Part shown: positions 1 to 64,000 of the stretch, one piece after another
Layout of the letters: every line of letters begins with the position of its first letter
Numbering within the stretch: position 1 is the first letter of the stretch
Origin: Desulforamulus putei DSM 12395
Lineage (GTDB): Bacteria > Bacillota > Desulfotomaculia > Desulfotomaculales > Desulfotomaculaceae
NCBI RefSeq assembly: GCF_900129195.1
Contig: NZ_FQUY01000001.1
Location: 186,001-250,000, forward strand
Reading direction: 5' to 3'
DNA length: 64,000 nucleotides
Notes under the pieces: model-generated
Databases searched by the model: none
Told to the model about the DNA's origin: nothing
What the model saw: the letters and a program-made list of their open reading frames with translations, nothing else
Made by a program: the position numbers and the translations under genes

Positions 1-348
1 ACTGCTACTTTTGGCCGACATAAATATCTCCCCTGGGGATTTAACGGGGGTAAGGACGGTTCCGAAAACTCCTTCACCATTATTAAAGCCAATGGGGAGA
101 CCGATGGTCCCTTTGGTAAATATGCCCGCTATCCCCTCAATAAAAACGATGTTGTTCGCCTGGTAACCGCCACCGGTGGGGGTTACGGGGATCCCTTTAA
201 GCGGCCGGCTGAAAAGGTGGCCATGGATGTCAAAAATGAATTTATCACTCTGGAACAGGCCAGAATTGACTACGGAGTCATTATCGATCCAGAAACCTTT
301 GCAGTGGTTGGATTTACCGAAGAGCGTTTACAAAAGGAGAGAAAGTAA
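1..348 (+). CDS. hyuB: Hydantoinase B / oxoprolinase family, C-terminal end only
   Basis: The frame is open from base 1 to TAA at 346-348, giving 115 residues of the C-terminus; the start lies outside the window. The glycine-rich TGGGGGYGDP-like stretch (here TATGGGYGDPFKR) and the final ITLEQARIDYGV segment are typical of the end of N-methylhydantoinase B / 5-oxoprolinase subunits, which hydrolyse hydantoin or oxoproline rings with ATP together with a HyuA partner. The stop abuts the TTG start of the cupin gene, so the two are probably co-transcribed. Family call is good; the exact substrate cannot be told. Confidence 0.8.
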   Translation, partial: TATFGRHKYLPWGFNGGKDGSENSFTIIKANGETDGPFGKYARYPLNKNDVVRLVTATGGGYGDPFKRPAEKVAMDVKNEFITLEQARIDYGVIIDPETFAVVGFTEERLQKERK

Positions 349-681
349 TTGGAGATTGTAACCATTAAAGATGCAGAGGCCGATCAGAGCTCCGATGTCA
401 TTATGAAGACTTTGTTTGGTGACAATGTAAATGATGGGCGTACCCGATTTGGTACTGTTATGATTCCACCGGGAATTAGAATCCCCGCCCAGGGAGCGAG
501 TTCCCATGATGCAGATGAATACTCTGTTGTCCTCAAAGGCTCTATTGTGACCATGAGCGGCGGGAAAGAATACAGAGTGACCAGTGGCCAGGCAACCTTT
601 ATACCTGCCGGTGAAGCCCACTGGTGCCTTAATGACGGGAATGAAAACTGCGAAATTATTTGGGTTTTGGTGAAACGTTAG
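349..681 (+). CDS. Small single-domain cupin protein
   Basis: A 110-aa protein with a cupin beta-barrel. The first motif is around residues 40-65 (PPGIRIPAQGASSHDADEYSVVL region) and the second around 75-95 (SGQATFIPAGEAHWC), with His and Glu/Asp residues that could bind a metal. The start is TTG directly after the hyuB stop, with AAGGAGAG at 334-341 at proper spacing; no better in-frame start exists. Its position between hyuB and an M24 peptidase suggests a role in the same catabolic cluster, perhaps as sensor or isomerase, but that is inference. No signal peptide or membrane segment. Confidence 0.75.
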   Translation: MEIVTIKDAEADQSSDVIMKTLFGDNVNDGRTRFGTVMIPPGIRIPAQGASSHDADEYSVVLKGSIVTMSGGKEYRVTSGQATFIPAGEAHWCLNDGNENCEIIWVLVKR

Positions 682-689
682 GGTCTTTA

Positions 690-721
690 GGGAGCCTTAC
701 CTGATTTGGGGCAAGGCTCCC
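690..721 (+). other. Inverted repeat between cupin and M24 genes
   Basis: GGGAGCCTT (690-698) pairs perfectly with AAGGCTCCC (713-721) across a 14-nt loop. No T-run follows, so it is not a standard intrinsic terminator. It may stabilise or process the mRNA between the genes. Confidence 0.5.
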
Positions 722-754
722 TCCCAATAAACCATGTCAAAGGAAGGTGGTATA

Positions 755-1852
755 TTGAGTGTACACCTGCAAAGATTTATAAAGGCTCAAGGTCTGCTCT
801 CAGGAAATGAACTGGGAGCGGTGGTGGTAACATCTCCTCCTAATTTTTTCTATTTCAGTGGTATGTGGCTGGATTCAAAAGAAAGATTACAGGCCATTAT
901 CATTCCCAAAACAGGCACACCAAAGATGATTGTGCATGAAATGTTCAGGGAAGAAGTAAATCCCCACGCAGGTGTGGAGCCAATATTTTGGTCCGATGGG
1001 ACACCTGCTCTGGAGCTATTGGCCAATGTTTTACCCTCAACCGGAATTGTCTCCATTGACAACCAGTGGCCCAGCGGCAATTTAATTCAGCTGATGGGTC
1101 TCAGGCCGGAACTTACTTTTGTTAACAGCACACATATTCTGGGGGGTCTCCGTTTACAAAAGGACGAAACAGAAATTAAATTATTGAAAGAGTCTGGAAA
1201 TTGTGCTGACCAAATTATGGACAGAATTATTCAGTTTATCAAACCTGGCTTTACGGAGATAGAAGTGGCAGAAGAAATTAAACGACTCTTTAAAGAAGAG
1301 GGGATCTATGAGCTTTCCTTCGAACCCATCGTAGCCACCGGCGGCAATGCTGCTATCCCGCATCACACTCCGGATGATACCGTTCTGCGGGAAGGGGACA
1401 CTCTGGTGATTGATATGGGAGGGATTAAAAATCATTACTGCTCCGATATTACCCGGACCATTGTGCTGGGAGAAGCAACCCCGGAGATTAAAAAAGTATA
1501 CGAAGTGGTTCGCTTGGCACAGGAAGAGGCGGTGAATGCCATCCGACCGGGGATTCCCATGCAAGAAATTGATCAGACAGCCAGAAGGATCATTACTGAA
1601 GCAGGGTATGGCCCCTATTTTACCCATCGTACCGGACACGGTTTGGGGATTGAGGTTCATGAGGAGCCCTATCTAGCACCGGGAAACCAACAGTTATTGG
1701 AAGAGGGAATGGTCGTCAGCGTAGAGCCTGGAATTTACCTGCCCGGACAATTTGGTATCCGGATTGAAGATATTGTTGTGGTCACGGCCAGCGGTGCTGA
1801 AAGACTGAATCATTTTCCCCGCCATTTGATTTGTACTGAGGTACAAAAGTAA
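755..1852 (+). CDS. M24 family metallopeptidase (Xaa-Pro peptidase / creatinase type)
   Basis: An N-terminal creatinase-like domain (about 1-130) is followed by a pita-bread catalytic domain. All five dinuclear-metal ligands can be read: Asp in VIDMGG, Asp in SDITRT, His in RTGHGLGIEVHE, Glu in VEPGIY and Glu in IRIEDIV. Members cleave Xaa-Pro dipeptides or related amidines such as creatine. I place the start at TTG 755 because AGGAAGGTGG lies at 741-750; the in-frame ATG at 734 has no ribosome binding site. The neighbours (hydantoinase end, cupin, NCS1 permease) fit a small nitrogen-compound catabolic operon. Substrate unknown. Confidence 0.85.
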   Translation: MSVHLQRFIKAQGLLSGNELGAVVVTSPPNFFYFSGMWLDSKERLQAIIIPKTGTPKMIVHEMFREEVNPHAGVEPIFWSDGTPALELLANVLPSTGIVSIDNQWPSGNLIQLMGLRPELTFVNSTHILGGLRLQKDETEIKLLKESGNCADQIMDRIIQFIKPGFTEIEVAEEIKRLFKEEGIYELSFEPIVATGGNAAIPHHTPDDTVLREGDTLVIDMGGIKNHYCSDITRTIVLGEATPEIKKVYEVVRLAQEEAVNAIRPGIPMQEIDQTARRIITEAGYGPYFTHRTGHGLGIEVHEEPYLAPGNQQLLEEGMVVSVEPGIYLPGQFGIRIEDIVVVTASGAERLNHFPRHLICTEVQK

Positions 1853-1880
1853 AAATTTAAAAAGGGGGATCGAATGTATT

Positions 1881-3230
1881 ATGGAAGATAACGTATTAAA
1901 CAAGAGTATCGAAATGGATGAAGCCTTATCGGCAATACCCGAGTCCGAGCGACAACACTGGTTGACACCGGCGATGATTTTTGGCGGATTGGAATTTACC
2001 ATTCCGGTGCTCATGGTAGGAGCCATGTTGACCGCCAGTTTTAGTTTATCTCAAATTTTTTGGATTCTGGCAATTGCGTTGTTCACTTTTCAATGGGCCG
2101 GCAATGCTATTAACGGGTACATTGGGGCAAAAACGGGCCGAGCTTCTTCGGTGATTGCCCGGACCGGTTTTGGTTCAGCCCAGGCCAAAGTGATAGTGGC
2201 TTTAACTATCTTTGTTGTATCAACCTGCTGGTGGGCCCTGCAAACAGCTGTGGCCAGTAATGCAATCTCTGCTATGCTGGGCATTGATTACAAAACGGAA
2301 TGGTTTACCTGGGCTATAATTACTGTGATTATCGGTTTAGTCTTTGCTCTACCATCCATCATTGGGTATTCATCCATGAAATGGACCGACTACTTAGCCG
2401 TTCCTTCCGGACTTATACTGATCATAGCAAGTATTTATTTGGCTTTTAAAAACATTGGTTGGGAAAAAATATCCTCATGGTCTCCTGAACCCACCATGAC
2501 ATTTCTGGCTGCTGTAAGTTTGATTATTGGCGTGAACGTTTCCCAGTGGGTCATTTCGGCTGATTATACCCGGTATGCCAAACCCCGAATAAAAGACAAC
2601 ATACTAATCCCCCTGGGGATCATCCTGGTTGGTTTTCCGCTGTTTTATGTTGGCGCTATCATGTCTGTCGGCGTTGGCAATGCTGATATCGTGCAAGTCA
2701 TGGTTAATCTGGGTTTTCCGTTCTGGGGCTTCTTAATTTTGTGGTTGGCAACATGGACCAGTCAATTGGTTAACAACTACAGTATGGGCCTGGCCCTTTC
2801 TAATTTACTGAATGTAAACTCCGGCAAAGGTCGTGCTTTCCTTACTTTTATTGGTACATTAATTGCTATAGGTATTGCTCTGGCCGGCATTTTAGATTAT
2901 TTTATGGATTTCTTATATATGACGGCTTTGATTTACCCGGCCATTGCAGGGGTTGTATTTGTTGATTTCTTTTTCCTACGGAATCAACAGTGGGTGGATA
3001 ACCCCGGTTGGAACTGGATGGCCACCATTGCCATCGTCATCGGAACCTATTGCGGCTATTACACCCAATATGTCAACCCCTTCGGTCTGCCAGCAGTACA
3101 GTCATTGCTTGTGACAGGAATCTGTTATTATGCCTGCATGAGAATTAAGGCGAAGATTTCACCGGATCATTTTACACCTGATCATTGGAAGGATCCTAAT
3201 TTTTCTAAAGGCATACAGGAAAGCGTGTAA
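1881..3230 (+). CDS. NCS1 family cytosine/purine/hydantoin permease
   Basis: A 449-aa membrane protein with about 12 hydrophobic segments. The N-terminus (PESERQHWLTPAMIFGG) and the VSQWVISADYTRYAKP segment are typical of the CodB branch of NCS1 permeases, which import nucleobases, hydantoins or allantoin with Na+ or H+. The ATG follows AGGGGG at about 1863-1868 with a rather long spacer. An ATG at 1874 is closed by a stop after five codons and is rejected. Being last in the cluster after hyuB, cupin and M24 genes, it probably imports the substrate of the pathway. A terminator follows. Confidence 0.88.
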   Translation: MEDNVLNKSIEMDEALSAIPESERQHWLTPAMIFGGLEFTIPVLMVGAMLTASFSLSQIFWILAIALFTFQWAGNAINGYIGAKTGRASSVIARTGFGSAQAKVIVALTIFVVSTCWWALQTAVASNAISAMLGIDYKTEWFTWAIITVIIGLVFALPSIIGYSSMKWTDYLAVPSGLILIIASIYLAFKNIGWEKISSWSPEPTMTFLAAVSLIIGVNVSQWVISADYTRYAKPRIKDNILIPLGIILVGFPLFYVGAIMSVGVGNADIVQVMVNLGFPFWGFLILWLATWTSQLVNNYSMGLALSNLLNVNSGKGRAFLTFIGTLIAIGIALAGILDYFMDFLYMTALIYPAIAGVVFVDFFFLRNQQWVDNPGWNWMATIAIVIGTYCGYYTQYVNPFGLPAVQSLLVTGICYYACMRIKAKISPDHFTPDHWKDPNFSKGIQESV

Positions 3231-3238
3231 AGGACGCG

Positions 3239-3284
3239 AAAGGCACTACCCGGAATAGGGTTAGTGCCTTTATGCTTATTTTTT
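3239..3284 (+). terminator. Intrinsic terminator after the NCS1 permease gene
   Basis: AAAGGCACTA (3239-3248) pairs with TAGTGCCTTT (3262-3271), followed by a T-rich stretch to 3284. It closes the hyuB-cupin-M24-permease unit. Confidence 0.8.
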
Positions 3285-3444
3285 GCAGCCCTGGTCAATC
3301 CCGGGGCTCTCCATTTTAAATCGAAAAAATATCTGTAAGACATTAAATTATTGAAATGTTATATACTGTTAATTGTTAAAACATGAAGGATTTTGCAGGT
3401 TGACAGCGAATAGACATACAGCAAAGGTTTGGGAGGTACGTTCC

Positions 3445-3717
3445 ATGTCCGATCAGACAAACAGGGTGGAGGTCGAAATTTTTGGTGAGTACTACACCTT
3501 AAAGGGCAATGAATCCCCGGAATATATGATGAAAGTGGCACAAATTGTTGATAAAAAAATGGTTGAGGTAAGCCAGAGAAATACCAGATTGTCTACCAAT
3601 AAAGTGGCTGTCCTGACGGCTGTCAATCTGGTGGATGAACTTCTGAAACTGCAGGAGCAGTACAATAACCTGTTGCGAATGATGGACCCGGAAAATGAAA
3701 ACTCCAGCAACTCATGA
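3445..3717 (+). CDS. zapA: Cell division protein ZapA
   Basis: A 90-aa protein matching the ZapA pattern: an N-terminal beta region VEVEIFGEYYTLKG, then YMMKVAQIVDKKM, then a C-terminal coiled coil. ZapA crosslinks FtsZ filaments at the division ring. The start is ATG 3445 with GGGAGG at 3431-3436. The frame is open further upstream but without a ribosome binding site, and about 90 aa is the normal family length. The stop codon lies inside the following terminator hairpin. Confidence 0.9.
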   Translation: MSDQTNRVEVEIFGEYYTLKGNESPEYMMKVAQIVDKKMVEVSQRNTRLSTNKVAVLTAVNLVDELLKLQEQYNNLLRMMDPENENSSNS

Positions 3718-3737
3718 GCAATCATGAGTTTTATTTT
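3709..3737 (+). terminator. Intrinsic terminator overlapping the zapA stop
   Basis: AACTCATG (3709-3716) pairs with CATGAGTT (3723-3730), followed by TTATTTTT. The zapA TGA (3715-3717) is part of the stem end. Confidence 0.75.
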
Positions 3738-3863
3738 TCACCTTGAAAGCAAAAAAGCCATGGCTGCTGCCTGCGCGGCGTCAGCCGGGTCATTCTAAGC
3801 GCCATTTATAAGATTTTTGTAATTTGTAAAGTATAGTAGTATAACAAAAACGGGGCGGTGTGC

Positions 3864-5573
3864 ATGCAAAACATTGAGATTGCCTGGATTTTCAGCGAGC
3901 TGGCTGATTTGCTGGAAATAAAGGGTGAGGATTTTTTTAAAGTAAGGGCCTACCGCCGGGCGGCCCAAGTCTTGGCTCATCTGGAACAACCAGTGCAGGA
4001 ATTGTACCGCCGGCACATGCTGTCCAAAGTTCCAGGCATTGGTAAAGCCATCGAAGGGAAAATAAAGGAAATCCTGGAGACAGGGAAACTGGAAAAACAT
4101 CAGGAACTTTTAAGGGAAATACCGCCGGGGGTTCTTGCCGTTAAACAACTGCCCGGCATCGGCCCGGTCCGGGCTAGGGTGTTGTTTAAGGAACTGGGTG
4201 TCACCAATTTGGCTGAACTGGAGCAGGCCGCTAAAGAACGCCGGGTGCGCACCCTTAGAGGTTTCAGTTCCAAGATGGAATGGGATATCCTGAACGGCAT
4301 CGAAATGGTCCGCCACCGCCAGGGCAGGACCCGCCTGTCGGTGGCCCGGGAATTAGCCGCTGAGTTGACGGAGTTTATCAAACTGCTGCCTGGCGTCAAG
4401 GAAGTGTCAGAGGCGGGCAGTACCCGGCGCTGGAGGGAAACCGTCGGGGACCTGGATCTGGTGGCTTCCGCTGCGGACCCGGCACCGGTATTAACCGCTC
4501 TGGCCACCCATCCCAGGGTGAAAGAAGTCACCGAGCAGCAAAGCAATCGCATCCGTGTCTATACATGGTGGGGGTTGTCCGTGGACCTGCAGGTGGTTGC
4601 CCCGCAGGAATACATCGCAACCCTGCACCGTAATACAGGTTCCAAAGCCCATTATGCCAAACTGCAGGAAGTTGCGCAAAGTCAAGGCTTTAAACTGAAC
4701 CACCATGGCTTGTTCAACCAGGGAGGGCAATGCCTGCCCATACAGCATGAAAAAGACATTTATGAAGCCCTGCATATGGAGTATATACCACCGGAACTGC
4801 GGGAGGACCGTGGTGAGGTGGAGGCAGCCCTTGCCGGAAGCCTGCCGTCCATCATTCAGCTGGCAGATATTAAAGGGGATTTGCATATCCATACCACCTG
4901 GAGCGACTCGGTCATGGAACTGGAGGATGTGGTGAAACGCTGCCGGGAAAAGGGGTATGCCTACGCGGCCATCACCGATCATTCCCGCTCCCTGAGGATC
5001 GCCAACGGCCTGGAACTGGACCGGCTGCAGGAGCAGCACCGGATCATCCGGGAGATGAATGAGCAGCTGGAAGATTTTACACTGCTCACCGGGGTGGAGG
5101 TGGATATCCTGCCAAACGGTGATTTGGACTACCCGGATGAAATTTTAGAGCCGATGGATGTGGTCATCGCCTCGGTGCACAGCGGCTTCAAGCAGAGCAG
5201 AAAGGAAATCACCGAGCGCATTACAAAGGCCATGGAAAACGAACATGTGGACATCATTGCCCACATGACCGGCCGCGTTTTGGGAAGAAGGGAATCCTAT
5301 GACCTGGATGTGGAAGCGCTCATTGAAACGGCGGCCAAGACCGGCACCATCCTGGAGATTAATGCTTCGCCGGACCGGTTGGATATTAACGATGTTTATG
5401 CCCGTATGGCCAGGGATGCGGGTGTAAAAATATGCATCAATACAGACGCTCACGATGCCAGAAGGCTGGACGAAATGCCCTACGGGGTGGCTGTGGCCCG
5501 CAGGGCCTGGCTGGAACCACGGGATGTCGTCAATACGTTGGATATCGAGTCATTGCGTGAGGTGCTGCGATAA
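3864..5573 (+). CDS. polX: DNA polymerase/3'-5' exonuclease PolX
   Basis: About 569 aa: an N-terminal 8-kDa/helix-hairpin-helix region with [12 protein letters not shown] and LPGIGPVRA motifs, a family X nucleotidyltransferase core with [16 protein letters not shown] carrying the catalytic Asp pair, and a C-terminal PHP domain with [19 protein letters not shown] and NTDAH metal motifs. PolX fills short gaps in base excision repair and has Mn-dependent exonuclease activity. Start ATG 3864 has GGGGCGG just upstream; a GTG two codons earlier is too close to that site. The stop overlaps the start of the next gene (TAATG), a DNA glycosylase, giving a two-gene base-excision-repair unit. Confidence 0.93.
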
Positions 5574-6148
5574 TGTTACGACCGCTCCCCGTGGAATTTT
5601 ATGCCCGGGATACCGTCCTGGTGGCCAGGGAATTATTGGGTACTTTACTGGTCCATGTTACGGATGAAGGAACCACCATAGGAAAAATTGTGGAAACCGA
5701 GGCCTACCTGCAGGGGGATCCAGCTTGCCATGCTGCCAGGGGCATGACACCCCGCAACAGCGTCATGTTCGGCCCGCCGGGTCGGGCCTATGTTTATTTC
5801 ACCTATGGCATGCATTACTGTTTCAATGCTGTAACTGCCGCCGAAGGGGTGGGCGAAGCGGTGCTCATTCGGGCTGTGGAACCCCTGGAAGGGCTGGATT
5901 TAATGAGAAAACGCCGGGGTAGGGACCGGTTGCATGAGTTGTGTGCCGGTCCCGCCCGGCTGGTACAGGCCTTTGGCATCACCGGGGAGCACAACAGAGC
6001 TGATTTAACCCGGGGACCGTTATTTATTGCTCCTGCCCCAGAACCGCCCCCGGAGATTCATGTCACCACCCGTATTGGCATCAAAGAAGGAGCGGATTTA
6101 CCTTTGCGTTTTTACATAAAAGGCAATAAATTCATCTCCAAGAAGTAA
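5573..6148 (+). CDS. mpg: 3-methyladenine DNA glycosylase (AAG/Mpg family)
   Basis: 191 aa with the AAG family landmarks: [11 protein letters not shown] near the N-terminus, [17 protein letters not shown] with the catalytic Glu, [24 protein letters not shown] cut here into the RN..MF..PG and YVYFTYGMH parts, and GPARL. It excises alkylated purines such as 3-methyladenine. ATG overlaps the polX stop as TAATG, so translation is probably coupled; the polymerase then fills the gap made after excision. Length is normal for bacterial members. Confidence 0.92.
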
Positions 6149-6190
6149 ATGATAAGTAAATAATATAACCAGAGAGGGGAAACGATTACG

Positions 6191-7141
6191 ATGAAATTAA
6201 AGGAAATCTATGATTTAATTATTAAAATGGGCATTGAACACGACCCCAGGGGAACCGAAGCAGTGCAAAAGCAACTGGCAAAAGAGAAAAAGAAAATCGA
6301 AGAAATGAAAGAGGAAGAAAAGAAAGAAGTGGACCAGGACCGCTTGTTTAATCCCTACACCGACACCAGGGTTCTGTACGGTGATCCGGAGCGGCAGGTC
6401 AAGCGAATCCTGGCAGGCATTGATATGGAAGTGGGAGAGGTCCTTCTGGCGGATCGGCTGGGTGAAAAGGGCCGGCCTGTTGATTTAATGATGGCCCACC
6501 ACCCGGAAGGAAAGGCAACCGCCGGCCTGTATGACGTGATGCACCTGCAGGAGGACCTGCTGGCCCGGCTGGGTGTTCCCATCAACGTTGCCGAGGGAAT
6601 CATGGCCGGGCGCATCGCCGAAGTGCGCCGGGGATTGTTGCCCCTGAACCACAACAGGGCGGTGGACGCGGCCAGGCTGCTGGATATTCCGCTGCTGTGC
6701 TGCCATACACCGGCGGACAATATGGTAACGGAATTTGTACAAAAGAAGATTGATGAGAATAACTGTGAGACCCTGGGGGATATTATCAAGGTCCTGAAGG
6801 AAATACCGGAGTATGCAGAGGCTGTTAAAACCGGCGCCGGTCCCACCATTGTGGTGGGTTCCAAGGAACGCCGGGCAGGCAAGGTCTTTGTGGACATGAC
6901 CGGCGGCACCAGCGGTTCCGAGGACGCCTATGCCAGGCTGGCCACTGCCGGCGTGGGGACCCTGGTGGTCATGCACATCAGCGAGAAACACCGCAAGGAG
7001 GCCGAGAAAAACCACGTCAACGTGATTATTGCCGGGCACATGGCCAGTGATTCCCTGGGCATGAACCTGATCCTTGATGAAATCGCCAAACAGGGTGTGG
7101 AGATCCTGACTTGTTCCGGCTTAATCAGGGTACAAAGATAA
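6191..7141 (+). CDS. NIF3-like metal-binding protein
   Basis: 316 aa. After an N-terminal segment with a Lys/Glu-rich helix (about residues 25-50, KEKKKIEEMKEEEKKEV), the protein carries His-rich candidate metal sites: MMAHHPEGK, CCHTPADN, MHISEKHRK and IIAGHMASDSLG. This is the arrangement of the NGG1p-interacting factor 3 (NIF3) family of dinuclear-metal proteins, some linked to GTP cyclohydrolase I type 2. No clear biochemical role can be assigned. The start follows GAGAGGGGAA at 6172-6181. Promoter not evident; it may be read with mpg upstream. Confidence 0.75.
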   Translation: MKLKEIYDLIIKMGIEHDPRGTEAVQKQLAKEKKKIEEMKEEEKKEVDQDRLFNPYTDTRVLYGDPERQVKRILAGIDMEVGEVLLADRLGEKGRPVDLMMAHHPEGKATAGLYDVMHLQEDLLARLGVPINVAEGIMAGRIAEVRRGLLPLNHNRAVDAARLLDIPLLCCHTPADNMVTEFVQKKIDENNCETLGDIIKVLKEIPEYAEAVKTGAGPTIVVGSKERRAGKVFVDMTGGTSGSEDAYARLATAGVGTLVVMHISEKHRKEAEKNHVNVIIAGHMASDSLGMNLILDEIAKQGVEILTCSGLIRVQR

Positions 7142-7162
7142 TTCCCGATAGGAGGTACCCTC

Positions 7163-9709
7163 ATGATTCAAGGACCCGAGCTGCTGGCCCCGGCGGGTAG
7201 CTGGGAGGCGCTGGTGGCGGCCGTGCAAAACGGGGCGGATGCCGTTTACCTGGGCGGGAAGATGTTTAATGCCAGGCAATCTGCCAACAACTTTGATCAC
7301 GATGAACTGGCCCGGGCGGTGGAATACGCCCATATTCGTGGGGTTAGGATTTACGTCACGGTCAATATCTTATTGGCGGATCACGAGTTGGAGGAAGCCT
7401 TGGGCTTCCTCCACTTCCTGCAGAATGCAGGTGTGGATGCGGCCATTTTACAAGACCTGGGGCTGGCCAGGCTGGCCAGGGAAGTGATCCCGGAACTTTC
7501 CATCCATGCCAGCACCCAGATGACCGTGCATAACATACCGGGTGTCCGGTTGATGCAGCAGTCCGGGTTTGACCGCATCGTCCTGGCCAGAGAAATGAGC
7601 CTGGAGGAAATCGCAGCCATTAAACAGGAGACAGGAGCTGATTTGGAGGTCTTTGTCCATGGCGCCCTGTGCGTGTGTTATTCCGGCCAGTGCCTGATGT
7701 CCAGCCTGATCGGCGGCCGCAGCGGTAACCGGGGCAAGTGTGCCCAGCCCTGCCGGCTGCAGTACCGTTTGGTGGACGAAAAAGGCAGGACCCTGGCGGA
7801 CCCCGGCCGGGTGGGCGAATACCTGCTCAGTCCCAGGGATATTAACACCGGCGCCTACATCCCGCAGTTAATTGACGCGGGCATCAACTCCTTTAAGATC
7901 GAAGGACGTATGAAACGCCCCGAGTATGTGGCCACGGTGGTTCGCATCTATCGTAATTTGATTGACCGGGCCCTGGAAAATAAGAATCATTACCGGGTGG
8001 AGAAAAAAGAGGCTAGGGATTTGGCACAAATTTTTAACAGGGATTTCAGCCCCGGTTACTTGTTTGGCAACCCGGGCAGAGATTTAATGAGTTTCAAGCG
8101 CCCCAACAACCGGGGGGTGCGGCTGGGCAGAGTAAAAGGCTATAACCCCGGGAATAAAACCATTGAAATTATGTTGGAAGAACCCCTGCGCGTCGGGGAC
8201 GGTATTGAGGTATGGGTTAGCGAAGGGGGTCGTAGCGGGGTAGAGGTCAACAGCATCTTGGTTAACGACAAACCGGTGGAGTTTGCCCCGGCAGGAACCT
8301 TGGTGGGTCTGTCCATCCCCGGCAAGATCAGACCCGGGGACCGGGTCTTCAAAACGCATGATGCGGCATTGATGGAAAGGGCCAGGGAGACCTTTACCTC
8401 ACCCCGGGAAACCAGAAAAATACCCCTGCAGCTTTGGGTCCGGGCCAGAGTGGGAGAACCTATGTACCTGCGGGTGGTGGACCACCAGGGGTTTACTGCG
8501 GAGGGCTACAGTGATGAAATATGCCAGGAAGCCCGGAAGCGCCCGTTAACCGCTGAATTCTTAAAGGAACAGCTGGACAGGCTGGGCAACACGCCCTTTG
8601 CCCTGGCTGACCTGGAAGCTGATCTGGAGGATCGGGTCATCTTACCGGTGCGGGAAATCAATGAACTGCGGCGCCGGGTACTGGCTGACCTGGAACAAAA
8701 AAGGGCCGGGACCTTCAGGCGGCCCGGCTTAGCGGAACACCTTTTCAAGCAGCGTTTACGGGGAGCCTTCAGTAGAATTCATAAACATGAACCGCCCCGT
8801 ACGACGGAACCGCTGCTGGCGGTCAATGTAACCGACATCACTTCATTGCAGGCGGCGGTCAGCTACGGCGCCGATATTGTTTATTTCGGCGGGGAAAGTT
8901 ACCGTTCCAAGGGGATTGTCACCGAAAAAGACTTGCAATACGGTCTGGAGTTTTGCCAGAAAAACGGCGTGTCGCTGGTGCTGAATTCCCCCAGGATTTT
9001 GCACGACAATGAGCTCAGTAGTTTTACCGGCCTGTTACAACGTGTTGTCGATCTGCCCCTCAACGGGATTCTGGTGGGCAATCTTGGCTTATTAAAAATC
9101 ATCAAAGAGTACACCGATAAACCGGTGATTGGTGATTTCACCCTTAATGTCTTTAATACCGCCACTCTCCACTATTTAAAGGAACAGGGGGTTGCCAGGG
9201 CGGTCCTGTCTCCGGAATTAACCATCAAACAAATGCAAGAAATGGCCGCAACCACCCCGCTGCCCCTGGAGGCGCTGGTGCAGGGGGCCCTTCCCCTGAT
9301 GAACTCCAAGTACTGCCCGGTGGGAAGCGTGCTGGGGGATTTTTCTACCGGGAAAAAATGCACCGGCCCCTGCAGCAGCAAAAGGTGCGGTCTCAAGGAC
9401 AGGATGGGTCTGGTCTTCCCCATTGAGGTGGACCGGTACTGCCGCATGCACCTGTTTAACGCCAAGGACCTGTGTGTCATTGAAGACGTGCCTGTCCTGC
9501 TGGCTTCCGGCATTACGGTGCTGCGTATTGAGGCTAAAAAGGAAAACCATGAGTATGTGGCGAGAACGGTAAACCATTATCGTAAAGCCATTACAAGATA
9601 CAAACATGGAATGCGGGACGAACGAAAGGACCGGGAAGCCAAAGAGGACTTGGAACAACTGAGCGCTGCCGGCATTACCAAGGGGCATTATTTCAGGGGA
9701 GTCATTTAA
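7163..9709 (+). CDS. Long U32 family peptidase-like protein (RNA hydroxylation type)
   Basis: 848 aa. Residues 1-300 form a U32 barrel starting ELLAPAGSWEALVAAVQNGADAVYLGG, with the family signature EVFVHGALCVCYSGQCLMSS and further cysteines (GKCAQPCR) that could hold an Fe-S cluster. The middle, about 300-520, resembles the DUF3656 region of long U32 proteins such as RlhA, which hydroxylates a 23S rRNA cytidine with prephenate. From about 545 a second U32-like barrel begins (LLAVNVTDITSLQAAVSYGADIVYFGG), with LEALVQGALPLMNSKYCPVG in place of the signature and ending LRIEAKKENHEYV. RNA modification is more likely than proteolysis. Start ATG 7163, GGAGGTACC upstream. Confidence 0.85.
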   Translation: MIQGPELLAPAGSWEALVAAVQNGADAVYLGGKMFNARQSANNFDHDELARAVEYAHIRGVRIYVTVNILLADHELEEALGFLHFLQNAGVDAAILQDLGLARLAREVIPELSIHASTQMTVHNIPGVRLMQQSGFDRIVLAREMSLEEIAAIKQETGADLEVFVHGALCVCYSGQCLMSSLIGGRSGNRGKCAQPCRLQYRLVDEKGRTLADPGRVGEYLLSPRDINTGAYIPQLIDAGINSFKIEGRMKRPEYVATVVRIYRNLIDRALENKNHYRVEKKEARDLAQIFNRDFSPGYLFGNPGRDLMSFKRPNNRGVRLGRVKGYNPGNKTIEIMLEEPLRVGDGIEVWVSEGGRSGVEVNSILVNDKPVEFAPAGTLVGLSIPGKIRPGDRVFKTHDAALMERARETFTSPRETRKIPLQLWVRARVGEPMYLRVVDHQGFTAEGYSDEICQEARKRPLTAEFLKEQLDRLGNTPFALADLEADLEDRVILPVREINELRRRVLADLEQKRAGTFRRPGLAEHLFKQRLRGAFSRIHKHEPPRTTEPLLAVNVTDITSLQAAVSYGADIVYFGGESYRSKGIVTEKDLQYGLEFCQKNGVSLVLNSPRILHDNELSSFTGLLQRVVDLPLNGILVGNLGLLKIIKEYTDKPVIGDFTLNVFNTATLHYLKEQGVARAVLSPELTIKQMQEMAATTPLPLEALVQGALPLMNSKYCPVGSVLGDFSTGKKCTGPCSSKRCGLKDRMGLVFPIEVDRYCRMHLFNAKDLCVIEDVPVLLASGITVLRIEAKKENHEYVARTVNHYRKAITRYKHGMRDERKDREAKEDLEQLSAAGITKGHYFRGVI

Positions 9710-9721
9710 GGAGTTTTACGA

Positions 9722-12070
9722 ATGGAACGAACCATAAGACGTTTGGAATTTGACAAGGTTTTAGAACGACTGGCGGCCTGTGCCCAATCGGATTTAGCAC
9801 GGGAAAAAATTAAGGCGCTGGTACCCAGTACCGACCCGGTTCTCATCAAGCGCTGGCAGGCGGAAACCACGGAGGGCAGGGAATTATTACGGTTGGACCC
9901 CATGGCAGAACTGTCCGGCTGGCATGACATCCGGGAGGCCCTCACCAGGGCGGCCCGTTTTGCCGTGCTTGCGGCGGAGGAATTGTTTGCCGTGGGAGAA
10001 ACCCTGGCAGCATCCCGCCGGATTAAAAAGTTTTTCAGTGAAAAGAGCGACCGCTACCCGCTACTCTCGGAGATTGCGGCATCCCTGACCAACCAGGCCC
10101 AATTGGAAAAAAATATTCTGCAGGCCATCCTGCCGGGCGGCGAAATGGCAGATGATGCTTCACCGCAGTTGCTGCAAATCCGGCGGGGCATCCTGCGGGC
10201 CCAAAACCGCATCCGGGAGCGAGTGGAAAGCATCATTCGTGCGCCTGAAAACCAGAAATACCTGCAGGAACCCATCATTACCATCCGCAATGATCGCTAT
10301 GTGGTGCCGGTTAAGCAGGAATACCGCAGTCAAATCCCCGGCATTGTTCATGATCAGTCCGCCAGCGGCGCCACCCTTTTTGTGGAGCCCATGTCAGTAG
10401 TAGAGGCCAACAACGAGGTACGCCGGCTGGTGGCGGCGGAGAAACAAGAAATACAAAGAATTCTGGCGGAACTCTCGCACGGTGTCAGCGCCGTTGCCGA
10501 GGAGATCTCCATTGCTCTGGAGGCTTTGGGTGAACTGGACTTTATCATGGCCAAAGCCCGTTACAGCCACAAGCTGAAGGCCTGGAGCCCTAAAATTATC
10601 GAAGGGGCTCTGATCGACATCAAAAAGGGACGCCACCCCCTGTTGCCCGGGGATGCGGTACCCGCCACCATTTCACTGGGGAAAAACTTTAAAACCCTGG
10701 TGATTACCGGTCCCAACACCGGGGGCAAAACCGTGACCCTGAAGACCGTAGGGTTATTTACTCTCATGACCCAGTCAGGGTTGCATATTCCGGCTGAATC
10801 AGGCACCGAAATGGGAGTCTTTAAAAAGGTCTTTGCGGATATCGGGGATGAGCAAAGCATTGAACAATCCCTCAGTACCTTTTCCTCCCACATGACCAAT
10901 ATCGTGAATATTTTGGAGCATGCCGGCGAGGACTCCCTGGTACTGCTGGATGAACTGGGAGCGGGCACCGACCCCACCGAGGGGGCGGCGCTGGCCCGGG
11001 CCATCCTGGAAGAACTGCATGGCCGGGGCGCCTGTACCATCGCCACCACCCACTACAGTGAATTAAAAAACTATGCCTATACAACGCCCGGGGTAGAAAA
11101 TGCCAGTGTGGAATTTGACGTGGAGACCCTGCGTCCCACCTACCGCCTGTTAATCGGCCGACCCGGCCGCAGCAACGCCTTTGAAATCTCCGCCAGGTTG
11201 GGTTTGCGGCCGGAAATTGTCAGCAGGGCCCGGCAATTTCTCACCACGGAACAGGTTCAGGTGGCTGATTTGATTAACAAGTTGGAAAAAACCCAGCAGG
11301 CAGCGGAAAAGGATCGGGAGGAAGCGGAGGCCCTGCGGCGGGAAAGCGAACAGCTGAAGGAAAAATACCGCAAGCTGGCAGAGGAGTTAAGGGCTAGGAA
11401 GGAAGAGATTTTAGCCAAGGCCCACGAAGAAGCCCGCAGGCTGGTCCGCCGGGCCCGCCTGGAGGCGGAGGAAGCCGTCAAGGAACTGCGTGCCAAATTG
11501 GCCGAAGAAAATACCAGGAACCGGGAAGAGGCCATTCAACAGGCCCGCAGCAAGCTGCAGCAGGTAACGGACAAAGTGGCGGCCAAAGCGCCGGAGCCCG
11601 CGGACACCGGTGAAATTCCCCGCCAGGTCAAGCCCGGTGAGGAAGTTTTTCTGCCCAGGTACAATCAGAAGGCTTATGTGCTGGGTGTGTCCGATGACAA
11701 CGTGCAAGTCCAGGTGGGCATTATGAAAATGTTTGTACCCATCAAAGAACTGCGCAGGGTCAAAGAGCCCCGGGTCACCACCGGTGAAACCAGGGTGGGC
11801 AAAGTTCTGGCGGATAAAGCCCGATCCGTCGCTACCAGTCTGGACCTCAGGGGCATGACCGGAGACGAAGCCCTGCTGGAAATTGAAAAATACCTGGACG
11901 ATGCCTTCCTGGCCGGCCTCAACAGTGTCATTTTAATCCACGGCAAGGGCACCGGCGCCCTGCGGGCCGCGGTGCACCGGGAATTAAAAAACCACCCCCG
12001 GGTCAAATCCTTCCGCCTGGGCGAAGCAGGCGAAGGCGGCGCCGGGGCCACGGTGGTTCAGTTAAAGTGA
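9722..12070 (+). CDS. mutS2: Endonuclease MutS2 (ribosome-collision / recombination-suppressing ATPase)
   Basis: 782 aa, normal length. MutS core and lever region first, then an ABC-type ATPase with Walker A GPNTGGKT and Walker B LVLLDELGAGTDP, a long charged coiled coil (about 515-625), a KOW-like segment, and a C-terminal Smr domain with LDLRGMT and HGKGTGALR. MutS2 suppresses homologous recombination in some bacteria and, in Bacillus, acts on collided ribosomes. GGAGTTTTACGA precedes ATG 9722, 12 bases after the U32 stop, so both are probably one transcript closed by the terminator at 12103. Confidence 0.95.
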   Translation: MERTIRRLEFDKVLERLAACAQSDLAREKIKALVPSTDPVLIKRWQAETTEGRELLRLDPMAELSGWHDIREALTRAARFAVLAAEELFAVGETLAASRRIKKFFSEKSDRYPLLSEIAASLTNQAQLEKNILQAILPGGEMADDASPQLLQIRRGILRAQNRIRERVESIIRAPENQKYLQEPIITIRNDRYVVPVKQEYRSQIPGIVHDQSASGATLFVEPMSVVEANNEVRRLVAAEKQEIQRILAELSHGVSAVAEEISIALEALGELDFIMAKARYSHKLKAWSPKIIEGALIDIKKGRHPLLPGDAVPATISLGKNFKTLVITGPNTGGKTVTLKTVGLFTLMTQSGLHIPAESGTEMGVFKKVFADIGDEQSIEQSLSTFSSHMTNIVNILEHAGEDSLVLLDELGAGTDPTEGAALARAILEELHGRGACTIATTHYSELKNYAYTTPGVENASVEFDVETLRPTYRLLIGRPGRSNAFEISARLGLRPEIVSRARQFLTTEQVQVADLINKLEKTQQAAEKDREEAEALRRESEQLKEKYRKLAEELRARKEEILAKAHEEARRLVRRARLEAEEAVKELRAKLAEENTRNREEAIQQARSKLQQVTDKVAAKAPEPADTGEIPRQVKPGEEVFLPRYNQKAYVLGVSDDNVQVQVGIMKMFVPIKELRRVKEPRVTTGETRVGKVLADKARSVATSLDLRGMTGDEALLEIEKYLDDAFLAGLNSVILIHGKGTGALRAAVHRELKNHPRVKSFRLGEAGEGGAGATVVQLK

Positions 12071-12102
12071 ATTCTATAATAAGCAGATGGAATCTTCTAA
12101 TA

Positions 12103-12127
12103 ACCCTGCAGCGTTGCAGGGTTTTTA
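12103..12127 (+). terminator. Intrinsic terminator after mutS2
   Basis: ACCCTGCA (12103-12110) pairs with TGCAGGGT (12115-12122), loop GCGT, then TTTTTA. The region from here to 12293 holds no convincing gene. Confidence 0.88.
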
Positions 12128-12293
12128 TATTCTGTTGCCATTATGATGATTTTAAGTTTGCGGAGAAATATGAAAGTAATAAGAGGAGACAGCCAGATCT
12201 TGCCAAGCATTTGTAAAACACATTTCAAGGTTCGTTTTTTACCCGGGTCCGTTATTAACCAATTTACGTAATAAAAACGCAAGAAATTTGTAA

Positions 12294-12322
12294 TTGACAT
12301 CAACCAGTAAGTACGTTATAGT
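12294..12322 (+). promoter_or_regulatory. Promoter of cydAB
   Basis: TTGACA (12294-12299), 17-bp spacer, TATAGT (12317-12322). It is the best sigma-A match in the 471-bp mutS2-cydA gap and would give a leader of about 210 nt. A palindrome sits where transcription should begin. Confidence 0.75.
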
Positions 12323-12328
12323 TTCCTT

Positions 12329-12355
12329 AAAAGTACACTAAAATAGTATACTTTT
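12329..12355 (+). promoter_or_regulatory. Operator-like palindrome at the cydA transcription start
   Basis: AAAAGTACACTA (12329-12340) and TAGTATACTTTT (12344-12355) are inverted copies with one mismatch in 12 and a 3-bp centre. The 11-mer GTATACTTTTG from the right arm recurs at 12433-12443 in the leader. The location, just downstream of the -10 box, suits a repressor site for oxygen or redox control. It does not match the Rex consensus. Confidence 0.55.
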
Positions 12356-12541
12356 GTTATTACATTTTTCTTCTTTTAAATTACAAATACATGAACTTTT
12401 ACAAACAAAGCAGCCACTGCAGCAAATTTTTTGTATACTTTTGGAAAGGGGGAGGAGTCAGCATACCTCAGACTAAGATTTTGCCCGGGCCAATGACGAA
12501 CTTATTTATGAGGATGATAGAAAAAATGAGGGGGGATATTC

Positions 12542-13930
12542 ATGACTGAACTTTTGCTGGCCAGGTGGCAGTTCGGCATCACCTCGGTGTATCACTTTCT
12601 GTTTGTTCCTTTAACACTGGGGCTGTCCGTGCTGGTTGCCATCATGCACACCATTTATGTCCGGACAGGTAATGAAACCTATAAAAAGATGACCAAGTTC
12701 TGGGGCAAATTGTTTTTGATTAACTTTGCCATGGGTGTGGTCACCGGTATCGTTCAGGAATTTCACTTTGGTATGAACTGGTCGGAATATTCACGGTTTG
12801 TCGGTGATATTTTTGGCGCGCCCCTGGCCATTGAAGCGCTGCTGGCTTTCTTCCTGGAATCCACCTTTCTGGGCATATGGATCTTTGGCTGGGATAAATT
12901 GCCCAAGAAACTTCATGCCCTGAGTATTTGGATGGTGGCCGTCGGCAGCAACCTTTCGGCCCTCTGGATTCTGATTGCCAACTCCTTTATGCAGCAGCCG
13001 GTGGGTTACGCCATCCGCAACGGGCGGGCTGAAATGACTGATTTCTTTGCCCTTATCACCAATCCCCATGTGTTTTACCAGTTTCCGCACACCGTCCTAG
13101 GCGGATACGTAACCGCCGCCTTTTTTGTTATAGGCATCAGCGCTTACCACCTGCTGCGTAAAAATCACCCGGACTTTTTCCGCCGCTCCTTTAAAATTGG
13201 TCTGGTTTTCGGTCTCGTCAGCATCATTTTGGTCACCGCCGTGGGTCACTTCCAGGCCCAGTATCTGGTTAAAGCCCAGCCCATGAAGATGGCTGCGGCA
13301 GAGGCCCACTGGGAGACCGCCGACCCGGCGGCCTTTGCGGTGGTGGCGGCGGTGGATGAGAAAAATCAAACCAACACCTTTGAGATTGCCATTCCCAGGA
13401 TGCTGAGCTTCCTGTCTTATAACAGTTTCAGCGGCGAGGTCAAGGGGCTCAAGGATTTACAGGCGGAAGCGGAAGCCAAATACGGCCCCGGGAACTATAT
13501 ACCGCCGGTCACCTCGGTCTTCTGGAGTTTCCGCATCATGGTGGCGGCCGGTGCATGGTTGGTACTGATGGCCTTTGTGAGCCTGTACCTGTGGAAGTCC
13601 GGTCAGTTAGAAGCAAAGCCGTTGGCCCTCAAGGCCCTGTTCTGGAGTATTCCTGTGCCCTATATTGCCAACTCCACCGGTTGGTACCTGGCGGAGGTTG
13701 GCCGCCAACCCTGGATGGTTTACGGTCTGCAGAAGGTGGAAAGCGCTGTTTCACCGTCGGTATCCACGGGAGAAATTCTTACCACCTTGATTGGCTTTAC
13801 CTTGGTTTACGGGATTTTAGCCGTGCTAGATTTATACTTGCTGGTAAAATTTATTAAGCAGGGGCCTGAAGAAACGCCCGTGTCCATTGACCTGGGGACA
13901 TCCGGCAAGGAGGTGTCATTATGGACTTAA
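12542..13930 (+). CDS. cydA: Cytochrome bd ubiquinol/menaquinol oxidase subunit I
   Basis: 462 aa, about nine transmembrane segments. Conserved features are the N-terminal RWQFGITSVYHFLFVPLTLG (cut: His18 is the expected haem b ligand), LAFFLESTFLGIW with the glutamate of the proton/haem d region, and NSTGWYLAEVGRQPW with the GRQPW motif. The Q-loop is short, as in most Gram-positive CydA. It is the quinol-oxidising, haem-binding subunit that reduces O2 to water; in an anaerobe it probably serves O2 defence. GAGGGGGG precedes the ATG. The stop overlaps cydB by 10 nt. Confidence 0.96.
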   Translation: MTELLLARWQFGITSVYHFLFVPLTLGLSVLVAIMHTIYVRTGNETYKKMTKFWGKLFLINFAMGVVTGIVQEFHFGMNWSEYSRFVGDIFGAPLAIEALLAFFLESTFLGIWIFGWDKLPKKLHALSIWMVAVGSNLSALWILIANSFMQQPVGYAIRNGRAEMTDFFALITNPHVFYQFPHTVLGGYVTAAFFVIGISAYHLLRKNHPDFFRRSFKIGLVFGLVSIILVTAVGHFQAQYLVKAQPMKMAAAEAHWETADPAAFAVVAAVDEKNQTNTFEIAIPRMLSFLSYNSFSGEVKGLKDLQAEAEAKYGPGNYIPPVTSVFWSFRIMVAAGAWLVLMAFVSLYLWKSGQLEAKPLALKALFWSIPVPYIANSTGWYLAEVGRQPWMVYGLQKVESAVSPSVSTGEILTTLIGFTLVYGILAVLDLYLLVKFIKQGPEETPVSIDLGTSGKEVSLWT

Positions 13931-14925
13931 ACATTCTCTGGTTTATTCTGGTCACTGTCCTGTTCATCGGCTTTTTCTTTCTGGAAGGTTTTGACTACGG
14001 GGTGGGGATCCTGCTGCCTTTTTTGGGAAAAAACGATACTGAACGCCGGGTGGTCATCAATACCATCGGACCGGTTTGGGACGGTAACGAAGTTTGGTTG
14101 ATTACGGCAGGGGGCGCATCCTTTGCAGCTTTCCCCAACTGGTATGCCACCCTGTTCAGCGGGTTTTACCTGGCCCTTTTCTTAATCCTGCTGGGCCTCA
14201 TTGTCCGTGGTGTGGCCTTTGAGTTCCGCAGCAGTGACAGAAATCCCGCTTGGCGTAACCTGTGGGACTGGATGATTTTCGGGGGAAGCTTTGTCTCCGC
14301 TCTGCTGTGGGGTGTGGCGGTAACCAACCTCCTGCAGGGGGTTCCCATCGATGCCAACATGCAGTACGTCGGGACCTTTTTCGACCTGTTGAGTCCCTAT
14401 ACCCTGGCGGGGGGACTTACCACCTTACTGGTATTTACCCTGCATGGGGCCCTTTTCCTGACCCTGAAAACCGAGGGGGAGATGGAGGAGCGGGCCCGCG
14501 CTATCGCTGGCAAGACAGGGGCGCTGGCCATACCGGTGGTTCTTTTGCTGGCAATTCTTACTTACACCCGGACCGACCTGTTTAGTAAGACCGGCGCTGC
14601 CGTGGTTTTTCTGGCATCTGCTGCATTCCTGGTGCTGGCCTGGCTGCTCCTGCGGGCCGGCAAAAACGGTTGGGCCTTCATTGCCAACAGTTTAACCATC
14701 GTCCTGTTTACGGTGTCCATGTTCTGGGCCCTTTTCCCAAGGCTGATGGTATCCAGTCTCAGTCCTGAATGGAGTCTGACGATCTATAACGCGTCTTCCA
14801 GCCCCTATACCCTGAAAGTGATGACGGTGGTAGCTCTTACCATGGTGCCCATTGTTTTGCTGTACCAGGCATGGACCTACTGGGTATTCCGCCACCGGGT
14901 CACCGCTAAAGAGTTGCATTACTAG
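13921..14925 (+). CDS. cydB: Cytochrome bd oxidase subunit II
   Basis: 334 aa with eight or so hydrophobic helices. The start MDLNILWFILVTVLFIGFFF, the LEGFDYGVGILLP motif and the IGPVWDGNEVWLI motif are diagnostic for CydB, which folds around CydA and stabilises the haems. Its ATG lies inside the cydA end with GCAAGGAGGTG upstream, so translation is coupled. Downstream lies a hairpin that could end cydAB transcription before cydDC. Confidence 0.96.
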   Translation: MDLNILWFILVTVLFIGFFFLEGFDYGVGILLPFLGKNDTERRVVINTIGPVWDGNEVWLITAGGASFAAFPNWYATLFSGFYLALFLILLGLIVRGVAFEFRSSDRNPAWRNLWDWMIFGGSFVSALLWGVAVTNLLQGVPIDANMQYVGTFFDLLSPYTLAGGLTTLLVFTLHGALFLTLKTEGEMEERARAIAGKTGALAIPVVLLLAILTYTRTDLFSKTGAAVVFLASAAFLVLAWLLLRAGKNGWAFIANSLTIVLFTVSMFWALFPRLMVSSLSPEWSLTIYNASSSPYTLKVMTVVALTMVPIVLLYQAWTYWVFRHRVTAKELHY

Positions 14926-14950
14926 AATAAAAAACATGTTTAAGAAATGA

Positions 14951-14980
14951 TGACAAAGGGCTGGCCAAATAGGTTATAAT
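14951..14980 (+). promoter_or_regulatory. Possible promoter before the cydDC leader
   Basis: TATAAT at 14975-14980, with TGACAA at 14951-14956 giving an 18-bp spacer. If used, transcripts would start near 14987, just before the hairpin at 15000. Confidence 0.4.
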
Positions 14981-14999
14981 AGGTAACGGCGAATGGAGG

Positions 15000-15040
15000 C
15001 GGGGCAAGGATGTAAACTTTGCCCCGTTCCGATTTTTTAT
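15000..15040 (+). terminator. Terminator or attenuator between cydB and cydD
   Basis: CGGGGCAA (15000-15007) pairs with TTGCCCCG (15019-15026), followed by TTCCGATTTTTTATT. It can end cydAB messages, or attenuate cydDC if the promoter at 14951-14980 is real. Confidence 0.7.
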
Positions 15041-15056
15041 TAATGAGGGGTAAACG

Positions 15057-16793
15057 GTGATGATTGATAAACGGTTGTTGGGTGAGGCCCGCAAGGTCCG
15101 TCTTTTTTTAGCCTTTACCGTTGGCCTGGGGCTGGCTGCCGGTCTGATTGTGGTGCTGCAGGCGGCTTCCCTGGCCCGGGTGGTGAACCAGGTTTATCTC
15201 CAGGGTCGCAATCTTAAGGAAGTGTGGCCCCTTTTAATCATGCTTTTAGGGCTGATTTTTCTGCGGGCGATTCTGGCCTGGGGAAGCGAGGTCTTGTCTC
15301 ACCGGGCTGCCGCCCGGATTAAGGGAGACTTGCGCCGGCAGTTGTTGCAGCGCCTGTTTGCGCTGGGCCCGTTGCATGTTCGGGGGGAGCGTACAGGAGA
15401 GTTGGTCAACCTGATGACGGAGGGCATCGAGGCGCTGGAAGATTATTTTGCCCGTTATTTACCCCAGTTGGCCCTAGCTGCCATCATCCCCCTGACCATC
15501 CTGGTCTTTGTTTTTCCCATCGATTTAACCTCCGGACTGATCCTTTTCTTGACGGCCCCGCTGATTCCTTTCTTTATGATTTTGATCGGTAAATGGGCAG
15601 ACCACCTGACAAAACGGCAGTGGGGTCACTTAAGCCGGATGAACGCCCATTTCCTGGATGTTCTGCAGGGACTTACCACTTTAAAGCTGTTCGGGAAGAG
15701 CAAAGCCCAAATTACAGTCATCGCCAGAATCAGTAACGAATTCCGGAAAACCACCATGGGGGTGCTGCGGGTGGCTTTCCTGTCGGCCCTGGTGTTGGAA
15801 CTGCTGTCCACTATCAGTACGGCTCTGGTGGCGGTTGCCTTGGGGCTGCGCCTGGTGTATGACCGTATTTCCTTTGAACATGCCTTTTTTCTGCTTTTAC
15901 TGGCGCCTGAATTTTATTTACCCCTGAGGCTCCTGGGAAACCAGTTCCATGCCGGCATGGCCGGGGTCACAGCAGCCAACCGCATCTTTGCAGTTTTGCA
16001 GACGCCTTTGCCGAAAACCGGTGACAGGCAGGAAGGGTTGCAGCCGGAAACTCAACTGCTACGCATCTCCTTTAAAGAGGTGGGTTTCACTTACCCGGGT
16101 GGCGACCGCCCGGCCCTGCAAGGGGTTACCTTTGATCTGCGGGCGGGAGAACGGGTGGCTCTGGTAGGGCCCAGCGGCGCCGGGAAAACCAGCATAGCCA
16201 ACTTGCTTTTACGATTTGCTGATCCCGGGGAAGGTATCATTGAGGTGAACGGGATACCGCTGCAGCAAATCCCTGCCGATCAGTGGCGCAGGTTGATTTC
16301 CTATGTGCCCCAGCATCCTTATCTTTTTTATGGATCGGTGGCAGATAATATACTGCTGGGTCGACCCGGCGCCTCTATGGACCAGGTGAGGGAAGCGGCA
16401 GAGCTGGCCGGAGCCCATGAATTCATTATGAAATTGCCCCGGGGTTACGACACGCCGGTGGGGGAATTGGGCCTGCGGCTCAGCGGGGGGCAGGCCCGGC
16501 GTTTAGCCCTGGCCCGGGCCTTTTTAAAGGACGCGCCCCTTTTGATTTTAGATGAGGCTACGGCCGGGCTGGACCCGGCCAGCGAGCAGGTTATACAGGA
16601 GGCGCTGGAACGACTGATGCAGGGGCGCACCGTTCTGGTTATCGCCCACCGGTTGTCCACTGTTTACCGGGCTGACCGTATCCTGGTGTTGGCCGGCGGC
16701 AAGGTGGTGGAGCAGGGGCGTCATCAGGAACTGGTGGATATGAAAGGTCTGTACTACCGTTTGGTGACTGCTTACCGGGGTGAGGCTGTATGA
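15057..16793 (+). CDS. cydD: Thiol reductant ABC exporter, subunit CydD
   Basis: 578 aa: six-helix transmembrane domain (about 1-320) fused to an ATPase with Walker A GPSGAGKT, signature LSGGQARRLALARA and Walker B LLILDEATAGLDP. CydDC exports cysteine/glutathione to the outside and is needed for assembly of cytochrome bd, which fits its place after cydAB. GTG 15057 and ATG 15060 share the site GAGGGG (15045-15050); either is possible. It overlaps cydC by four bases (ATGA). Confidence 0.92.
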   Translation: MMIDKRLLGEARKVRLFLAFTVGLGLAAGLIVVLQAASLARVVNQVYLQGRNLKEVWPLLIMLLGLIFLRAILAWGSEVLSHRAAARIKGDLRRQLLQRLFALGPLHVRGERTGELVNLMTEGIEALEDYFARYLPQLALAAIIPLTILVFVFPIDLTSGLILFLTAPLIPFFMILIGKWADHLTKRQWGHLSRMNAHFLDVLQGLTTLKLFGKSKAQITVIARISNEFRKTTMGVLRVAFLSALVLELLSTISTALVAVALGLRLVYDRISFEHAFFLLLLAPEFYLPLRLLGNQFHAGMAGVTAANRIFAVLQTPLPKTGDRQEGLQPETQLLRISFKEVGFTYPGGDRPALQGVTFDLRAGERVALVGPSGAGKTSIANLLLRFADPGEGIIEVNGIPLQQIPADQWRRLISYVPQHPYLFYGSVADNILLGRPGASMDQVREAAELAGAHEFIMKLPRGYDTPVGELGLRLSGGQARRLALARAFLKDAPLLILDEATAGLDPASEQVIQEALERLMQGRTVLVIAHRLSTVYRADRILVLAGGKVVEQGRHQELVDMKGLYYRLVTAYRGEAV

Positions 16794-18520
16794 AAACATT
16801 TCTCCGTCTGCTGCGCCTGTTGGCCCCCCATTGGAAAATGATGCTGTGGGCAGTTCTGTTAGGTTTCTGTACGATTGGCAGCAATGTGGGATTAATGGCC
16901 ACATCGGCCTATCTGATTGCCTGGGCGGCACTGCACCCGCCGATACTTAATTTGATGGGGGCCACTGCAGCTGTACGTTTCTTTGGCATTGCCAGAGCGG
17001 TGTTCCGTTACCTTGAACGTTATTTTTCCCATCACGTTACCTTCCGGCTGCTCAGCCAGCTCCGGGTATGGTTTTATCAGGCCCTTGAGACCCTGGCTCC
17101 GGCCCGGCTAATGGATTATCGCAGCGGGGATCTTTTGAGCCGTATTGTGGCGGATGTGGAAACCTTAAAGAATTTTTACCTGCGGGTGCTTTCTCCACCG
17201 CTGGTGGCCCTGATGATACTTGGGCCGGTATTTGCATTGCTGGCCCATTTTCAAACGAAGTTTGCTTATGTAGTGATATTTTTCTTCCTTCTGGCAGGCG
17301 TGGTGGTTCCGCTGGGCATCAGGCTTCTGGGGCGCCGGGTGGGGCGGCAAAGGGTAGAGACCAGGGCCCGGCTGCACGCTCATCTGGTGGACAGCATTCA
17401 GGGCATGACCGAAATTGTGGCCTTTCATCAGGCGGAACAGCGGCTGACAAAGATGAACAGCTTAAACCGAGAGTTGCTGCAACTGCAGGGCAGGATGTCC
17501 ACCCTTGCCGGACTCACGGGTTCTTTAACCGGGTTCGCCATGAATTTGGCCATGTGGACAGTGCTGGTCCTGGCCATTCCAATGGTAGAAAGCGGTGAAT
17601 TGAAGGGGATCTATTTAGCCATGTTAGCCCTGGCTGTGCTCAGCAGTTTCGAGGCTGTGGCGCCCTTACCTTTAATCTTTCCCCATTTAGAGGAGAGCAT
17701 GGCGGCGGCCAAACGGCTTTTTGATATTACCGATGCCGAACCTGCCGTCCAAAGCCCTGCGGTTTCAGCCGGCAGGCCGGAAAAATATGATCTACAGGTG
17801 ACAGGTGTAAGTTTCCGTTATGATGCCGAGAGTCCCTGGGCATTGAAAAATCTTGATTTCTGCTTGCCCCAGGGCGGGCGAGTGGCGGTGGTTGGCCCCA
17901 GCGGAGCCGGCAAGAGCACCCTGGTCAACCTGCTGCTGCGCTTCTGGGATTATGACCGGGGTTCCATTTGTTTAGGAAGTAGAAGCCTTAAGGAATACAG
18001 CCAGGAGGATATCCTGAGTTTGATCGGAGTGGTGACACAGCGTACCCATCTCTTTAACGCCACCGTCCGGGAAAATCTTTTGCTGGCCAGGCCCGGCGCC
18101 GGCCAGGAGGAAGTCATCCAGGCGGCCCGGCGGGCCAGGATCCATTCCTTTATTGAAAGTCTGCCGCAAGGCTATGAAACTTATATCGGGGAGGGCGGGT
18201 TTAAACTTTCCGGCGGCCAGCGGCAGCGCCTGGCCATTGCCAGAGCGCTCCTTAAGGATGCTCCCGTCCTGATCCTGGACGAGGCCACGGCGGGACTTGA
18301 CCCGGTCACTGAAAAAGAGGTGATGGAAGACATTTACGAATTAATGAAGGGACGGACCACCCTGGTCATTACCCACCGGTTGACGGGGCTGGAGGTTATG
18401 GATGAGATCGTGGTTCTGGACAGGGGGCAGGTGGTGGAACGTGGGACACAGGAGGAACTTCTCCGGCAGCACGGGCTCTTCCGGAAAATGTGGGATCTTG
18501 CACACCAAATAATAAGTTAG
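16790..18520 (+). CDS. cydC: Thiol reductant ABC exporter, subunit CydC
   Basis: 576 aa half-transporter: membrane domain about 1-320, ATPase domain with GPSGAGKS (Walker A), LSGGQRQRLAIARA (signature) and LILDEATAGLDP (Walker B), H-loop ITHRL. It is the partner of CydD in a heterodimeric exporter. ATG is inside the cydD stop (ATGA), implying coupled translation and equal amounts. No terminator with a clear T-run directly follows; a repeat-rich hairpin region does. Confidence 0.92.
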   Translation: MKTFLRLLRLLAPHWKMMLWAVLLGFCTIGSNVGLMATSAYLIAWAALHPPILNLMGATAAVRFFGIARAVFRYLERYFSHHVTFRLLSQLRVWFYQALETLAPARLMDYRSGDLLSRIVADVETLKNFYLRVLSPPLVALMILGPVFALLAHFQTKFAYVVIFFFLLAGVVVPLGIRLLGRRVGRQRVETRARLHAHLVDSIQGMTEIVAFHQAEQRLTKMNSLNRELLQLQGRMSTLAGLTGSLTGFAMNLAMWTVLVLAIPMVESGELKGIYLAMLALAVLSSFEAVAPLPLIFPHLEESMAAAKRLFDITDAEPAVQSPAVSAGRPEKYDLQVTGVSFRYDAESPWALKNLDFCLPQGGRVAVVGPSGAGKSTLVNLLLRFWDYDRGSICLGSRSLKEYSQEDILSLIGVVTQRTHLFNATVRENLLLARPGAGQEEVIQAARRARIHSFIESLPQGYETYIGEGGFKLSGGQRQRLAIARALLKDAPVLILDEATAGLDPVTEKEVMEDIYELMKGRTTLVITHRLTGLEVMDEIVVLDRGQVVERGTQEELLRQHGLFRKMWDLAHQIIS

Positions 18521-18530
18521 GTACCGGGTA

Positions 18531-18595
18531 GCCATTGGCTGTTGGTCATTGGTTATTGGCTATTGGACAAAAACCAATAGCCAACAGCTATTTTG
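18531..18595 (+). repeat. ATTGGC/TATTGG tandem motif with hairpin after cydC
   Basis: Short ATTGGYTRTTGG-like units repeat through 18533-18566. The last copy TTGGCTATTGG (18556-18566) pairs perfectly with CCAATAGCCAA (18574-18584); the earlier GCTGTTGG can instead pair with CCAACAGC. A TTTTGCTTTT stretch follows, so it may act as terminator of cydDC. It looks like a dispersed intergenic repeat of the genome. Confidence 0.6.
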
Positions 18596-18735
18596 CTTTT
18601 ATGTGCCGGTGTTCTTCCTCAACCGGCACCACTGACAGGAAATTCTATTGGATTTAATTATTTGTCGAAACAGGAAGGTGTACGGGTATTATTTAGCTAA
18701 TTAATTAACAGTCTAAGTGTTGTCCAAATGAAAGG

Positions 18736-20085
18736 ATGGTGACCATTTTCCCTTTGAGTAAATTTAGAAAATCACTGGTATCTCTTTTATGTGGAGGAAT
18801 ACTGCTTTTTGCCGCGGCACCGGCAGGAGCCACCATGACCCATGAGGCTAACATCGTGATTAATGGGTCCCCGGTTGTCATTGCCGCCGGAGATCAACCA
18901 GCGATGATCCTGAACGGGAGAACCTATGTACCTTTACGGGTCATTAGTGAACATCTGGGTATCAGGGTGCAGTGGTTGCCGGCAACCAAACAAGTGGTTA
19001 TCGCCACCGCAAATAACTTATCCTCAAGTCTGCCTGAACGATCGGAGAAGCCCAGGGATATACAAATCGTTATAGACGGTAAGGTGTTACAAGTGTCTCC
19101 GGAGCTTGGACAACCCTTTATCACTGCCATGAACCGAACGGTGGTCCCTTTGCGGGTGGTTGGCGAAGCACTGGGATGTGAGGTGAGCTGGCAACAGTCC
19201 AGCCGTACGGTGGAGATAAAAACAAAGCCGTCAACCCCGGAACCTCCCGGCCAGCCACCGGCGGACAGCACGCCAAAGTCATCTCCGGCAGACCTGTCAT
19301 TGCTGCAGGAACTGGCCGGATATAAGACAAACCTGCGTTTGGTAGATAAAACCGTCATCAACTCCGAGGAACTGCTTAAAATGGACCCGGCAAGCTTCAG
19401 TCCGGAACAAATGCAGTTGTTTAGGCAGTACAGGGATCAACTAAGCAAATATGATGCTAAAATTAAACTGCCCGGCGGCACCGTGATAAATACGGCAGAC
19501 TTGACCATTATGGGATCGTCAGTGGCTACGGCTGACCAGTTAAGGGCCTGGATTGCGGCAGAAACGCCACGCATTCGGGCCAAGATGGAACAACAGTTGA
19601 AACGTAAGTTTATTCCCATACCGGATTTGGCCGAACTCTATATAAAAATTGGCGCCGAATATGGCGTCCGGGGTGATTTGGCCTTTGCCCAGGCTGCCAA
19701 AGAGACCCATTACTGGCAGTTTACCGGGGATGTACAACCCTGGCAGAACAACTTCTGTGGGCTATGGGCCACCGGAAGTCCCTGTACCGGACAGGAATCC
19801 TTAAACGGCGCTGACCCCACACAGGTCCGTTTTGAGCCGGGTGTTCACGGGGCCATCTTTGTGACGCCCGAGGCCGGAGTGGAGGCCCATATTCAGCACC
19901 TGTACGCCTACGCCACCAAAGACCCGCTGCCACCGGGCAAGGTTCTTATTGACCCGAGATTTACTTTGGTGAACCGCGGCATTGCTCCCACCTGGCAAAA
20001 ATTGAATGCCCGCTGGGCAGTTCCCGGCACAACCTATGGGCAAAGTATTATTCACGATTATTGGAAGCCTGCCCTGGCAAAATAA
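18736..20085 (+). CDS. Secreted glucosaminidase with copper-amine-oxidase-N-type repeats
   Basis: 449 aa. A signal peptide (KFRKSLVSLLCGGILLFAAAPAGA) is followed by two copies of the copper amine oxidase N-terminal-like domain (about 35-95 and 105-160), each with a TYVPLRV or TVVPLRV motif. A proline-rich linker, a short middle region and a C-terminal endo-beta-N-acetylglucosaminidase-like domain (about 285-449) follow, with candidate catalytic Glu in QAAKETHYWQF. It likely remodels peptidoglycan outside the cell. ATG 18736 has no spaced ribosome binding site. TTG 18754 with AAGGATGG upstream starts right at the signal peptide and may be the true start. A terminator follows. Confidence 0.8.
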   Translation: MVTIFPLSKFRKSLVSLLCGGILLFAAAPAGATMTHEANIVINGSPVVIAAGDQPAMILNGRTYVPLRVISEHLGIRVQWLPATKQVVIATANNLSSSLPERSEKPRDIQIVIDGKVLQVSPELGQPFITAMNRTVVPLRVVGEALGCEVSWQQSSRTVEIKTKPSTPEPPGQPPADSTPKSSPADLSLLQELAGYKTNLRLVDKTVINSEELLKMDPASFSPEQMQLFRQYRDQLSKYDAKIKLPGGTVINTADLTIMGSSVATADQLRAWIAAETPRIRAKMEQQLKRKFIPIPDLAELYIKIGAEYGVRGDLAFAQAAKETHYWQFTGDVQPWQNNFCGLWATGSPCTGQESLNGADPTQVRFEPGVHGAIFVTPEAGVEAHIQHLYAYATKDPLPPGKVLIDPRFTLVNRGIAPTWQKLNARWAVPGTTYGQSIIHDYWKPALAK

Positions 20086-20100
20086 TCACGGCAGTAAAAT

Positions 20101-20126
20101 CCCGAGGGGAGTCCCTCGGGATTTTT
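20101..20126 (+). terminator. Intrinsic terminator after the glucosaminidase gene
   Basis: CCCGAGGG (20101-20108) pairs with CCCTCGGG (20113-20120), loop GAGT, followed by ATTTTTT. Between here and 20440 the DNA is AT-rich and I see no gene. Confidence 0.9.
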
Positions 20127-20443
20127 TACCGGAGCTTTCTGATGACCCCGCAGGTCAAACGTTTCCCCGCGTCACCCGCCGGCTGGGTGCGGTAATCGTC
20201 CGGGTTCTGGTGAATAATAACGGCCTTTCCTATGGCCTGAGCAACATAAAATTTGTTGGTAAAAAGTTAGTTAAACAATATTAATTCAATATTTTGTAGA
20301 TATAACAGATAAGTAGGTAATAGCAAAATCACATGCAATGATTATTTGCATTTAGTGTGTGTCTTGTTATATCCTGGTGTAAACAGATATTGTTTTTGTA
20401 TAAATATACCGCTACACGATTGAATATTAAATCACTTTTTCAG

Positions 20444-20470
20444 TTGACTTATCAATAGGGTTGTTATACT
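20444..20470 (+). promoter_or_regulatory. Promoter of the lysine-riboswitch transcript
   Basis: TTGACT (20444-20449) and extended -10 TGTTATACT (TATACT at 20465-20470) with a 15-bp spacer. It lies 47 bp before the aptamer. Confidence 0.55.
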
Positions 20471-20516
20471 ATTAAGATTGGAATTGAATATTATGCCTCA
20501 TCTTAGTTTTATCAAA

Positions 20517-20706
20517 GGTGAGGTAGAGGTCGCGGGTTATTAAGAGTACTTGAGATGAGACTGGGAGAGTCAATGAATTTCAAGGAAAGGAATACCTGCC
20601 GAAGCATTTAGAGTTTCCCGCTCTAAATGCTGGGGTTGTGCCGAACAGGTACAACACTGTCACAGGAAATATTCCCTTCATATTTCCTGTGGAGCACTAT
20701 CTTACT
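20517..20706 (+). promoter_or_regulatory. Lysine riboswitch (L box) aptamer
   Basis: The conserved core is readable in order: AGAGGTCGCGG, AGTA, AAGGAATACC..GCCGAAGC, GCTGGGG, ACTGTCAC and GGAGCACTATC. P1 closes as GGTGAGGTAG (20517-20526) with CTATCTTACT (20697-20706), ten pairs including wobbles. The internal helices are also present: GCATTTAGAG/CTCTAAATGC around 20606-20631 and CAGGAAATA/TATTTCCTG around 20663-20690. It senses lysine and here precedes an NhaC-family carrier, a known L-box target class. Confidence 0.92.
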
Positions 20707-20740
20707 ATTTGGAAGGAAAGGAGGAGGCATGGGTATTATT

Positions 20741-20780
20741 AAAAACAACTGGTGGTAAGCCCTGGTTGTTTTTGTTTTTT
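20741..20780 (+). terminator. Expression-platform terminator of the lysine riboswitch
   Basis: AAAAACAAC (20741-20749) pairs with GTTGTTTTT (20765-20773), followed by a T-rich run. Lysine binding would stabilise the aptamer and allow this stem, stopping transcription before the carrier gene. Confidence 0.8.
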
Positions 20781-20807
20781 AATTTTATTGTAAAGGAGTC
20801 GTGTTTT

Positions 20808-22370
20808 ATGGAATATCAATGGCTATCGATCATACCGCCTGTGCTGGCCATTGGTTTGGCTTTAATTACAAAGAGAGTTCTTCCTTCTCTTGCTTTAGGA
20901 ATTATATCCGGCGCTTTTATTCTCAGCAGTTACCAGCCTGTTGCTACCGTTACCAAGGTCTTTGGTATTATGAGTGAAAAATTGACCGACAGCTGGAATT
21001 TGTCAATCTTATCTTTTCTTGTGATTTTAGGCATCCTGGTTCACCTGGTGACCATTGCAGGCGGTTCCGCCGCCTATGGCAAATGGGCTGCATCTAAAAT
21101 AAAATCAAGGGCCGGAGCCCAGTTGGCCACCGTATTTCTGGGTATCATGATCTTTATCGACGACTATTTTAACAGTTTAACCGTAGGGACTGTAATGAGG
21201 CCGGTAACCGACAAATTTAACATTTCCCGGGCAAAGCTGGCATACATTCTTGATGCCACTGCGGCACCTATCTGTATTATTGCACCTGTTTCCAGCTGGG
21301 TGGCAACGATTTTGTCAACCATGGGCGATAAATTTAAAACCGCAGGTATTGGCATGGAGCCCTTTTCTGCCTTTATGATGACGATACCCTTTAATTTTTA
21401 TGCCTGGTTAACCATTGCCATGATGCTTATCATCTGCTTTTCAAAAATTGAATTTGGCCCCATGGCCATCCATGAGGAAAGAGCCCTTACAAGCGGCGAT
21501 GTAGGTGGCTTGAGCATGGGAGAGAACGTCTACCGGGAGGCCAGCAGCAAAGGGACTGTTTGGGATTTGGTGATTCCCATTGCCGGCTTGGTGGTATTTG
21601 TCTTAATTGCCATGACCTATACCGGCGGTTACTTTGATGGCGGGATCTCTGTTTTAGATGCCATCAAAAATACCGATGCTGCCAAATCGTTGCTTTATGG
21701 CGGTACCGCAGCTTTACTGCTAAGTTTGCTGATCTTCCTGCCCAGGGGTGTTGTTTCCTGGGGACAATTACCTAGGGCTGCCTATGGCGGTTTCATGGCC
21801 ATGCTGCCTGCCAACCTGATTCTTATTTTTGCCTGGACCATTGGCGGTATCATCAGTGAGTTGGGTACCGGTGTGTTTTTGGCAAACCAGCTGGGGGATA
21901 AACTTCCATTCTGGGCTTACCCTGCCCTGGCCTTTATTCTTTCCGGTTTTATGGCCTTTGCAACCGGCACCTCCTGGGGAACCTTTGCCATTATGATTCC
22001 CATTGCCATTGATCTGGCCTTGGTGGTGGATCCCCAATTGTTAATCCTGCTGATGGCCTCTGTACTGGCAGGGGCGGTTTATGGAGACCACTGTTCTCCC
22101 ATTTCCGATACAACCATTTTGTCTTCCACCGGCGCTGCTTGCAAGCACATTGACCATGTAAGCACGCAATTGCCCTATGCCACACTGGTGGCCGGTATAT
22201 GCTTTATAGGTTATGTTATCTCAGCATTCCTAACCAAAGTTACCGGCAGCCTGCTGCTAAATGCTGCTTTCACGATGACAATTTCTTTAGGTCTTTTAGT
22301 TTTCTCCTTAAATTTCCTGAATCGCTTACGCGTTGCCAGAGCGTCAAGAAGTAAGGTGTCTGTGGTATAA
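20808..22370 (+). CDS. NhaC family carrier, predicted lysine transporter
   Basis: 520 aa, about 12 hydrophobic helices; NhaC family segments IFIDDYFNSLTVG and FATGTSWGTFAIMIPIA and the late GDHCSPISDTTILSSTGA motif are present. NhaC proteins are Na+/H+ antiporters, but those controlled by lysine riboswitches have been predicted to import lysine (called LysW in that work). The start is ATG 20808 with AAAGGAG (20792-20798). The frame is open back to 20709, but that part is the riboswitch terminator. A terminator follows at 22381. Confidence 0.88.
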   Translation: MEYQWLSIIPPVLAIGLALITKRVLPSLALGIISGAFILSSYQPVATVTKVFGIMSEKLTDSWNLSILSFLVILGILVHLVTIAGGSAAYGKWAASKIKSRAGAQLATVFLGIMIFIDDYFNSLTVGTVMRPVTDKFNISRAKLAYILDATAAPICIIAPVSSWVATILSTMGDKFKTAGIGMEPFSAFMMTIPFNFYAWLTIAMMLIICFSKIEFGPMAIHEERALTSGDVGGLSMGENVYREASSKGTVWDLVIPIAGLVVFVLIAMTYTGGYFDGGISVLDAIKNTDAAKSLLYGGTAALLLSLLIFLPRGVVSWGQLPRAAYGGFMAMLPANLILIFAWTIGGIISELGTGVFLANQLGDKLPFWAYPALAFILSGFMAFATGTSWGTFAIMIPIAIDLALVVDPQLLILLMASVLAGAVYGDHCSPISDTTILSSTGAACKHIDHVSTQLPYATLVAGICFIGYVISAFLTKVTGSLLLNAAFTMTISLGLLVFSLNFLNRLRVARASRSKVSVV

Positions 22371-22380
22371 CAAAACCAAG

Positions 22381-22412
22381 ATGCCCCTGCCCAAAAAGGT
22401 AGGGGCATTTTC
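22381..22412 (+). terminator. Intrinsic terminator after the NhaC carrier gene
   Basis: ATGCCCCTGCC (22381-22391) pairs with GGTAGGGGCAT (22398-22408), one G-U pair, followed by TTTTCC. Confidence 0.85.
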
Positions 22413-22513
22413 CTATATGTATACATAATTTTTCTAATGCTGAATATTGTAACTCTAATGAAAGAGGTTTAAAATTAGCTTTATGAAGGAATAAGAAAAG
22501 GGAGTTTTTAATA

Positions 22514-23470
22514 ATGTCTAACACTACTCAGGTCGGTCTGGCAACGCAAACCTCCTCCAACTGGGTAGGTTTTTTTCATTTGCTTGTGGTCTACATTGTT
22601 TGGGGCAGCACTTATCTTGCCATCCGTGTTGCAGTACGCGAGGGGTCTGGATTTCCCCCTTTTACAATGGGAGCTTTGCGGCTGCTGTTTGCCGGCTGCA
22701 TTCTTTTACTGGGGGCATTTTTGTTCAGGCAGGCTCTCAAACTGTCCTGGCAGGAATTTAAGATTCTGGCGGTATCCGGAATCTTTCTATGGATAGGCGG
22801 TAACGGCCTGGTTATGTGGGCTGAACAATTTGCGGATTCCGGATACGCAGCCCTGCTGGTGGGCACAACCCCCATGTGGGTGGCATTGACGGAAGCTGTA
22901 CTGGATCGCAAATCACCATCCAAACTTTTTGTGGTCTCGCTGTTAATTGGTTTTGCCGGAATTGCTTTACTTACGACGCCTGTGCTTAAAGAGAGCTCCC
23001 GGGCGGACGTTTTAAGTGTCATTGCCTTATTAACGGCGCCTTTAAGCTGGGGTTTAGGATCGCTGCTGCAGCGCAGGAAACCGGTTTCCTTAAGCCCTAT
23101 TGTCAGTTCAGGTTATCAGCAGGTTTTCGGCGGCATCGGGTTTGCAGTACTGGCCTTTGTTCTGGGCGAACCCTCGCCCACTCCTACCGCTGAGGCCTGG
23201 TGGGCCTTTGGTTATCTGGTTGTCTTTGGTTCATTCCTGGCCTTTACTTCTTTCATTATGGCGCTCAGGCTGCTGCCCACCAGCATCGTTATGACCTATG
23301 CCTATGTCAATCCGGTGGTAGCGGTGTTTTTGGGCTGGCTTATTTTGCACGAACCCATCAATATTTGGACCTTTGCGGGCACAGCCCTGGTGCTGCTTGG
23401 AGTTGCAGGTACCTTCCGAAATCAAAAAACAAAGCCCAGAGTTCAAGACAAGACGGCAGATTATTCCTGA
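22514..23470 (+). CDS. EamA/DMT family transporter
   Basis: 318 aa with ten predicted membrane helices in two EamA repeats. Typical segments are YIVWGSTYLAIRVAV in helix 1, WAEQFADSGYAALLVGTTPMWVAL at the end of the first repeat (read in parts), and SIVMTYAYVNPVVAVFLGWLI in the second. Such proteins export metabolites or amino acids. The substrate cannot be told, although the neighbour is a lysine-controlled carrier. AAGGGAG lies upstream of ATG 22514. It ends at a hairpin shared with the convergent PBP gene. Confidence 0.87.
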   Translation: MSNTTQVGLATQTSSNWVGFFHLLVVYIVWGSTYLAIRVAVREGSGFPPFTMGALRLLFAGCILLLGAFLFRQALKLSWQEFKILAVSGIFLWIGGNGLVMWAEQFADSGYAALLVGTTPMWVALTEAVLDRKSPSKLFVVSLLIGFAGIALLTTPVLKESSRADVLSVIALLTAPLSWGLGSLLQRRKPVSLSPIVSSGYQQVFGGIGFAVLAFVLGEPSPTPTAEAWWAFGYLVVFGSFLAFTSFIMALRLLPTSIVMTYAYVNPVVAVFLGWLILHEPINIWTFAGTALVLLGVAGTFRNQKTKPRVQDKTADYS

Positions 23471-23490
23471 TCAAAGGCGTTAAAGCATCA

Positions 23491-23525
23491 AAATACCGGT
23501 TCCCTTTAAGGGCACCGGTATTTTT
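23491..23525 (+). terminator. Bidirectional terminator between the DMT and PBP genes
   Basis: AAATACCGGT (23491-23500) pairs with ACCGGTATTT (23514-23523), with an inner CCC/GGG helix. T-runs are present on the plus side and weakly on the minus side, serving two convergent genes. Confidence 0.85.
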
Positions 23526-23528
23526 GCT

Positions 23529-26033
23529 CTAGTTATACTCTCTGATTTTTTCCCTTAATGCCTCTCTGATTTTAGCAGCTTTACGGATGTTATTGCCAAT
23601 TTCACCCTCCGGTTGACGGCTGCCGGTGGTGCCGGGGAGCCAGCTGTCGCCGTTCCCCGGTTCAGTTGGTAGTTCACCTCTGTCACCTTGATCATCGTTG
23701 GACTGAGGTATATTAGGATTAGGTAAAAAAGTAGGAATTTTATATTTTTCCGCTGCGGCGGGGTCAATACCATCTGCAGTATGCAGGGTGCAGGTATTCA
23801 ACGGTGCCCGCAGGGCATAGTCTGCCACAGTGGGAGGAACTGTATAAGGCAGTTTAATGACCACCTTGGTAATACGGTCCGGGCAGTAATCGTTGGGCAG
23901 TTCACCGGTGGTGGCACAAATCTCCATCACCTGGTGCAGGTTATCCACTTCTTTAGGGACCGTTCCTTCAGCAAACAAGTCTGTCACCATGTGATCCGAA
24001 GGGGTGTTGGGACCCGGTAACAGGCCGGATTTACTGTCCACGGTGGCGGTTACGATACCTGCAGGTCTGGAAAATTGGCGAATCGGTACATCGGATAAAG
24101 CCTTGCTCATTATTTCCCGCCAAATCATGGCCGGGTAAATACCACCGTAGGCCTGGGGCATTTTCTTCGGAGAATCATGACCGATCCAGACGGCGCCAAC
24201 CAGTTCCGGGGTATAACCTATAAACCAAATGTCTTTTCCGTCATCCGTGGTACCGGTTTTTCCGGCCACAGGCCTTGCTCCCAAATTCGCCCTAGTGCCG
24301 GTACCGGATTGCACAACGGAACGCAGCATATCGGTAATTAAGTAAGCAGTGGTGGCCTTCATGGCCCGTCTTTTCTCGGGTTTAAACTCGTCAATCAAGG
24401 TTCCGTCAAAACTTTCCACCCTGGTGATGGCATGGGGTTTCACATAGATACCCTGGTTGGCAAAGGCGCCGTAGGCCCCCACCATATCCAGCGGTACCAC
24501 ACCGGAACTGACACCGCCCAGGGCCATGGCCAGACCGTCCCGGTTGGCATCCAGGGTGGTAATGCCCAGTCCTTGAGCAAATTTTACCGCCTTTTCCAGC
24601 CCGGTTTGCTGCAGAAGCTTAATGGCCACGATATTAACGGAATGTGTTAAGGCAGTCCGCATGGTAATTAATCCCCTGAAAGTACCATCGGAGTTTTTGG
24701 GGCTGTAACTGCCAAAGCTGGTGGGTATATCATCAATGACCGAAGCAGGACCCATGCCATTAAATTCTATGGCCGGACCGTAAGCCACGATAGGTTTAAT
24801 GGCGGAACCCGGCTGGCGTCCGATTTTGCGACCGTCTGCCAGTACCTGGTATTGGGTCGCCCGGTTAAGTTGTCGCTGTTGTTTATGTTCGCGCCCCCCC
24901 ACAATGGCCCTTAGATAACCCGTCCCGGGTTCCATAAAGACGGCAGCTCCCTGGGGTTGGGGCAAGCCATTTTTATCAGGCGGGTAATTGGGAAAGTTTT
25001 TCGGGTTGGCCAGTGCCATTTCGGCAATTCTTTGAATTTTGGGGTCCAGGGTGGTATAGACCTTAAGACCACCCTTGTAAACCATGTCCGGACCGTATTT
25101 TTGAACTAACTTTTCCGTAACATAATCAATAAAATAGGGGTAGGGATACCTGGTGGCCTGCATCTTACTGCCGTCCGGCAGGGGCTTGGCGGCCGCCTCC
25201 TGACGCTGCTGTTCAGTAATTTTGCCCGCTTCTTTCATTCTAAGTAATACCGTATTGCGTCGGTTTAAGGCCAACTCATAATCCCTTTGCTGTTTTTCAA
25301 GGTCTTTTTGTTTGTTCTTGTCAGATTTTTGCTTGTTTAATTCACCGTCTATGGATGCCGCACCATCCAGGTAACGGGAATAAGTAGACGGAGCCTGGGG
25401 CAGACCGGCCAAAAAGGCAGCTTCCTCCAATGTCAGTTGATCTTTCTTTAAATCTTTGCCAAAATAAGTTTGGGCTGCTGATTGAATGCCATAGGCGCCT
25501 TGCCCAAAGTAAATCTTGTTCAGGTACATTTCAAAGATTTCATCTTTGGTAAAGTGCCTTTCCATCTGCAGAGTCAGTACGATTTCCTGCAGTTTTCTTT
25601 TTATACTGCGTTCAGGGGATAAATAGGACAATTTAACTAATTGCATCGTAATGGTACTAAAACCTTCACGAATTTCACCGGACGCAAGGTTTTTAAATAG
25701 AGCCCGACCTAAGCTGCGAAAGTTGATGCCATGGTGGTCATAGAAACGCTCGTCTTCGGTGGCCAGGAAGGCATCTTTCACCACCTGCGGTACTTCGTCC
25801 AGTTTAATGGGCTCTCTGTTTTCTGTGCCGATTCTGGTTACCAGATTTCCGTCCTTATCATAAATGGAGGTCGGTACCATATTTTCCAAAGACACAGGAT
25901 CAAAGGCAGGCATGTCCGACAATGCATAGGCGACATACCCCAGTGAAGCAAAACCACCAATCAAAATAAAAAAGACTGCTATCAGAAAAAGTAAGCGTCC
26001 GGGTCTAAGCCTTCGGCTTTTACGTGTGGCCAA
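23529..26033 (-). CDS. Class A penicillin-binding protein (PBP1A family)
   Basis: 834 aa bifunctional peptidoglycan synthase. N-terminal membrane anchor (about 14-36); glycosyltransferase domain with ATEDERFYDHHG (catalytic Glu) and TITMQLVK; transpeptidase domain with SXXK as GSAIKP, SXN as SVN and KTG as GKTGTTDD. The last 60 or so residues are Pro/Asp/Gly-rich and probably disordered. The start is TTG 26033, supported by AAAGGAGGA on the minus strand eight bases away. It diverges from tyrS. Confidence 0.93.
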   Translation of the reverse strand: MATRKSRRLRPGRLLFLIAVFFILIGGFASLGYVAYALSDMPAFDPVSLENMVPTSIYDKDGNLVTRIGTENREPIKLDEVPQVVKDAFLATEDERFYDHHGINFRSLGRALFKNLASGEIREGFSTITMQLVKLSYLSPERSIKRKLQEIVLTLQMERHFTKDEIFEMYLNKIYFGQGAYGIQSAAQTYFGKDLKKDQLTLEEAAFLAGLPQAPSTYSRYLDGAASIDGELNKQKSDKNKQKDLEKQQRDYELALNRRNTVLLRMKEAGKITEQQRQEAAAKPLPDGSKMQATRYPYPYFIDYVTEKLVQKYGPDMVYKGGLKVYTTLDPKIQRIAEMALANPKNFPNYPPDKNGLPQPQGAAVFMEPGTGYLRAIVGGREHKQQRQLNRATQYQVLADGRKIGRQPGSAIKPIVAYGPAIEFNGMGPASVIDDIPTSFGSYSPKNSDGTFRGLITMRTALTHSVNIVAIKLLQQTGLEKAVKFAQGLGITTLDANRDGLAMALGGVSSGVVPLDMVGAYGAFANQGIYVKPHAITRVESFDGTLIDEFKPEKRRAMKATTAYLITDMLRSVVQSGTGTRANLGARPVAGKTGTTDDGKDIWFIGYTPELVGAVWIGHDSPKKMPQAYGGIYPAMIWREIMSKALSDVPIRQFSRPAGIVTATVDSKSGLLPGPNTPSDHMVTDLFAEGTVPKEVDNLHQVMEICATTGELPNDYCPDRITKVVIKLPYTVPPTVADYALRAPLNTCTLHTADGIDPAAAEKYKIPTFLPNPNIPQSNDDQGDRGELPTEPGNGDSWLPGTTGSRQPEGEIGNNIRKAAKIREALREKIREYN

Positions 26034-26123
26034 AAGTATAATCCTCCTTTATGAAAAGTAAAGGTCAACGATAACAGAATTATATCATAATTGCAGGAAC
26101 TCATAACAGCGTTTTTAATTTTC

Positions 26124-26152
26124 TTGTCACATACTGCTAGCTCTGGTATAAT
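26124..26152 (+). promoter_or_regulatory. Promoter of tyrS
   Basis: TTGTCA (26124-26129), 17-bp spacer, TATAAT (26147-26152) with an extended TG. The leader to ATG 26245 is about 85 nt and has no T-box signature. Confidence 0.8.
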
Positions 26153-26244
26153 TATTAAGATTTTGATAGCCTTCATCTATTATTACGTATTACGCTAAGC
26201 TAGAGCTTTTTGAGTCGTAAGGTTTTTCGAAAGGAGTTCAGTCG

Positions 26245-27471
26245 ATGCTAGACGTCCAAAAACAGCTGGAAATCATTAAAAGAGGCACTGCGGAGATTGT
26301 TCCTGAAGAGGAACTGGTTGAAAAATTAAAGAAATCCATTGCCAATAATAAACCCCTCCACATAAAGTTGGGTCTTGATCCCACTGCACCGGACATTCAT
26401 TTAGGCCATACGGTTGTGCTGCAAAAACTGAGACAATTCCAGGAGTTAGGCCATCAAGTTACGATTATTCTCGGCGATTACACCGGCCGTATCGGCGACC
26501 CCACAGGGAAATCGGAAACAAGAAAACAATTAACCGAAGAAGAGGTGCTGGCCAACGCCCGGACCTATGAACAGCAGATTTTTAAAATTCTTGACCCTGA
26601 GAAAACAAATGTGCGGTTTAACAGCACCTGGCTGGCCCCGTTAAAGTTTGAAGATGTCATCAGGCTGGCGGCCACCACCACCGTTGCCAGAATGCTGGAA
26701 AGGGAGGATTTTTCCAAGCGCTTTAAAGAAAACCTTCCTATCAGTATTCATGAATTTTTCTATCCCTTAATGCAGGGTTATGATTCCGTTGCCCTGGAAG
26801 CAGATGTAGAACTGGGAGGAACAGACCAAAAGTTTAATTTGTTGATGGGTCGCACTCTGCAAAAAGAATTTGGGCAGGAACCCCAGGTTGCCCTGATGAT
26901 GCCGATTCTTGAGGGCTTAGACGGGGTAAATAAGATGAGTAAGAGCCTGGGGAATTATATTGGCATTGACGAAGCGCCCCAGGAAATGTATGGTAAGACC
27001 ATGTCCATTCCCGATGAACTGATGGTGAGGTATTTTGAACTGGTTACCCCTGTTCCTCTGGAAGAGGTCAGAGCCATTGCCAGGGGTTTGGAGGAGGGAA
27101 CCCTCCATCCCAGGGATGTTAAAATGCGCCTAGCCAGAGAAATCGTAACCTTTTATCATGGTGCAGAAGCTGCCCGACAGGCTGAGGAGCATTTTAAGAA
27201 GGTATTCCAAAAACGTGAATTGCCGGATGAAATTGATGAATTTGTTGTCACCGAAGACCTCTACGAAGAGGGATTGGTTTCCCTACCCAGGCTGCTTACC
27301 AAGGCCAAGCTGGCAGCCAGCAACAGTGAAGCCAGGCGGCTCGTAAAAGAAGGCGCCGTAAAGATCAACGGTGAAAAAGTATCCGACCCCAACCTGCGTT
27401 TCCAACCGGAGGATGGCATGATTATCCGGGCAGGGAAGCGCCGTTTTGCCAGACTGACACTAAAAAATTAG
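26245..27471 (+). CDS. tyrS: Tyrosyl-tRNA synthetase
   Basis: 408 aa class I synthetase. The HIGH-type motif reads HLGHT (about residue 50), the tyrosine-site region [24 protein letters not shown] is present (read in parts), the KMSKS loop is intact, and a C-terminal S4 RNA-binding domain (about 340-405) ends the protein. The length and short S4 tail resemble the TyrZ-type branch more than the longer TyrS branch. AAAGGAG precedes ATG. No T-box was found upstream, so regulation by uncharged tRNA is not supported here. Confidence 0.94.
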
Positions 27472-27500
27472 ACAAGTTCCTATAGTTTATCACCTTTTGC

Positions 27501-27535
27501 TTCACCTCCACATATAGATATCATGTGGAGGTGAA
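27501..27535 (+). promoter_or_regulatory. Hairpin that buries the yunB ribosome binding site
   Basis: TTCACCTCCACAT (27501-27513) is a perfect 13-bp inverted copy of ATGTGGAGGTGAA (27523-27535), loop 9 nt. The right arm contains the whole Shine-Dalgarno GGAGGTGA used by yunB. It can also end tyrS transcription weakly (AGTTTTGTTT follows). Confidence 0.8.
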
Positions 27536-27539
27536 AGTT

Positions 27540-28184
27540 TTGTTTAAAAGAAGAAGACAAGTGCCCCGGAAATTCTTTGTGTTGTTATTTCTGCTGGGCT
27601 TTACAGCCATGTTTGTATTTATAGATCGTTGCCTGCAGCCTACTTTGTTTGCCATCGCCAGGGTCAAAGCCATTCATGTGGCTACCGAGATCATGAATAA
27701 AACTGTAATGGACCACCTAGCTAAACAAAATATAGAGTATAAGGACATTGTTCAAGTTCATAAGGATTCGCAAGGTAAGATTGTCCTTGTGCAGGCGGAT
27801 ACCATGAAAATAAACAGGATCTCCAATGAAATAACTTTAAATATTCAGGAACAATTTCGTAATCTGGATAATGAAAGTATAGGGATTCCCGTTGGTCAAC
27901 TTCTGGGTATCCGCTTGCTGGCTGCCTTGGGACCGGAACTTAATGTCCGTATGATTCCCCTGGGAGTTTTACGAGTGGACATTATCGATAAGTTTGAAGG
28001 GGCAGGGATTAACCAGACCAGACATCTCATTTGGTTGGATCTCAATTCGGAATTTCAAATTGCTATTCCTTTATATAAAGAAGTATTTAAGGTGCACACA
28101 AAGGTACCTTTGGCCCAGGACATCATCGTAGGCGATGTGCCGCCGGCCCTTGTTACACTACCCGGTGGAGTTTTAGGAAATTAG
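27540..28184 (+). CDS. yunB: Sporulation protein YunB
   Basis: 214 aa. A basic N-terminus (FKRRRQVPRKF) and one membrane helix (about 12-30) are followed by the YunB pattern: ARVKAIHVATEIMN, VLVQADTMKINRISNEI, GIPVGQLLG and FEGAGINQTRHLIWLDL. In Bacillus yunB is made in the mother cell and affects sporulation. The start is TTG 27540, five bases after GGAGGTGA; the GTG at 27525 lies inside the hairpin arm and would be part of the site itself. The buried site suggests that read-through from tyrS is not translated. Confidence 0.85.
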   Translation: MFKRRRQVPRKFFVLLFLLGFTAMFVFIDRCLQPTLFAIARVKAIHVATEIMNKTVMDHLAKQNIEYKDIVQVHKDSQGKIVLVQADTMKINRISNEITLNIQEQFRNLDNESIGIPVGQLLGIRLLAALGPELNVRMIPLGVLRVDIIDKFEGAGINQTRHLIWLDLNSEFQIAIPLYKEVFKVHTKVPLAQDIIVGDVPPALVTLPGGVLGN

Positions 28185-28304
28185 ACAGGTTTGCTTGTAC
28201 ATTCTTGAAGGATAATCCTCCTCCTATGTGGAAATTACCGGAAGTCTCGAGACTTGATTTGTCAAAAAGATTAGTATTATTACAAAGCAATAGGGAGGAA
28301 CCCC

Positions 28305-29240
28305 ATGGTAATCTGGTATTTACTGCGGCGACTGTTTACTATGGCCGTAGCCCTGTGGCTGATTATCACCATTACCTTTGTGATCATGCATGCTGTACCG
28401 GGAGGACCCTTTGCTTCTGAGAAAAAACTGCCTGACGCCATAAAAAAGAACTTGGAAGAACGATATCATCTTAATGATCCCCTGTGGAAGCAGTATATCG
28501 ATTATTTTAGCAACTTGTTGCAAGGGGACCTGGGACCGTCCTTTATTTATGAACACCAAACAGTGAACAGTATCATTAAGACTTGTTTTCCGGTTTCAGC
28601 AACCCTGGGATCCTTGGCCATCTTTTTTTCCTTAATGGTTGGGCTGTCGGCAGGCATTATGGCAGCCCTCAAGCAAAACCGGTGGGTGGACTACCTAACC
28701 ATGTTTTTAGCAACCCTCTGTTTTTCGGTGCCAAGCTTTATACTCTCAGGCATATTAATGTATGCCTTTGCCTATCAACTGGGCTGGCTGCCTGCTGCCA
28801 TGTGGGGGACCTGGCAGCAGGCCGTTTTACCTACCATCGCTTTATCGGCATTCCCTACAGCATTTATCGCCAGGTTGATGCGTTCCAGTATGCTGGAGGT
28901 ATTAAGGCAGGATTACTTAAGAACAGCCAGGGCGAAGGGACTGTCTGAAACGACCGTTGTCTTGCGGCACGCCGTACGAAATGCTATTCTACCCGTAGTC
29001 ACTTACATGGGGCCGATGGTCGCCACCATTTTGACCGGCAGTTTTGTGGTGGAATCCATTTTTGCTATTCCGGGATTAGGGCGCTGGTTTGTTTTAAGTG
29101 TGATTAACCGTGACTATACTGTCATTTTAGGCGTCACGGTGTTTTACAGTGTCCTTTTAATGCTGATGAACTTACTGGTAGACCTTGCCTACACCTTGAT
29201 TGATCCGCGGATTAAAATAACGGGCAGCAAGGAGGTCTAA
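28305..29240 (+). CDS. Peptide/nickel-type ABC transporter permease (OppB/DppB)
   Basis: 311 aa, six membrane helices. The N-terminus VIWYLLRRLFTMAVALWLI, the ITFVIMHAVPGGPF motif and the EAA loop RTARAKGLSETTVVLRHAVRN (read in parts) are typical of OppB/DppB. It pairs with the next gene, GTG two bases after this stop. No binding protein or ATPases lie beside it, so the rest of the transporter must come from elsewhere. AGGGAGG precedes ATG 28305. Confidence 0.9.
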   Translation: MVIWYLLRRLFTMAVALWLIITITFVIMHAVPGGPFASEKKLPDAIKKNLEERYHLNDPLWKQYIDYFSNLLQGDLGPSFIYEHQTVNSIIKTCFPVSATLGSLAIFFSLMVGLSAGIMAALKQNRWVDYLTMFLATLCFSVPSFILSGILMYAFAYQLGWLPAAMWGTWQQAVLPTIALSAFPTAFIARLMRSSMLEVLRQDYLRTARAKGLSETTVVLRHAVRNAILPVVTYMGPMVATILTGSFVVESIFAIPGLGRWFVLSVINRDYTVILGVTVFYSVLLMLMNLLVDLAYTLIDPRIKITGSKEV

Positions 29241-29242
29241 GA

Positions 29243-30187
29243 GTGGAATTATCACCAGAGCTTTTTAAAGAAAACCCGGAGGACATTAAGGAAACGGAAG
29301 AAGTAAGCATGGGATATTGGCGGGGGACATGGCACCGGTTAAAACAAAACAGATTGGCCATGGCCGGTATGGTAATCATTTTGTTTCTGATTATTCTGGC
29401 TTGCTTTGGACCCTTTTTTTCCGATTATCGCTATGACCAACAGGACTTGTTAAGCATTAATCAGGCTCCCGGCCTTACTCACTGGTTCGGAACCGATTCC
29501 CTGGGCCGGGACCTTTTTGCCAGAATAGTGTATGGAGCCAGGATTTCCCTTGCCATTGGCATCATAACCAGCCTTATTTGCCTGGTGGTGGGTGTTGCTT
29601 ATGGTGGGATCTCTGGCTATGTGGGTGGCTGGGTGGATGAGATCATGATGAGATTTGTCGAGGTTCTCTCCAGCGTACCTTTTTTACTCTACTGTATCTT
29701 GTTACTGGTATTGTTGGGACCAGGGCTAAAAGGGATCTTTATTGCCCTGGGAGCAGTGTACTGGCTCAATTTAGCGCGTGCGGTCAGGGGACAGGTACTG
29801 ATGCTTAAGGAGCAGGAATATGTTTTGGCGGCCCGCATGATGGGGGCCAGCGCCTGTCGAATTTTATTAAGACATATCCTTCCCAACGCAACAGGTCCCA
29901 TTCTTGTAACCATAACCCTTTTAATTCCCGAGGCAATTTTTACAGAGGCTTTTTTGAGCTTTTTAGGGCTGGGGGTGTCTGCGCCTATGGCCAGCTGGGG
30001 TGTGTTGGCCAGCGAGGGACTGGAAGGCATACGTAACTATCCATGGCAGTTATTCTTTCCGTCTCTTTTTTTGTGTTTGACCATACTGGCCTTTAATTTT
30101 GTCGGGGACGGGCTGCGGGATGCTTTGGACCCCAGGGCAGAAAACAGAGTCCGGGTTGGTAATAACAACGTGAATTTAATCAAATAA
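29243..30187 (+). CDS. Peptide/nickel-type ABC transporter permease (OppC/DppC)
   Basis: 314 aa. An N-terminal cytosolic stretch, the HWFGTDSLGRDLFARIVYGAR motif of OppC proteins (read in parts) and the EAA loop AARMMGASACRILLRHILPN mark the family. GTG 29243 has AAGGAGG at 29230-29236. It forms a heterodimeric channel with the upstream OppB-like protein. Substrate could be peptides, nickel chelates or opines; nothing here decides. Confidence 0.9.
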   Translation: MELSPELFKENPEDIKETEEVSMGYWRGTWHRLKQNRLAMAGMVIILFLIILACFGPFFSDYRYDQQDLLSINQAPGLTHWFGTDSLGRDLFARIVYGARISLAIGIITSLICLVVGVAYGGISGYVGGWVDEIMMRFVEVLSSVPFLLYCILLLVLLGPGLKGIFIALGAVYWLNLARAVRGQVLMLKEQEYVLAARMMGASACRILLRHILPNATGPILVTITLLIPEAIFTEAFLSFLGLGVSAPMASWGVLASEGLEGIRNYPWQLFFPSLFLCLTILAFNFVGDGLRDALDPRAENRVRVGNNNVNLIK

Positions 30188-30248
30188 AGATTGAATTATG
30201 ATATAATATTGCTGTTGGTATTTTAGAAAAAAATTAAGGAGCAGAGGC

Positions 30249-30989
30249 ATGGGCAAAAGTCTAAAGTTAGAGGACAAATTTTCTTTCTCCTGTCATGAAA
30301 AACTGGCCTGTTTTAAGAAATGCTGCCGGGACATCAATATCTTTTTAACTCCCTTTGACGTGTTACGAATGAAAAATGAATTAAAAATAACCTCAGGCGA
30401 ATTTCTGACTAAATACACCCATGTCTTAAGGGCTCCACATTCGGGTTTTCCGGTTGTTATTCTTAAAATGAGGGAGGACAATCTGGTCTGTCCTTTTATT
30501 ACCGATTTCGGCTGCCAGGTTTATCATGTGCGCCCGTGGTCCTGCCGCATGGCGCCGTTGGAAGTTAGAGGGGTGGGGGAGTATGGAATTGCCTTTGATA
30601 AATCCCGCTGTCACGGGCTAAATGAATCAAAGGAATGGACTGTGAAGGAATGGATGGACAACCAGGGATTGACTGCTTACGAAGAACCGGAGAAACACTT
30701 CGGTCAAATACCTTTAAAGATCAAGCTCACCGGAGATAAAGGGCTGGATCAATTTATGATGGAAATGATTTTGATTGCCTGTTATGACCTGGACAGGTTC
30801 AGAACAATACTAACAATACTAAAGAAGCACCCCTCTTTGACAGAAAACGAATCTGAAGAAAAAATAAAGGATGCCATGGATGATGACGTTGCTTTAATGA
30901 AATTTGCCTTTGAGTGGTTACCCATTCAACTAAGTAATTCTGATAAGGTTCTTAGGCTCAAAAATACAATTGTATCTTGTATGTCTTAA
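30249..30989 (+). CDS. YkgJ-type cysteine cluster protein
   Basis: 246 aa. The N-terminal half carries the cysteine pattern of the YkgJ (zinc/iron-chelating) family: FSCHEKLACFKKCCRD, then LVCPFI, GCQVY..RPWSCRMAPLE and KSRCHG. Eight or so cysteines could hold an Fe-S cluster or zinc. The C-terminal half is acidic and helical, unlike the shorter YkgJ proteins. Function unknown. AAGGAG lies upstream of ATG. Convergent with the hydrogenase operon, with a shared terminator. Confidence 0.8.
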   Translation: MGKSLKLEDKFSFSCHEKLACFKKCCRDINIFLTPFDVLRMKNELKITSGEFLTKYTHVLRAPHSGFPVVILKMREDNLVCPFITDFGCQVYHVRPWSCRMAPLEVRGVGEYGIAFDKSRCHGLNESKEWTVKEWMDNQGLTAYEEPEKHFGQIPLKIKLTGDKGLDQFMMEMILIACYDLDRFRTILTILKKHPSLTENESEEKIKDAMDDDVALMKFAFEWLPIQLSNSDKVLRLKNTIVSCMS

Positions 30990-30994
30990 TTAAA

Positions 30995-31027
30995 GAGGGC
31001 TTGCATTTAGCAAGCCCTCCGGTTTTT
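30995..31027 (+). terminator. Bidirectional terminator between ykgJ-like and hydA1
   Basis: GAGGGCTTG (30995-31003) pairs with CAAGCCCTC (31011-31019), followed by CGGTTTTT on the plus strand and TTTAATT on the minus strand. Confidence 0.88.
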
Positions 31028-32809
31028 CTAGTGATGATCTCCGCTGGGCACTTTATCAGGCAGCCCTTCGGGCTTCCTGTAAACGCCGCGCGGTACATAA
31101 TAGGTGTGCAGCAGCTTATGGGATTTTTCGCCCAGGGGTTCACCCAGGAACTCTTCGTAAATGGCTTTGATGGCCGGGTTCTCGTGCGATTTACGGATCG
31201 GCATTGCTTCGTCGGCCTTATAGATACCACCGATACGCTTGAGCCGTACTTCCAGGTTGGTTGGGATGGGCTGGCCGCCGCCGCCGATGCAGCCGCCGGG
31301 GCAGCACATAATTTCAATGAAGTGGTAATCCGCTTCACCGGCCCGGATCTTATCCAGCAGCTTGCGGGCGTTGCCCAGGGTATGGGCAACGGCAACTTTA
31401 ACGTCCAGATCGCCAACCTTCAGGGTGGCTTCCTTAATGCCTTCCATACCACGAACCGGGGTCAGGTTGATATCCGGCATCGGTTCCTTAGTTATAACTT
31501 CGTAAACGGTACGTACAGCAGCCTCCATGACGCCGCCGGTGGCGCCAAAGATAACCGCGGCGCCGGTGGAGAGGCCCATGGGAGCATCGTAATCTTCTTC
31601 GGGCAGGTTTTCCCAATCGATACCGATTTCACGCAGCATACGGGCCAGCTCACGGGTGGTCAGCACAACGTCCACATCCTGGTAGCCGCTGTCTTTCAGC
31701 TCATCCCGCTGGGCCTCGAACTTCTTGGCGGTACAGGGCATGATGGATACGCTGACGATGTTGGCAGGATCAATACCTTTCTTTTCAGCATAGAAGGTCT
31801 TGACCAGGGCCCCGAACATTTGCTGGGGAGACTTACAGGTGGACAGGTGAGCCAGCAGATCAGGATAGTACATTTCAATGTACTTAATCCAGCCGGGGCT
31901 GCAGGAAGTAATCATTGGCAGCACGCCGCCTTCGGTGACGCGCTTGATGAACTCATTGCCTTCTTCAATGATGGTCAGGTCGGCCGTGAAGTCGGTATCC
32001 ATGACACTGTCAAAGCCCAGACGACGCAGAGCGGCAACCAGTTTGCCGGTGCTGACGGTGCCGGGTTCCATACCAAATTCTTCGGCGATGGCTACACGAA
32101 CGGCAGGGGCGGTTTGCACCACAACATGCTTGTTCGGGTCATCCAAGGCTTGCCATACTTTGTCGGTGTCATCTACTTCGGTAATGGCGCCGGTGGGGCA
32201 AACCAAGGAGCACTGGCCGCACATGGTGCAGTTTACATCCATAAGACCCTGATTAAAGGGAGGAGCAACGATGGTTTCAAAACCCCTATTCACAGCGCTG
32301 ATGCACTTGACGCCCTGTACCTTTTCACAAACGGCCACACAACGGCGGCACAGGATGCACTTACGGGGATCACGGACAATTGAGGGCGAAGAGTTATCAA
32401 TATCGTCCTTGCTGTGGCTCTGGGCCGGTCTGACAAAACGGATTTCCTTCAGGCCCATGGCTTCGGACAGGGATTGCAGTTCGCAGTTATTGTTGCGCAG
32501 GCAGGTATTGCACTCCTGCGGGTGGTTGGATTGAATCAGTTCCAGGGTCATTTTGCGGGACGCCCTGACTGCTGCGGAATTGGTTTTAACAACCATTCCT
32601 TCAGCAACGGGGGTAACACAGGCAGCCTGGAGGGCCCGGGCGCCTTGTACTTCGACCACGCAAATACGACATGCTCCAATGGCATTGATATCCTTCATAT
32701 AGCAAAGGGTGGGAATATTAATGCCAATTTTTTTTGCAGCTTCTAAGATCGTTGAACCCTGTTCAACCTCAACTTTTATATTATCAATGGTTAGTGTTAC
32801 GGTTGCCAT
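31028..32809 (-). CDS. hydA: NADH-linked [FeFe] hydrogenase catalytic subunit, copy 1
   Basis: 593 aa. Domains in order: N-terminal [2Fe-2S] (CYMKDINAIGACRICVVEV), His/Cys [4Fe-4S] (HPQECNTCLRNNNC), two [4Fe-4S] (CILCRRCVAVC; CTMCGQCSLVCP), then the H-cluster domain with TSCSPGW, MPCTAKKFEA and EIMCCPGGCIGGGGQP, and a small-subunit-like end. It makes or oxidises H2. Unlike copy 2 it stops after the H-cluster domain and has no C-terminal [2Fe-2S] extension, and its first motif reads TSCSP instead of TSCCP. Start ATG 32809 with GGAGGGG seven bases away. Last gene of hydC-hydB-hydA. Confidence 0.93.
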   Translation of the reverse strand: MATVTLTIDNIKVEVEQGSTILEAAKKIGINIPTLCYMKDINAIGACRICVVEVQGARALQAACVTPVAEGMVVKTNSAAVRASRKMTLELIQSNHPQECNTCLRNNNCELQSLSEAMGLKEIRFVRPAQSHSKDDIDNSSPSIVRDPRKCILCRRCVAVCEKVQGVKCISAVNRGFETIVAPPFNQGLMDVNCTMCGQCSLVCPTGAITEVDDTDKVWQALDDPNKHVVVQTAPAVRVAIAEEFGMEPGTVSTGKLVAALRRLGFDSVMDTDFTADLTIIEEGNEFIKRVTEGGVLPMITSCSPGWIKYIEMYYPDLLAHLSTCKSPQQMFGALVKTFYAEKKGIDPANIVSVSIMPCTAKKFEAQRDELKDSGYQDVDVVLTTRELARMLREIGIDWENLPEEDYDAPMGLSTGAAVIFGATGGVMEAAVRTVYEVITKEPMPDINLTPVRGMEGIKEATLKVGDLDVKVAVAHTLGNARKLLDKIRAGEADYHFIEIMCCPGGCIGGGGQPIPTNLEVRLKRIGGIYKADEAMPIRKSHENPAIKAIYEEFLGEPLGEKSHKLLHTYYVPRGVYRKPEGLPDKVPSGDHH

Positions 32810-32829
32810 GCCTTTTCCCCTCCTATCCA

Positions 32830-34539
32830 CTAGGATTTTAGGCCTTTGCGGGGCATTTTACAAACGCCGGCCGGGCAGGTTTTATCCTTAATGTGCGCTT
32901 CATATTCATCACGGAAATAACGCAGGGTGCTGAGGACGGGGTTCGGAGCGGTTTGACCCAGGCCGCACAGGGCAGAAGCCTTGATGGAGTTGGCTAGTTC
33001 AATTAACAGTTCCAAATCGCCTTCCTTGCCTAACCCCTTTGTGATGCGCTCAAGAATTTCCAGCATTCTCTTGGTACCGATACGGCAGGGGGTACATTTG
33101 CCGCAGGATTCGTCCTGGGTAAAGCCCAGGTAGAACTTCGCCAGGTCAACCATACAGGTTCCTTCATCCACAATAATCATACCGCCGGAACCAACAATAG
33201 AACCAAGGGCTGCCAGGTTTTCATAATCAATAGGAGTATCCAGATAAGCTGCCGGAATGCAGCCGCCGGACGGACCACCGGTTTGGGCAGCCTTAAAGGC
33301 TTTACCGCCTGGGACACCGCCGCCGATGTCTTCCACCATTTCCCGGAGCGTAATGCCCATTGGCACTTCTACCAGACCGGTATTGGTAATCTTACCGGCC
33401 AGCGTAAAGACCTTGGTGCCTTTACTCTTTTCGGTGCCCATGGAAGCATACCAGTCGCCGCCGTTAATAATGATGGGGCAAATGTTGGCCCAGGTTTCGA
33501 CGTTGTTAATAACGGTAGGTTTACCGAACAAACCGGAAACAGCCGGGAAGGGGGGGCGTGGACGGGGCTCGCCGCGCCGACCTTCGATGGAGGCCAGCAG
33601 GGCGGTTTCTTCACCGCATACGAAGGCTCCGGCACCTACACGGATTTCAATGTCAAAACTAAAATCGGTACCCAAAATGTTGTTGCCAAGCAGGCCAACT
33701 TCTCTGGCCCGGTTGAGGGCTTTGGTGAAGTGCTCAATGGCCCTGGGATATTCCAAACGAATGTAAGCGTAACCTTTGTTGGCGCCAACGGCGAAACCGC
33801 CAATGGTCATGGCTTCGATGACGGAATAGGGGTCATCTTCCAGAACCGAGCGGTCCATAAAGGCGCCCGGGTCGCCTTCGTCGCCGTTGCAGACGATATA
33901 TTTCTGGTCAGCCTTTTGATCCAGCACAAATTGCCATTTGACCCCGGTGGGGAAGCCGGCGCCGCCGCGACCACGCAGACCGGATTTCTTAACTTCATCC
34001 ACCACCTGCTGGGGAGTCATTTCCTGCAGGACTTTGGCCAGCGCTTTATAGCCGTCCATGGCAATGTATTCTTCAATGGAGGTCTGGTTGATCAGACCGC
34101 AGTTGCGCAGGGCATTGCGCTTTTGCTTTTTAAAGAAAGTCATGTCGGACTTGCGGGGCTGAACAGACCCGTCAGCCGCATGGTAGCAGAGGCGTTCTAC
34201 ATACTTACCCAGCTTCAGGTGGGAAGTAACAATTTCTTCAGCATCCTCGGGTTGTACGCGGCAGTAGTAATATCCTTCGGGGAAGACGGTGATCACGGGA
34301 CCCATTTCACAGGTACCCATGCAACCGGTTACGACGACCTTTACGGTGTCCTGCAAACCATGGCTGTCAATGGCCTTCCGGAGAGCTTCCAGGGTATTTT
34401 GACAACCAATTGATATACATCCGGTACCACCGCAAACCAGCACATGGTATTTATAATTGTCGGAGGGCTCTTCGCCCAGGCGTAATTTAATAGCTTCCTT
34501 AGCAGTTGCTCTTAATAATTCGAGTTCAGCAAAATTCAT
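32830..34539 (-). CDS. hydB: NADH-linked [FeFe] hydrogenase subunit HydB, copy 1 (no ferredoxin-like tail)
   Basis: 569 aa NuoF-type subunit. The N-terminal thioredoxin-like [2Fe-2S] domain has CGGTGCIS, GCMGTCEMGP; the FMN/NADH core has GLRGRGGAGFPTG and GDEGDPGAFMDR; the [4Fe-4S] motif is ESCGKCTPCRIGT. It oxidises or reduces NAD(H) for HydA. The protein ends right after TCPAGVCKMPRK and lacks the C-terminal 2[4Fe-4S] domain that copy 2 and other bifurcating HydB proteins have. ATG 34539 has GGAGGTG six bases upstream; an in-frame GTG three codons earlier falls inside that site. Confidence 0.93.
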   Translation of the reverse strand: MNFAELELLRATAKEAIKLRLGEEPSDNYKYHVLVCGGTGCISIGCQNTLEALRKAIDSHGLQDTVKVVVTGCMGTCEMGPVITVFPEGYYYCRVQPEDAEEIVTSHLKLGKYVERLCYHAADGSVQPRKSDMTFFKKQKRNALRNCGLINQTSIEEYIAMDGYKALAKVLQEMTPQQVVDEVKKSGLRGRGGAGFPTGVKWQFVLDQKADQKYIVCNGDEGDPGAFMDRSVLEDDPYSVIEAMTIGGFAVGANKGYAYIRLEYPRAIEHFTKALNRAREVGLLGNNILGTDFSFDIEIRVGAGAFVCGEETALLASIEGRRGEPRPRPPFPAVSGLFGKPTVINNVETWANICPIIINGGDWYASMGTEKSKGTKVFTLAGKITNTGLVEVPMGITLREMVEDIGGGVPGGKAFKAAQTGGPSGGCIPAAYLDTPIDYENLAALGSIVGSGGMIIVDEGTCMVDLAKFYLGFTQDESCGKCTPCRIGTKRMLEILERITKGLGKEGDLELLIELANSIKASALCGLGQTAPNPVLSTLRYFRDEYEAHIKDKTCPAGVCKMPRKGLKS

Positions 34540-34561
34540 ATATTTCACCTCCCTGGAGGTT

Positions 34562-35041
34562 TTATTCGTATTTAGCCAGTACTTCAGCTACTTTTTCGGC
34601 AGTCATGCGCGGATAAACTTCGCCGTTTACCGTCATAACCGGCGCAATACCACAGGCGCCCAGGCATCTTACCAGATCCAAGCTAAAGCGGCGGTCTTCT
34701 GTGGTGTTGCCGGCTTTAATGCCCATTTCTTTTTCCAGCATGGCTTGCACTTCGGGAGCGCCCTTCACGTAGCAAGCAGTTCCCAGACACAGGTTGACGG
34801 TATGTCTGCCTCTGGGACGGAGGCTGAAGGCTGCATAAAAGGTGGCCACCCCGTATACGTCACTGAGAGGAACACCTAATTCCTCAGCTGTTTTAATGAG
34901 AAGGTCCTTCGGCAGATAACCGTGAGTCTCTTGGATGGCGGCCATTACCACAATCAGACCGTTGGGATTGCCCTTGTATTGAGCAAACAGGGCATCCAGT
35001 TTATTATCCTGTTCACAATGGCATTTGCACTCTGCACCCAT
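34562..35041 (-). CDS. hydC: NADH-linked [FeFe] hydrogenase subunit HydC, copy 1
   Basis: 159 aa NuoE-like protein: helical N-terminus with HGYLPKDLLIKTAEELGV, then a thioredoxin-like [2Fe-2S] fold with CLGTACYVKGA and CLGACGIAPVM. It passes electrons within the HydABC trimer. AAAGGAGG precedes the ATG. It starts the operon hydC-hydB-hydA; its 5' leader contains the paired RNA element described at 35103-35191. Confidence 0.92.
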   Translation of the reverse strand: MGAECKCHCEQDNKLDALFAQYKGNPNGLIVVMAAIQETHGYLPKDLLIKTAEELGVPLSDVYGVATFYAAFSLRPRGRHTVNLCLGTACYVKGAPEVQAMLEKEMGIKAGNTTEDRRFSLDLVRCLGACGIAPVMTVNGEVYPRMTAEKVAEVLAKYE

Positions 35042-35102
35042 GCGATGGTTCCTCCTTTCGTCGGAAGCGCATATTTTTTACAACTACCTGTTTGTACACC
35101 TT

Positions 35103-35191
35103 GGCTTGATGGATTGCGAAGGCCTGTACTGCTAATTCGTGGAAAGAAAGGTAGCGTGTCTTTGTATTTCTTTTGCTACCCCCATCAAACC
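35103..35191 (-). promoter_or_regulatory. Paired RNA element in the leader of hydrogenase operon 1
   Basis: In minus-strand RNA GGUUUGAUGG (35191-35182) pairs with CCAUCAAGCC (35112-35103). The only non-Watson-Crick pair is G-U on the minus strand and would be C-A on the plus strand. Inside, GGUAGC (35180-35175) pairs with GCUACC (35155-35150), and AAAGAAA (35173-35167) matches UUUCUUU (35149-35143) as a competing hairpin or pseudoknot. The rest of the 376-bp gap to 35417 shows no gene and no convincing promoter. No known riboswitch class was recognised. Confidence 0.5.
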
Positions 35192-35417
35192 CCTGAAAAC
35201 AATTGCAAATCAAGAAGAGTCATAAATTATTTTTGATACCACCACCTTCCAATAAATACCTGGATTACCTAAACTATAACGAAATTAATTAGCGAATAAA
35301 AGAGGACAAGCAAAAAAATTATGGTCTGGTATTGAAAATTTATGATAAAAGATTTAGAATATGACCTTTTCGTGTAGAGAACTTTTGCTGGTTGAACAAC
35401 ATTGAGGGTGGATTGAG

Positions 35418-35621
35418 TTAAGAAATGCTGATCAGTTGACCGTATAGATCAAAAGAGGGTTTTAATTCCGGATATTCCTTGGTAATCATAAAAATAAGTT
35501 GATCATAAGCATCGACACATGGTTCAAACTTTGGTAAATGAAAGCTACTTTCGTTGGTAATGGAGTATTTGGCAATACTTGAGATGATCATTTGCCCGTT
35601 GACCAGTTGTTGTGTACCCAA
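35418..35621 (-). CDS. Small uncharacterised protein upstream of hydrogenase operon 1
   Basis: 67 aa, not recognised. Start TTG 35621 with a full GGAGGTG (about 35628-35634) five or so bases before it, and a plausible promoter upstream, so translation is likely. The sequence is soluble, has one cysteine, and no membrane helix. Its middle (CVDAYDQLIFMITKEYPELK) looks helical. It is followed by the leader and hydC1 without an evident terminator, so it may be the first gene of that operon. Confidence 0.55.
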   Translation of the reverse strand: MGTQQLVNGQMIISSIAKYSITNESSFHLPKFEPCVDAYDQLIFMITKEYPELKPSFDLYGQLISIS

Positions 35622-35762
35622 CCGTCACACCTCCATTCCCTGCATAATATTCTAATGTTTTCCTACGGTGAAAACCGTCTGAAATATGACATAATTGAAA
35701 ATTTAATTAGACAAGTTTAATTACTTAAAACATTATAAATATTCAAACAATTAACTACAATA

Positions 35763-35792
35763 ATTCTAACCTAGAACGTTCGGGAGCGTCAA
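35763..35792 (-). promoter_or_regulatory. Promoter before the 67-aa ORF
   Basis: On the minus strand TTGACG (35792-35787), 18-bp spacer, TAGAAT (35768-35763). It would give a leader of about 135 nt before the 67-aa ORF. The spacer holds the palindrome GAACGTTC. Nothing else was seen in the stretch 35622-35880. Confidence 0.5.
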
Positions 35793-35883
35793 GTGGTTTT
35801 AAGGTGATTTTAAAGCAATTTTTCGACAATAAACAATCCCGGTGAAGAACCAAATCATTAAAATAAGAATGAGTAAAATAATA

Positions 35884-35912
35884 AATGGTGGAGTTAAAAA
35901 TACTCCACCATT
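35884..35912 (-). terminator. Terminator-like hairpin at the end of the 152-aa gene
   Basis: AATGGTGGAGT (35884-35894) pairs perfectly with ACTCCACCATT (35902-35912); the stop codon of the 152-aa gene lies in the loop side. On the minus strand it is followed by TTATTATTTTA. Confidence 0.65.
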
Positions 35913-36352
35913 ACCTTTTTACCTTTTTTCTTGAGCAAATCCACCAGTTCCCTGGCAAACCGGCTCTTCACTATGGGTTTTGCCGGCAAACTGAGGCTTC
36001 GCTGTGATTTATTGAACGCCATACCAATTAAAAAGGAGATGGAGTCAGCCTCTAACAAAGCGGCCACCAGCAGGCCGGCATCCTTATTATCAGCGGGCAA
36101 GGCCTCTAAATGGTCCTTTAAAAGGATGTCCAGCGCCTGGCTTAAAATTAATGTGCCGTCTGTAACCAGCACCAGGCCTGTAACATCGGAGAGTGTTTGG
36201 CTGTTGGGCAAGTAGCGGGAAACCATATTGGCCGTACTGGCGCCGCAAATGATTTTTTTACCCGGCTCGGCTAAAAACATGGACACCATTCTTTCATCAT
36301 CTTCTGGATATTTTGCCGGTCCAATGAGCAAACAGAGATGTTTTTCCATCAT
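35894..36352 (-). CDS. Stand-alone C-terminal domain of hydrogenase-associated SpoIIE-type phosphatase
   Basis: 152 aa. The segments PGKKIICGASTANMVSRYL, GLVLVTDGTLILSQALDIL and LLEADSISFLIGMAFNKSQ resemble, from memory, the region after the PP2C/SpoIIE domain of the phosphatases found in clostridial HydABC operons. The phosphatase domain is absent, and the gene lies just downstream of hydA2 and its terminator, so no frameshifted half is next to it. It has ATG-ATG and only a weak site (GGTGATG). It may bind a ligand or regulate hydrogenase expression; function unknown. Confidence 0.6.
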   Translation of the reverse strand: MMEKHLCLLIGPAKYPEDDERMVSMFLAEPGKKIICGASTANMVSRYLPNSQTLSDVTGLVLVTDGTLILSQALDILLKDHLEALPADNKDAGLLVAALLEADSISFLIGMAFNKSQRSLSLPAKPIVKSRFARELVDLLKKKGKKVMVEYF

Positions 36353-36377
36353 TTATCATCACCAAATGTATTTTAAC

Positions 36378-36410
36378 ATAAAAAAGAAGGTGCTAACCAC
36401 TGTTAGCACC
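36378..36410 (-). terminator. Intrinsic terminator of hydrogenase operon 2
   Basis: GGTGCTAAC (36389-36397) pairs with GTTAGCACC (36402-36410); on the minus strand TTCTTTTTTAT follows the stem. It separates hydA2 from the 152-aa gene. Confidence 0.85.
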
Positions 36411-36433
36411 CGGAAACAATCATTTTTTGCAGG

Positions 36434-38410
36434 TTACAAACAGGTACTGCAGTTGCAACCGCAGTTTGCTTTAATGGCTTCCATGACATTCTCTGCCTTT
36501 ACGTTTTGGATCTGGCTGTTCACCTTCACGGAAACACCGTCGCCGCAGCTTTCAAGACAGAATACACCCTTCACCTTGACAGGCAGGGCAAGGAGTTTTT
36601 CCACCACTGCCAGAGAGCCTTTCTTTAAGCAGCCTTCGCCCAGGCAAACGGTAATTTCGGGGCCTTCACCGTCTTTAATAAGGATTTCGTTGCCGGCAAT
36701 GCGTTTTTTAGGACGGTAATGGGTATGCAGATCATGGTGTGTTTCATGGTTGCAGCAACCGCCCCAGTACTTTTCGAAAATCTTATCCAGGTCCTCGTTG
36801 TCCTGGGCCTTGTGCAGAACCAATTTAGCATCAATATTATAAATCTCCCTGGCCCGGGCTTGACGGCGTTCACCGTCGTTCTGGAAAGGCTGTCCGCCGC
36901 CGCCGACGCAGCCGCCGGGGCAAGCCATGACCTCCACGGCATGAACCGTCAGTTCGCCGGACTGGATTTTCTTAATCAGTTCTTCAGCTGCTGCCAGGCC
37001 GTTGACCACAGCCAGGGTTAACTTGTTGTCACCGACATTGATGCTGGCTATCTTGGTATCTTCCATACCCCTGGTAAACTCTACGTCAACCCGTCCTTCA
37101 GCGTTAAGCAGTTTGCCTGCTACATATCGAACCACAGACTCCATGACGCCGCCGGTGGTACCGAAAAGGACGCCGGAACCGGTGGTCTGCTGCATGGGTT
37201 GGTCGAACTCGGAATCTTCCAGAGCATCGAAAATGATGCCGGCTTCTCTGAACATACGGGCTGCTTCCACGGTTGTTAAAACAGCGTCTACATCATAGGA
37301 GCCTTCGGTCATGAATTCCGGCCGCCTGGCTTCGTATTTCTTGGCGGTGCAGGGCATGATGGAGACCACAAACATGTCCTCCGGTGCGATACCCAGGTCT
37401 TTTGAGTATTTCTTCTTTAATACCGAACCGAACATCTGCTGCGGTGAGCGGCAGGAGGACAGATTATTCAACAGTTCGGGATGGAATTCCTCGGCATATT
37501 TTACCCATCCGGGGCAGCAGGAGGTAAAGAGCGGCAGGTTTTCACCCTTGACCAAACGTGCTAAGAATTCATTGGACTCTTCAACGGTTGTCATATCTGC
37601 GGCGAACGCTGTATCAAAAACCTTGTTGAAACCGATTCTGCGCAGGGCAGCAACAATCTTACCGGTGACATCAACGGAACCCAGGCCGAATTCTTCGCCC
37701 AGAGCAGCCCGGGGTGCCGGGGCAATTTGGCAGACTACGGTCTTCTTGGGATCGCGGATGGCTGCCCAGACCTCTTCAATAGCAGAAGAATTGGAAGTCA
37801 GAGCGCCACAGGGACAGACGGCAATACACTGGCCGCAGTTAATGCAGGAGGATTCAGCCAGGGGCTGGTCCATGGCGGCCACGATTTCGGTACGGGAGCC
37901 GCGGTTTTTGAAGTCCCAAACGCCGATGCCCTGTTTTTCCTTGCAAACCCGCACACAGAGGCCGCACAGGATGCATTTGTTAGGATCGCGGACCACCGAC
38001 AGGCTGGAAGTATCCAGCGGAGCCTTAACGGTGCGGCTGGGATAACGCAGCCGTTTGATGCCGTAGTCATTGGCATATTTTTGGAGTTTGCAAGCGCCGC
38101 TGGAGTCACAGGTGGTGCACTCACGGTCGTGGTTGGCCAACAATAATTCAAGAACCATTTTACGTACTCTGTTAACCCGCTCGGAATTGGTATAGACCAC
38201 CATGCCGTCGACAGGAGCGGTGGAGCAAGAGGCCTGAATGCCCATCCGTTCAATTTCCACTACACAGAGGCGGCAAGCGCCGGCAATGGTCAGTTCCGGG
38301 TGGTAACAAAGGGTAGGGATATCGATACCGGCCTTACGTGCTACAGCCAGAATATTTTTCTCATCGGTAAAATCTATTACTTGTCCGTTAATGGTTATTT
38401 TACCACTCAT
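36434..38410 (-). CDS. hydA: [FeFe] hydrogenase catalytic subunit, copy 2, with C-terminal [2Fe-2S]-type domain
   Basis: 658 aa. The N-terminal [2Fe-2S] (CYHPELTIAGACRLCVVEI), His/Cys cluster (HDRECTTCDSSGAC) and two [4Fe-4S] motifs (CILCGLCVRVC; CINCGQCIAVCP) lead to the H-cluster domain with TSCCPGW, MPCTAKKYEA and EVMACPGGCVGGGGQP. About 80 further residues carry CLGEGCLKKGS and CLESCGDG, a thioredoxin-like [2Fe-2S] fold, and the protein ends in a Cys-rich CGCNCSTCL tail. This is the layout of HydA in electron-bifurcating NADH/ferredoxin hydrogenases. GTG 38413 and ATG 38410 are alternatives; AAAGGG lies upstream. Last gene before the terminator. Confidence 0.94.
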   Translation of the reverse strand: MSGKITINGQVIDFTDEKNILAVARKAGIDIPTLCYHPELTIAGACRLCVVEIERMGIQASCSTAPVDGMVVYTNSERVNRVRKMVLELLLANHDRECTTCDSSGACKLQKYANDYGIKRLRYPSRTVKAPLDTSSLSVVRDPNKCILCGLCVRVCKEKQGIGVWDFKNRGSRTEIVAAMDQPLAESSCINCGQCIAVCPCGALTSNSSAIEEVWAAIRDPKKTVVCQIAPAPRAALGEEFGLGSVDVTGKIVAALRRIGFNKVFDTAFAADMTTVEESNEFLARLVKGENLPLFTSCCPGWVKYAEEFHPELLNNLSSCRSPQQMFGSVLKKKYSKDLGIAPEDMFVVSIMPCTAKKYEARRPEFMTEGSYDVDAVLTTVEAARMFREAGIIFDALEDSEFDQPMQQTTGSGVLFGTTGGVMESVVRYVAGKLLNAEGRVDVEFTRGMEDTKIASINVGDNKLTLAVVNGLAAAEELIKKIQSGELTVHAVEVMACPGGCVGGGGQPFQNDGERRQARAREIYNIDAKLVLHKAQDNEDLDKIFEKYWGGCCNHETHHDLHTHYRPKKRIAGNEILIKDGEGPEITVCLGEGCLKKGSLAVVEKLLALPVKVKGVFCLESCGDGVSVKVNSQIQNVKAENVMEAIKANCGCNCSTCL

Positions 38411-38442
38411 CACGTCACGCCCTTTCTCTCAATATTCAGGTA

Positions 38443-40323
38443 CTACCTGATCATGATGGCTCCAAACTTACATTTCTCCATGCAGGCGCCGCACTTGAGG
38501 CAAAGCTCTACATTGATAACGTGGGGCTGCTTTTTGTCACCGGTAATGGCACCGGCAGGACATACTCTGGCACAAACAGTGCAACCTTTGCATTTTTCAG
38601 GATCAATGTAGTATTCTTTCAGAGCCTGGCAAGCACCGGCAGGGCACTTTTTATCCCGGACGTGTGCGATGTACTCATCACGGAAGTAACGGAGAGTGGT
38701 GAGGACCGGGTTAGGAGCAGTCTTACCGAGACCGCAAAGGGAGCCGTCTTTAACATTCTGGGCCAGTTCCTCCAGCAGAGCCAGGTCTTCCTCGGTACCT
38801 TTACCCTCGGTAATCTTGGTTAACAAAGCCAGCATTTGCTTGGTGCCCTCGCGGCAGGGAACACATTTGCCACAGGATTCGTTTTGTACAAAGCCCATAA
38901 AGAACTTGGCTGTCTCAACCATACAGGTATCGTCGCCCATCACCACCAGACCGCCGGAACCGATCATGGCGCCGACCTTCATGAGCTCATCATAATCCAG
39001 GGGCAGATCCAGTTTTTCTTCGGTTAAGCAGCCGCCGGAGGGACCGCCGATTTGAACGGACTTGTATTTTTTCCCCTCCCGCAAACCGCCGCCGATATCA
39101 AATACGATTTCCCGCAGGGTCATACCCATGGGAACTTCCACCAGACCGGTGTTTTGGATCTGACCGGCTAGGGCAAAGGTCTTTGTACCGGCGCTGCCAG
39201 GTGTGCCAAAGCCTTTGAACCATGCGGCGCCGTTCATAATAATGGCGGGCAGGTTGGCCAGTGTTTCTACGTTATTAATAACGGTAGGACAGCCCCACAG
39301 ACCTTTAACGGCAGGGAAGGGAGGACGGGGACGGGGCATACCGCGCTCACCCTCGATGGAAGCGATCAGGGCAGTTTCCTCACCGCAGACGAAAGCGCCG
39401 GCGCCCTCCTTAATGTGAATCTTAAAGTTGAAATCTGTGCCTAAAACGTTTCTACCCAGTAAGCCCAAGGCTTCTGCGTCGGCAATGGCCTTGCGCATGC
39501 GCTTGATGGCTAGCGGATATTCGGCGCGGGCGTAAATATAACCTTCGTCCGCTCCGATGGCAAAACCGGCAATCATCATGCCTTCCAGCACCGAGTGGGG
39601 GTTGCCTTCCATAACGGAACGATCCATGAAAGCGCCCGGGTCGCCTTCGTCACCGTTGCAGATGACGTATTTTTTGGGGCCCGGTTGGGCAGCGGCAAAG
39701 GACCACTTGCGACCGGTGGGGAAACCGCCGCCGCCACGGCCGCGCAGACCGGAATCAGAAACTTCTTTAATGACTTCTTCGGGTTTCATACCGGTTAAAA
39801 TTTTGGCAATGGCCTGGTAACCGCCATGGGCAATGTAGTCATTGATATTATCGGGGTCGATACGACCGCATTCTTTCAAAGTAACCCTTACCTGGCGCTT
39901 ATAGAAAGGAATCTCGTCCTGGGTTTTCACTTTTTCCCCGGTGTTCGGATCCACGTAAAGCAAACGGTTAACAATGCCGTTATTCACAATTGTTGTTTCA
40001 ACAATTTCTGCACAGTCCTCTTGCTGAACTTTGCAGTAAAGCAAACCGGAGGGTTCAAAGCGTACCAGGGGACCCATCTGGCAGAAGCCATGGCAACCGC
40101 TGATGCTTACGCCTATGCCTTCATGACTGACTTCTTTCACCAGGTCAACTTCGGCCAGCAGACCTTTTTCAGCAATAAGATTTTTTAAACTTTCATATAC
40201 CTTCAGCGACCCATTGGCTACACAGCCGGTACCGGCACAGACCAAGATGCGCATTTTTTGGTCGGCCAGTGCAGCTTTGGCTTTTTGTTGCAGCTTTAAT
40301 AAATCTTCTCGTGACTTAAGCAT
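38443..40323 (-). CDS. hydB: [FeFe] hydrogenase subunit HydB, copy 2, with 2[4Fe-4S] tail
   Basis: 626 aa NuoF-type subunit: N-terminal [2Fe-2S] thioredoxin-like domain (CAGTGCVANGS; SGCHGFCQMGP), FMN/NADH core (GLRGRGGGGFPTG, GDEGDPGAFMDR), ESCGKCVPCREGT [4Fe-4S], then a C-terminal ferredoxin domain with CKGCTVCARVCP and CLKCGACMEKCKFG. The extra domain is found in confirmed bifurcating HydABC enzymes, where ferredoxin and NADH are used together. GGGGGG lies before ATG 40323. hydC2 is 14 bases upstream. Confidence 0.94.
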   Translation of the reverse strand: MLKSREDLLKLQQKAKAALADQKMRILVCAGTGCVANGSLKVYESLKNLIAEKGLLAEVDLVKEVSHEGIGVSISGCHGFCQMGPLVRFEPSGLLYCKVQQEDCAEIVETTIVNNGIVNRLLYVDPNTGEKVKTQDEIPFYKRQVRVTLKECGRIDPDNINDYIAHGGYQAIAKILTGMKPEEVIKEVSDSGLRGRGGGGFPTGRKWSFAAAQPGPKKYVICNGDEGDPGAFMDRSVMEGNPHSVLEGMMIAGFAIGADEGYIYARAEYPLAIKRMRKAIADAEALGLLGRNVLGTDFNFKIHIKEGAGAFVCGEETALIASIEGERGMPRPRPPFPAVKGLWGCPTVINNVETLANLPAIIMNGAAWFKGFGTPGSAGTKTFALAGQIQNTGLVEVPMGMTLREIVFDIGGGLREGKKYKSVQIGGPSGGCLTEEKLDLPLDYDELMKVGAMIGSGGLVVMGDDTCMVETAKFFMGFVQNESCGKCVPCREGTKQMLALLTKITEGKGTEEDLALLEELAQNVKDGSLCGLGKTAPNPVLTTLRYFRDEYIAHVRDKKCPAGACQALKEYYIDPEKCKGCTVCARVCPAGAITGDKKQPHVINVELCLKCGACMEKCKFGAIMIR

Positions 40324-40336
40324 CTATGGTCCCCCC

Positions 40337-40828
40337 TTAGTTTTCACTGGCAGCGTTTGCCAATTTTTTAATAATTTCTAAGATTCCGTCCGGCGTCATT
40401 TGCCCGTGAACTTCCTCATCGGCTACGACAACCGGGGCCAATCCGCATGCCCCTAAGCAGGAGACAGTCTCAACGGTAAACATGAGGTCGCTGGTGGTGG
40501 GATTGTCCGGCGTAAGGGATAACTCTTTACGGAGCGCCATCATAATCGGTTCGGAACCCCGCACGTGACAGGCGGTGCCGTCACAAACACGGATCACATA
40601 TTTGCCTTTAGGAATAAGGGAAAACTGGGCATAGAAAGTTGCCACACCCAATACAGTGGCAGGGGAAATACCCATGGCAGTGGCTATGTACGTCAGCGCT
40701 TCTTTTGGAAGATATCCATATTCTGCTTGGGTCTCCTGAAGTATGGCGATAAGGTGAGAAACCTTACCTTCATGTGAATCGATAATTTGCTGTAGTTTTA
40801 AGAATTTTATATCTCTGTTCTCCATCAT
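40337..40828 (-). CDS. hydC: [FeFe] hydrogenase subunit HydC, copy 2
   Basis: 163 aa NuoE-like [2Fe-2S] protein with EYGYLPKEALTYIATAMGI, CDGTACHVRGS and CLGACGLAPVVV. First gene of operon 2. Two successive ATGs (40828 and 40825) follow AGGGGGG; the frame is open further upstream without a site. Together with HydB2 and HydA2 it should form the trimer. Confidence 0.92.
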   Translation of the reverse strand: MMENRDIKFLKLQQIIDSHEGKVSHLIAILQETQAEYGYLPKEALTYIATAMGISPATVLGVATFYAQFSLIPKGKYVIRVCDGTACHVRGSEPIMMALRKELSLTPDNPTTSDLMFTVETVSCLGACGLAPVVVADEEVHGQMTPDGILEIIKKLANAASEN

Positions 40829-40913
40829 AAACCCCCCTTTGGTGTAGGAAACCACTTGAACATCTGCTAAAAATTCAACGACGCAACCTGAAGCAAATTC
40901 TGGAATATCACCT

Positions 40914-40947
40914 CTTTTCTAAAAAATAAAAACTAGTTTTAGAAAAG
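40914..40947 (-). promoter_or_regulatory. Perfect hairpin in the leader of hydrogenase operon 2
   Basis: CTTTTCTAAAA (40914-40924) and TTTTAGAAAAG (40937-40947) are perfect 11-bp inverted copies with a 12-nt AT-rich loop. It lies about 85 nt before hydC2 in the minus-strand leader; AGAGGTGAT follows directly. Confidence 0.55.
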
Positions 40948-41018
40948 GAAAGTTTTAATTTTCTTAAAATAATTTAACTATTTAAGGTGAAAATTTGACT
41001 TTCCCTAAATAGCAACAA

Positions 41019-41047
41019 TTTATAATCTTGTCTTTATTTTTAGACAA
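41019..41047 (-). promoter_or_regulatory. Promoter of hydrogenase operon 2 with overlapping palindrome
   Basis: On the minus strand TTGTCT (41047-41042), 17-bp spacer, TATAAA (41024-41019). The -35 box is the right half of a perfect inverted repeat, TTGTCT-N8-AGACAA (41028-41047), so a bound regulator would block RNA polymerase. The remaining stretch 41048-41440 toward nadE is AT-rich; I see no gene in it. Confidence 0.7.
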
Positions 41048-41461
41048 TTGGTTAGACAGTTAGAAAGCTTCTTAGAAAAGCGGGTTTATTATTCAAAACC
41101 CTAACATAAACTTCCGGAAACCAGTAAAATCAAGGTATAATGGATGTAGGCGCAGGGTTTTTGCCTAAATTTTTACTAAATCTCAAAGATTCTGAATATA
41201 TTATAGGCTTGCAAATAATTCCTTGTCAATTAAAGATTCTCATTTCTTGATGAAAACCGCTTAATAAATTGTACAAATAAATAAAATAGTATAACTTAAT
41301 TAACTAGTGAAAATATATGAACAAGTCAGGCAATAAAAAAAATTAATACAATTCAAATAGCTTCTGTTTGTGAAGTTTTTCTTCATTTTGTTTTGGTTTG
41401 CGCCCGGCGTGACGGATATGATATTATGAATTTATCAATGGCCTAGGGGGGCTTGTCTATA

Positions 41462-42190
41462 GTGATGAAGGACTTAGCAGACAAACTGACACTGTGGATA
41501 AAAGAAGAAGTACAAAAGGCGGGTGCCCAAGGTGCAGTTGTTGGATTAAGTGGTGGTATCGATTCTTCCTGTGTTGCTGCACTCTGCAAAAGAGCTTTTC
41601 CGGATCATGTTCTGGGTGTGATCATGCCTTGTTACAGCAATCCACAAGATGCAGAAGACGCCAAGTTAGTGGCGGAGACCTTATCGGTTCCCTATGAAGA
41701 AGTGGTCCTTAATGAACCCTTCGATTGGTTTGTCCGCCGTTTTACCGGACAAGACTATGACTTGCATAGCTGTGATTTGGCCATTGCCAATATAAAGCCC
41801 AGGTTAAGAATGATTACCTTATATTACCTGGCGGCCAGGCATAATTATTTAGTCGTGGGAACAAGCAACAGGGCCGAACTGGTGGTGGGGCACTATACCA
41901 AATATGGCGACGGCGGGGTAGACCTCCTGCCCATTGCCAATCTGGTTAAATGCCAGGTGAAGGAACTGGCCAGAGAGTTGGGAATTCCCCGGCGGATCAT
42001 TGATAAAGCACCCTCCGCCGGTTTATGGTTTGGTCATTGCGACGAGCAGGAAATGGGTGTCACCTATAAAGACCTTGACCGTTATATCCTTACCGGAGAA
42101 GCTCCCGAACCCGTTAAGAAAACCATTCAGACATTGGAAAAGAAAAGAGCGCATAAGAGGTATATGCCGCCAATCCCGCCAATGTTTTAA
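41462..42190 (+). CDS. nadE: NH3-dependent NAD+ synthetase
   Basis: 242 aa ATP-pyrophosphatase with the P-loop LSGGIDSSC, and GTSNRAELVVGHYTKYGDGGVDLLPIANL (read in parts) typical of NadE. It amidates nicotinic acid adenine dinucleotide with ammonia and ATP. No glutaminase domain, hence the ammonia-dependent form. Start unclear: AGGGGGG at 41445-41451 best suits GTG 41462; TTG 41453 is too close and ATG 41465 a little far. It diverges from the NADH-dependent hydrogenase operon. Confidence 0.93.
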   Translation: MMKDLADKLTLWIKEEVQKAGAQGAVVGLSGGIDSSCVAALCKRAFPDHVLGVIMPCYSNPQDAEDAKLVAETLSVPYEEVVLNEPFDWFVRRFTGQDYDLHSCDLAIANIKPRLRMITLYYLAARHNYLVVGTSNRAELVVGHYTKYGDGGVDLLPIANLVKCQVKELARELGIPRRIIDKAPSAGLWFGHCDEQEMGVTYKDLDRYILTGEAPEPVKKTIQTLEKKRAHKRYMPPIPPMF

Positions 42191-42208
42191 ACGAATAGAA
42201 ACCTAATG

Positions 42209-42255
42209 AAAGCTGGGTGCATCCAGGAGAGTCTGGTATGAACCGGGCTTTTTTC
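42209..42255 (+). terminator. Probable terminator after nadE
   Basis: AAAGCTGGGT (42209-42218) pairs with ACCGGGCTTT (42242-42251) with one wobble and one mismatch, and an inner CCAG/CTGG helix; TTTTTT follows. It lies just before the yebC ribosome binding site. Confidence 0.65.
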
Positions 42256-42274
42256 GAGAAAGAGGGGTTTTTTC

Positions 42275-43006
42275 ATGTCAGGACATTCTAAATGGTCAAC
42301 CATTAAACGTAAAAAGGCCAAAATTGATGCTCAGAGAGGAAAAATCTTCACCAAAATATCCAAAGAAATTATCATTGCCGCCAGAAACGGCGGACCGGAT
42401 CCGGTGGGTAACATGCGTCTGAAGGCCGCCATTGAAAAGGCCAAGGCTGCCAACATACCCAATGAAAATATTCAGCGGGCCATCCAAAAGGGCGTCGGCG
42501 GTGGCGAAGGAGCTAATTTTGAAGAATTCACCTATGAAGGTTACGGGCCCGGCGGTGTTGCCATATTGCTTTATGTAGCCACGGATAATCGCAACCGCAC
42601 TGCCGGAGAAGTTCGGCATATTCTTTCCAAACATGGCGGCAACCTTGGTGAAACCGGTTGTGTGAGCTGGATCTTTAAAGAGAAAGGCGTCATTATCGTT
42701 GACCGTCTGGAGGCCAATATCAGTGAAGATGATTTAATGCTGGCGGCCCTTGAAGCCGGTGCAGAGGATGTGAAGGCGGAAGAAGACAGTTTTGAAATTA
42801 CCACCGCACCGGAATACTTTGAAAATGTGAGATCCGCCTTGGCTGAACAAGGTATTCCCATCGCCGATGCGGAAATCACCATGGTGCCCCAGACCACCGT
42901 AAAGCTGCAAGGCGAAGAGGCGGAAAAGATGGTCAGGATGATTGACTTGTTGGAAGACAATGACGATGTGCAAGCCGTCTATACCAATTTTGAAATGGAA
43001 GGATAA
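42275..43006 (+). CDS. yebC: YebC/PmpR family protein (TACO1 family)
   Basis: 243 aa, usual length. N-terminus [20 protein letters not shown] with the family's SGHSKW and R..K.D..RGK signature, then [21 protein letters not shown] in parts and [10 protein letters not shown]. YebC proteins were long called transcription regulators; recent work links them to translation of proline-rich stretches. AAAGAGGGG upstream. Often next to ruvCAB, as here. Confidence 0.95.
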
Positions 43007-43013
43007 GATGGTT

Positions 43014-43041
43014 AAAGCCGGGGTTACACCCGGCTTTTTTA
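43014..43041 (+). terminator. Intrinsic terminator after yebC
   Basis: AAAGCCGGG (43014-43022) pairs with CCCGGCTTT (43029-43037), followed by TTTTA. Confidence 0.9.
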
Positions 43042-43105
43042 CGTCATTTCCCAGGTATAATCAAGCAAAAAGTGGCAATACTAACCAACTGAAGGAGTGG
43101 TTAGT

Positions 43106-43723
43106 ATGATAAGCAGGTTCCTGTGGATCGGTGTGGGGGGATTTTTAGCGGTATTGTTATTCTGCATCGCCATGGTGGGCGGTAGGGTGACCGGCGATGG
43201 TACAAAGGCCGCCATGTCAATTTTGCAGGTCTTTGCCCAGCAGGTTCAGCCGACTCTCGCCCCGGATTTGATCATTAGAGAAGAGAACGTTTATCTGTGC
43301 GGGGATAGTGAAGAGATAGCCAGAAAAACGGCAGGTTCTTTGGGTGTCAAGACCGAAAAGGAATTGAAGGAAAAATATCATGCCCCGGGCTTTTCGGTGG
43401 AGGTCCGTAACGACGAAGTGCTGGTCCGGCAAAAGGTCAATGAATTTTGCAGCTACCACCGTTCCTTCAGGCATTTAGGCATTTATGACAATAAGCTGGC
43501 GGTTTACCAGGGACCCCTTGGCTATCACCAAAAACTGCTGAAGGTAGAGGAGTCAATTCCCCTGAACAGCCTGTCTGCGGCCTTTCAGGTAAAACTTCAA
43601 CAGGTCATGGATTTTTACCACATGACACCGGAGACCCAGGCCAAGCTTCGTTATGAGTTGGAATTTTCCAATGAGGACGCACTCAACGCCATCTTGGAAA
43701 ACTTGGATGAAATGCAGGACTAA
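43106..43723 (+). CDS. BofC C-terminal-domain-like protein
   Basis: 205 aa. One N-terminal membrane helix (about 5-27), then a soluble part facing outside. The segment LGIYDNKLAVYQGPLG (about residues 128-143) resembles the BofC C-terminal domain; in Bacillus BofC inhibits SpoIVB in sigma-K checkpoint signalling and its gene sits beside ruvAB. Here too the gene precedes ruvCAB, which supports the call. AAGGAG (43092-43097) fits ATG 43106; the GTG at 43097 overlaps that site. The N-terminal half is not recognisable to me. Confidence 0.6.
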   Translation: MISRFLWIGVGGFLAVLLFCIAMVGGRVTGDGTKAAMSILQVFAQQVQPTLAPDLIIREENVYLCGDSEEIARKTAGSLGVKTEKELKEKYHAPGFSVEVRNDEVLVRQKVNEFCSYHRSFRHLGIYDNKLAVYQGPLGYHQKLLKVEESIPLNSLSAAFQVKLQQVMDFYHMTPETQAKLRYELEFSNEDALNAILENLDEMQD

Positions 43724-43724
43724 G

Positions 43725-43757
43725 GACCCGGGATGAAGAGCCGGGTCTTTATTTTTA
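43725..43757 (+). terminator. Intrinsic terminator after the bofC-like gene
   Basis: GACCCGG (43725-43731) pairs with CCGGGTC (43741-43747), followed by TTTATTTTTAT. Confidence 0.85.
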
Positions 43758-43833
43758 TATTGATGAATTTATAACCCAACAGAACAGAGGTTTGTAGTAT
43801 AATATTGGCAGTCAGGTAAAAATGGGGGTTCAT

Positions 43834-44325
43834 ATGATTATTTTGGGCATAGATCCGGGCACCGCCATTACCGGTTTTGGTCTGGTGGAATACCTGGGAA
43901 ACCGTTATAAACCCATCGCTTACAGTTGTCTGAGGACCGACCCGGAACTTCCGCTGGATTTACGACTGCAAAGACTTTACCAGGGTTTACAGGAGATTAT
44001 TGGAACATACAAGCCCGATTTTATGGCTGTGGAACAATTATTCTTTAATAAAAATGCCCGCACGGCTCTGGCAGTGGGCCATGCCAGGGGGATTGCCCTG
44101 CTGGCGGGGGCCAATGCCGGTATTCCCGTGGCGGAATATACACCTTTACAGGTTAAGCAAGCAGTGACCGGGTACGGCAAAGCTGATAAACATCAGGTTC
44201 AATTTATGGTAAAAACACTGCTCTCCTTAAAAGAGATTCCCAAACCAGATGACGTGGCAGATGCCCTGGCCGTTGCCATTTGCCACGCCCACTGGAGTTC
44301 AGACCCGGGAGGACTTATGAGATGA
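43834..44325 (+). CDS. ruvC: Holliday junction resolvase RuvC
   Basis: 163 aa, normal length. Catalytic acids are visible: Asp7 in LGIDPG, Glu in MAVEQLFF, and Asp residues in [14 protein letters not shown]. It cuts Holliday junctions brought by RuvAB. ATG 43834 follows GGGGG at 43825-43829; an ATG four codons earlier is in frame but less well placed. TGA overlaps the ruvA start (ATGA). Confidence 0.96.
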
Positions 44326-44921
44326 TTGCTTATATTTGCGGAAAGCTGGCCGCCGGTGGTCCAGGCTGGGCGGTGATTGACGTGCAAGGCATCGGTTATC
44401 ATATCCACATTCCATTAACAACCAGGCTGCCCGGCGTCGGGCAGGATATTAAACTCCATACTCATATGGCTGTAAGGGAGGACGGCATTCAATTTTACGG
44501 CTTTTCCGATGAAGAGCAGCGGGACTGTTTTTTAGCGCTGCTGGATGTGGCAGGGGTTGGTCCCAAGGTGGCTCTGGCGGTGGTTTCCCACCTGCTACCC
44601 GACCATTTGCGGGCGGTCATTGCCGGCGGAGATGTTAACCAACTGGTGAAGGTGCCGGGAGTCGGCAAAAAAACCGCCCAGCGTATTTTACTGGAGCTGA
44701 AAGATAAACTGTCCGGACCCGCCATATCCTCCGGTGAGGTTGCTTACAATGACACTGCTTCCCATGGCATGGCAGAGGATGCTGTGATTGCGTTGGTGTC
44801 GCTGGGTTATTCTCAGACTGAAGCCAGGGATGCTGTTGGAAGGGCACAAAACAAGGCCCCGGCGAAAGACGTGTCTGCACTGATTAAAGAGGCTCTGAAA
44901 GAATTGGCGCCAATGAAGTAG
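44322..44921 (+). CDS. ruvA: Holliday junction branch migration protein RuvA
   Basis: 199 aa: N-terminal OB domain (IAYICGKL.., IGYHIHIP), tandem helix-hairpin-helix ([28 protein letters not shown]) and C-terminal domain III ([17 protein letters not shown]). The true start is ATG 44322, overlapping the ruvC stop, with GGGAGGA at 44308-44314; the frame extends upstream inside ruvC but that is not used. RuvA tetramers hold the junction for RuvB. Confidence 0.96.
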
Positions 44922-44935
44922 CCTGGGAGGTAACC

Positions 44936-45970
44936 ATGACCGAAAGACTGTTATCTGCATCCGTGCAATCCGAAGACAGTGATCTGGAGACCAGCCTGCG
45001 TCCCAGAAGATTAAATGAATATATCGGGCAGCAAAAAGTGAAAGAAACCATCTCCATCTTTGTGGAAGCGGCAAGACAAAGGGGTGAGCCCCTGGATCAC
45101 GTGCTGTTGTTCGGCCCGCCCGGTCTGGGAAAAACCACCCTGAGCAACATCATCGCCAACGAAATGGGGGTGAATATTCGCATTACCTCCGGGCCTGCCA
45201 TTGAACGGCAAGGGGATTTGGCGGCCATTCTCACGAATCTCGCCCCGGGAGATGTGCTTTTCATTGACGAAATACACCGTTTGAGCCGGTCGGTGGAAGA
45301 AATATTGTACCCGGCCATGGAAGACTTTGCTTTGGACATAGTGCTGGGGAAGGGACCCGGCGCCCGTTCCATTCGGCTGGAACTGCCGAAGTTTACACTG
45401 ATCGGTGCCACCACCCGGGCAGGCATGCTGGCCTTGCCCCTGCGGGACCGTTTTGGTATTATCAGCCGACTGGAGTTTTATAACACCGAAGATCTCACCA
45501 GGATTGTCAGCCGGGCAGCCGGCATCCTTCGTGTTTCCATTGAGAAATCCGGCGCCGAGGAAATTGCCCGTCGCTCCCGGGGGACACCCCGGATAGCCAA
45601 CCGCCTGTTAAAACGGGTGCGTGACTATGCCCAGGTGAGGGCGGCCGGGGAGATTACCGCGGCAGTGGCGGCAGAAGCCCTGGAATTCTTTGAGGTTGAC
45701 CCGCTGGGACTGGATCATACCGACCGGCGGCTGCTGCGTACCATTATTGAAAAATTTAACGGCGGACCGGTGGGTCTGGATACCCTTGCGGCGGCCATCA
45801 GTGAAGAAGCCGATACCGTGGAAGATGTTTTGGAACCTTTCTTAATGCAGTTGGGCTTCATTGCCCGGACGCCCCGGGGTAGAATAGTGACACCTCTGAC
45901 TTACCGGCACCTGGGAATTCCTTTAAAAAATGATTCCGAAGGGAATGTTGAACAAAAAACATTGTTTTAG
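44936..45970 (+). CDS. ruvB: Holliday junction branch migration helicase RuvB
   Basis: 344 aa AAA+ motor with [11 protein letters not shown], Walker [11 protein letters not shown], Walker [10 protein letters not shown], sensor 1 IGATTRAG and arginine finger LRDRFG; C-terminal winged helix ends [23 protein letters not shown] lies before the ATG, 14 bases after ruvA. Completes ruvCAB. Confidence 0.97.
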
Positions 45971-46022
45971 CGGTAAGCATGGTGTAAAGTGGTAATAAAA
46001 TAACCGATGAGAGGGATCCTAA

Positions 46023-46385
46023 GTGAGTGAAGAACGCCTGGAACGTTTAGAAAACTTAATGATGGATTTACTGAAAATGGTAGGCGCTAACAATGCTGTG
46101 GTGGCAGAGCTGAAAACCGATGTTGCGGGGCTTAGAACCGAAGTTGCAGGGCTTAAGACTGATGTTGCAGTGCTTAAGACTGATGTTGCAGGGCTGAAAA
46201 GAAATCAAGAGTTATTCCGGGAAGAATTATTTACCCTATCGGCAAGAATGGATGATATTCAAAAGGACATCAGGGAAATCAAAGAAAGGCTGTTTGATGT
46301 AAACATGAATGCCAATTATGCAGTTAGTATGGTCATCAAGCACGACAAAGAAATATTTGCCCTGAAAGAAAGGCTTTCACAGTAA
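46023..46385 (+). CDS. Small coiled-coil protein with 21-bp (heptad) repeats
   Basis: 120 aa, not assigned to a named family. After an N-terminal helix, four tandem seven-residue units of the type LKTDVAG (about residues 29-57) form an ideal heptad coiled coil, followed by a mixed coiled-coil helix to the end. The units are 21-bp DNA repeats. Start GTG 46023 with GAGAGGGAT before it. No membrane segment. Probably a self-assembling or adaptor protein; role unknown. Confidence 0.65.
   Translation: MSEERLERLENLMMDLLKMVGANNAVVAELKTDVAGLRTEVAGLKTDVAVLKTDVAGLKRNQELFREELFTLSARMDDIQKDIREIKERLFDVNMNANYAVSMVIKHDKEIFALKERLSQ
46109..46192 (+). repeat. Four tandem 21-bp repeats coding heptads
   Basis: Units start at 46109, 46130, 46151 and 46172. 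The third and fourth differ by one base, pointing to recent duplication in frame. Confidence 0.8.
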
Positions 46386-46456
46386 ATCAGTAAGAATAAC
46401 GGAATAGGATATACTATAGAAGGTAGTCCATATTAATCACAACAAAGGGAAGTCAT

Positions 46457-47035
46457 ATGAAAAAAATCCTGCTGCATACCTGTTGCGGACCCTGTTCCAT
46501 CTACCCGCTGGACAGTTTAAGAAACAAAAATTTTGAAGTCTACGGTTTGTTTTATAACCCCAATATTCATCCCTATACGGAGTTTAAGAAAAGACGGGAT
46601 CAATTGGAACAGTATGCCCGGCAACAGAATTGGAAAGTTATCTTTGACGATGAATACCGGCTGGATGAATACCTGCAGGAAGTGGTTCACCGGGAGGCCC
46701 GGCGCTGCCAGATGTGTTATAACATGCGCCTGAGAAAAACGGCCCAGGTGGCTAAGAAGGGGAACTTTGATGCCTTTTCCACCACCCTGCTGGTCAGTCC
46801 CTTTCAAAAGCATGAGTTAATCAGGGAGATTGGGGAAAATTTAGCGGAGCAGTACGGGGTACCCTTTTACTATGAAGATTTCCGCCCCGGCTTTCAAGAG
46901 GCCGTAGCAAAATCCAAGGAATTGGAGATGTACCGTCAGCAATACTGCGGGTGCATTTACAGTGAAAGGGACCGCTACTACCGGCCCAAGAAAAATGCCA
47001 GGGACAAAGGGGGGGGTAAAAATGGCACCCTTTGA
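46457..47035 (+). CDS. queH: Epoxyqueuosine reductase QueH
   Basis: 192 aa. The N-terminal HTCCGPCSIY (Cys9, Cys10, Cys13), the CQMCYNMRL motif and the C-terminal QQYCGCIYS motif are the cysteine sets of QueH (former DUF208), which binds [4Fe-4S] and reduces epoxyqueuosine to queuosine in tRNA. The next genes queA and tgt do the preceding steps, which supports this strongly. AAAGGGAAG before ATG. Its stop overlaps the next small gene. Confidence 0.95.
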   Translation: MKKILLHTCCGPCSIYPLDSLRNKNFEVYGLFYNPNIHPYTEFKKRRDQLEQYARQQNWKVIFDDEYRLDEYLQEVVHREARRCQMCYNMRLRKTAQVAKKGNFDAFSTTLLVSPFQKHELIREIGENLAEQYGVPFYYEDFRPGFQEAVAKSKELEMYRQQYCGCIYSERDRYYRPKKNARDKGGGKNGTL

Positions 47036-47246
47036 ATCAATGGCCAAAATGCTTCTGTTTGCCGGGGTTTTTATGGCGTTTATAGGTGGACTCCTGCTGC
47101 TGGTCGGTAAAATTCCCGGCATTGGCAAATTACCGGGGGATATTTTTGTCCAAAAAGGAAACTTTACTTTTTACTTTCCGGTGGTAACCTCTATTGTTTT
47201 AAGTATACTTCTGACCCTGGTATTAAATTTATTGTTTAGACGCTAA
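47022..47246 (+). CDS. DUF2905 family small membrane protein
   Basis: 74 aa with two membrane helices (about 8-30 and 48-70) separated by GKIPGIGKLPGDIFVQKGN, the diagnostic DUF2905 loop. Function unknown; often next to queA/tgt/ruvB. Start ATG 47022 with AAAGGGGGGG directly upstream, overlapping the queH end by 14 bases. Confidence 0.9.
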   Translation: MAPFESMAKMLLFAGVFMAFIGGLLLLVGKIPGIGKLPGDIFVQKGNFTFYFPVVTSIVLSILLTLVLNLLFRR

Positions 47247-47269
47247 TGAAAGCCAAACCCTTGACGAGG

Positions 47270-47293
47270 CCCTGTTGATACAGGGTATTTTTT
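47270..47293 (+). terminator. Intrinsic terminator after the DUF2905 gene
   Basis: CCCTGT (47270-47275) pairs with ACAGGG (47280-47285), then TATTTTTT. The 230 bp to queA shows no gene. Confidence 0.75.
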
Positions 47294-47523
47294 GTTGCCG
47301 CCCGGTTGAAGATGGCAAGTTGAAAGCCAATAGCAGGAATTTGCCTAAACGTGTCGAACGAGAAATAAAACGCAGTAACGGAAACTTCCTTAATATTTAA
47401 ACAGAACGCCCCCTGGGCCGGGGTCCTGACCGCAGAGGGTTATAACCACCGAAAAATTCTGGAATACTATTAGACAGATGTTGGGAATAACCCACCCGGG
47501 GAAGTCACAAAGGAGTCAAAGCT

Positions 47524-49670
<2,147 letters not shown>

Positions 49671-49745
49671 ATTTTGTTAGGTTGGCAGGGAAAACCTGTC
49701 TCTAAGAAGAAATTGTTTTTATGCCAGCAGAAAGGAGGGTTTACA

Positions 49746-50027
49746 TTGAATTTAGGACCACAAACGGCTTCCATCATCTATATTGTCGCATTGTTTGCCA
49801 TTCTTTACTTCTTGATGATCAGGCCACAGCAAAAAAGACAGAAGCAGCATGCTGCCATGATCAAAGCTTTGAATGTCGGTGACAACATCATTACCGTTGG
49901 GGGACTTCTTGGCTCCATTGTTAAGATTAAGGATAACACCGTTGTCTTAAGAGTGGCAGATAAAGTGCACATTGAGGTATTGAAAAACGCCATTGCCCAG
50001 GTGTCCGAGAAAAAAGAAGCCGAATAA
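49746..50027 (+). CDS. yajC: Preprotein translocase subunit YajC
   Basis: 93 aa: one membrane helix (about 8-25) followed by RPQQKRQKQHAAMIKALNVGDNI, the YajC signature (read in parts). It associates with SecDF. Start TTG 49746 with AAAGGAGGG at 49733-49741; the frame is open upstream to 49674 but without a site. A strong terminator follows. Confidence 0.93.
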   Translation: MNLGPQTASIIYIVALFAILYFLMIRPQQKRQKQHAAMIKALNVGDNIITVGGLLGSIVKIKDNTVVLRVADKVHIEVLKNAIAQVSEKKEAE

Positions 50028-50093
50028 GGAACCTGATTCACTTAACAGAAGCTTATTTGTAGTCTCAGACAACAGGTTTTAATGCGATGCACG

Positions 50094-50122
50094 ATAGAGT
50101 AGGCAAGTCCTACTCTATTTTA
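50094..50122 (+). terminator. Intrinsic terminator after yajC
   Basis: ATAGAGTAGG (50094-50103) pairs with CCTACTCTAT (50109-50118), loop CAAGT, then TTTTA. It rules out a start for the HD gene upstream of it. Confidence 0.88.
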
Positions 50123-50167
50123 CACTTGAATAAATTCCTTTACGTTGTAAATAGGAGTGAAGAAAGC

Positions 50168-50830
50168 GTGAGCATAACCCTTGAAGATGTCAAGCAAAAT
50201 CCCGTGGTGGATGCCTGTATACGGAAGGGAAATGAATACCTGGGAGTCATGGGATTTACTGAACACAGCTACAGGCACATCAACCTGGTTTCCAGCATCG
50301 CTAGGAATATTTTGGAAAAGTTGGGACGGCCCCAGAGAGAATGCGAGTTGGCAGCCATAGCAGGCTATTTGCATGATATCGGCAATGTGATCAGCCGTAA
50401 CGATCATGGGATCTCAGGGGCCAATATTGCCTTTACCCTGTTATTAAATATGGGAATGCCTCCGGAAGAAGTCTGTACGGTGGCCTCCGCCATTGCCAAT
50501 CATGAAGAGCAATACGGGTATCCTGTTAATTCCGTGGCCGCCGCCCTGATTGTGGCAGACAAGTCCGATGTTCACCGCTCCCGGGTGCGCAACCAGGATT
50601 TTGCCACCTTTGACATTCACGACCGGGTCAACTACGCGGCTTCCCATGCCTTTGTTTATGTCAATGATGACCGCCGTACCATCACCATGGAACTCAGTAT
50701 TGATATTGAGATTTGCCCGGTCATGGAGTATTTTGAAATATTTCTCACACGAATGATGCTGTGCAGGAGAGCGGCGAACTACCTTGGTTGTAACTTTGAA
50801 TTAGTAATAAACGGCGCAAAATTGCTATAA
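50168..50830 (+). CDS. HD domain phosphohydrolase-like protein
   Basis: 220 aa. HD metal motif: His in EHSYRHINLV, HD in YLHDIGNVI, later His in NDHG and NHEEQYG, with a final Asp in ADKSDVHR. The family hydrolyses phosphate esters, often nucleotides or cyclic dinucleotides. GTG 50168 with AGGAG at 50153-50157 is the likely start. It sits between yajC and secDF, a place repeated in related genera as far as I recall; the link to protein export is unclear. Confidence 0.8.
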   Translation: MSITLEDVKQNPVVDACIRKGNEYLGVMGFTEHSYRHINLVSSIARNILEKLGRPQRECELAAIAGYLHDIGNVISRNDHGISGANIAFTLLLNMGMPPEEVCTVASAIANHEEQYGYPVNSVAAALIVADKSDVHRSRVRNQDFATFDIHDRVNYAASHAFVYVNDDRRTITMELSIDIEICPVMEYFEIFLTRMMLCRRAANYLGCNFELVINGAKLL

Positions 50831-50917
50831 AGGGAACAAGAGTTTAATTGACAGGAGATTTTTGCAGGTATATAATTAATTTTGTTTATTTGCAGTATAA
50901 AAGGGGGAAAATTGGTG

Positions 50918-52150
50918 ATGAAATGGGGCAAGGTACTCAGACTGTTCGCAGTTATTATTGCCGTAGCTGTTATTGCTGTCGCCAGCACACAGCCCATCTT
51001 CCCAAATGTAAAATGGTTACCGTTAACTAAGGAAATACCGCTGGGTCTGGATCTGCAGGGTGGCGTGCATGTAACGCTGGAGGCCAAGGACACCCCGCAG
51101 GCCAAAGTAAATGATGAGACCATGAAGCAACTCCTGCAAACCATTGAGCGACGGGTGAATGCCTTTGGTGTTTCCGAACCAATCATCCAGCAGGAGGGTA
51201 AAAACCGGATTATTGTGGAACTGGCCGGTATTAAAGATCCGGAGAAAGCTGTTAATGAGATAATAAAGACTGCCTTTTTGGAATTTAAAACCGAGGACGG
51301 TAAGACCATTCTTACCGGCGCTGATTTGAAAAATGCCGTTGAGTCGAAGGACCCTGTGTCCGGCGCTGTGGAAGTAGACCTGGAATTTAACAAAGAAGGA
51401 ACAGAGAAATTTGCTTCTGTTACTTCTACCAATGTTGGGAAGCGTATTGCCATTCTGTTGGACGGACAAGTTCTGCAAAACCCCGTGGTACAAGAACCCA
51501 TTACCGGGGGTAAAGCCCGCATCACCGGTTACAACAGTTTGGAAGAAGCCCACACCATTGCAGTACTGCTGAAATCCGGTGCACTGCCCCTGAAAGCAGA
51601 GGTCATTGAGAAGCGTACCGTAGGTCCCACCTTGGGCGCGGATTCCCTGGATAAGTCCATAAAAGCCGGTATCATTGGTGTAATTGCCATTTTAGCTTTC
51701 ATGTTAGGTTATTACCGTGTCCCGGGCTTGGTTGCCAACTTTGCTCTGGTGGTTTATGCCCTGATTGTTTTAGGCATCTTTGCTGCCATGCATGTGGTGC
51801 TGACCCTGCCGGGTATTGCGGCCTTCCTGCTTTCCATGGGTATGGCGGTGGATGCCAACGTCATTATCTTTGAACGACTGAAGGAAGAACTGAAGAGCGG
51901 CAAAACCCTGCGCTCCGCCATTGATGCCGGGTTTAAGCGGGCCTTTGTGGCGGTGCTGGATTCCAACGTTACCACGTTAATTGCCGCCGCCGTATTGTTT
52001 TATTACGGTTCCGGTCCCATTAAGAGCTTTGCCGTGGCCCTGTCCGTGGGTATTTTGACCAGTATGTTCACGGCCATTACCTTTACCCGGTGGATGCTGC
52101 ACAACACCGCCGATACCGGCATCAAGAACACCAAACTCTATGGGGCGTAA
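50918..52150 (+). CDS. secD: Protein translocase subunit SecD
   Basis: 410 aa. N-terminal helix, then the LGLDLQGGVHVTLE motif, a periplasmic-type domain, and five helices at the C-terminus with GMAVDANVIIFERLKEEL (read in parts). It drives late steps of protein export with SecF. GTG 50915 or ATG 50918; AAGGGGG at 50901-50907. Confidence 0.95.
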   Translation: MKWGKVLRLFAVIIAVAVIAVASTQPIFPNVKWLPLTKEIPLGLDLQGGVHVTLEAKDTPQAKVNDETMKQLLQTIERRVNAFGVSEPIIQQEGKNRIIVELAGIKDPEKAVNEIIKTAFLEFKTEDGKTILTGADLKNAVESKDPVSGAVEVDLEFNKEGTEKFASVTSTNVGKRIAILLDGQVLQNPVVQEPITGGKARITGYNSLEEAHTIAVLLKSGALPLKAEVIEKRTVGPTLGADSLDKSIKAGIIGVIAILAFMLGYYRVPGLVANFALVVYALIVLGIFAAMHVVLTLPGIAAFLLSMGMAVDANVIIFERLKEELKSGKTLRSAIDAGFKRAFVAVLDSNVTTLIAAAVLFYYGSGPIKSFAVALSVGILTSMFTAITFTRWMLHNTADTGIKNTKLYGA

Positions 52151-52164
52151 GGGGAGGTAGAAGC

Positions 52165-53043
52165 ATGTTTCACATTATCAAAACCCGTAAGATTTATTAC
52201 ATTCTCTCCCTAGCCATTATCATCCTTGGTATAGTCTCACTGTTGACCCGGGGCCTTAACCTGGGCATCGATTTCACCGGCGGGAACCTCGTAGAACTCC
52301 GGTTTAAAAATCCTACCACGGTAGAGAATGTGCGGGCAGCTCTGGCTGACTACAATCTGGAAGACAGTAAGATACAAAGCAGTGGAGAAAATACTTATCT
52401 CATTCGAACAAAAGTCCTGTCCCAGCAAGAAAGTGACAAGGCCTTTAACGGTATCAGTGAAAAACTGGGCGGCGCCACCATGCTGCGCAATGAGCTGGTG
52501 GGACCGGTCATCGGTAAGGAACTGACCCGCCAAGCCCTGCTGGCCCTGGGAATCGCCTCTGTACTGATGGTTCTCTACATTACCTGGCGGTTTGAGTTTT
52601 TACAGGCCATCGCCGCCATCGGCGCCCTGCTGCATGACGTATTAGTCATGGTCGGGATGGCTTCCCTGTTACAAATCGAAATTGACAGTTCCTTTGTGGC
52701 TGCTGTATTAACCATCATCGGTTATTCCATTAACGATACCATTGTTATCTTTGACCGCATTCGTGAGAACCTGCGGCAGAACCGCAAAGAAGAACTGGCC
52801 GACCTGGTCAACAAGTCTCTGTGGCAAACCATGGCCCGCTCCATTAATACCGTGTTAACTGTGGTGTTTGTACTGTTGGCTCTGTTTTTCTTTGGCGGCA
52901 CCACCATTCACAACTTTGTGACCCTGCTGCTGATTGGTATCATCAGCGGCGCCTATTCTTCGATCTTTAATGCCAGCCCCATTTGGTATGATTTAAGACG
53001 CCTGCAAAGAGAACGCAAACGTTCCGTAAAGGCGGCAGCTTAA
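52165..53043 (+). CDS. secF: Protein translocase subunit SecF
   Basis: 292 aa, six helices. GLNLGIDFTGGNLVELRF near the N-terminus and GYSINDTIVIFDRIRENL are the SecF motifs. GGGGAGG before ATG 52165, 14 bases after secD. Confidence 0.95.
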   Translation: MFHIIKTRKIYYILSLAIIILGIVSLLTRGLNLGIDFTGGNLVELRFKNPTTVENVRAALADYNLEDSKIQSSGENTYLIRTKVLSQQESDKAFNGISEKLGGATMLRNELVGPVIGKELTRQALLALGIASVLMVLYITWRFEFLQAIAAIGALLHDVLVMVGMASLLQIEIDSSFVAAVLTIIGYSINDTIVIFDRIRENLRQNRKEELADLVNKSLWQTMARSINTVLTVVFVLLALFFFGGTTIHNFVTLLLIGIISGAYSSIFNASPIWYDLRRLQRERKRSVKAAA

Positions 53044-53056
53044 AAATAAAAATATC

Positions 53057-53090
53057 GCGCGGGGAAATCCCTCGCGCTAATTTTTTATTT
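53057..53090 (+). terminator. Intrinsic terminator after secF
   Basis: GCGCG-GGG (53057-53064) pairs with CCC-T-CGCGC (53069-53077), one bulge, followed by TAATTTTTTATTTT. Confidence 0.85.
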
Positions 53091-53107
53091 TGACGAGGAG
53101 GAAGAAT

Positions 53108-53410
53108 ATGCTGGATCAAATCAGAACCGAACAGTCCCGCAACCGCATCATTGTTACAGTCATCGGACAGGATAGGGTTGGTATTATTGCCAGGGTTTCC
53201 ACAATACTGGCAGACAACCATATTAATATCCTGGACATCAGCCAGACCATTTTGCAGGAGTTCTTTGCCATGGTGTTGATTGCGGACATGGAGAAAAGCG
53301 CCATTGAACTCAGCGCCTTGAAGGAAAAACTTAGTCAACTGGGTCAGGAACTGGGAGTGAAAATTGAAGCCCAGCATGAAGATGTATTCCGCTATATGCA
53401 CCGTATATAA
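53108..53410 (+). CDS. ACT domain protein (UPF0237 type)
   Basis: 100 aa; nearly all one ACT domain beginning IIVTVIGQDRVGIIARVSTILADN (read in parts), followed by a second short beta-helix segment. Such proteins bind small ligands, often amino acids, and are found directly before UPF0210 genes, as here. Start ATG 53108 with GAGGAGG at 53096-53102. Confidence 0.9.
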   Translation: MLDQIRTEQSRNRIIVTVIGQDRVGIIARVSTILADNHINILDISQTILQEFFAMVLIADMEKSAIELSALKEKLSQLGQELGVKIEAQHEDVFRYMHRI

Positions 53411-53446
53411 ACGCATATAAAGTAGGAGACGCATTAGGAGGGTCAT

Positions 53447-54805
53447 ATGTACAGCATCAATGAAGTTCTGGAAACCATTCGCATGGTACAGGAAGAAAAA
53501 CTGGATATCCGCACCATTACCATGGGTATCAGCCTGAGGGACTGTGCGGACTCCGATTACAGGAAGTCCTGTCAAAAGATATATGATAAAATAACCACTC
53601 GGGCTGCCAACCTGGTGCAGGCCGGCGAAGAAATTGAACGTGAGTATGGCATTCCCATTATCAATAAACGGATTTCCGTTACCCCCATCTCACTGGTGGC
53701 GGAAAGCAGTGACGCTGAAAACTATACAGCCTTTGCCAAGGCCATGGACCGCGCTGCCAAAGAAGTAGGCGTCAATTTCATCGGCGGGTTCTCTGCCCTG
53801 GTCCATAAGGGTTTTACCAAGGGCGACCGTATCTTAATTAATTCCATTCCCGAGGCCTTGTCTGCCACCGAAAGGGTCTGTTCATCCGTGAATGTCGGCT
53901 CCACCAAGGACGGCATCAACATGGATGCGGTTTACCGCATGGGACAGGTGATTAAAGAATGCGCAGAACGTACAGCCGATCAAGACGGTCTGGCCTGTGC
54001 CAAACTGGTGGTATTCTGCAATGTGCCGGAAGACAACCCCTTTATGGCCGGCGCCTTTCACGGCATAGGAGAACCCGAGTGCACCATCAACGTTGGTGTC
54101 AGCGGCCCCGGCGTGGTGAAAAACGCCGTAGCAAAGGTGAAGGGCAGCGACTTCGGCACCCTGGCGGAGACCGTTAAAAAGACTGCCTTTAAAATCACCA
54201 GAATGGGAGAACTGGTGGGCCGGGCAGCGGCCAAAAAATTGGGGGTTCCCTTTGGCATTGTTGACCTGTCCCTAGCGCCCACTCCCGCCGTGGGGGACAG
54301 TGTGGCGGAGGTTTTGGAAGCCATGGGACTGGAAACCTGCGGTACCCACGGCACCACAGCCGCCCTGGCGCTCTTAAATGATGCTGTGAAAAAAGGGGGG
54401 GCCATGGCTTCCTCCTACGTGGGGGGGCTTTCCGGCGCCTTTATCCCCTTAAGTGAAGATGCCGGCATGATCCGTGCCGCCGAAAAAGGTGTGCTGACCC
54501 TGGAAAAGCTGGAGGCCATGACCTGTGTTTGCTCGGTGGGGCTGGACATGATTGCCATCCCAGGCGACACACCGGCTGAAACCATTGCGGCCATCATTGC
54601 CGATGAAATGGCCATTGGCATGGTGAACTTCAAAACCACAGCCGTGCGCATCATACCGGCCCCCGGCAAAAAAGTAGGGGATCATGTGGAATTTGGCGGC
54701 TTGCTGGGACACGCGCCCATCATCCCGGTCAAAGCGGCCGGAGCCGCGGAATTTGTTTCCCGCGGCGGACGCATACCGGCGCCCATTCAGAGCCTGAAAA
54801 ACTAA
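53447..54805 (+). CDS. PFL family / UPF0210 (DUF711) protein
   Basis: 452 aa. [14 protein letters not shown] near the start, [12 protein letters not shown] and the [26 protein letters not shown] region (read in parts) fit UPF0210, a family with a pyruvate-formate-lyase-like fold but no known reaction and no glycyl-radical activase nearby. Linked to the ACT gene 36 bases upstream, suggesting ligand control. TTAGGAGG before ATG. Terminator follows. Confidence 0.9.
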
Positions 54806-54847
54806 ATGTAAGCATTAAACAAAACTATACTTATATTGGTATAAATT

Positions 54848-54898
54848 AAGGCTTAATGATTCTTACGAGCTTGTCGAAATCATTAAGCCTTTTTCTTT
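54848..54898 (+). terminator. Intrinsic terminator after the UPF0210 gene
   Basis: AAGGCTTAATGAT (54848-54860) pairs with ATCATTAAGCCTT (54880-54892), followed by TTTCTTTT. Confidence 0.88.
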
Positions 54899-54941
54899 TC
54901 ATGCAAAGTAGAGAATAAAATCAAAACCCCGTTCATAAAAT

Positions 54942-54970
54942 TTCGCTCTCCAACGGTTTTATGCTATAAT
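54942..54970 (+). promoter_or_regulatory. Promoter of the rluD-like gene
   Basis: Extended -10 TGCTATAAT (TATAAT at 54965-54970) with weak -35 TTCGCT (54942-54947), 17-bp spacer; only about 30 bp before the start codon. Confidence 0.6.
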
Positions 54971-54999
54971 TTTCTATATCTTATCCCCGAGGTGTATTT

Positions 55000-55923
55000 G
55001 TGCAATCCTATACCTTTAAAGTTAAACAGGAAAACGCAAAAACCCGGTTGGACGTCTTTTTAGCCAGCCACTGCCAGGACATAAGCAGGTCCTACATACA
55101 AAAACTGATCGATGAGGAACTGGTTACAGTTAACGACCGGCCTGTCAAGGCTAATCATAAACTAAAAACCGGGGAAGTTGTCCGTATTGCAATTCCCCCT
55201 GCGGAAGAATTAAAGGTGGAACCGGAGAATATTCCCCTGGATATCTATTATGAGGACAGCGATGTCATTGTGGTAAATAAACCCAGGGGAATGGTGGTTC
55301 ACCCGGCGGAGGGAAATACCTCCGGTACGCTGGTGAACGCCCTGCTGTATCATTGCAGTGATTTATCCGGTATTAACGGGGTGCTGCGTCCGGGTATCGT
55401 GCACAGGCTGGACAAAGATACCTCCGGCCTCATTATGGTGGCTAAAAATGACCATGCTCACAATGCTCTGGCCCAACAGTTAAAGGACAGAACGGTGACC
55501 AGGCGATACCGTGCCCTGGTACATAATAATATTAAAGAGGAACAGGGCACTGTCAATGCACCCATCGGCCGGGACCCCAGGGACAGGCAAAAGATGGCAG
55601 TCATTGAGCGCAACTCCAAGCCGGCCGTCACACACTACAGGGTTTTGGAACGTTTTGGCCGTTACACCTTCATTGAATGCCGCCTGGAAACCGGACGAAC
55701 CCACCAAATCAGGGTCCACATGGCCTACATCGGTTTTCCTCTGGTGGGAGACCTCAGGTACGGTCCCAACAAACCCCATTTTAATCTGGACGGTCAATTA
55801 CTGCATGCCATGGTCCTGGGCTTCCATCATCCTTCCAGCGGGGAATACCTGGAGTTTACAGCTCCTTTACCGCAAGTTTTTGAAGACATTTTAAAGCATT
55901 TGAGGGAACGTGGAAAACCCTGA
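55000..55923 (+). CDS. RluD-family 23S rRNA pseudouridine synthase
   Basis: 307 aa: N-terminal S4 domain (TRLDVFLASHCQDISRSYIQKLI, read in parts), then the catalytic core with GIVHRLDKDTSGLIMVAKN carrying the catalytic Asp, and RTHQIRVHMAYIG. It isomerises uridines in large-subunit rRNA. Start GTG 55000 with GAGGTG ten bases upstream. Usually next to lspA and pyrR in Firmicutes; here pyrR lies 4 kb further on with other genes between. Confidence 0.93.
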   Translation: MQSYTFKVKQENAKTRLDVFLASHCQDISRSYIQKLIDEELVTVNDRPVKANHKLKTGEVVRIAIPPAEELKVEPENIPLDIYYEDSDVIVVNKPRGMVVHPAEGNTSGTLVNALLYHCSDLSGINGVLRPGIVHRLDKDTSGLIMVAKNDHAHNALAQQLKDRTVTRRYRALVHNNIKEEQGTVNAPIGRDPRDRQKMAVIERNSKPAVTHYRVLERFGRYTFIECRLETGRTHQIRVHMAYIGFPLVGDLRYGPNKPHFNLDGQLLHAMVLGFHHPSSGEYLEFTAPLPQVFEDILKHLRERGKP

Positions 55924-55939
55924 TAAGTCCTGAAAATGC

Positions 55940-56054
55940 TGTTAAAAGCCATAATAGGATGTTCTTTATGTTTTCCCAGCAGCTCACTGAGCTTCTGGGT
56001 TACCTTCAGACCCCCGTATCCTGCCCCTAATATAACAATGTTTTCCTCCGACAC
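55940..56054 (-). pseudogene. Remnant of a type II NADH dehydrogenase gene (N-terminus only)
   Basis: From GTG 56054, with GAGGT upstream, about 31 codons read MSEENIVILGAGYGGLKVTQ and on to KLSELLGKHKE, the FAD-binding N-terminus (GAGYGG) of NDH-2-type NAD(P)H:quinone oxidoreductases. Similarity then stops and the frame runs on into the antisense of the rluD-like gene without any NADH-binding or C-terminal part. The family is about 400 residues, so this is a deletion remnant that still has a start signal. Confidence 0.7.
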
Positions 56055-56158
56055 AATAATACCTCATGAATTATTGTGACCGGAAAGTCTGCGGATCATG
56101 AAAGGTTTGCCCATAAAAAAATTTTCCCGGGGTACAATAAAAACCGGGAGGGTTTTTT

Positions 56159-56452
56159 ATGGAACAGGTTAAAGGAGAATTATGTTCATTGAAGGACAGA
56201 ATCGATGTGCTGGCCAGGAACATGGAAAAAATGAAGCTGGCCGAGTATGTGGCGCTGTTGGAGGATACCAGGCGTCTCCTGTGGGTGAACTTTATTTCGG
56301 GCATCGCCCGTGGTTTGGGGATTGCCGTGGGTTTTACCGTTTTAGGGGCGGTGATACTGTATTTTTTGCAAAAATTATTGCTGTTAAACCTGCCGGTCAT
56401 CGGGGGGTTCATTGCCCAGATAGTACAAATGGTGCAAATAAAAATGTACTGA
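56159..56452 (+). CDS. DUF5665 family small membrane protein
   Basis: 97 aa: amphipathic N-terminal helix (DRIDVLARNMEKMKLAEYV), RRLLWVNFISGIARGLGIAVGF segment (read in parts), two hydrophobic helices. This is the DUF5665 pattern; function unknown. ATG 56159 lies right after a hairpin and T6 run (TCCCGG 56125-56130 with CCGGGA 56144-56149) that overlaps the site GGGAGGG. It converges with the DUF441 gene, six bases apart. Confidence 0.8.
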   Translation: MEQVKGELCSLKDRIDVLARNMEKMKLAEYVALLEDTRRLLWVNFISGIARGLGIAVGFTVLGAVILYFLQKLLLLNLPVIGGFIAQIVQMVQIKMY

Positions 56453-56458
56453 ACTTTA

Positions 56459-56920
56459 TCAACGAAACCAGTTCAGCACTTCGATAAAAAGGGCGGCCAC
56501 CCCGGCAGCCATCAGAGGACCCACCGGTTGACCGTTAAAGAACAGGATACCGATTACCGAACCCACAATGAGGCCGAAGATAATGCCCGGGTCTATTTGC
56601 ATGAGCTTTAGCCCTTCACTGTTTAGATGGGTGGCCAGCGCTCCGGAGATGATGGCCAGCAGGCCGGGTAAAGAGGTGACATTATAAAGGAGTTCCCTGG
56701 TTGTCACCTTGTCTGTGGCAATGGGGACAAGGATGGAAAGCAGAAGAAAAAGCAAGCCCAGTTCCAACCCGTGGGTTTCCAAGTAGGGAAAAAGAACATC
56801 CAGCTTGCTGAACTGCAGGATCAGCAGGATACAGGCACAGGTGGAAATAAGGTTTGACCTGGCTGCAAGTCCAATTAACAGCAATATGACCATGGTAGTT
56901 TCGCCGGAGTGCATTGTCAT
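56459..56920 (-). CDS. DUF441 family membrane protein
   Basis: 153 aa with four or five hydrophobic helices. TMVILLLIGLAARSNLIS at the start and the FGLIVGSVIGILFFNG..VGPLMAAGVAA region mark DUF441 (B. subtilis YtwI). Transport-like but with no known substrate. ATG 56920 with AAAGGAG; the same ATG overlaps the stop of a 34-codon ORF. Confidence 0.88.
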   Translation of the reverse strand: MTMHSGETTMVILLLIGLAARSNLISTCACILLILQFSKLDVLFPYLETHGLELGLLFLLLSILVPIATDKVTTRELLYNVTSLPGLLAIISGALATHLNSEGLKLMQIDPGIIFGLIVGSVIGILFFNGQPVGPLMAAGVAALFIEVLNWFR

Positions 56921-57021
56921 GGCTCCTTTACGTGGACAGGATTACTTACAGTATATGCGTCCATGTCCGCCGCTAGCACGAAGGGGTAAATCAGGTCCGG
57001 CATCATGATTGGTTGATACAT
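56917..57021 (-). CDS. 34-codon ORF coupled to the DUF441 gene
   Basis: ATG 57021 has AGGAG seven bases upstream; the frame runs 34 codons (MYQPIMMPDLIYPFVL to HVKEP) and ends TGA at 56919-56917, overlapping the DUF441 ATG as ATGA. Not recognised. It may be a leader or a small partner protein. The AGGAG is in the outer arm of the hairpin at 57027-57070. Confidence 0.5.
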   Translation of the reverse strand: MYQPIMMPDLIYPFVLAADMDAYTVSNPVHVKEP

Positions 57022-57026
57022 ATGCG

Positions 57027-57070
57027 GGCTCCTATCCTGGGATCCATGTCTTGGATCTCATGTAGGAGCC
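57027..57070 (-). terminator. Hairpin between comA and the 34-codon ORF
   Basis: GGCTCCTA (57027-57034) pairs with TAGGAGCC (57063-57070), with an inner GATCC/GGATC helix (57041-57045 / 57053-57057). There is no T-run on the minus strand, so it may act as a partial terminator or a translation control element; it contains the AGGAG of the following ORF. Confidence 0.55.
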
Positions 57071-57079
57071 TTTAAATAA

Positions 57080-57898
57080 TTAGTTTCTGTTTTTTCTTTG
57101 CAGCACAGCCTTTAACGTATCCGCCCTAAGTCCCACCCGCAGGGCTTCCAGTGCCAATACTTCATGGGGGTTAACATTGCCGATATTGACATTGGCTCCA
57201 AACCGGAGAATCAATTCCTGCTGCTGCTCTTTGATGGGAGCCTCCCAGATTAATTTGGTGGCATCATTGATGCTGTAGACCAATTCTTCCAGTTCGGACA
57301 TAATTAAGTTACCGTCCTTGTCATAGAGTCCCACAGCTTTTCCTGATTCCCGACCCTCTACAATCACGTGGGAAGCGCCGCAGGACAAATCATGGTTAAC
57401 CAACTGAACAATTTCTTTTATTTCGAATTCGTTATTGGGGTCCTTTTTGCCAACCTCAGAGAGAACTTTAAAGCCCATTTCACAGGCCGTGGTAATAGCT
57501 TCGGCACGAAGCTTCAGGCTCATGTCAATGGTGCCGTCTGAGACTTCGACAGCGGTAAACCCGAAATCCCGGGCCATTGCCAAATATTGCCTGAGCTTGT
57601 CCTGGAGAACCGCCACTTCTAAAAAGGTGCCCCCCGGGTAGATATCCACCCCGTGCGAGGTAACCAGGTGAATTTTTTCCTCCAGAACCTCATTGTAGTA
57701 CAAAGCAGAGGTGCCAAAGCCAAGTTTGAAAAAGTCAATATAATCTCCTGCCAGGTTCAGCAGGTCCCGGGTTTCACCCAGACCCAGACCTTTGTCAATG
57801 ATCATGGTCAGACCTGTGGTACGTGGCTTAGCGGACCGTTTCCCCATTGGAAATTGCAGCAGCTCCTGCCACGTTTTTTTCGCCCCGCTTGTGGTCAT
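57080..57898 (-). CDS. comA: Phosphosulfolactate synthase
   Basis: 272 aa TIM barrel. TGLTMIIDKGLGLGETRDLL, DFFKLGFGTSALY, GVDIYPGGTFLEVA, VEVSDGTIDM and VIVEGRESGKAVGLYDKDG (read in parts) are ComA family features. It joins sulfite and phosphoenolpyruvate to make phosphosulfolactate; in Firmicutes this leads to sulfolactate of spores. ATG 57898 follows AAAGGAG; an in-frame GTG seven codons upstream overlaps that region. Confidence 0.9.
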   Translation of the reverse strand: MTTSGAKKTWQELLQFPMGKRSAKPRTTGLTMIIDKGLGLGETRDLLNLAGDYIDFFKLGFGTSALYYNEVLEEKIHLVTSHGVDIYPGGTFLEVAVLQDKLRQYLAMARDFGFTAVEVSDGTIDMSLKLRAEAITTACEMGFKVLSEVGKKDPNNEFEIKEIVQLVNHDLSCGASHVIVEGRESGKAVGLYDKDGNLIMSELEELVYSINDATKLIWEAPIKEQQQELILRFGANVNIGNVNPHEVLALEALRVGLRADTLKAVLQRKNRN

Positions 57899-58022
57899 CA
57901 GGCTAACAACTCCTTTCACGGGCCCCTATTTTGAGCGAGGTCCGTCTCACACCTCCTGTACATTCCCGTGTATAACGGAGTGTTCCACCTGAGTTTAATC
58001 TATGCGAACAGTAATCAAGAGG

Positions 58023-59450
58023 TCACTGGTTTGTGGTACCGCCATTATTTACCTGTCCACCCCCATTTCTCCTTCGGTCAGCAGGTAAAGGTTTGCGGGC
58101 CACCACAGATGCATTGGGCCAGCAGGCTAGGCTGTTATAAATGTAGGCAGGCTGTGCAACGGGGTCAACCACGGTTTGTTTGGCTTGTGTTTCCCGGGCC
58201 TTTTGATTGCCTTCTTGCTGGGAGGCCTGCAGCGCTTTCACCTTGATAAAAAAGAACGCCAGGACCGCTGCTACCGCTGCCAATCCTGCGGAGGCCCAGA
58301 ACATGACATCCGGCCCGATGCCCACCAGCCAGCCGAACAAGGGAGGTCCCGCAGCCACACCGAGAAAACGAACGCTGCCGTATAAGGAGGTGACCAGTCC
58401 CCGTTCATCCTTGTCCGTGGAACTTGTAATTAAGGTATTTAAACAGGGGAGTACCAGGCCGGTACCGATACCCGCAAAGGAGATACCGGCGAAAAAGGCA
58501 TATATATTATTAAATATGGGGAGTGTCACCAGGGAGGCGGCAATTAAACCATGCCCTATTACCACCAGCCACTTCATGACACTCACTTGCTTCTTAATTA
58601 AAGCCCCGGTGATATAAGAAGTGGTACTCATGAACAACACCGGTATGGCCAGGGCGGCGCCTTTAAGCACACCGTCCATGGCGAATTTTTTCTCCAGATA
58701 ATCTGACAAATAAAATAAAACACCAAAAAGGATTAAAAGAGCGGCCGAACCTGCAAAAAAACAGCTGAGCAGCAGAGGCGACTTCTTTTTAAAGATTTTT
58801 TTAATAGAGTTAAGATATTGTTTGACTCCTTTTGGTTCCTTTTGAGCATCGGGCTCTTTAGTAATAAACCAGACGCCCAAAATCACCACTGCAATCACAA
58901 TGGGAAAAAAGAAGAAGATGGCCCACCAGGCAATGAGTCCCAACAGGGAACCCAAAATGGGGCTGGCCACTTTGCCCATACCATTGGAGAACTCAATAAC
59001 CCCCAGGGACTTGGCCCTTTCTTTCCCCTTCCAGAGATCGCCGCAAAAAGCCATGGCAATGGGGGCGGTACCGGCAGCGCCAATCCCCTGAATGATTCTG
59101 CCGCCTAATATCAAAGGAAAGGCCTTCTCTTTTAAAAACAGGGCCGCAGCCCCTGCCAGCAGGCCTCCCAAGCCATAAAGGAAAAGACTGGGAATAATAA
59201 CTTTTTTGCGCCCATAACGATCAGACAGAAACCCGGCTAAGGGGATAACCAGCCCTGCCGGTACAGAAAAAAGGGTTATAACCAGGCTGATTTGCATTTG
59301 GGATACCTTGAGGGCCTCTGACATTTTCGGCAGTACAGGAATCAGCATGGAATTTCCCAGTACCATGATCAAAGGGACTCCGGCCAGTGCTGCCAGGGTA
59401 AATTTATTTACTTGATTCCCCTTATTTCCTGCTGCGGCTGCCTGCGACAA
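58023..59450 (-). CDS. MFS drug/proton antiporter-like transporter with long C-terminal tail
   Basis: About 475 aa with 12 or more membrane helices. LAGFLSDRYGRKKVIIPSLF is the MFS loop 2-3 signature, and GRIIQGIGAAGTAPIA lies in helix 5 like drug:H+ antiporters of the 14/12 TMS type. Start uncertain: the frame is open to 59537, but TTG 59450 (or GTG 59459) just before the first helix is more likely and avoids overlap with yqhV. The last 70 or so residues are hydrophilic, Asn/Arg-rich and unusual for the family. Substrate unknown. Confidence 0.78.
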   Translation of the reverse strand: MSQAAAAGNKGNQVNKFTLAALAGVPLIMVLGNSMLIPVLPKMSEALKVSQMQISLVITLFSVPAGLVIPLAGFLSDRYGRKKVIIPSLFLYGLGGLLAGAAALFLKEKAFPLILGGRIIQGIGAAGTAPIAMAFCGDLWKGKERAKSLGVIEFSNGMGKVASPILGSLLGLIAWWAIFFFFPIVIAVVILGVWFITKEPDAQKEPKGVKQYLNSIKKIFKKKSPLLLSCFFAGSAALLILFGVLFYLSDYLEKKFAMDGVLKGAALAIPVLFMSTTSYITGALIKKQVSVMKWLVVIGHGLIAASLVTLPIFNNIYAFFAGISFAGIGTGLVLPCLNTLITSSTDKDERGLVTSLYGSVRFLGVAAGPPLFGWLVGIGPDVMFWASAGLAAVAAVLAFFFIKVKALQASQQEGNQKARETQAKQTVVDPVAQPAYIYNSLACWPNASVVARKPLPADRRRNGGGQVNNGGTTNQ

Positions 59451-59575
59451 GAGAATCACGTCCTTATCAAAAGATGGGCAACATGTATTTTGTCTCTTCG
59501 AACTTTTTGCTATGCATTTCAGCCAACCTTGCCGCATATCTAAGTAAAGGAAAAGATGGTAAGCGGAGGGGTATT

Positions 59576-59851
59576 ATGTTTTTTGTTACAGATAGAATTG
59601 TCTTTGCCATGGCCCTGCTGCGCTGCTTTTCAGCCAGTATTGAACTTACGGCAGCCTTTTTAATGTTGAAATTTGGCAGGGTGGAAACGGCTTTAAAAAT
59701 AAATGCCGTGCTGGCCATGGTTGGCCCGAGCATTATGGTACTGGTGACCACCCTGGGGCTGGCAGGATTGGCAGGGAAGGTCTCCTTCAGTAAACTGGGG
59801 ATTATCTTTTCCGGCGTTGTACTAATTTTCTACGGCATCAGCCGCCCCTAA
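59576..59851 (+). CDS. yqhV: YqhV family (DUF2619) small membrane protein
   Basis: 91 aa, three hydrophobic segments. FFVTDRIVFAMALLRCFSA at the start and VETALKINAVLAMVGPSIM in the middle resemble YqhV, which in Bacillus lies beside the spoIIIA operon; no role known. Start ATG 59576 with GGAGGGG five bases before it; an in-frame upstream ATG at 59474 would overlap the divergent MFS gene. Confidence 0.85.
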   Translation: MFFVTDRIVFAMALLRCFSASIELTAAFLMLKFGRVETALKINAVLAMVGPSIMVLVTTLGLAGLAGKVSFSKLGIIFSGVVLIFYGISRP

Positions 59852-59892
59852 TAGGTTTTTTCTTATTTCTTACCTCATTTCCCACATCTCAA

Positions 59893-59921
59893 TTGACAGT
59901 GTTGTCTCCGGGTGGTAAACT
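59893..59921 (+). promoter_or_regulatory. Promoter of the pyr operon
   Basis: TTGACA (59893-59898), 17-bp spacer, TAAACT (59916-59921). Transcription would begin about 15-20 bases before the first PyrR site. Confidence 0.75.
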
Positions 59922-59943
59922 TATACCAGCTAACCTTTAATTT

Positions 59944-60615
<672 letters not shown>

Positions 60616-60639
60616 TGTCCCTGAAAAACCTTTAAAAAC

Positions 60640-60767
60640 GGTCCAGAGAGGCCGGCAAGGTGATCCCCCCGGGTTAGGGATTCAGGCAGAGATGTACCTT
60701 ATTCGCTGGGTAAGCAGCCAAATTGCCGGCCTCAGCCAGGTTTTCAAAACCTGGTTGGGGCCCTTTT
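60640..60767 (+). promoter_or_regulatory. Second PyrR-dependent attenuator, between pyrR and pyrB
   Basis: PyrR site GGTCCAGAGAGGCCGGCAAGG lies at 60640-60660 (read in parts). The antiterminator pairs GGCCGGCAA (60650-60658) with TTGCCGGCC (60723-60731). The terminator stem 60728-60744 pairs with 60746-60762 over 17 positions and is followed by CTTTTATTT. The two are mutually exclusive. Confidence 0.92.
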
Positions 60768-60830
60768 ATTTAAAAAAAGTGCTACTTTAATAAAAAAAAG
60801 GGAACGGATAATACAAAGGAGGGCTGAGGT

Positions 60831-61769
60831 ATGTTTTGGCAAAGAAAAGACCTGTTGGGACTCAGACAACTGACACCGGAGGAAATCAACCTGGTGCTGG
60901 ATACCGCGGTGCCCATGAAAGAAATTATTGGCCGAAAAATAAAAAAAACACCCACTCTGCGGGGGCGCAGCGTGGTGACCCTGTTTTACGAAAACAGTAC
61001 CAGAACCAGATCCTCCTTTGAGCTGGCAGCCAAGTTTCTCAGCGCTGATACCGTGGGGCTGTCTGCCTCCGGCAGTTCGGTGGCCAAGGGAGAAAGCCTG
61101 CGGGATACCGGCCTTACCCTGACAGCCATGGGCGTGGATGTGGTGGTTATGCGGCACCCGGCCAGCGGTGCGGCCGAGTACCTGGCCAGGTGTATTCCGG
61201 CGGCGGTCATCAATGCCGGGGACGGCACCCACGAACACCCCACCCAGGCCCTGCTGGACATGTTTACCATCCGGGAAAAGAAGGGGAGTTTGGCGGGCCT
61301 TAAAGTGGCCATCGTAGGAGACATCCTGCACAGCCGGGTAGCCAGGTCCAACATTTGGGGCCTGACCAAGATGGGAGCCGAAGTGAGGGTGGTGGGTCCT
61401 GCCACCTTGCTGCCGCCGGACATTGAGCAAATGGGAGCCAGGGTGTATACCGAAGTGGAGGCTGCCCTGGAGGGGGTTGATGTGGTCAATGTATTGCGCA
61501 TCCAATTGGAAAGACAGCAGCAGGGATTATTCCCGTCCCTCCGGGAATACAGCCGGCTCTTTGGCATAAACCAGAAGAGGTTGGAATTAACAGCGCCGGA
61601 CGCTTTAATTATGCATCCGGGCCCCATGAACCGGGGTGTCGAAATTGATCCCCAGGTGGCCTACGGCAACCGATCGGTGATTAACGAGCAGGTCACCAAC
61701 GGTGTAGCGGTTCGTATGGCATTGTTGTACCTGTTAACGGGAGGTGAACATAATGCGATTTCTCATTAA
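60831..61769 (+). CDS. pyrB: Aspartate carbamoyltransferase catalytic subunit
   Basis: 312 aa with [15 protein letters not shown] (carbamoyl phosphate site), [13 protein letters not shown] and [12 protein letters not shown]. It makes carbamoyl aspartate. No pyrI follows. AAAGGAGGG before ATG. Its end overlaps pyrC by 17 bases. Confidence 0.97.
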
Positions 61770-63039
61770 AGGCGGAACAATTGTAGACCCTGTGGCTGAG
61801 ACCCTTACAGAATCAGATGTTTTAGTGGCAAACGGCCTTATTGTGGAAACAGGCAAGGAATTGAAAGATCCGGAGGCAGCCGTCATCGATGCCACCGGCA
61901 GGTATGTCTGCCCGGGGTTGCTGGATATGCATGTCCACCTGCGGGAGCCGGGCTATGAATATAAAGAAGACATACAAAGCGGCACCCGGGCTGCGGCCAT
62001 GGGCGGCTTTACCGCAGTGGCCTGCATGCCCAATACCAACCCGGTGGCGGACAACGCGGCAGTGATTAGTTTTATAAAACAGAAGGCCCGCCATGCCGCT
62101 GTCGGGGTTTACCCCATCGGGGCGCTGACCAAGGGTTCCCAGGGGAAAGAGTTGACCGAAATGGCCGATTTAAAGGCCGCCGGGGCGGTGGCCCTGTCCG
62201 ATGACGGCCAGCCGGTGATGGATGCCGGCACCATGTACAGGGTCATGCAGTATGCAGCGATGCTGGGGCTGACGGTAATCTCCCACTGTGAGGATTTAAG
62301 CCTGGCCGCCGGCGGCCAGATGCATGAGGGCGCTGTGTCCACCATGTTGGGTCTGAAAGGGATTCCTGCCGCTGCCGAAGAGGTGATGGTGGCCAGGGAC
62401 ATCCTGCTGGCCGAGGCCACCGGTTGCCGGCTGCACCTGGCACATATCAGCACCGAGGGCAGCGTACGGCTGATCAGGGAGGCCAAGGCCCGGGGCATTA
62501 AGGTTACGGCTGAGGTCACACCCCACCACTTTACACTGACAGATGAGGCGGTGCAGGGTTTTAATACCAACGCCAAAGTAAACCCGCCCCTGCGCCGGCA
62601 GGCGGACGTGGAGGCAGTGAAAGAAGGGCTGAGGGACGGCACCATCGATGTCATTGCCACCGATCATGCACCCCATGCCTACTACGAAAAGGATGTGGAG
62701 TTTCAATATGCGCCCAACGGGCTGGTCGGACTGGAAACCGCCGTGGGACTGGTCTTTACCCGATTGGTACAGCCAGGCATCCTCACCGTACCCCAGGCGG
62801 TGGCAAAGCTGAGCTGGCATCCCAGGCAGGTGCTGGGACTCCCCGGGGGAAGACTGACGCCCGGTGCGGTGGCGGACATCACCGTCATTGACCCCAACTT
62901 GAGTGAAGTAGTGGACCCGGCCAAACTGCAAAGTAAAAGCAAGAACACTCCCTTTGCCCGGTGGAAATTAACGGGGCTGCCGGTTATGACCATGGTAAAT
63001 GGCAATATCGTTATGCAGGAAAGACGGCTCCTGGTGTAG
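61753..63039 (+). CDS. pyrC: Dihydroorotase
   Basis: 428 aa class I enzyme with [16 protein letters not shown] (metal His pair), [25 protein letters not shown] and IATDHAPH (metal Asp). ATG 61753 with GGAGGTGA at 61740-61747; the GTG at 61744 is part of that site. Confidence 0.96.
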
Positions 63040-63052
63040 AAATAAACAGTAG

Positions 63053-63083
63053 ATAATTATACAGACTAATGTATAATTATACA
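63053..63083 (+). repeat. Direct repeat ATAATTATACA between pyrC and carA
   Basis: Two identical 11-mers at 63053-63063 and 63073-63083, exactly 20 bp apart; the second is part of the perfect palindrome GTATAATTATAC (63071-63082). Could hold a -10 box or bind a regulator. Confidence 0.45.
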
Positions 63084-63118
63084 AAGAAGTAACAAAATGA
63101 CGGAGGTGTCTTTGCATA

Positions 63119-64000
63119 ATGCAAGCATATTTAGCGCTGGAAGATGGAACCGTTTTTACCGGCAAGGCCTTTGGCGCCACCGGCGAGCAGTGGGGAGAAG
63201 TGGTTTTTAATACCGGCATGACCGGTTATCAAGAGGTTTTAACCGACCCGTCCTATTGCGGGCAAATCGTGGTCATGACCTACCCGCTGATCGGCAATTA
63301 CGGTATCAATAAAGACGATTTTGAGGCCAGGAGTTCCTTTGTCCGGGGATTTGTGGTGAAAGAAGCATGCGACCGTCCCAGCAACTGGCGGGTCAGCAAC
63401 AAAATTGATGAATTTTTGGCCCGGGAAGGTGTCATTGGGATTTCTGGTATCGACACCCGGGCCTTAACCAGACGTATCCGCAACCACGGTACCATGCGGG
63501 GCGTCATCAGCACCGGGACGGTTGACCCCCGGGAACTGGTGGAAAAGGCCAAAACCTGCCCGTATATTTCCGGGCAGGAACTGGTGCCCACCGTAGCCAC
63601 CAAAGAAATTTACACTGTTCCCGGCAGCGGGCACCGGGTGGTGCTGATGGATTTTGGCGCCAAGGCCAATATTATACGCTGCCTGAATAATCGGGGTTGT
63701 GAAGTGATTGTGGTGCCGCCCACCACCGGTGTGGCAGAAATCCTGGCATTAAATCCTCAAGGTATTATGTTGTCCAACGGCCCCGGGGACCCCACCGATG
63801 TACCCTATGCCATTAAGACCGTAAAAGAACTCATTGGCAAGCTGCCTGTTTTCGGCATCTGCCTGGGCCACCAAATTATCGGTCTGGCCGTGGGAGGCAA
63901 AACCTACAAATTGAAGTTTGGCCACCGGGGAGCCAACCACCCGGTGAAGGACCTGGCCAGCGGCCGGGTATACATCACTTCCCAAAATCATGGTTTTGCG
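63119..64000 (+). CDS. carA: Carbamoyl-phosphate synthase small subunit (runs off the window)
   Basis: The first 294 codons are present. MQAYLALEDGTVFTGKAFG and NTGMTGYQEVLTDPSYCGQI (cut) form the N-terminal domain; the class I glutamine amidotransferase domain has FGICLGHQIIG with the catalytic Cys. It feeds ammonia to CarB for carbamoyl phosphate. ATG 63119 follows GGAGGTG. The remaining 60 or so residues, with the His/Glu of the triad, lie outside. Confidence 0.96.
   Translation, partial: MQAYLALEDGTVFTGKAFGATGEQWGEVVFNTGMTGYQEVLTDPSYCGQIVVMTYPLIGNYGINKDDFEARSSFVRGFVVKEACDRPSNWRVSNKIDEFLAREGVIGISGIDTRALTRRIRNHGTMRGVISTGTVDPRELVEKAKTCPYISGQELVPTVATKEIYTVPGSGHRVVLMDFGAKANIIRCLNNRGCEVIVVPPTTGVAEILALNPQGIMLSNGPGDPTDVPYAIKTVKELIGKLPVFGICLGHQIIGLAVGGKTYKLKFGHRGANHPVKDLASGRVYITSQNHGFA

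Follow-up and report, generated by a model that had tools for sequence, protein, structure and literature searches.

A group C sensory hydrogenase that carries a PAS domain and is associated with a putative Ser/Thr phosphatase was proposed to sense H2 (PMC6776011). A related gene set, hfsABCD, was described in which HfsB resembles HydS and HfsC resembles serine phosphatases (PMC11837493, PMC5707799). In Thermoanaerobacterium, flux is shifted to lactate when hfsC or hfsD is deleted (PMC5707799), the exact mechanism of the hfsB/C and hfsD mutations being still not known (PMC13277313), and the physiological role of HydS has been called unclear (PMC10055695). The name HfsC-like is based here on gene order and domain (PMC5707799, PMC11837493). 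The excerpts of the open-licence literature that were searched contain no description of the tail domain of these phosphatases or of a stand-alone copy of it.

The window analyzed here, 64,000 nts in length, belongs to a 3.1 Mb genome of the genus Desulforamulus. It contains a 152-aa stand-alone gene, labelled SOLO in the following, with its ATG at 36352 and its stop codon ending at 35894 on the minus strand (Table 1). SOLO is flanked by two three-gene hyd operons (operon 1, 31028-35041; operon 2, 36434-40855), all on the minus strand, in which the subunit order NuoE-like, NuoF-like, catalytic is common to both. The coordinates given for this ORF in the original prediction were borne out, its three quoted motifs are present in the translation and the strand is minus. 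Its placement of the gene between two hyd operons, behind the terminator of operon 2, agrees with the gene order and with a terminator-like hairpin at 36411-36388, and by eye a hairpin precedes the other seven SOLO genes as well; since 18 terminator-like sites were found in the region versus 9.3 in shuffles, each single site is weak evidence and no proof.

Table 1. Features of the SOLO locus, in window coordinates.
Feature	Position	Strand	Basis
Hyd operon 1 catalytic subunit	31028..32830	minus	NCBIfam group A6, over cut-off; Pfam/NCBIfam
Hyd operon 1 NuoF-like subunit	32830..34548	minus	Pfam/NCBIfam
Hyd operon 1 NuoE-like subunit	34562..35041	minus	Pfam/NCBIfam
Small ORF (67 aa, start codon TTG) in the gap from SOLO to hyd operon 1	35418..35621	minus	Conservation
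Terminator-like hairpin overlapping the SOLO stop codon/3′ end	35884..35912	minus	Terminator scan
SOLO, C-terminal domain alone of an HfsC-like SpoIIE phosphatase, 152 aa	35894..36352	minus	ORF and homology
Ribosome-binding-like GGTGATG before the SOLO start	36357..36363	minus	Sequence
Extended -10-like motif TGNTANAAT of SOLO	36370..36378	minus	8/8 orthologous loci
Terminator-like hairpin and T run after hyd operon 2	36388..36411	minus	Terminator scan
Hyd operon 2 catalytic [FeFe]-hydrogenase subunit	36434..38413	minus	NCBIfam group A, over cut-off; Pfam/NCBIfam
Hyd operon 2 NuoF-like subunit	38443..40323	minus	Pfam/NCBIfam
Hyd operon 2 NuoE-like [2Fe-2S] subunit	40337..40855	minus	Pfam/NCBIfam

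A search of its own genome matched SOLO to the last ~160 residues of a 386-aa SpoIIE phosphatase (34% identity, E 9.1e-16), and the reverse search with this full-length paralogue returned SOLO over residues 225-386 of the 386 (E 7.8e-15). The paralogue, which lies ~69 kb from SOLO on the same contig, carries a SpoIIE PP2C domain (PF07228) at residues 38-222. The gene immediately in front of the paralogue combines [FeFe]-hydrogenase, FeS and PAS domains and by this content encodes a HydS/HfsB-type sensory hydrogenase. SOLO stands directly behind hyd2A, not behind HydS, while the full-length paralogue does follow HydS. With 152 aa, aligned to paralogue residues 225-386 only, SOLO is without the PP2C domain. 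The claim that it is a phosphatase C-terminal domain alone, the phosphatase domain missing, is thus upheld by the pairwise similarity and by the extent of the alignment; SOLO does match SpoIIE phosphatase C-termini, and the genome does hold a full-length homologue, beside HydS. By sequence comparison, SOLO is confirmed as homologous to the C-terminal domain of a HydS-linked (HfsC-like) SpoIIE-type phosphatase and to no other part of it.

This C-terminal domain of ~160 aa is marked by invariant GP, CG, TxG and GxAxN residues. The eight stand-alone genes of the genus match profile A1, which includes them, with E 1.7e-54 to 1.7e-57, and SOLO matches a profile that includes SOLO with E 1.5e-56. 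All three full-length relatives tested were SpoIIE-type PP2C phosphatases by sequence. Searches of Pfam and NCBIfam with SOLO gave no match at E values up to 10. Alignment A2 combines SOLO with 79 of the 80 best named loci (L095 omitted), and A3 comprises 59 of the 79 full-length loci; Pfam searches with each of the 80 A2 members gave scattered weak matches, none common to more than four members, and a profile search of PDB sequences with the SOLO domain gave four weak matches (best E 0.093).

In a single-protein search at E <= 0.01, 28 of 60 genomes (its own included) gave a match, one of which (L032, E 0.0018) was judged by eye to be a different protein and dropped. A second match in the genome of the window (L003, E 0.035), antisense to a 699-aa frame that looks by eye like a CheA-like kinase, was also dropped. 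Intact stand-alone SOLO genes, in frames of 152-176 aa, occur in eight of the nine Desulforamulus genomes, and a second match in a longer frame (297-399 aa) is found in all eight, so that SOLO was not seen without an accompanying phosphatase frame. The ninth genome (G006) has the long-frame match only; both operons and the hairpin are present, and the gap between the operons gives no match to SOLO. The absence of SOLO from one species of the genus provides a natural comparison.

Beyond the genus, the domain is present in 46 of 113 genomes of a class sample and in 122 of 398 of a phylum sample, two samples that overlap. Nearly all domain-bearing frames outside Desulforamulus in these samples are at least 271 aa long, and neither sample yielded a confirmed stand-alone copy outside the genus. 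Six candidates (G378, G355, G491, G486, G354 and G097) were rejected as stand-alone copies, since each has phosphatase sequence ahead of the domain in a different frame, lies at a contig end or is interrupted in some other way. Five more (G442, G225, G394, G142 and G109) look split or edge-cut, as judged from partial matches only, and stand-alone status is possible for these. Among the best 80 of at least 542 confirmed relatives, the Desulforamulus locus is the only one that is short without a visible break; in the same set, the frames of L061 and L063 run off a contig end, and that of L121 is 297 aa long. Stand-alone copies could be under-represented here, as the alignment behind the scan pattern consisted mostly of fused copies. 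Neither a pattern scan of viral contigs nor a single-protein scan of genome contigs led to a confirmed relative.

The order hyd2C-B-A, SOLO, hyd1C-B-A is conserved in all eight genomes, with nadE, yebC and ruvC on the hyd2 side. In 8 of 12 loci fetched from other families of the order (L047, L048, L145-L149 and L151; families f3, f9, f11 and f16), a hyd2A-like gene is followed by HydS and a full-length phosphatase, hyd2-like meaning that the best match is to operon 2 of the window (50-59% for hyd2A). The named locus L067 shows the same arrangement. The phosphatase does not stand behind a hyd2A-like gene in the four remaining loci, of which L144 has a hyd1A-like gene at that place and L044, L045 and L150 have neither, and in two named Pelotomaculum loci (L057 and L060) the HydS-phosphatase pair precedes hyd2C. 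Among the best 80 of at least 542 relatives, a HydS-like gene lies just upstream, whole or partly aligned, in 72 of the 79 named full-length loci (alignment of more than 400 aa ending just upstream in 61, partly aligned only in 11). Three of the other loci are at contig ends and four have no HydS-like gene by the alignment rule, two of which (L111 and L118) do show HydS in the locus view. In the same set, a hydA- or hydB-like match is found near 70 of the 79. A rearranged locus was also observed (L157, in G097), in which NuoE-like sequence and an incomplete NuoF-like stretch continue into the middle part of the phosphatase.

Since HydS and a full-length phosphatase occupy the place of SOLO in several other families, SOLO probably represents an old copy that was truncated and came under new selection, and that would have evolved fast after truncation. 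In a tree of 55 rows, SOLO forms a single clade (100/100) on a long stem branch. Its derivation as a recent duplicate of the genus's own phosphatase tail was rejected, grouping with the full-length tails of its own family or genus being excluded at p-AU 0.0035 in a test that was chosen after the first tree had been seen and that calls for long-branch caution. Grouping with the hyd2-linked phosphatases of the order was not rejected (p 0.18) and not favoured either. The first tree had joined SOLO to the very divergent L031, which was flagged as a meeting of long branches and then left out; the trees comprised 50 and 55 hand-picked rows. Because of the long stem branch, the tree does not settle the origin of SOLO. 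L031 itself, from G048, is a very divergent version of the phosphatase.

Selection on SOLO was estimated at dN/dS 0.098 for dS 0.18 (G005/G001) and 0.12 for dS 1.5 (window/G003), with a median of 0.11 over the 7 usable of 28 pairs. The control medians are 0.046 for hyd2C (NuoE-like) and 0.085 for the phosphatase tail, and the hyd2C pair G005/G001 reaches 0.203, above the 0.098 of SOLO. Mean identity is 69% for SOLO, 77% for the phosphatase tail and 88% for hyd2C, in sets that differ slightly in genomes: G007 was omitted from the full-length and hyd2C sets, its assembly being broken there, and G006 is without SOLO. Judged by dN/dS and mean identity against these controls, the SOLO sequence is constrained, yet evolving faster than its neighbours. 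Its frame is intact in all eight genomes although the neighbouring hyd genes of the G007 assembly are in pieces.

Upstream of SOLO, all eight loci have the motif TGNTANAAT, starting 25-27 bases ahead of the gene. When the last 60 bases were shuffled 1000 times by mononucleotide, the motif was present in 0.1 of the 8 loci on average and in 2 at most. Because these upstream sequences are related, the motif counts as a single conserved promoter-like site rather than as eight independent occurrences. A -35 element was not found in the upstream region and a sigma-70 scan lists no promoter there; read-through from operon 2 into SOLO is possible. The ribosome-binding-like site before the start is likewise kept in all eight genomes, and from these sequence features SOLO looks like a functional gene. 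The suggestion that the domain has a job of its own finds indirect support in its conservation in eight of nine genomes of the genus, its low dN/dS and the conserved promoter-like motif.

Other conserved elements were observed in the window. The 67-aa small ORF between SOLO and hyd operon 1 is preceded by a GGAGGTG ribosome-binding site, occurs in all nine genomes of the genus and in none of the 104 other genomes of the class sample, shows pairwise dN/dS of 0.12-0.78 and has no match in Pfam or NCBIfam. Before it, at ~35763-35795 (minus), lies a strongly conserved promoter-like block, TTGACG ... TAGAAT, whose spacer contains by eye the palindrome GAACGTTC in seven of nine genomes; this GAACGTTC block is possibly a regulator site. 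In the leader of hyd operon 1 (35042-35260, minus), GGTGGTGGT and GGTAGCAAAA...GCTACC recur by eye in several of the nine genomes, and the leader may be structured. Rfam gave no plausible RNA family between the two operons, this leader included. A lysine riboswitch aptamer (136 bits) is located at 20516-20707 (plus).

The AlphaFold2 model of SOLO (80 rows; pLDDT 86, pTM 0.82) has a five-stranded alpha/beta layout, and its fold is predicted to be Rossmann-like. The same elements recur after the PP2C domain in the model of a full-length relative (L087; pLDDT 90, pTM 0.83), in line with SOLO being a phosphatase tail domain, with the difference that the short strands 274-276 and 287-290 of L087 are absent from SOLO. 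Foldseek returned no match at E <= 0.001 with the SOLO model; with the full-length model it returned PP2C structures (Sphaerobacter phosphatase, SpoIIE; E 1.5e-15 to 5e-13), the best of which align over ~225 columns, the size of the PP2C part. VIA-align with SOLO placed formylmethanofuran-dehydrogenase-like and NuoG Rossmann-like domains first (Z 9.7-8.6, rmsd 3.4-3.8, 116-128 residues, 11-14% identity), with unrelated rows at Z <=7.6; as models without a clear match typically reach a best Z of 7 to 8, this signal is modest. Assignment of the SOLO domain as a molybdopterin-oxidoreductase Rossmann domain found no profile support: the fold reaches Z 9.7, but a comparison of the SOLO-domain profile with the PF00384 regions of all 20 molybdopterin loci, taken from related genomes, gave an hhalign probability of 0.2%. 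An MGS-like domain found no profile support either (hhalign probability 0.7% over 13 columns against MGS domains of related genomes, 28 of 30 loci, L170 and L179 omitted), and PF02142 is absent from the Pfam matches of the 80 A2 members.

Ligand sites of Rossmann-like folds involve the residues that follow the strands. Conservation was compared column by column with 95 full-length domains, of which A1 supplied 22 and A2 supplied 73 (out of 78, less 5 duplicates). At least 90% conservation is seen in 23 columns, of which 13 are unchanged in all eight SOLOs (G11, P12, D19, G31, K33, C36, G37, T64, G66, G110, N114, L140 and K145), 5 are partly kept and 5 are changed. Eight of the 13 kept residues are at the C-terminal ends of predicted strands in the SOLO model; the conserved residues follow predicted strands 1 to 4, and an invariant Cys is among the kept strand-end loops. 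Conversely, P13 is changed to A, D61 to non-polar residues and E65 to D, and the PP of the PPxG loop is mostly lost. The stretch KSQRSLS (115-121) is identical in all eight SOLOs, each of its letters being present in less than 10% of the 95 full-length domains. Outside the 23 columns, 17 positions are invariant in SOLO and below 10% in the fused form, 8 of them within residues 115-125. The retention of strand-end loops, with loss of the PPxG hairpin and replacement of one loop, suggests a ligand or partner domain with changed specificity; with 5 of 23 columns changed, 5 partly kept and a loop replaced, SOLO may no longer bind the target of the parent domain.

From this anatomy (homology to the phosphatase tail, absence of PP2C, fixed location, purifying selection, a promoter-like motif and many invariant family residues kept within a rebuilt rim) we infer a mechanism. 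A HydS-phosphatase copy would once have stood behind hyd operon 2 and would have lost HydS and its PP2C part, the C-terminal domain remaining. SOLO would then be a diffusible one-domain protein acting in trans in the H2-sensing pathway, where it would bind the ligand or partner (or a variant thereof) that the full-length phosphatase recognizes through the same domain; this binding would tune HydS-phosphatase signalling to the hydrogenases. Such a regulatory domain, acting in trans in the HydS-phosphatase pathway of H2 sensing and derived from the copy behind hyd operon 2, is our tentative preference, held with a little less than even confidence; the original idea of sensing or binding connected with hydrogenase control may likewise be read from the pocket-like loops and the location. 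A bolder version is doubtful, namely that SOLO is a new kind of trans-acting H2-sensing regulator (detached tail, own promoter, remodelled pocket) which is in competition with the HydS-linked phosphatase, or reports to it, and thereby sets the balance between the two neighbouring [FeFe]-hydrogenase operons.

The most likely reading is therefore a domain that acts in trans in H2 sensing by binding a ligand or partner. Second comes one in which SOLO acts outside this pathway, as an independent small-molecule binder or a small enzyme, with a new ligand and in direct service of the hyd enzymes or of redox metabolism. The rebuilt pocket (changes at P13, D61, E65 and PPxG; KSQRSLS in 8/8), the long stem branch and the predicted Rossmann-like fold with its distant similarity to cofactor-binding domains speak for such a binder, which we nevertheless consider rather unlikely, as SOLO is accompanied by a longer phosphatase frame in all eight genomes, keeps a constant location in all eight and retains 13 of the 23 conserved columns. 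The position of SOLO, which is that of the phosphatase in several relatives, the gap without a match in G006 and the faster evolution relative to the NuoE-like control (69% versus 88% identity; median dN/dS 0.11 versus 0.046) would also be consistent with a functionless, decaying remnant of a deleted HydS-phosphatase copy. However, a decaying frame would hardly be intact in 8/8 beside the broken hyd genes of the G007 assembly, show dN/dS ~0.1, keep promoter-like and ribosome-binding-like sites in 8/8 and acquire 17 newly invariant positions, which makes a remnant improbable.

Fused signalling proteins commonly have split versions, and two short SpoIIE-type frames (228 and 241 aa) in the genome could in principle supply a separate stand-alone PP2C protein that pairs with SOLO to rebuild a two-domain phosphatase. 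However, the full-length query returned from its own genome only itself, SOLO and a large SpoIIE-like frame, not the 228- and 241-aa frames; with no free PP2C close to the subfamily in this genome, the split phosphatase was rejected as improbable. Least probable of all is that the stand-alone domain is ancestral and the fused phosphatases were derived from it: SOLO does fall outside the full-length clade of its own genus in the tree, but confirmed stand-alone copies are restricted to one genus, fused copies occur under many phylum names among the matches listed, and the class and phylum samples hold no confirmed stand-alone copy outside the genus.

Neither Pfam nor NCBIfam has a model for the tail domain of the partner phosphatase. 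If the bolder version above is true, this domain would be a ligand-binding family not described before, with members in hundreds of HydS-linked phosphatases. Being this tail domain alone, conserved beside hydrogenase operons, SOLO is a convenient handle, by which the domain can be expressed, screened for ligands or partners and crystallized without the phosphatase.

Compared with known systems, the best structural likeness of the SOLO model is to the Rossmann-like domain of formylmethanofuran dehydrogenase and NuoG, a similarity of fold only. The MGS-like domain (PF02142) shows by eye a similar GG-T loop after a strand, and 1vmd is third in the Foldseek ranking, a weak match (E 8.9e-3). With the SpoIIE, RsbU and RsbX PP2C phosphatases, the full-length relative shares the catalytic fold, whereas SOLO has none of the catalytic domain. 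The closest system is the HfsC-like, HydS-linked phosphatase: SOLO differs from it in having no PP2C domain and no adjoining HydS, in the loss of most of the PPxG hairpin, in the replaced loop 115-125 and in its own promoter-like motif, but is homologous to it along the whole C-terminal domain, with conserved GP, CG, TxG and GxAxN, and shares its hydrogenase neighbourhood.
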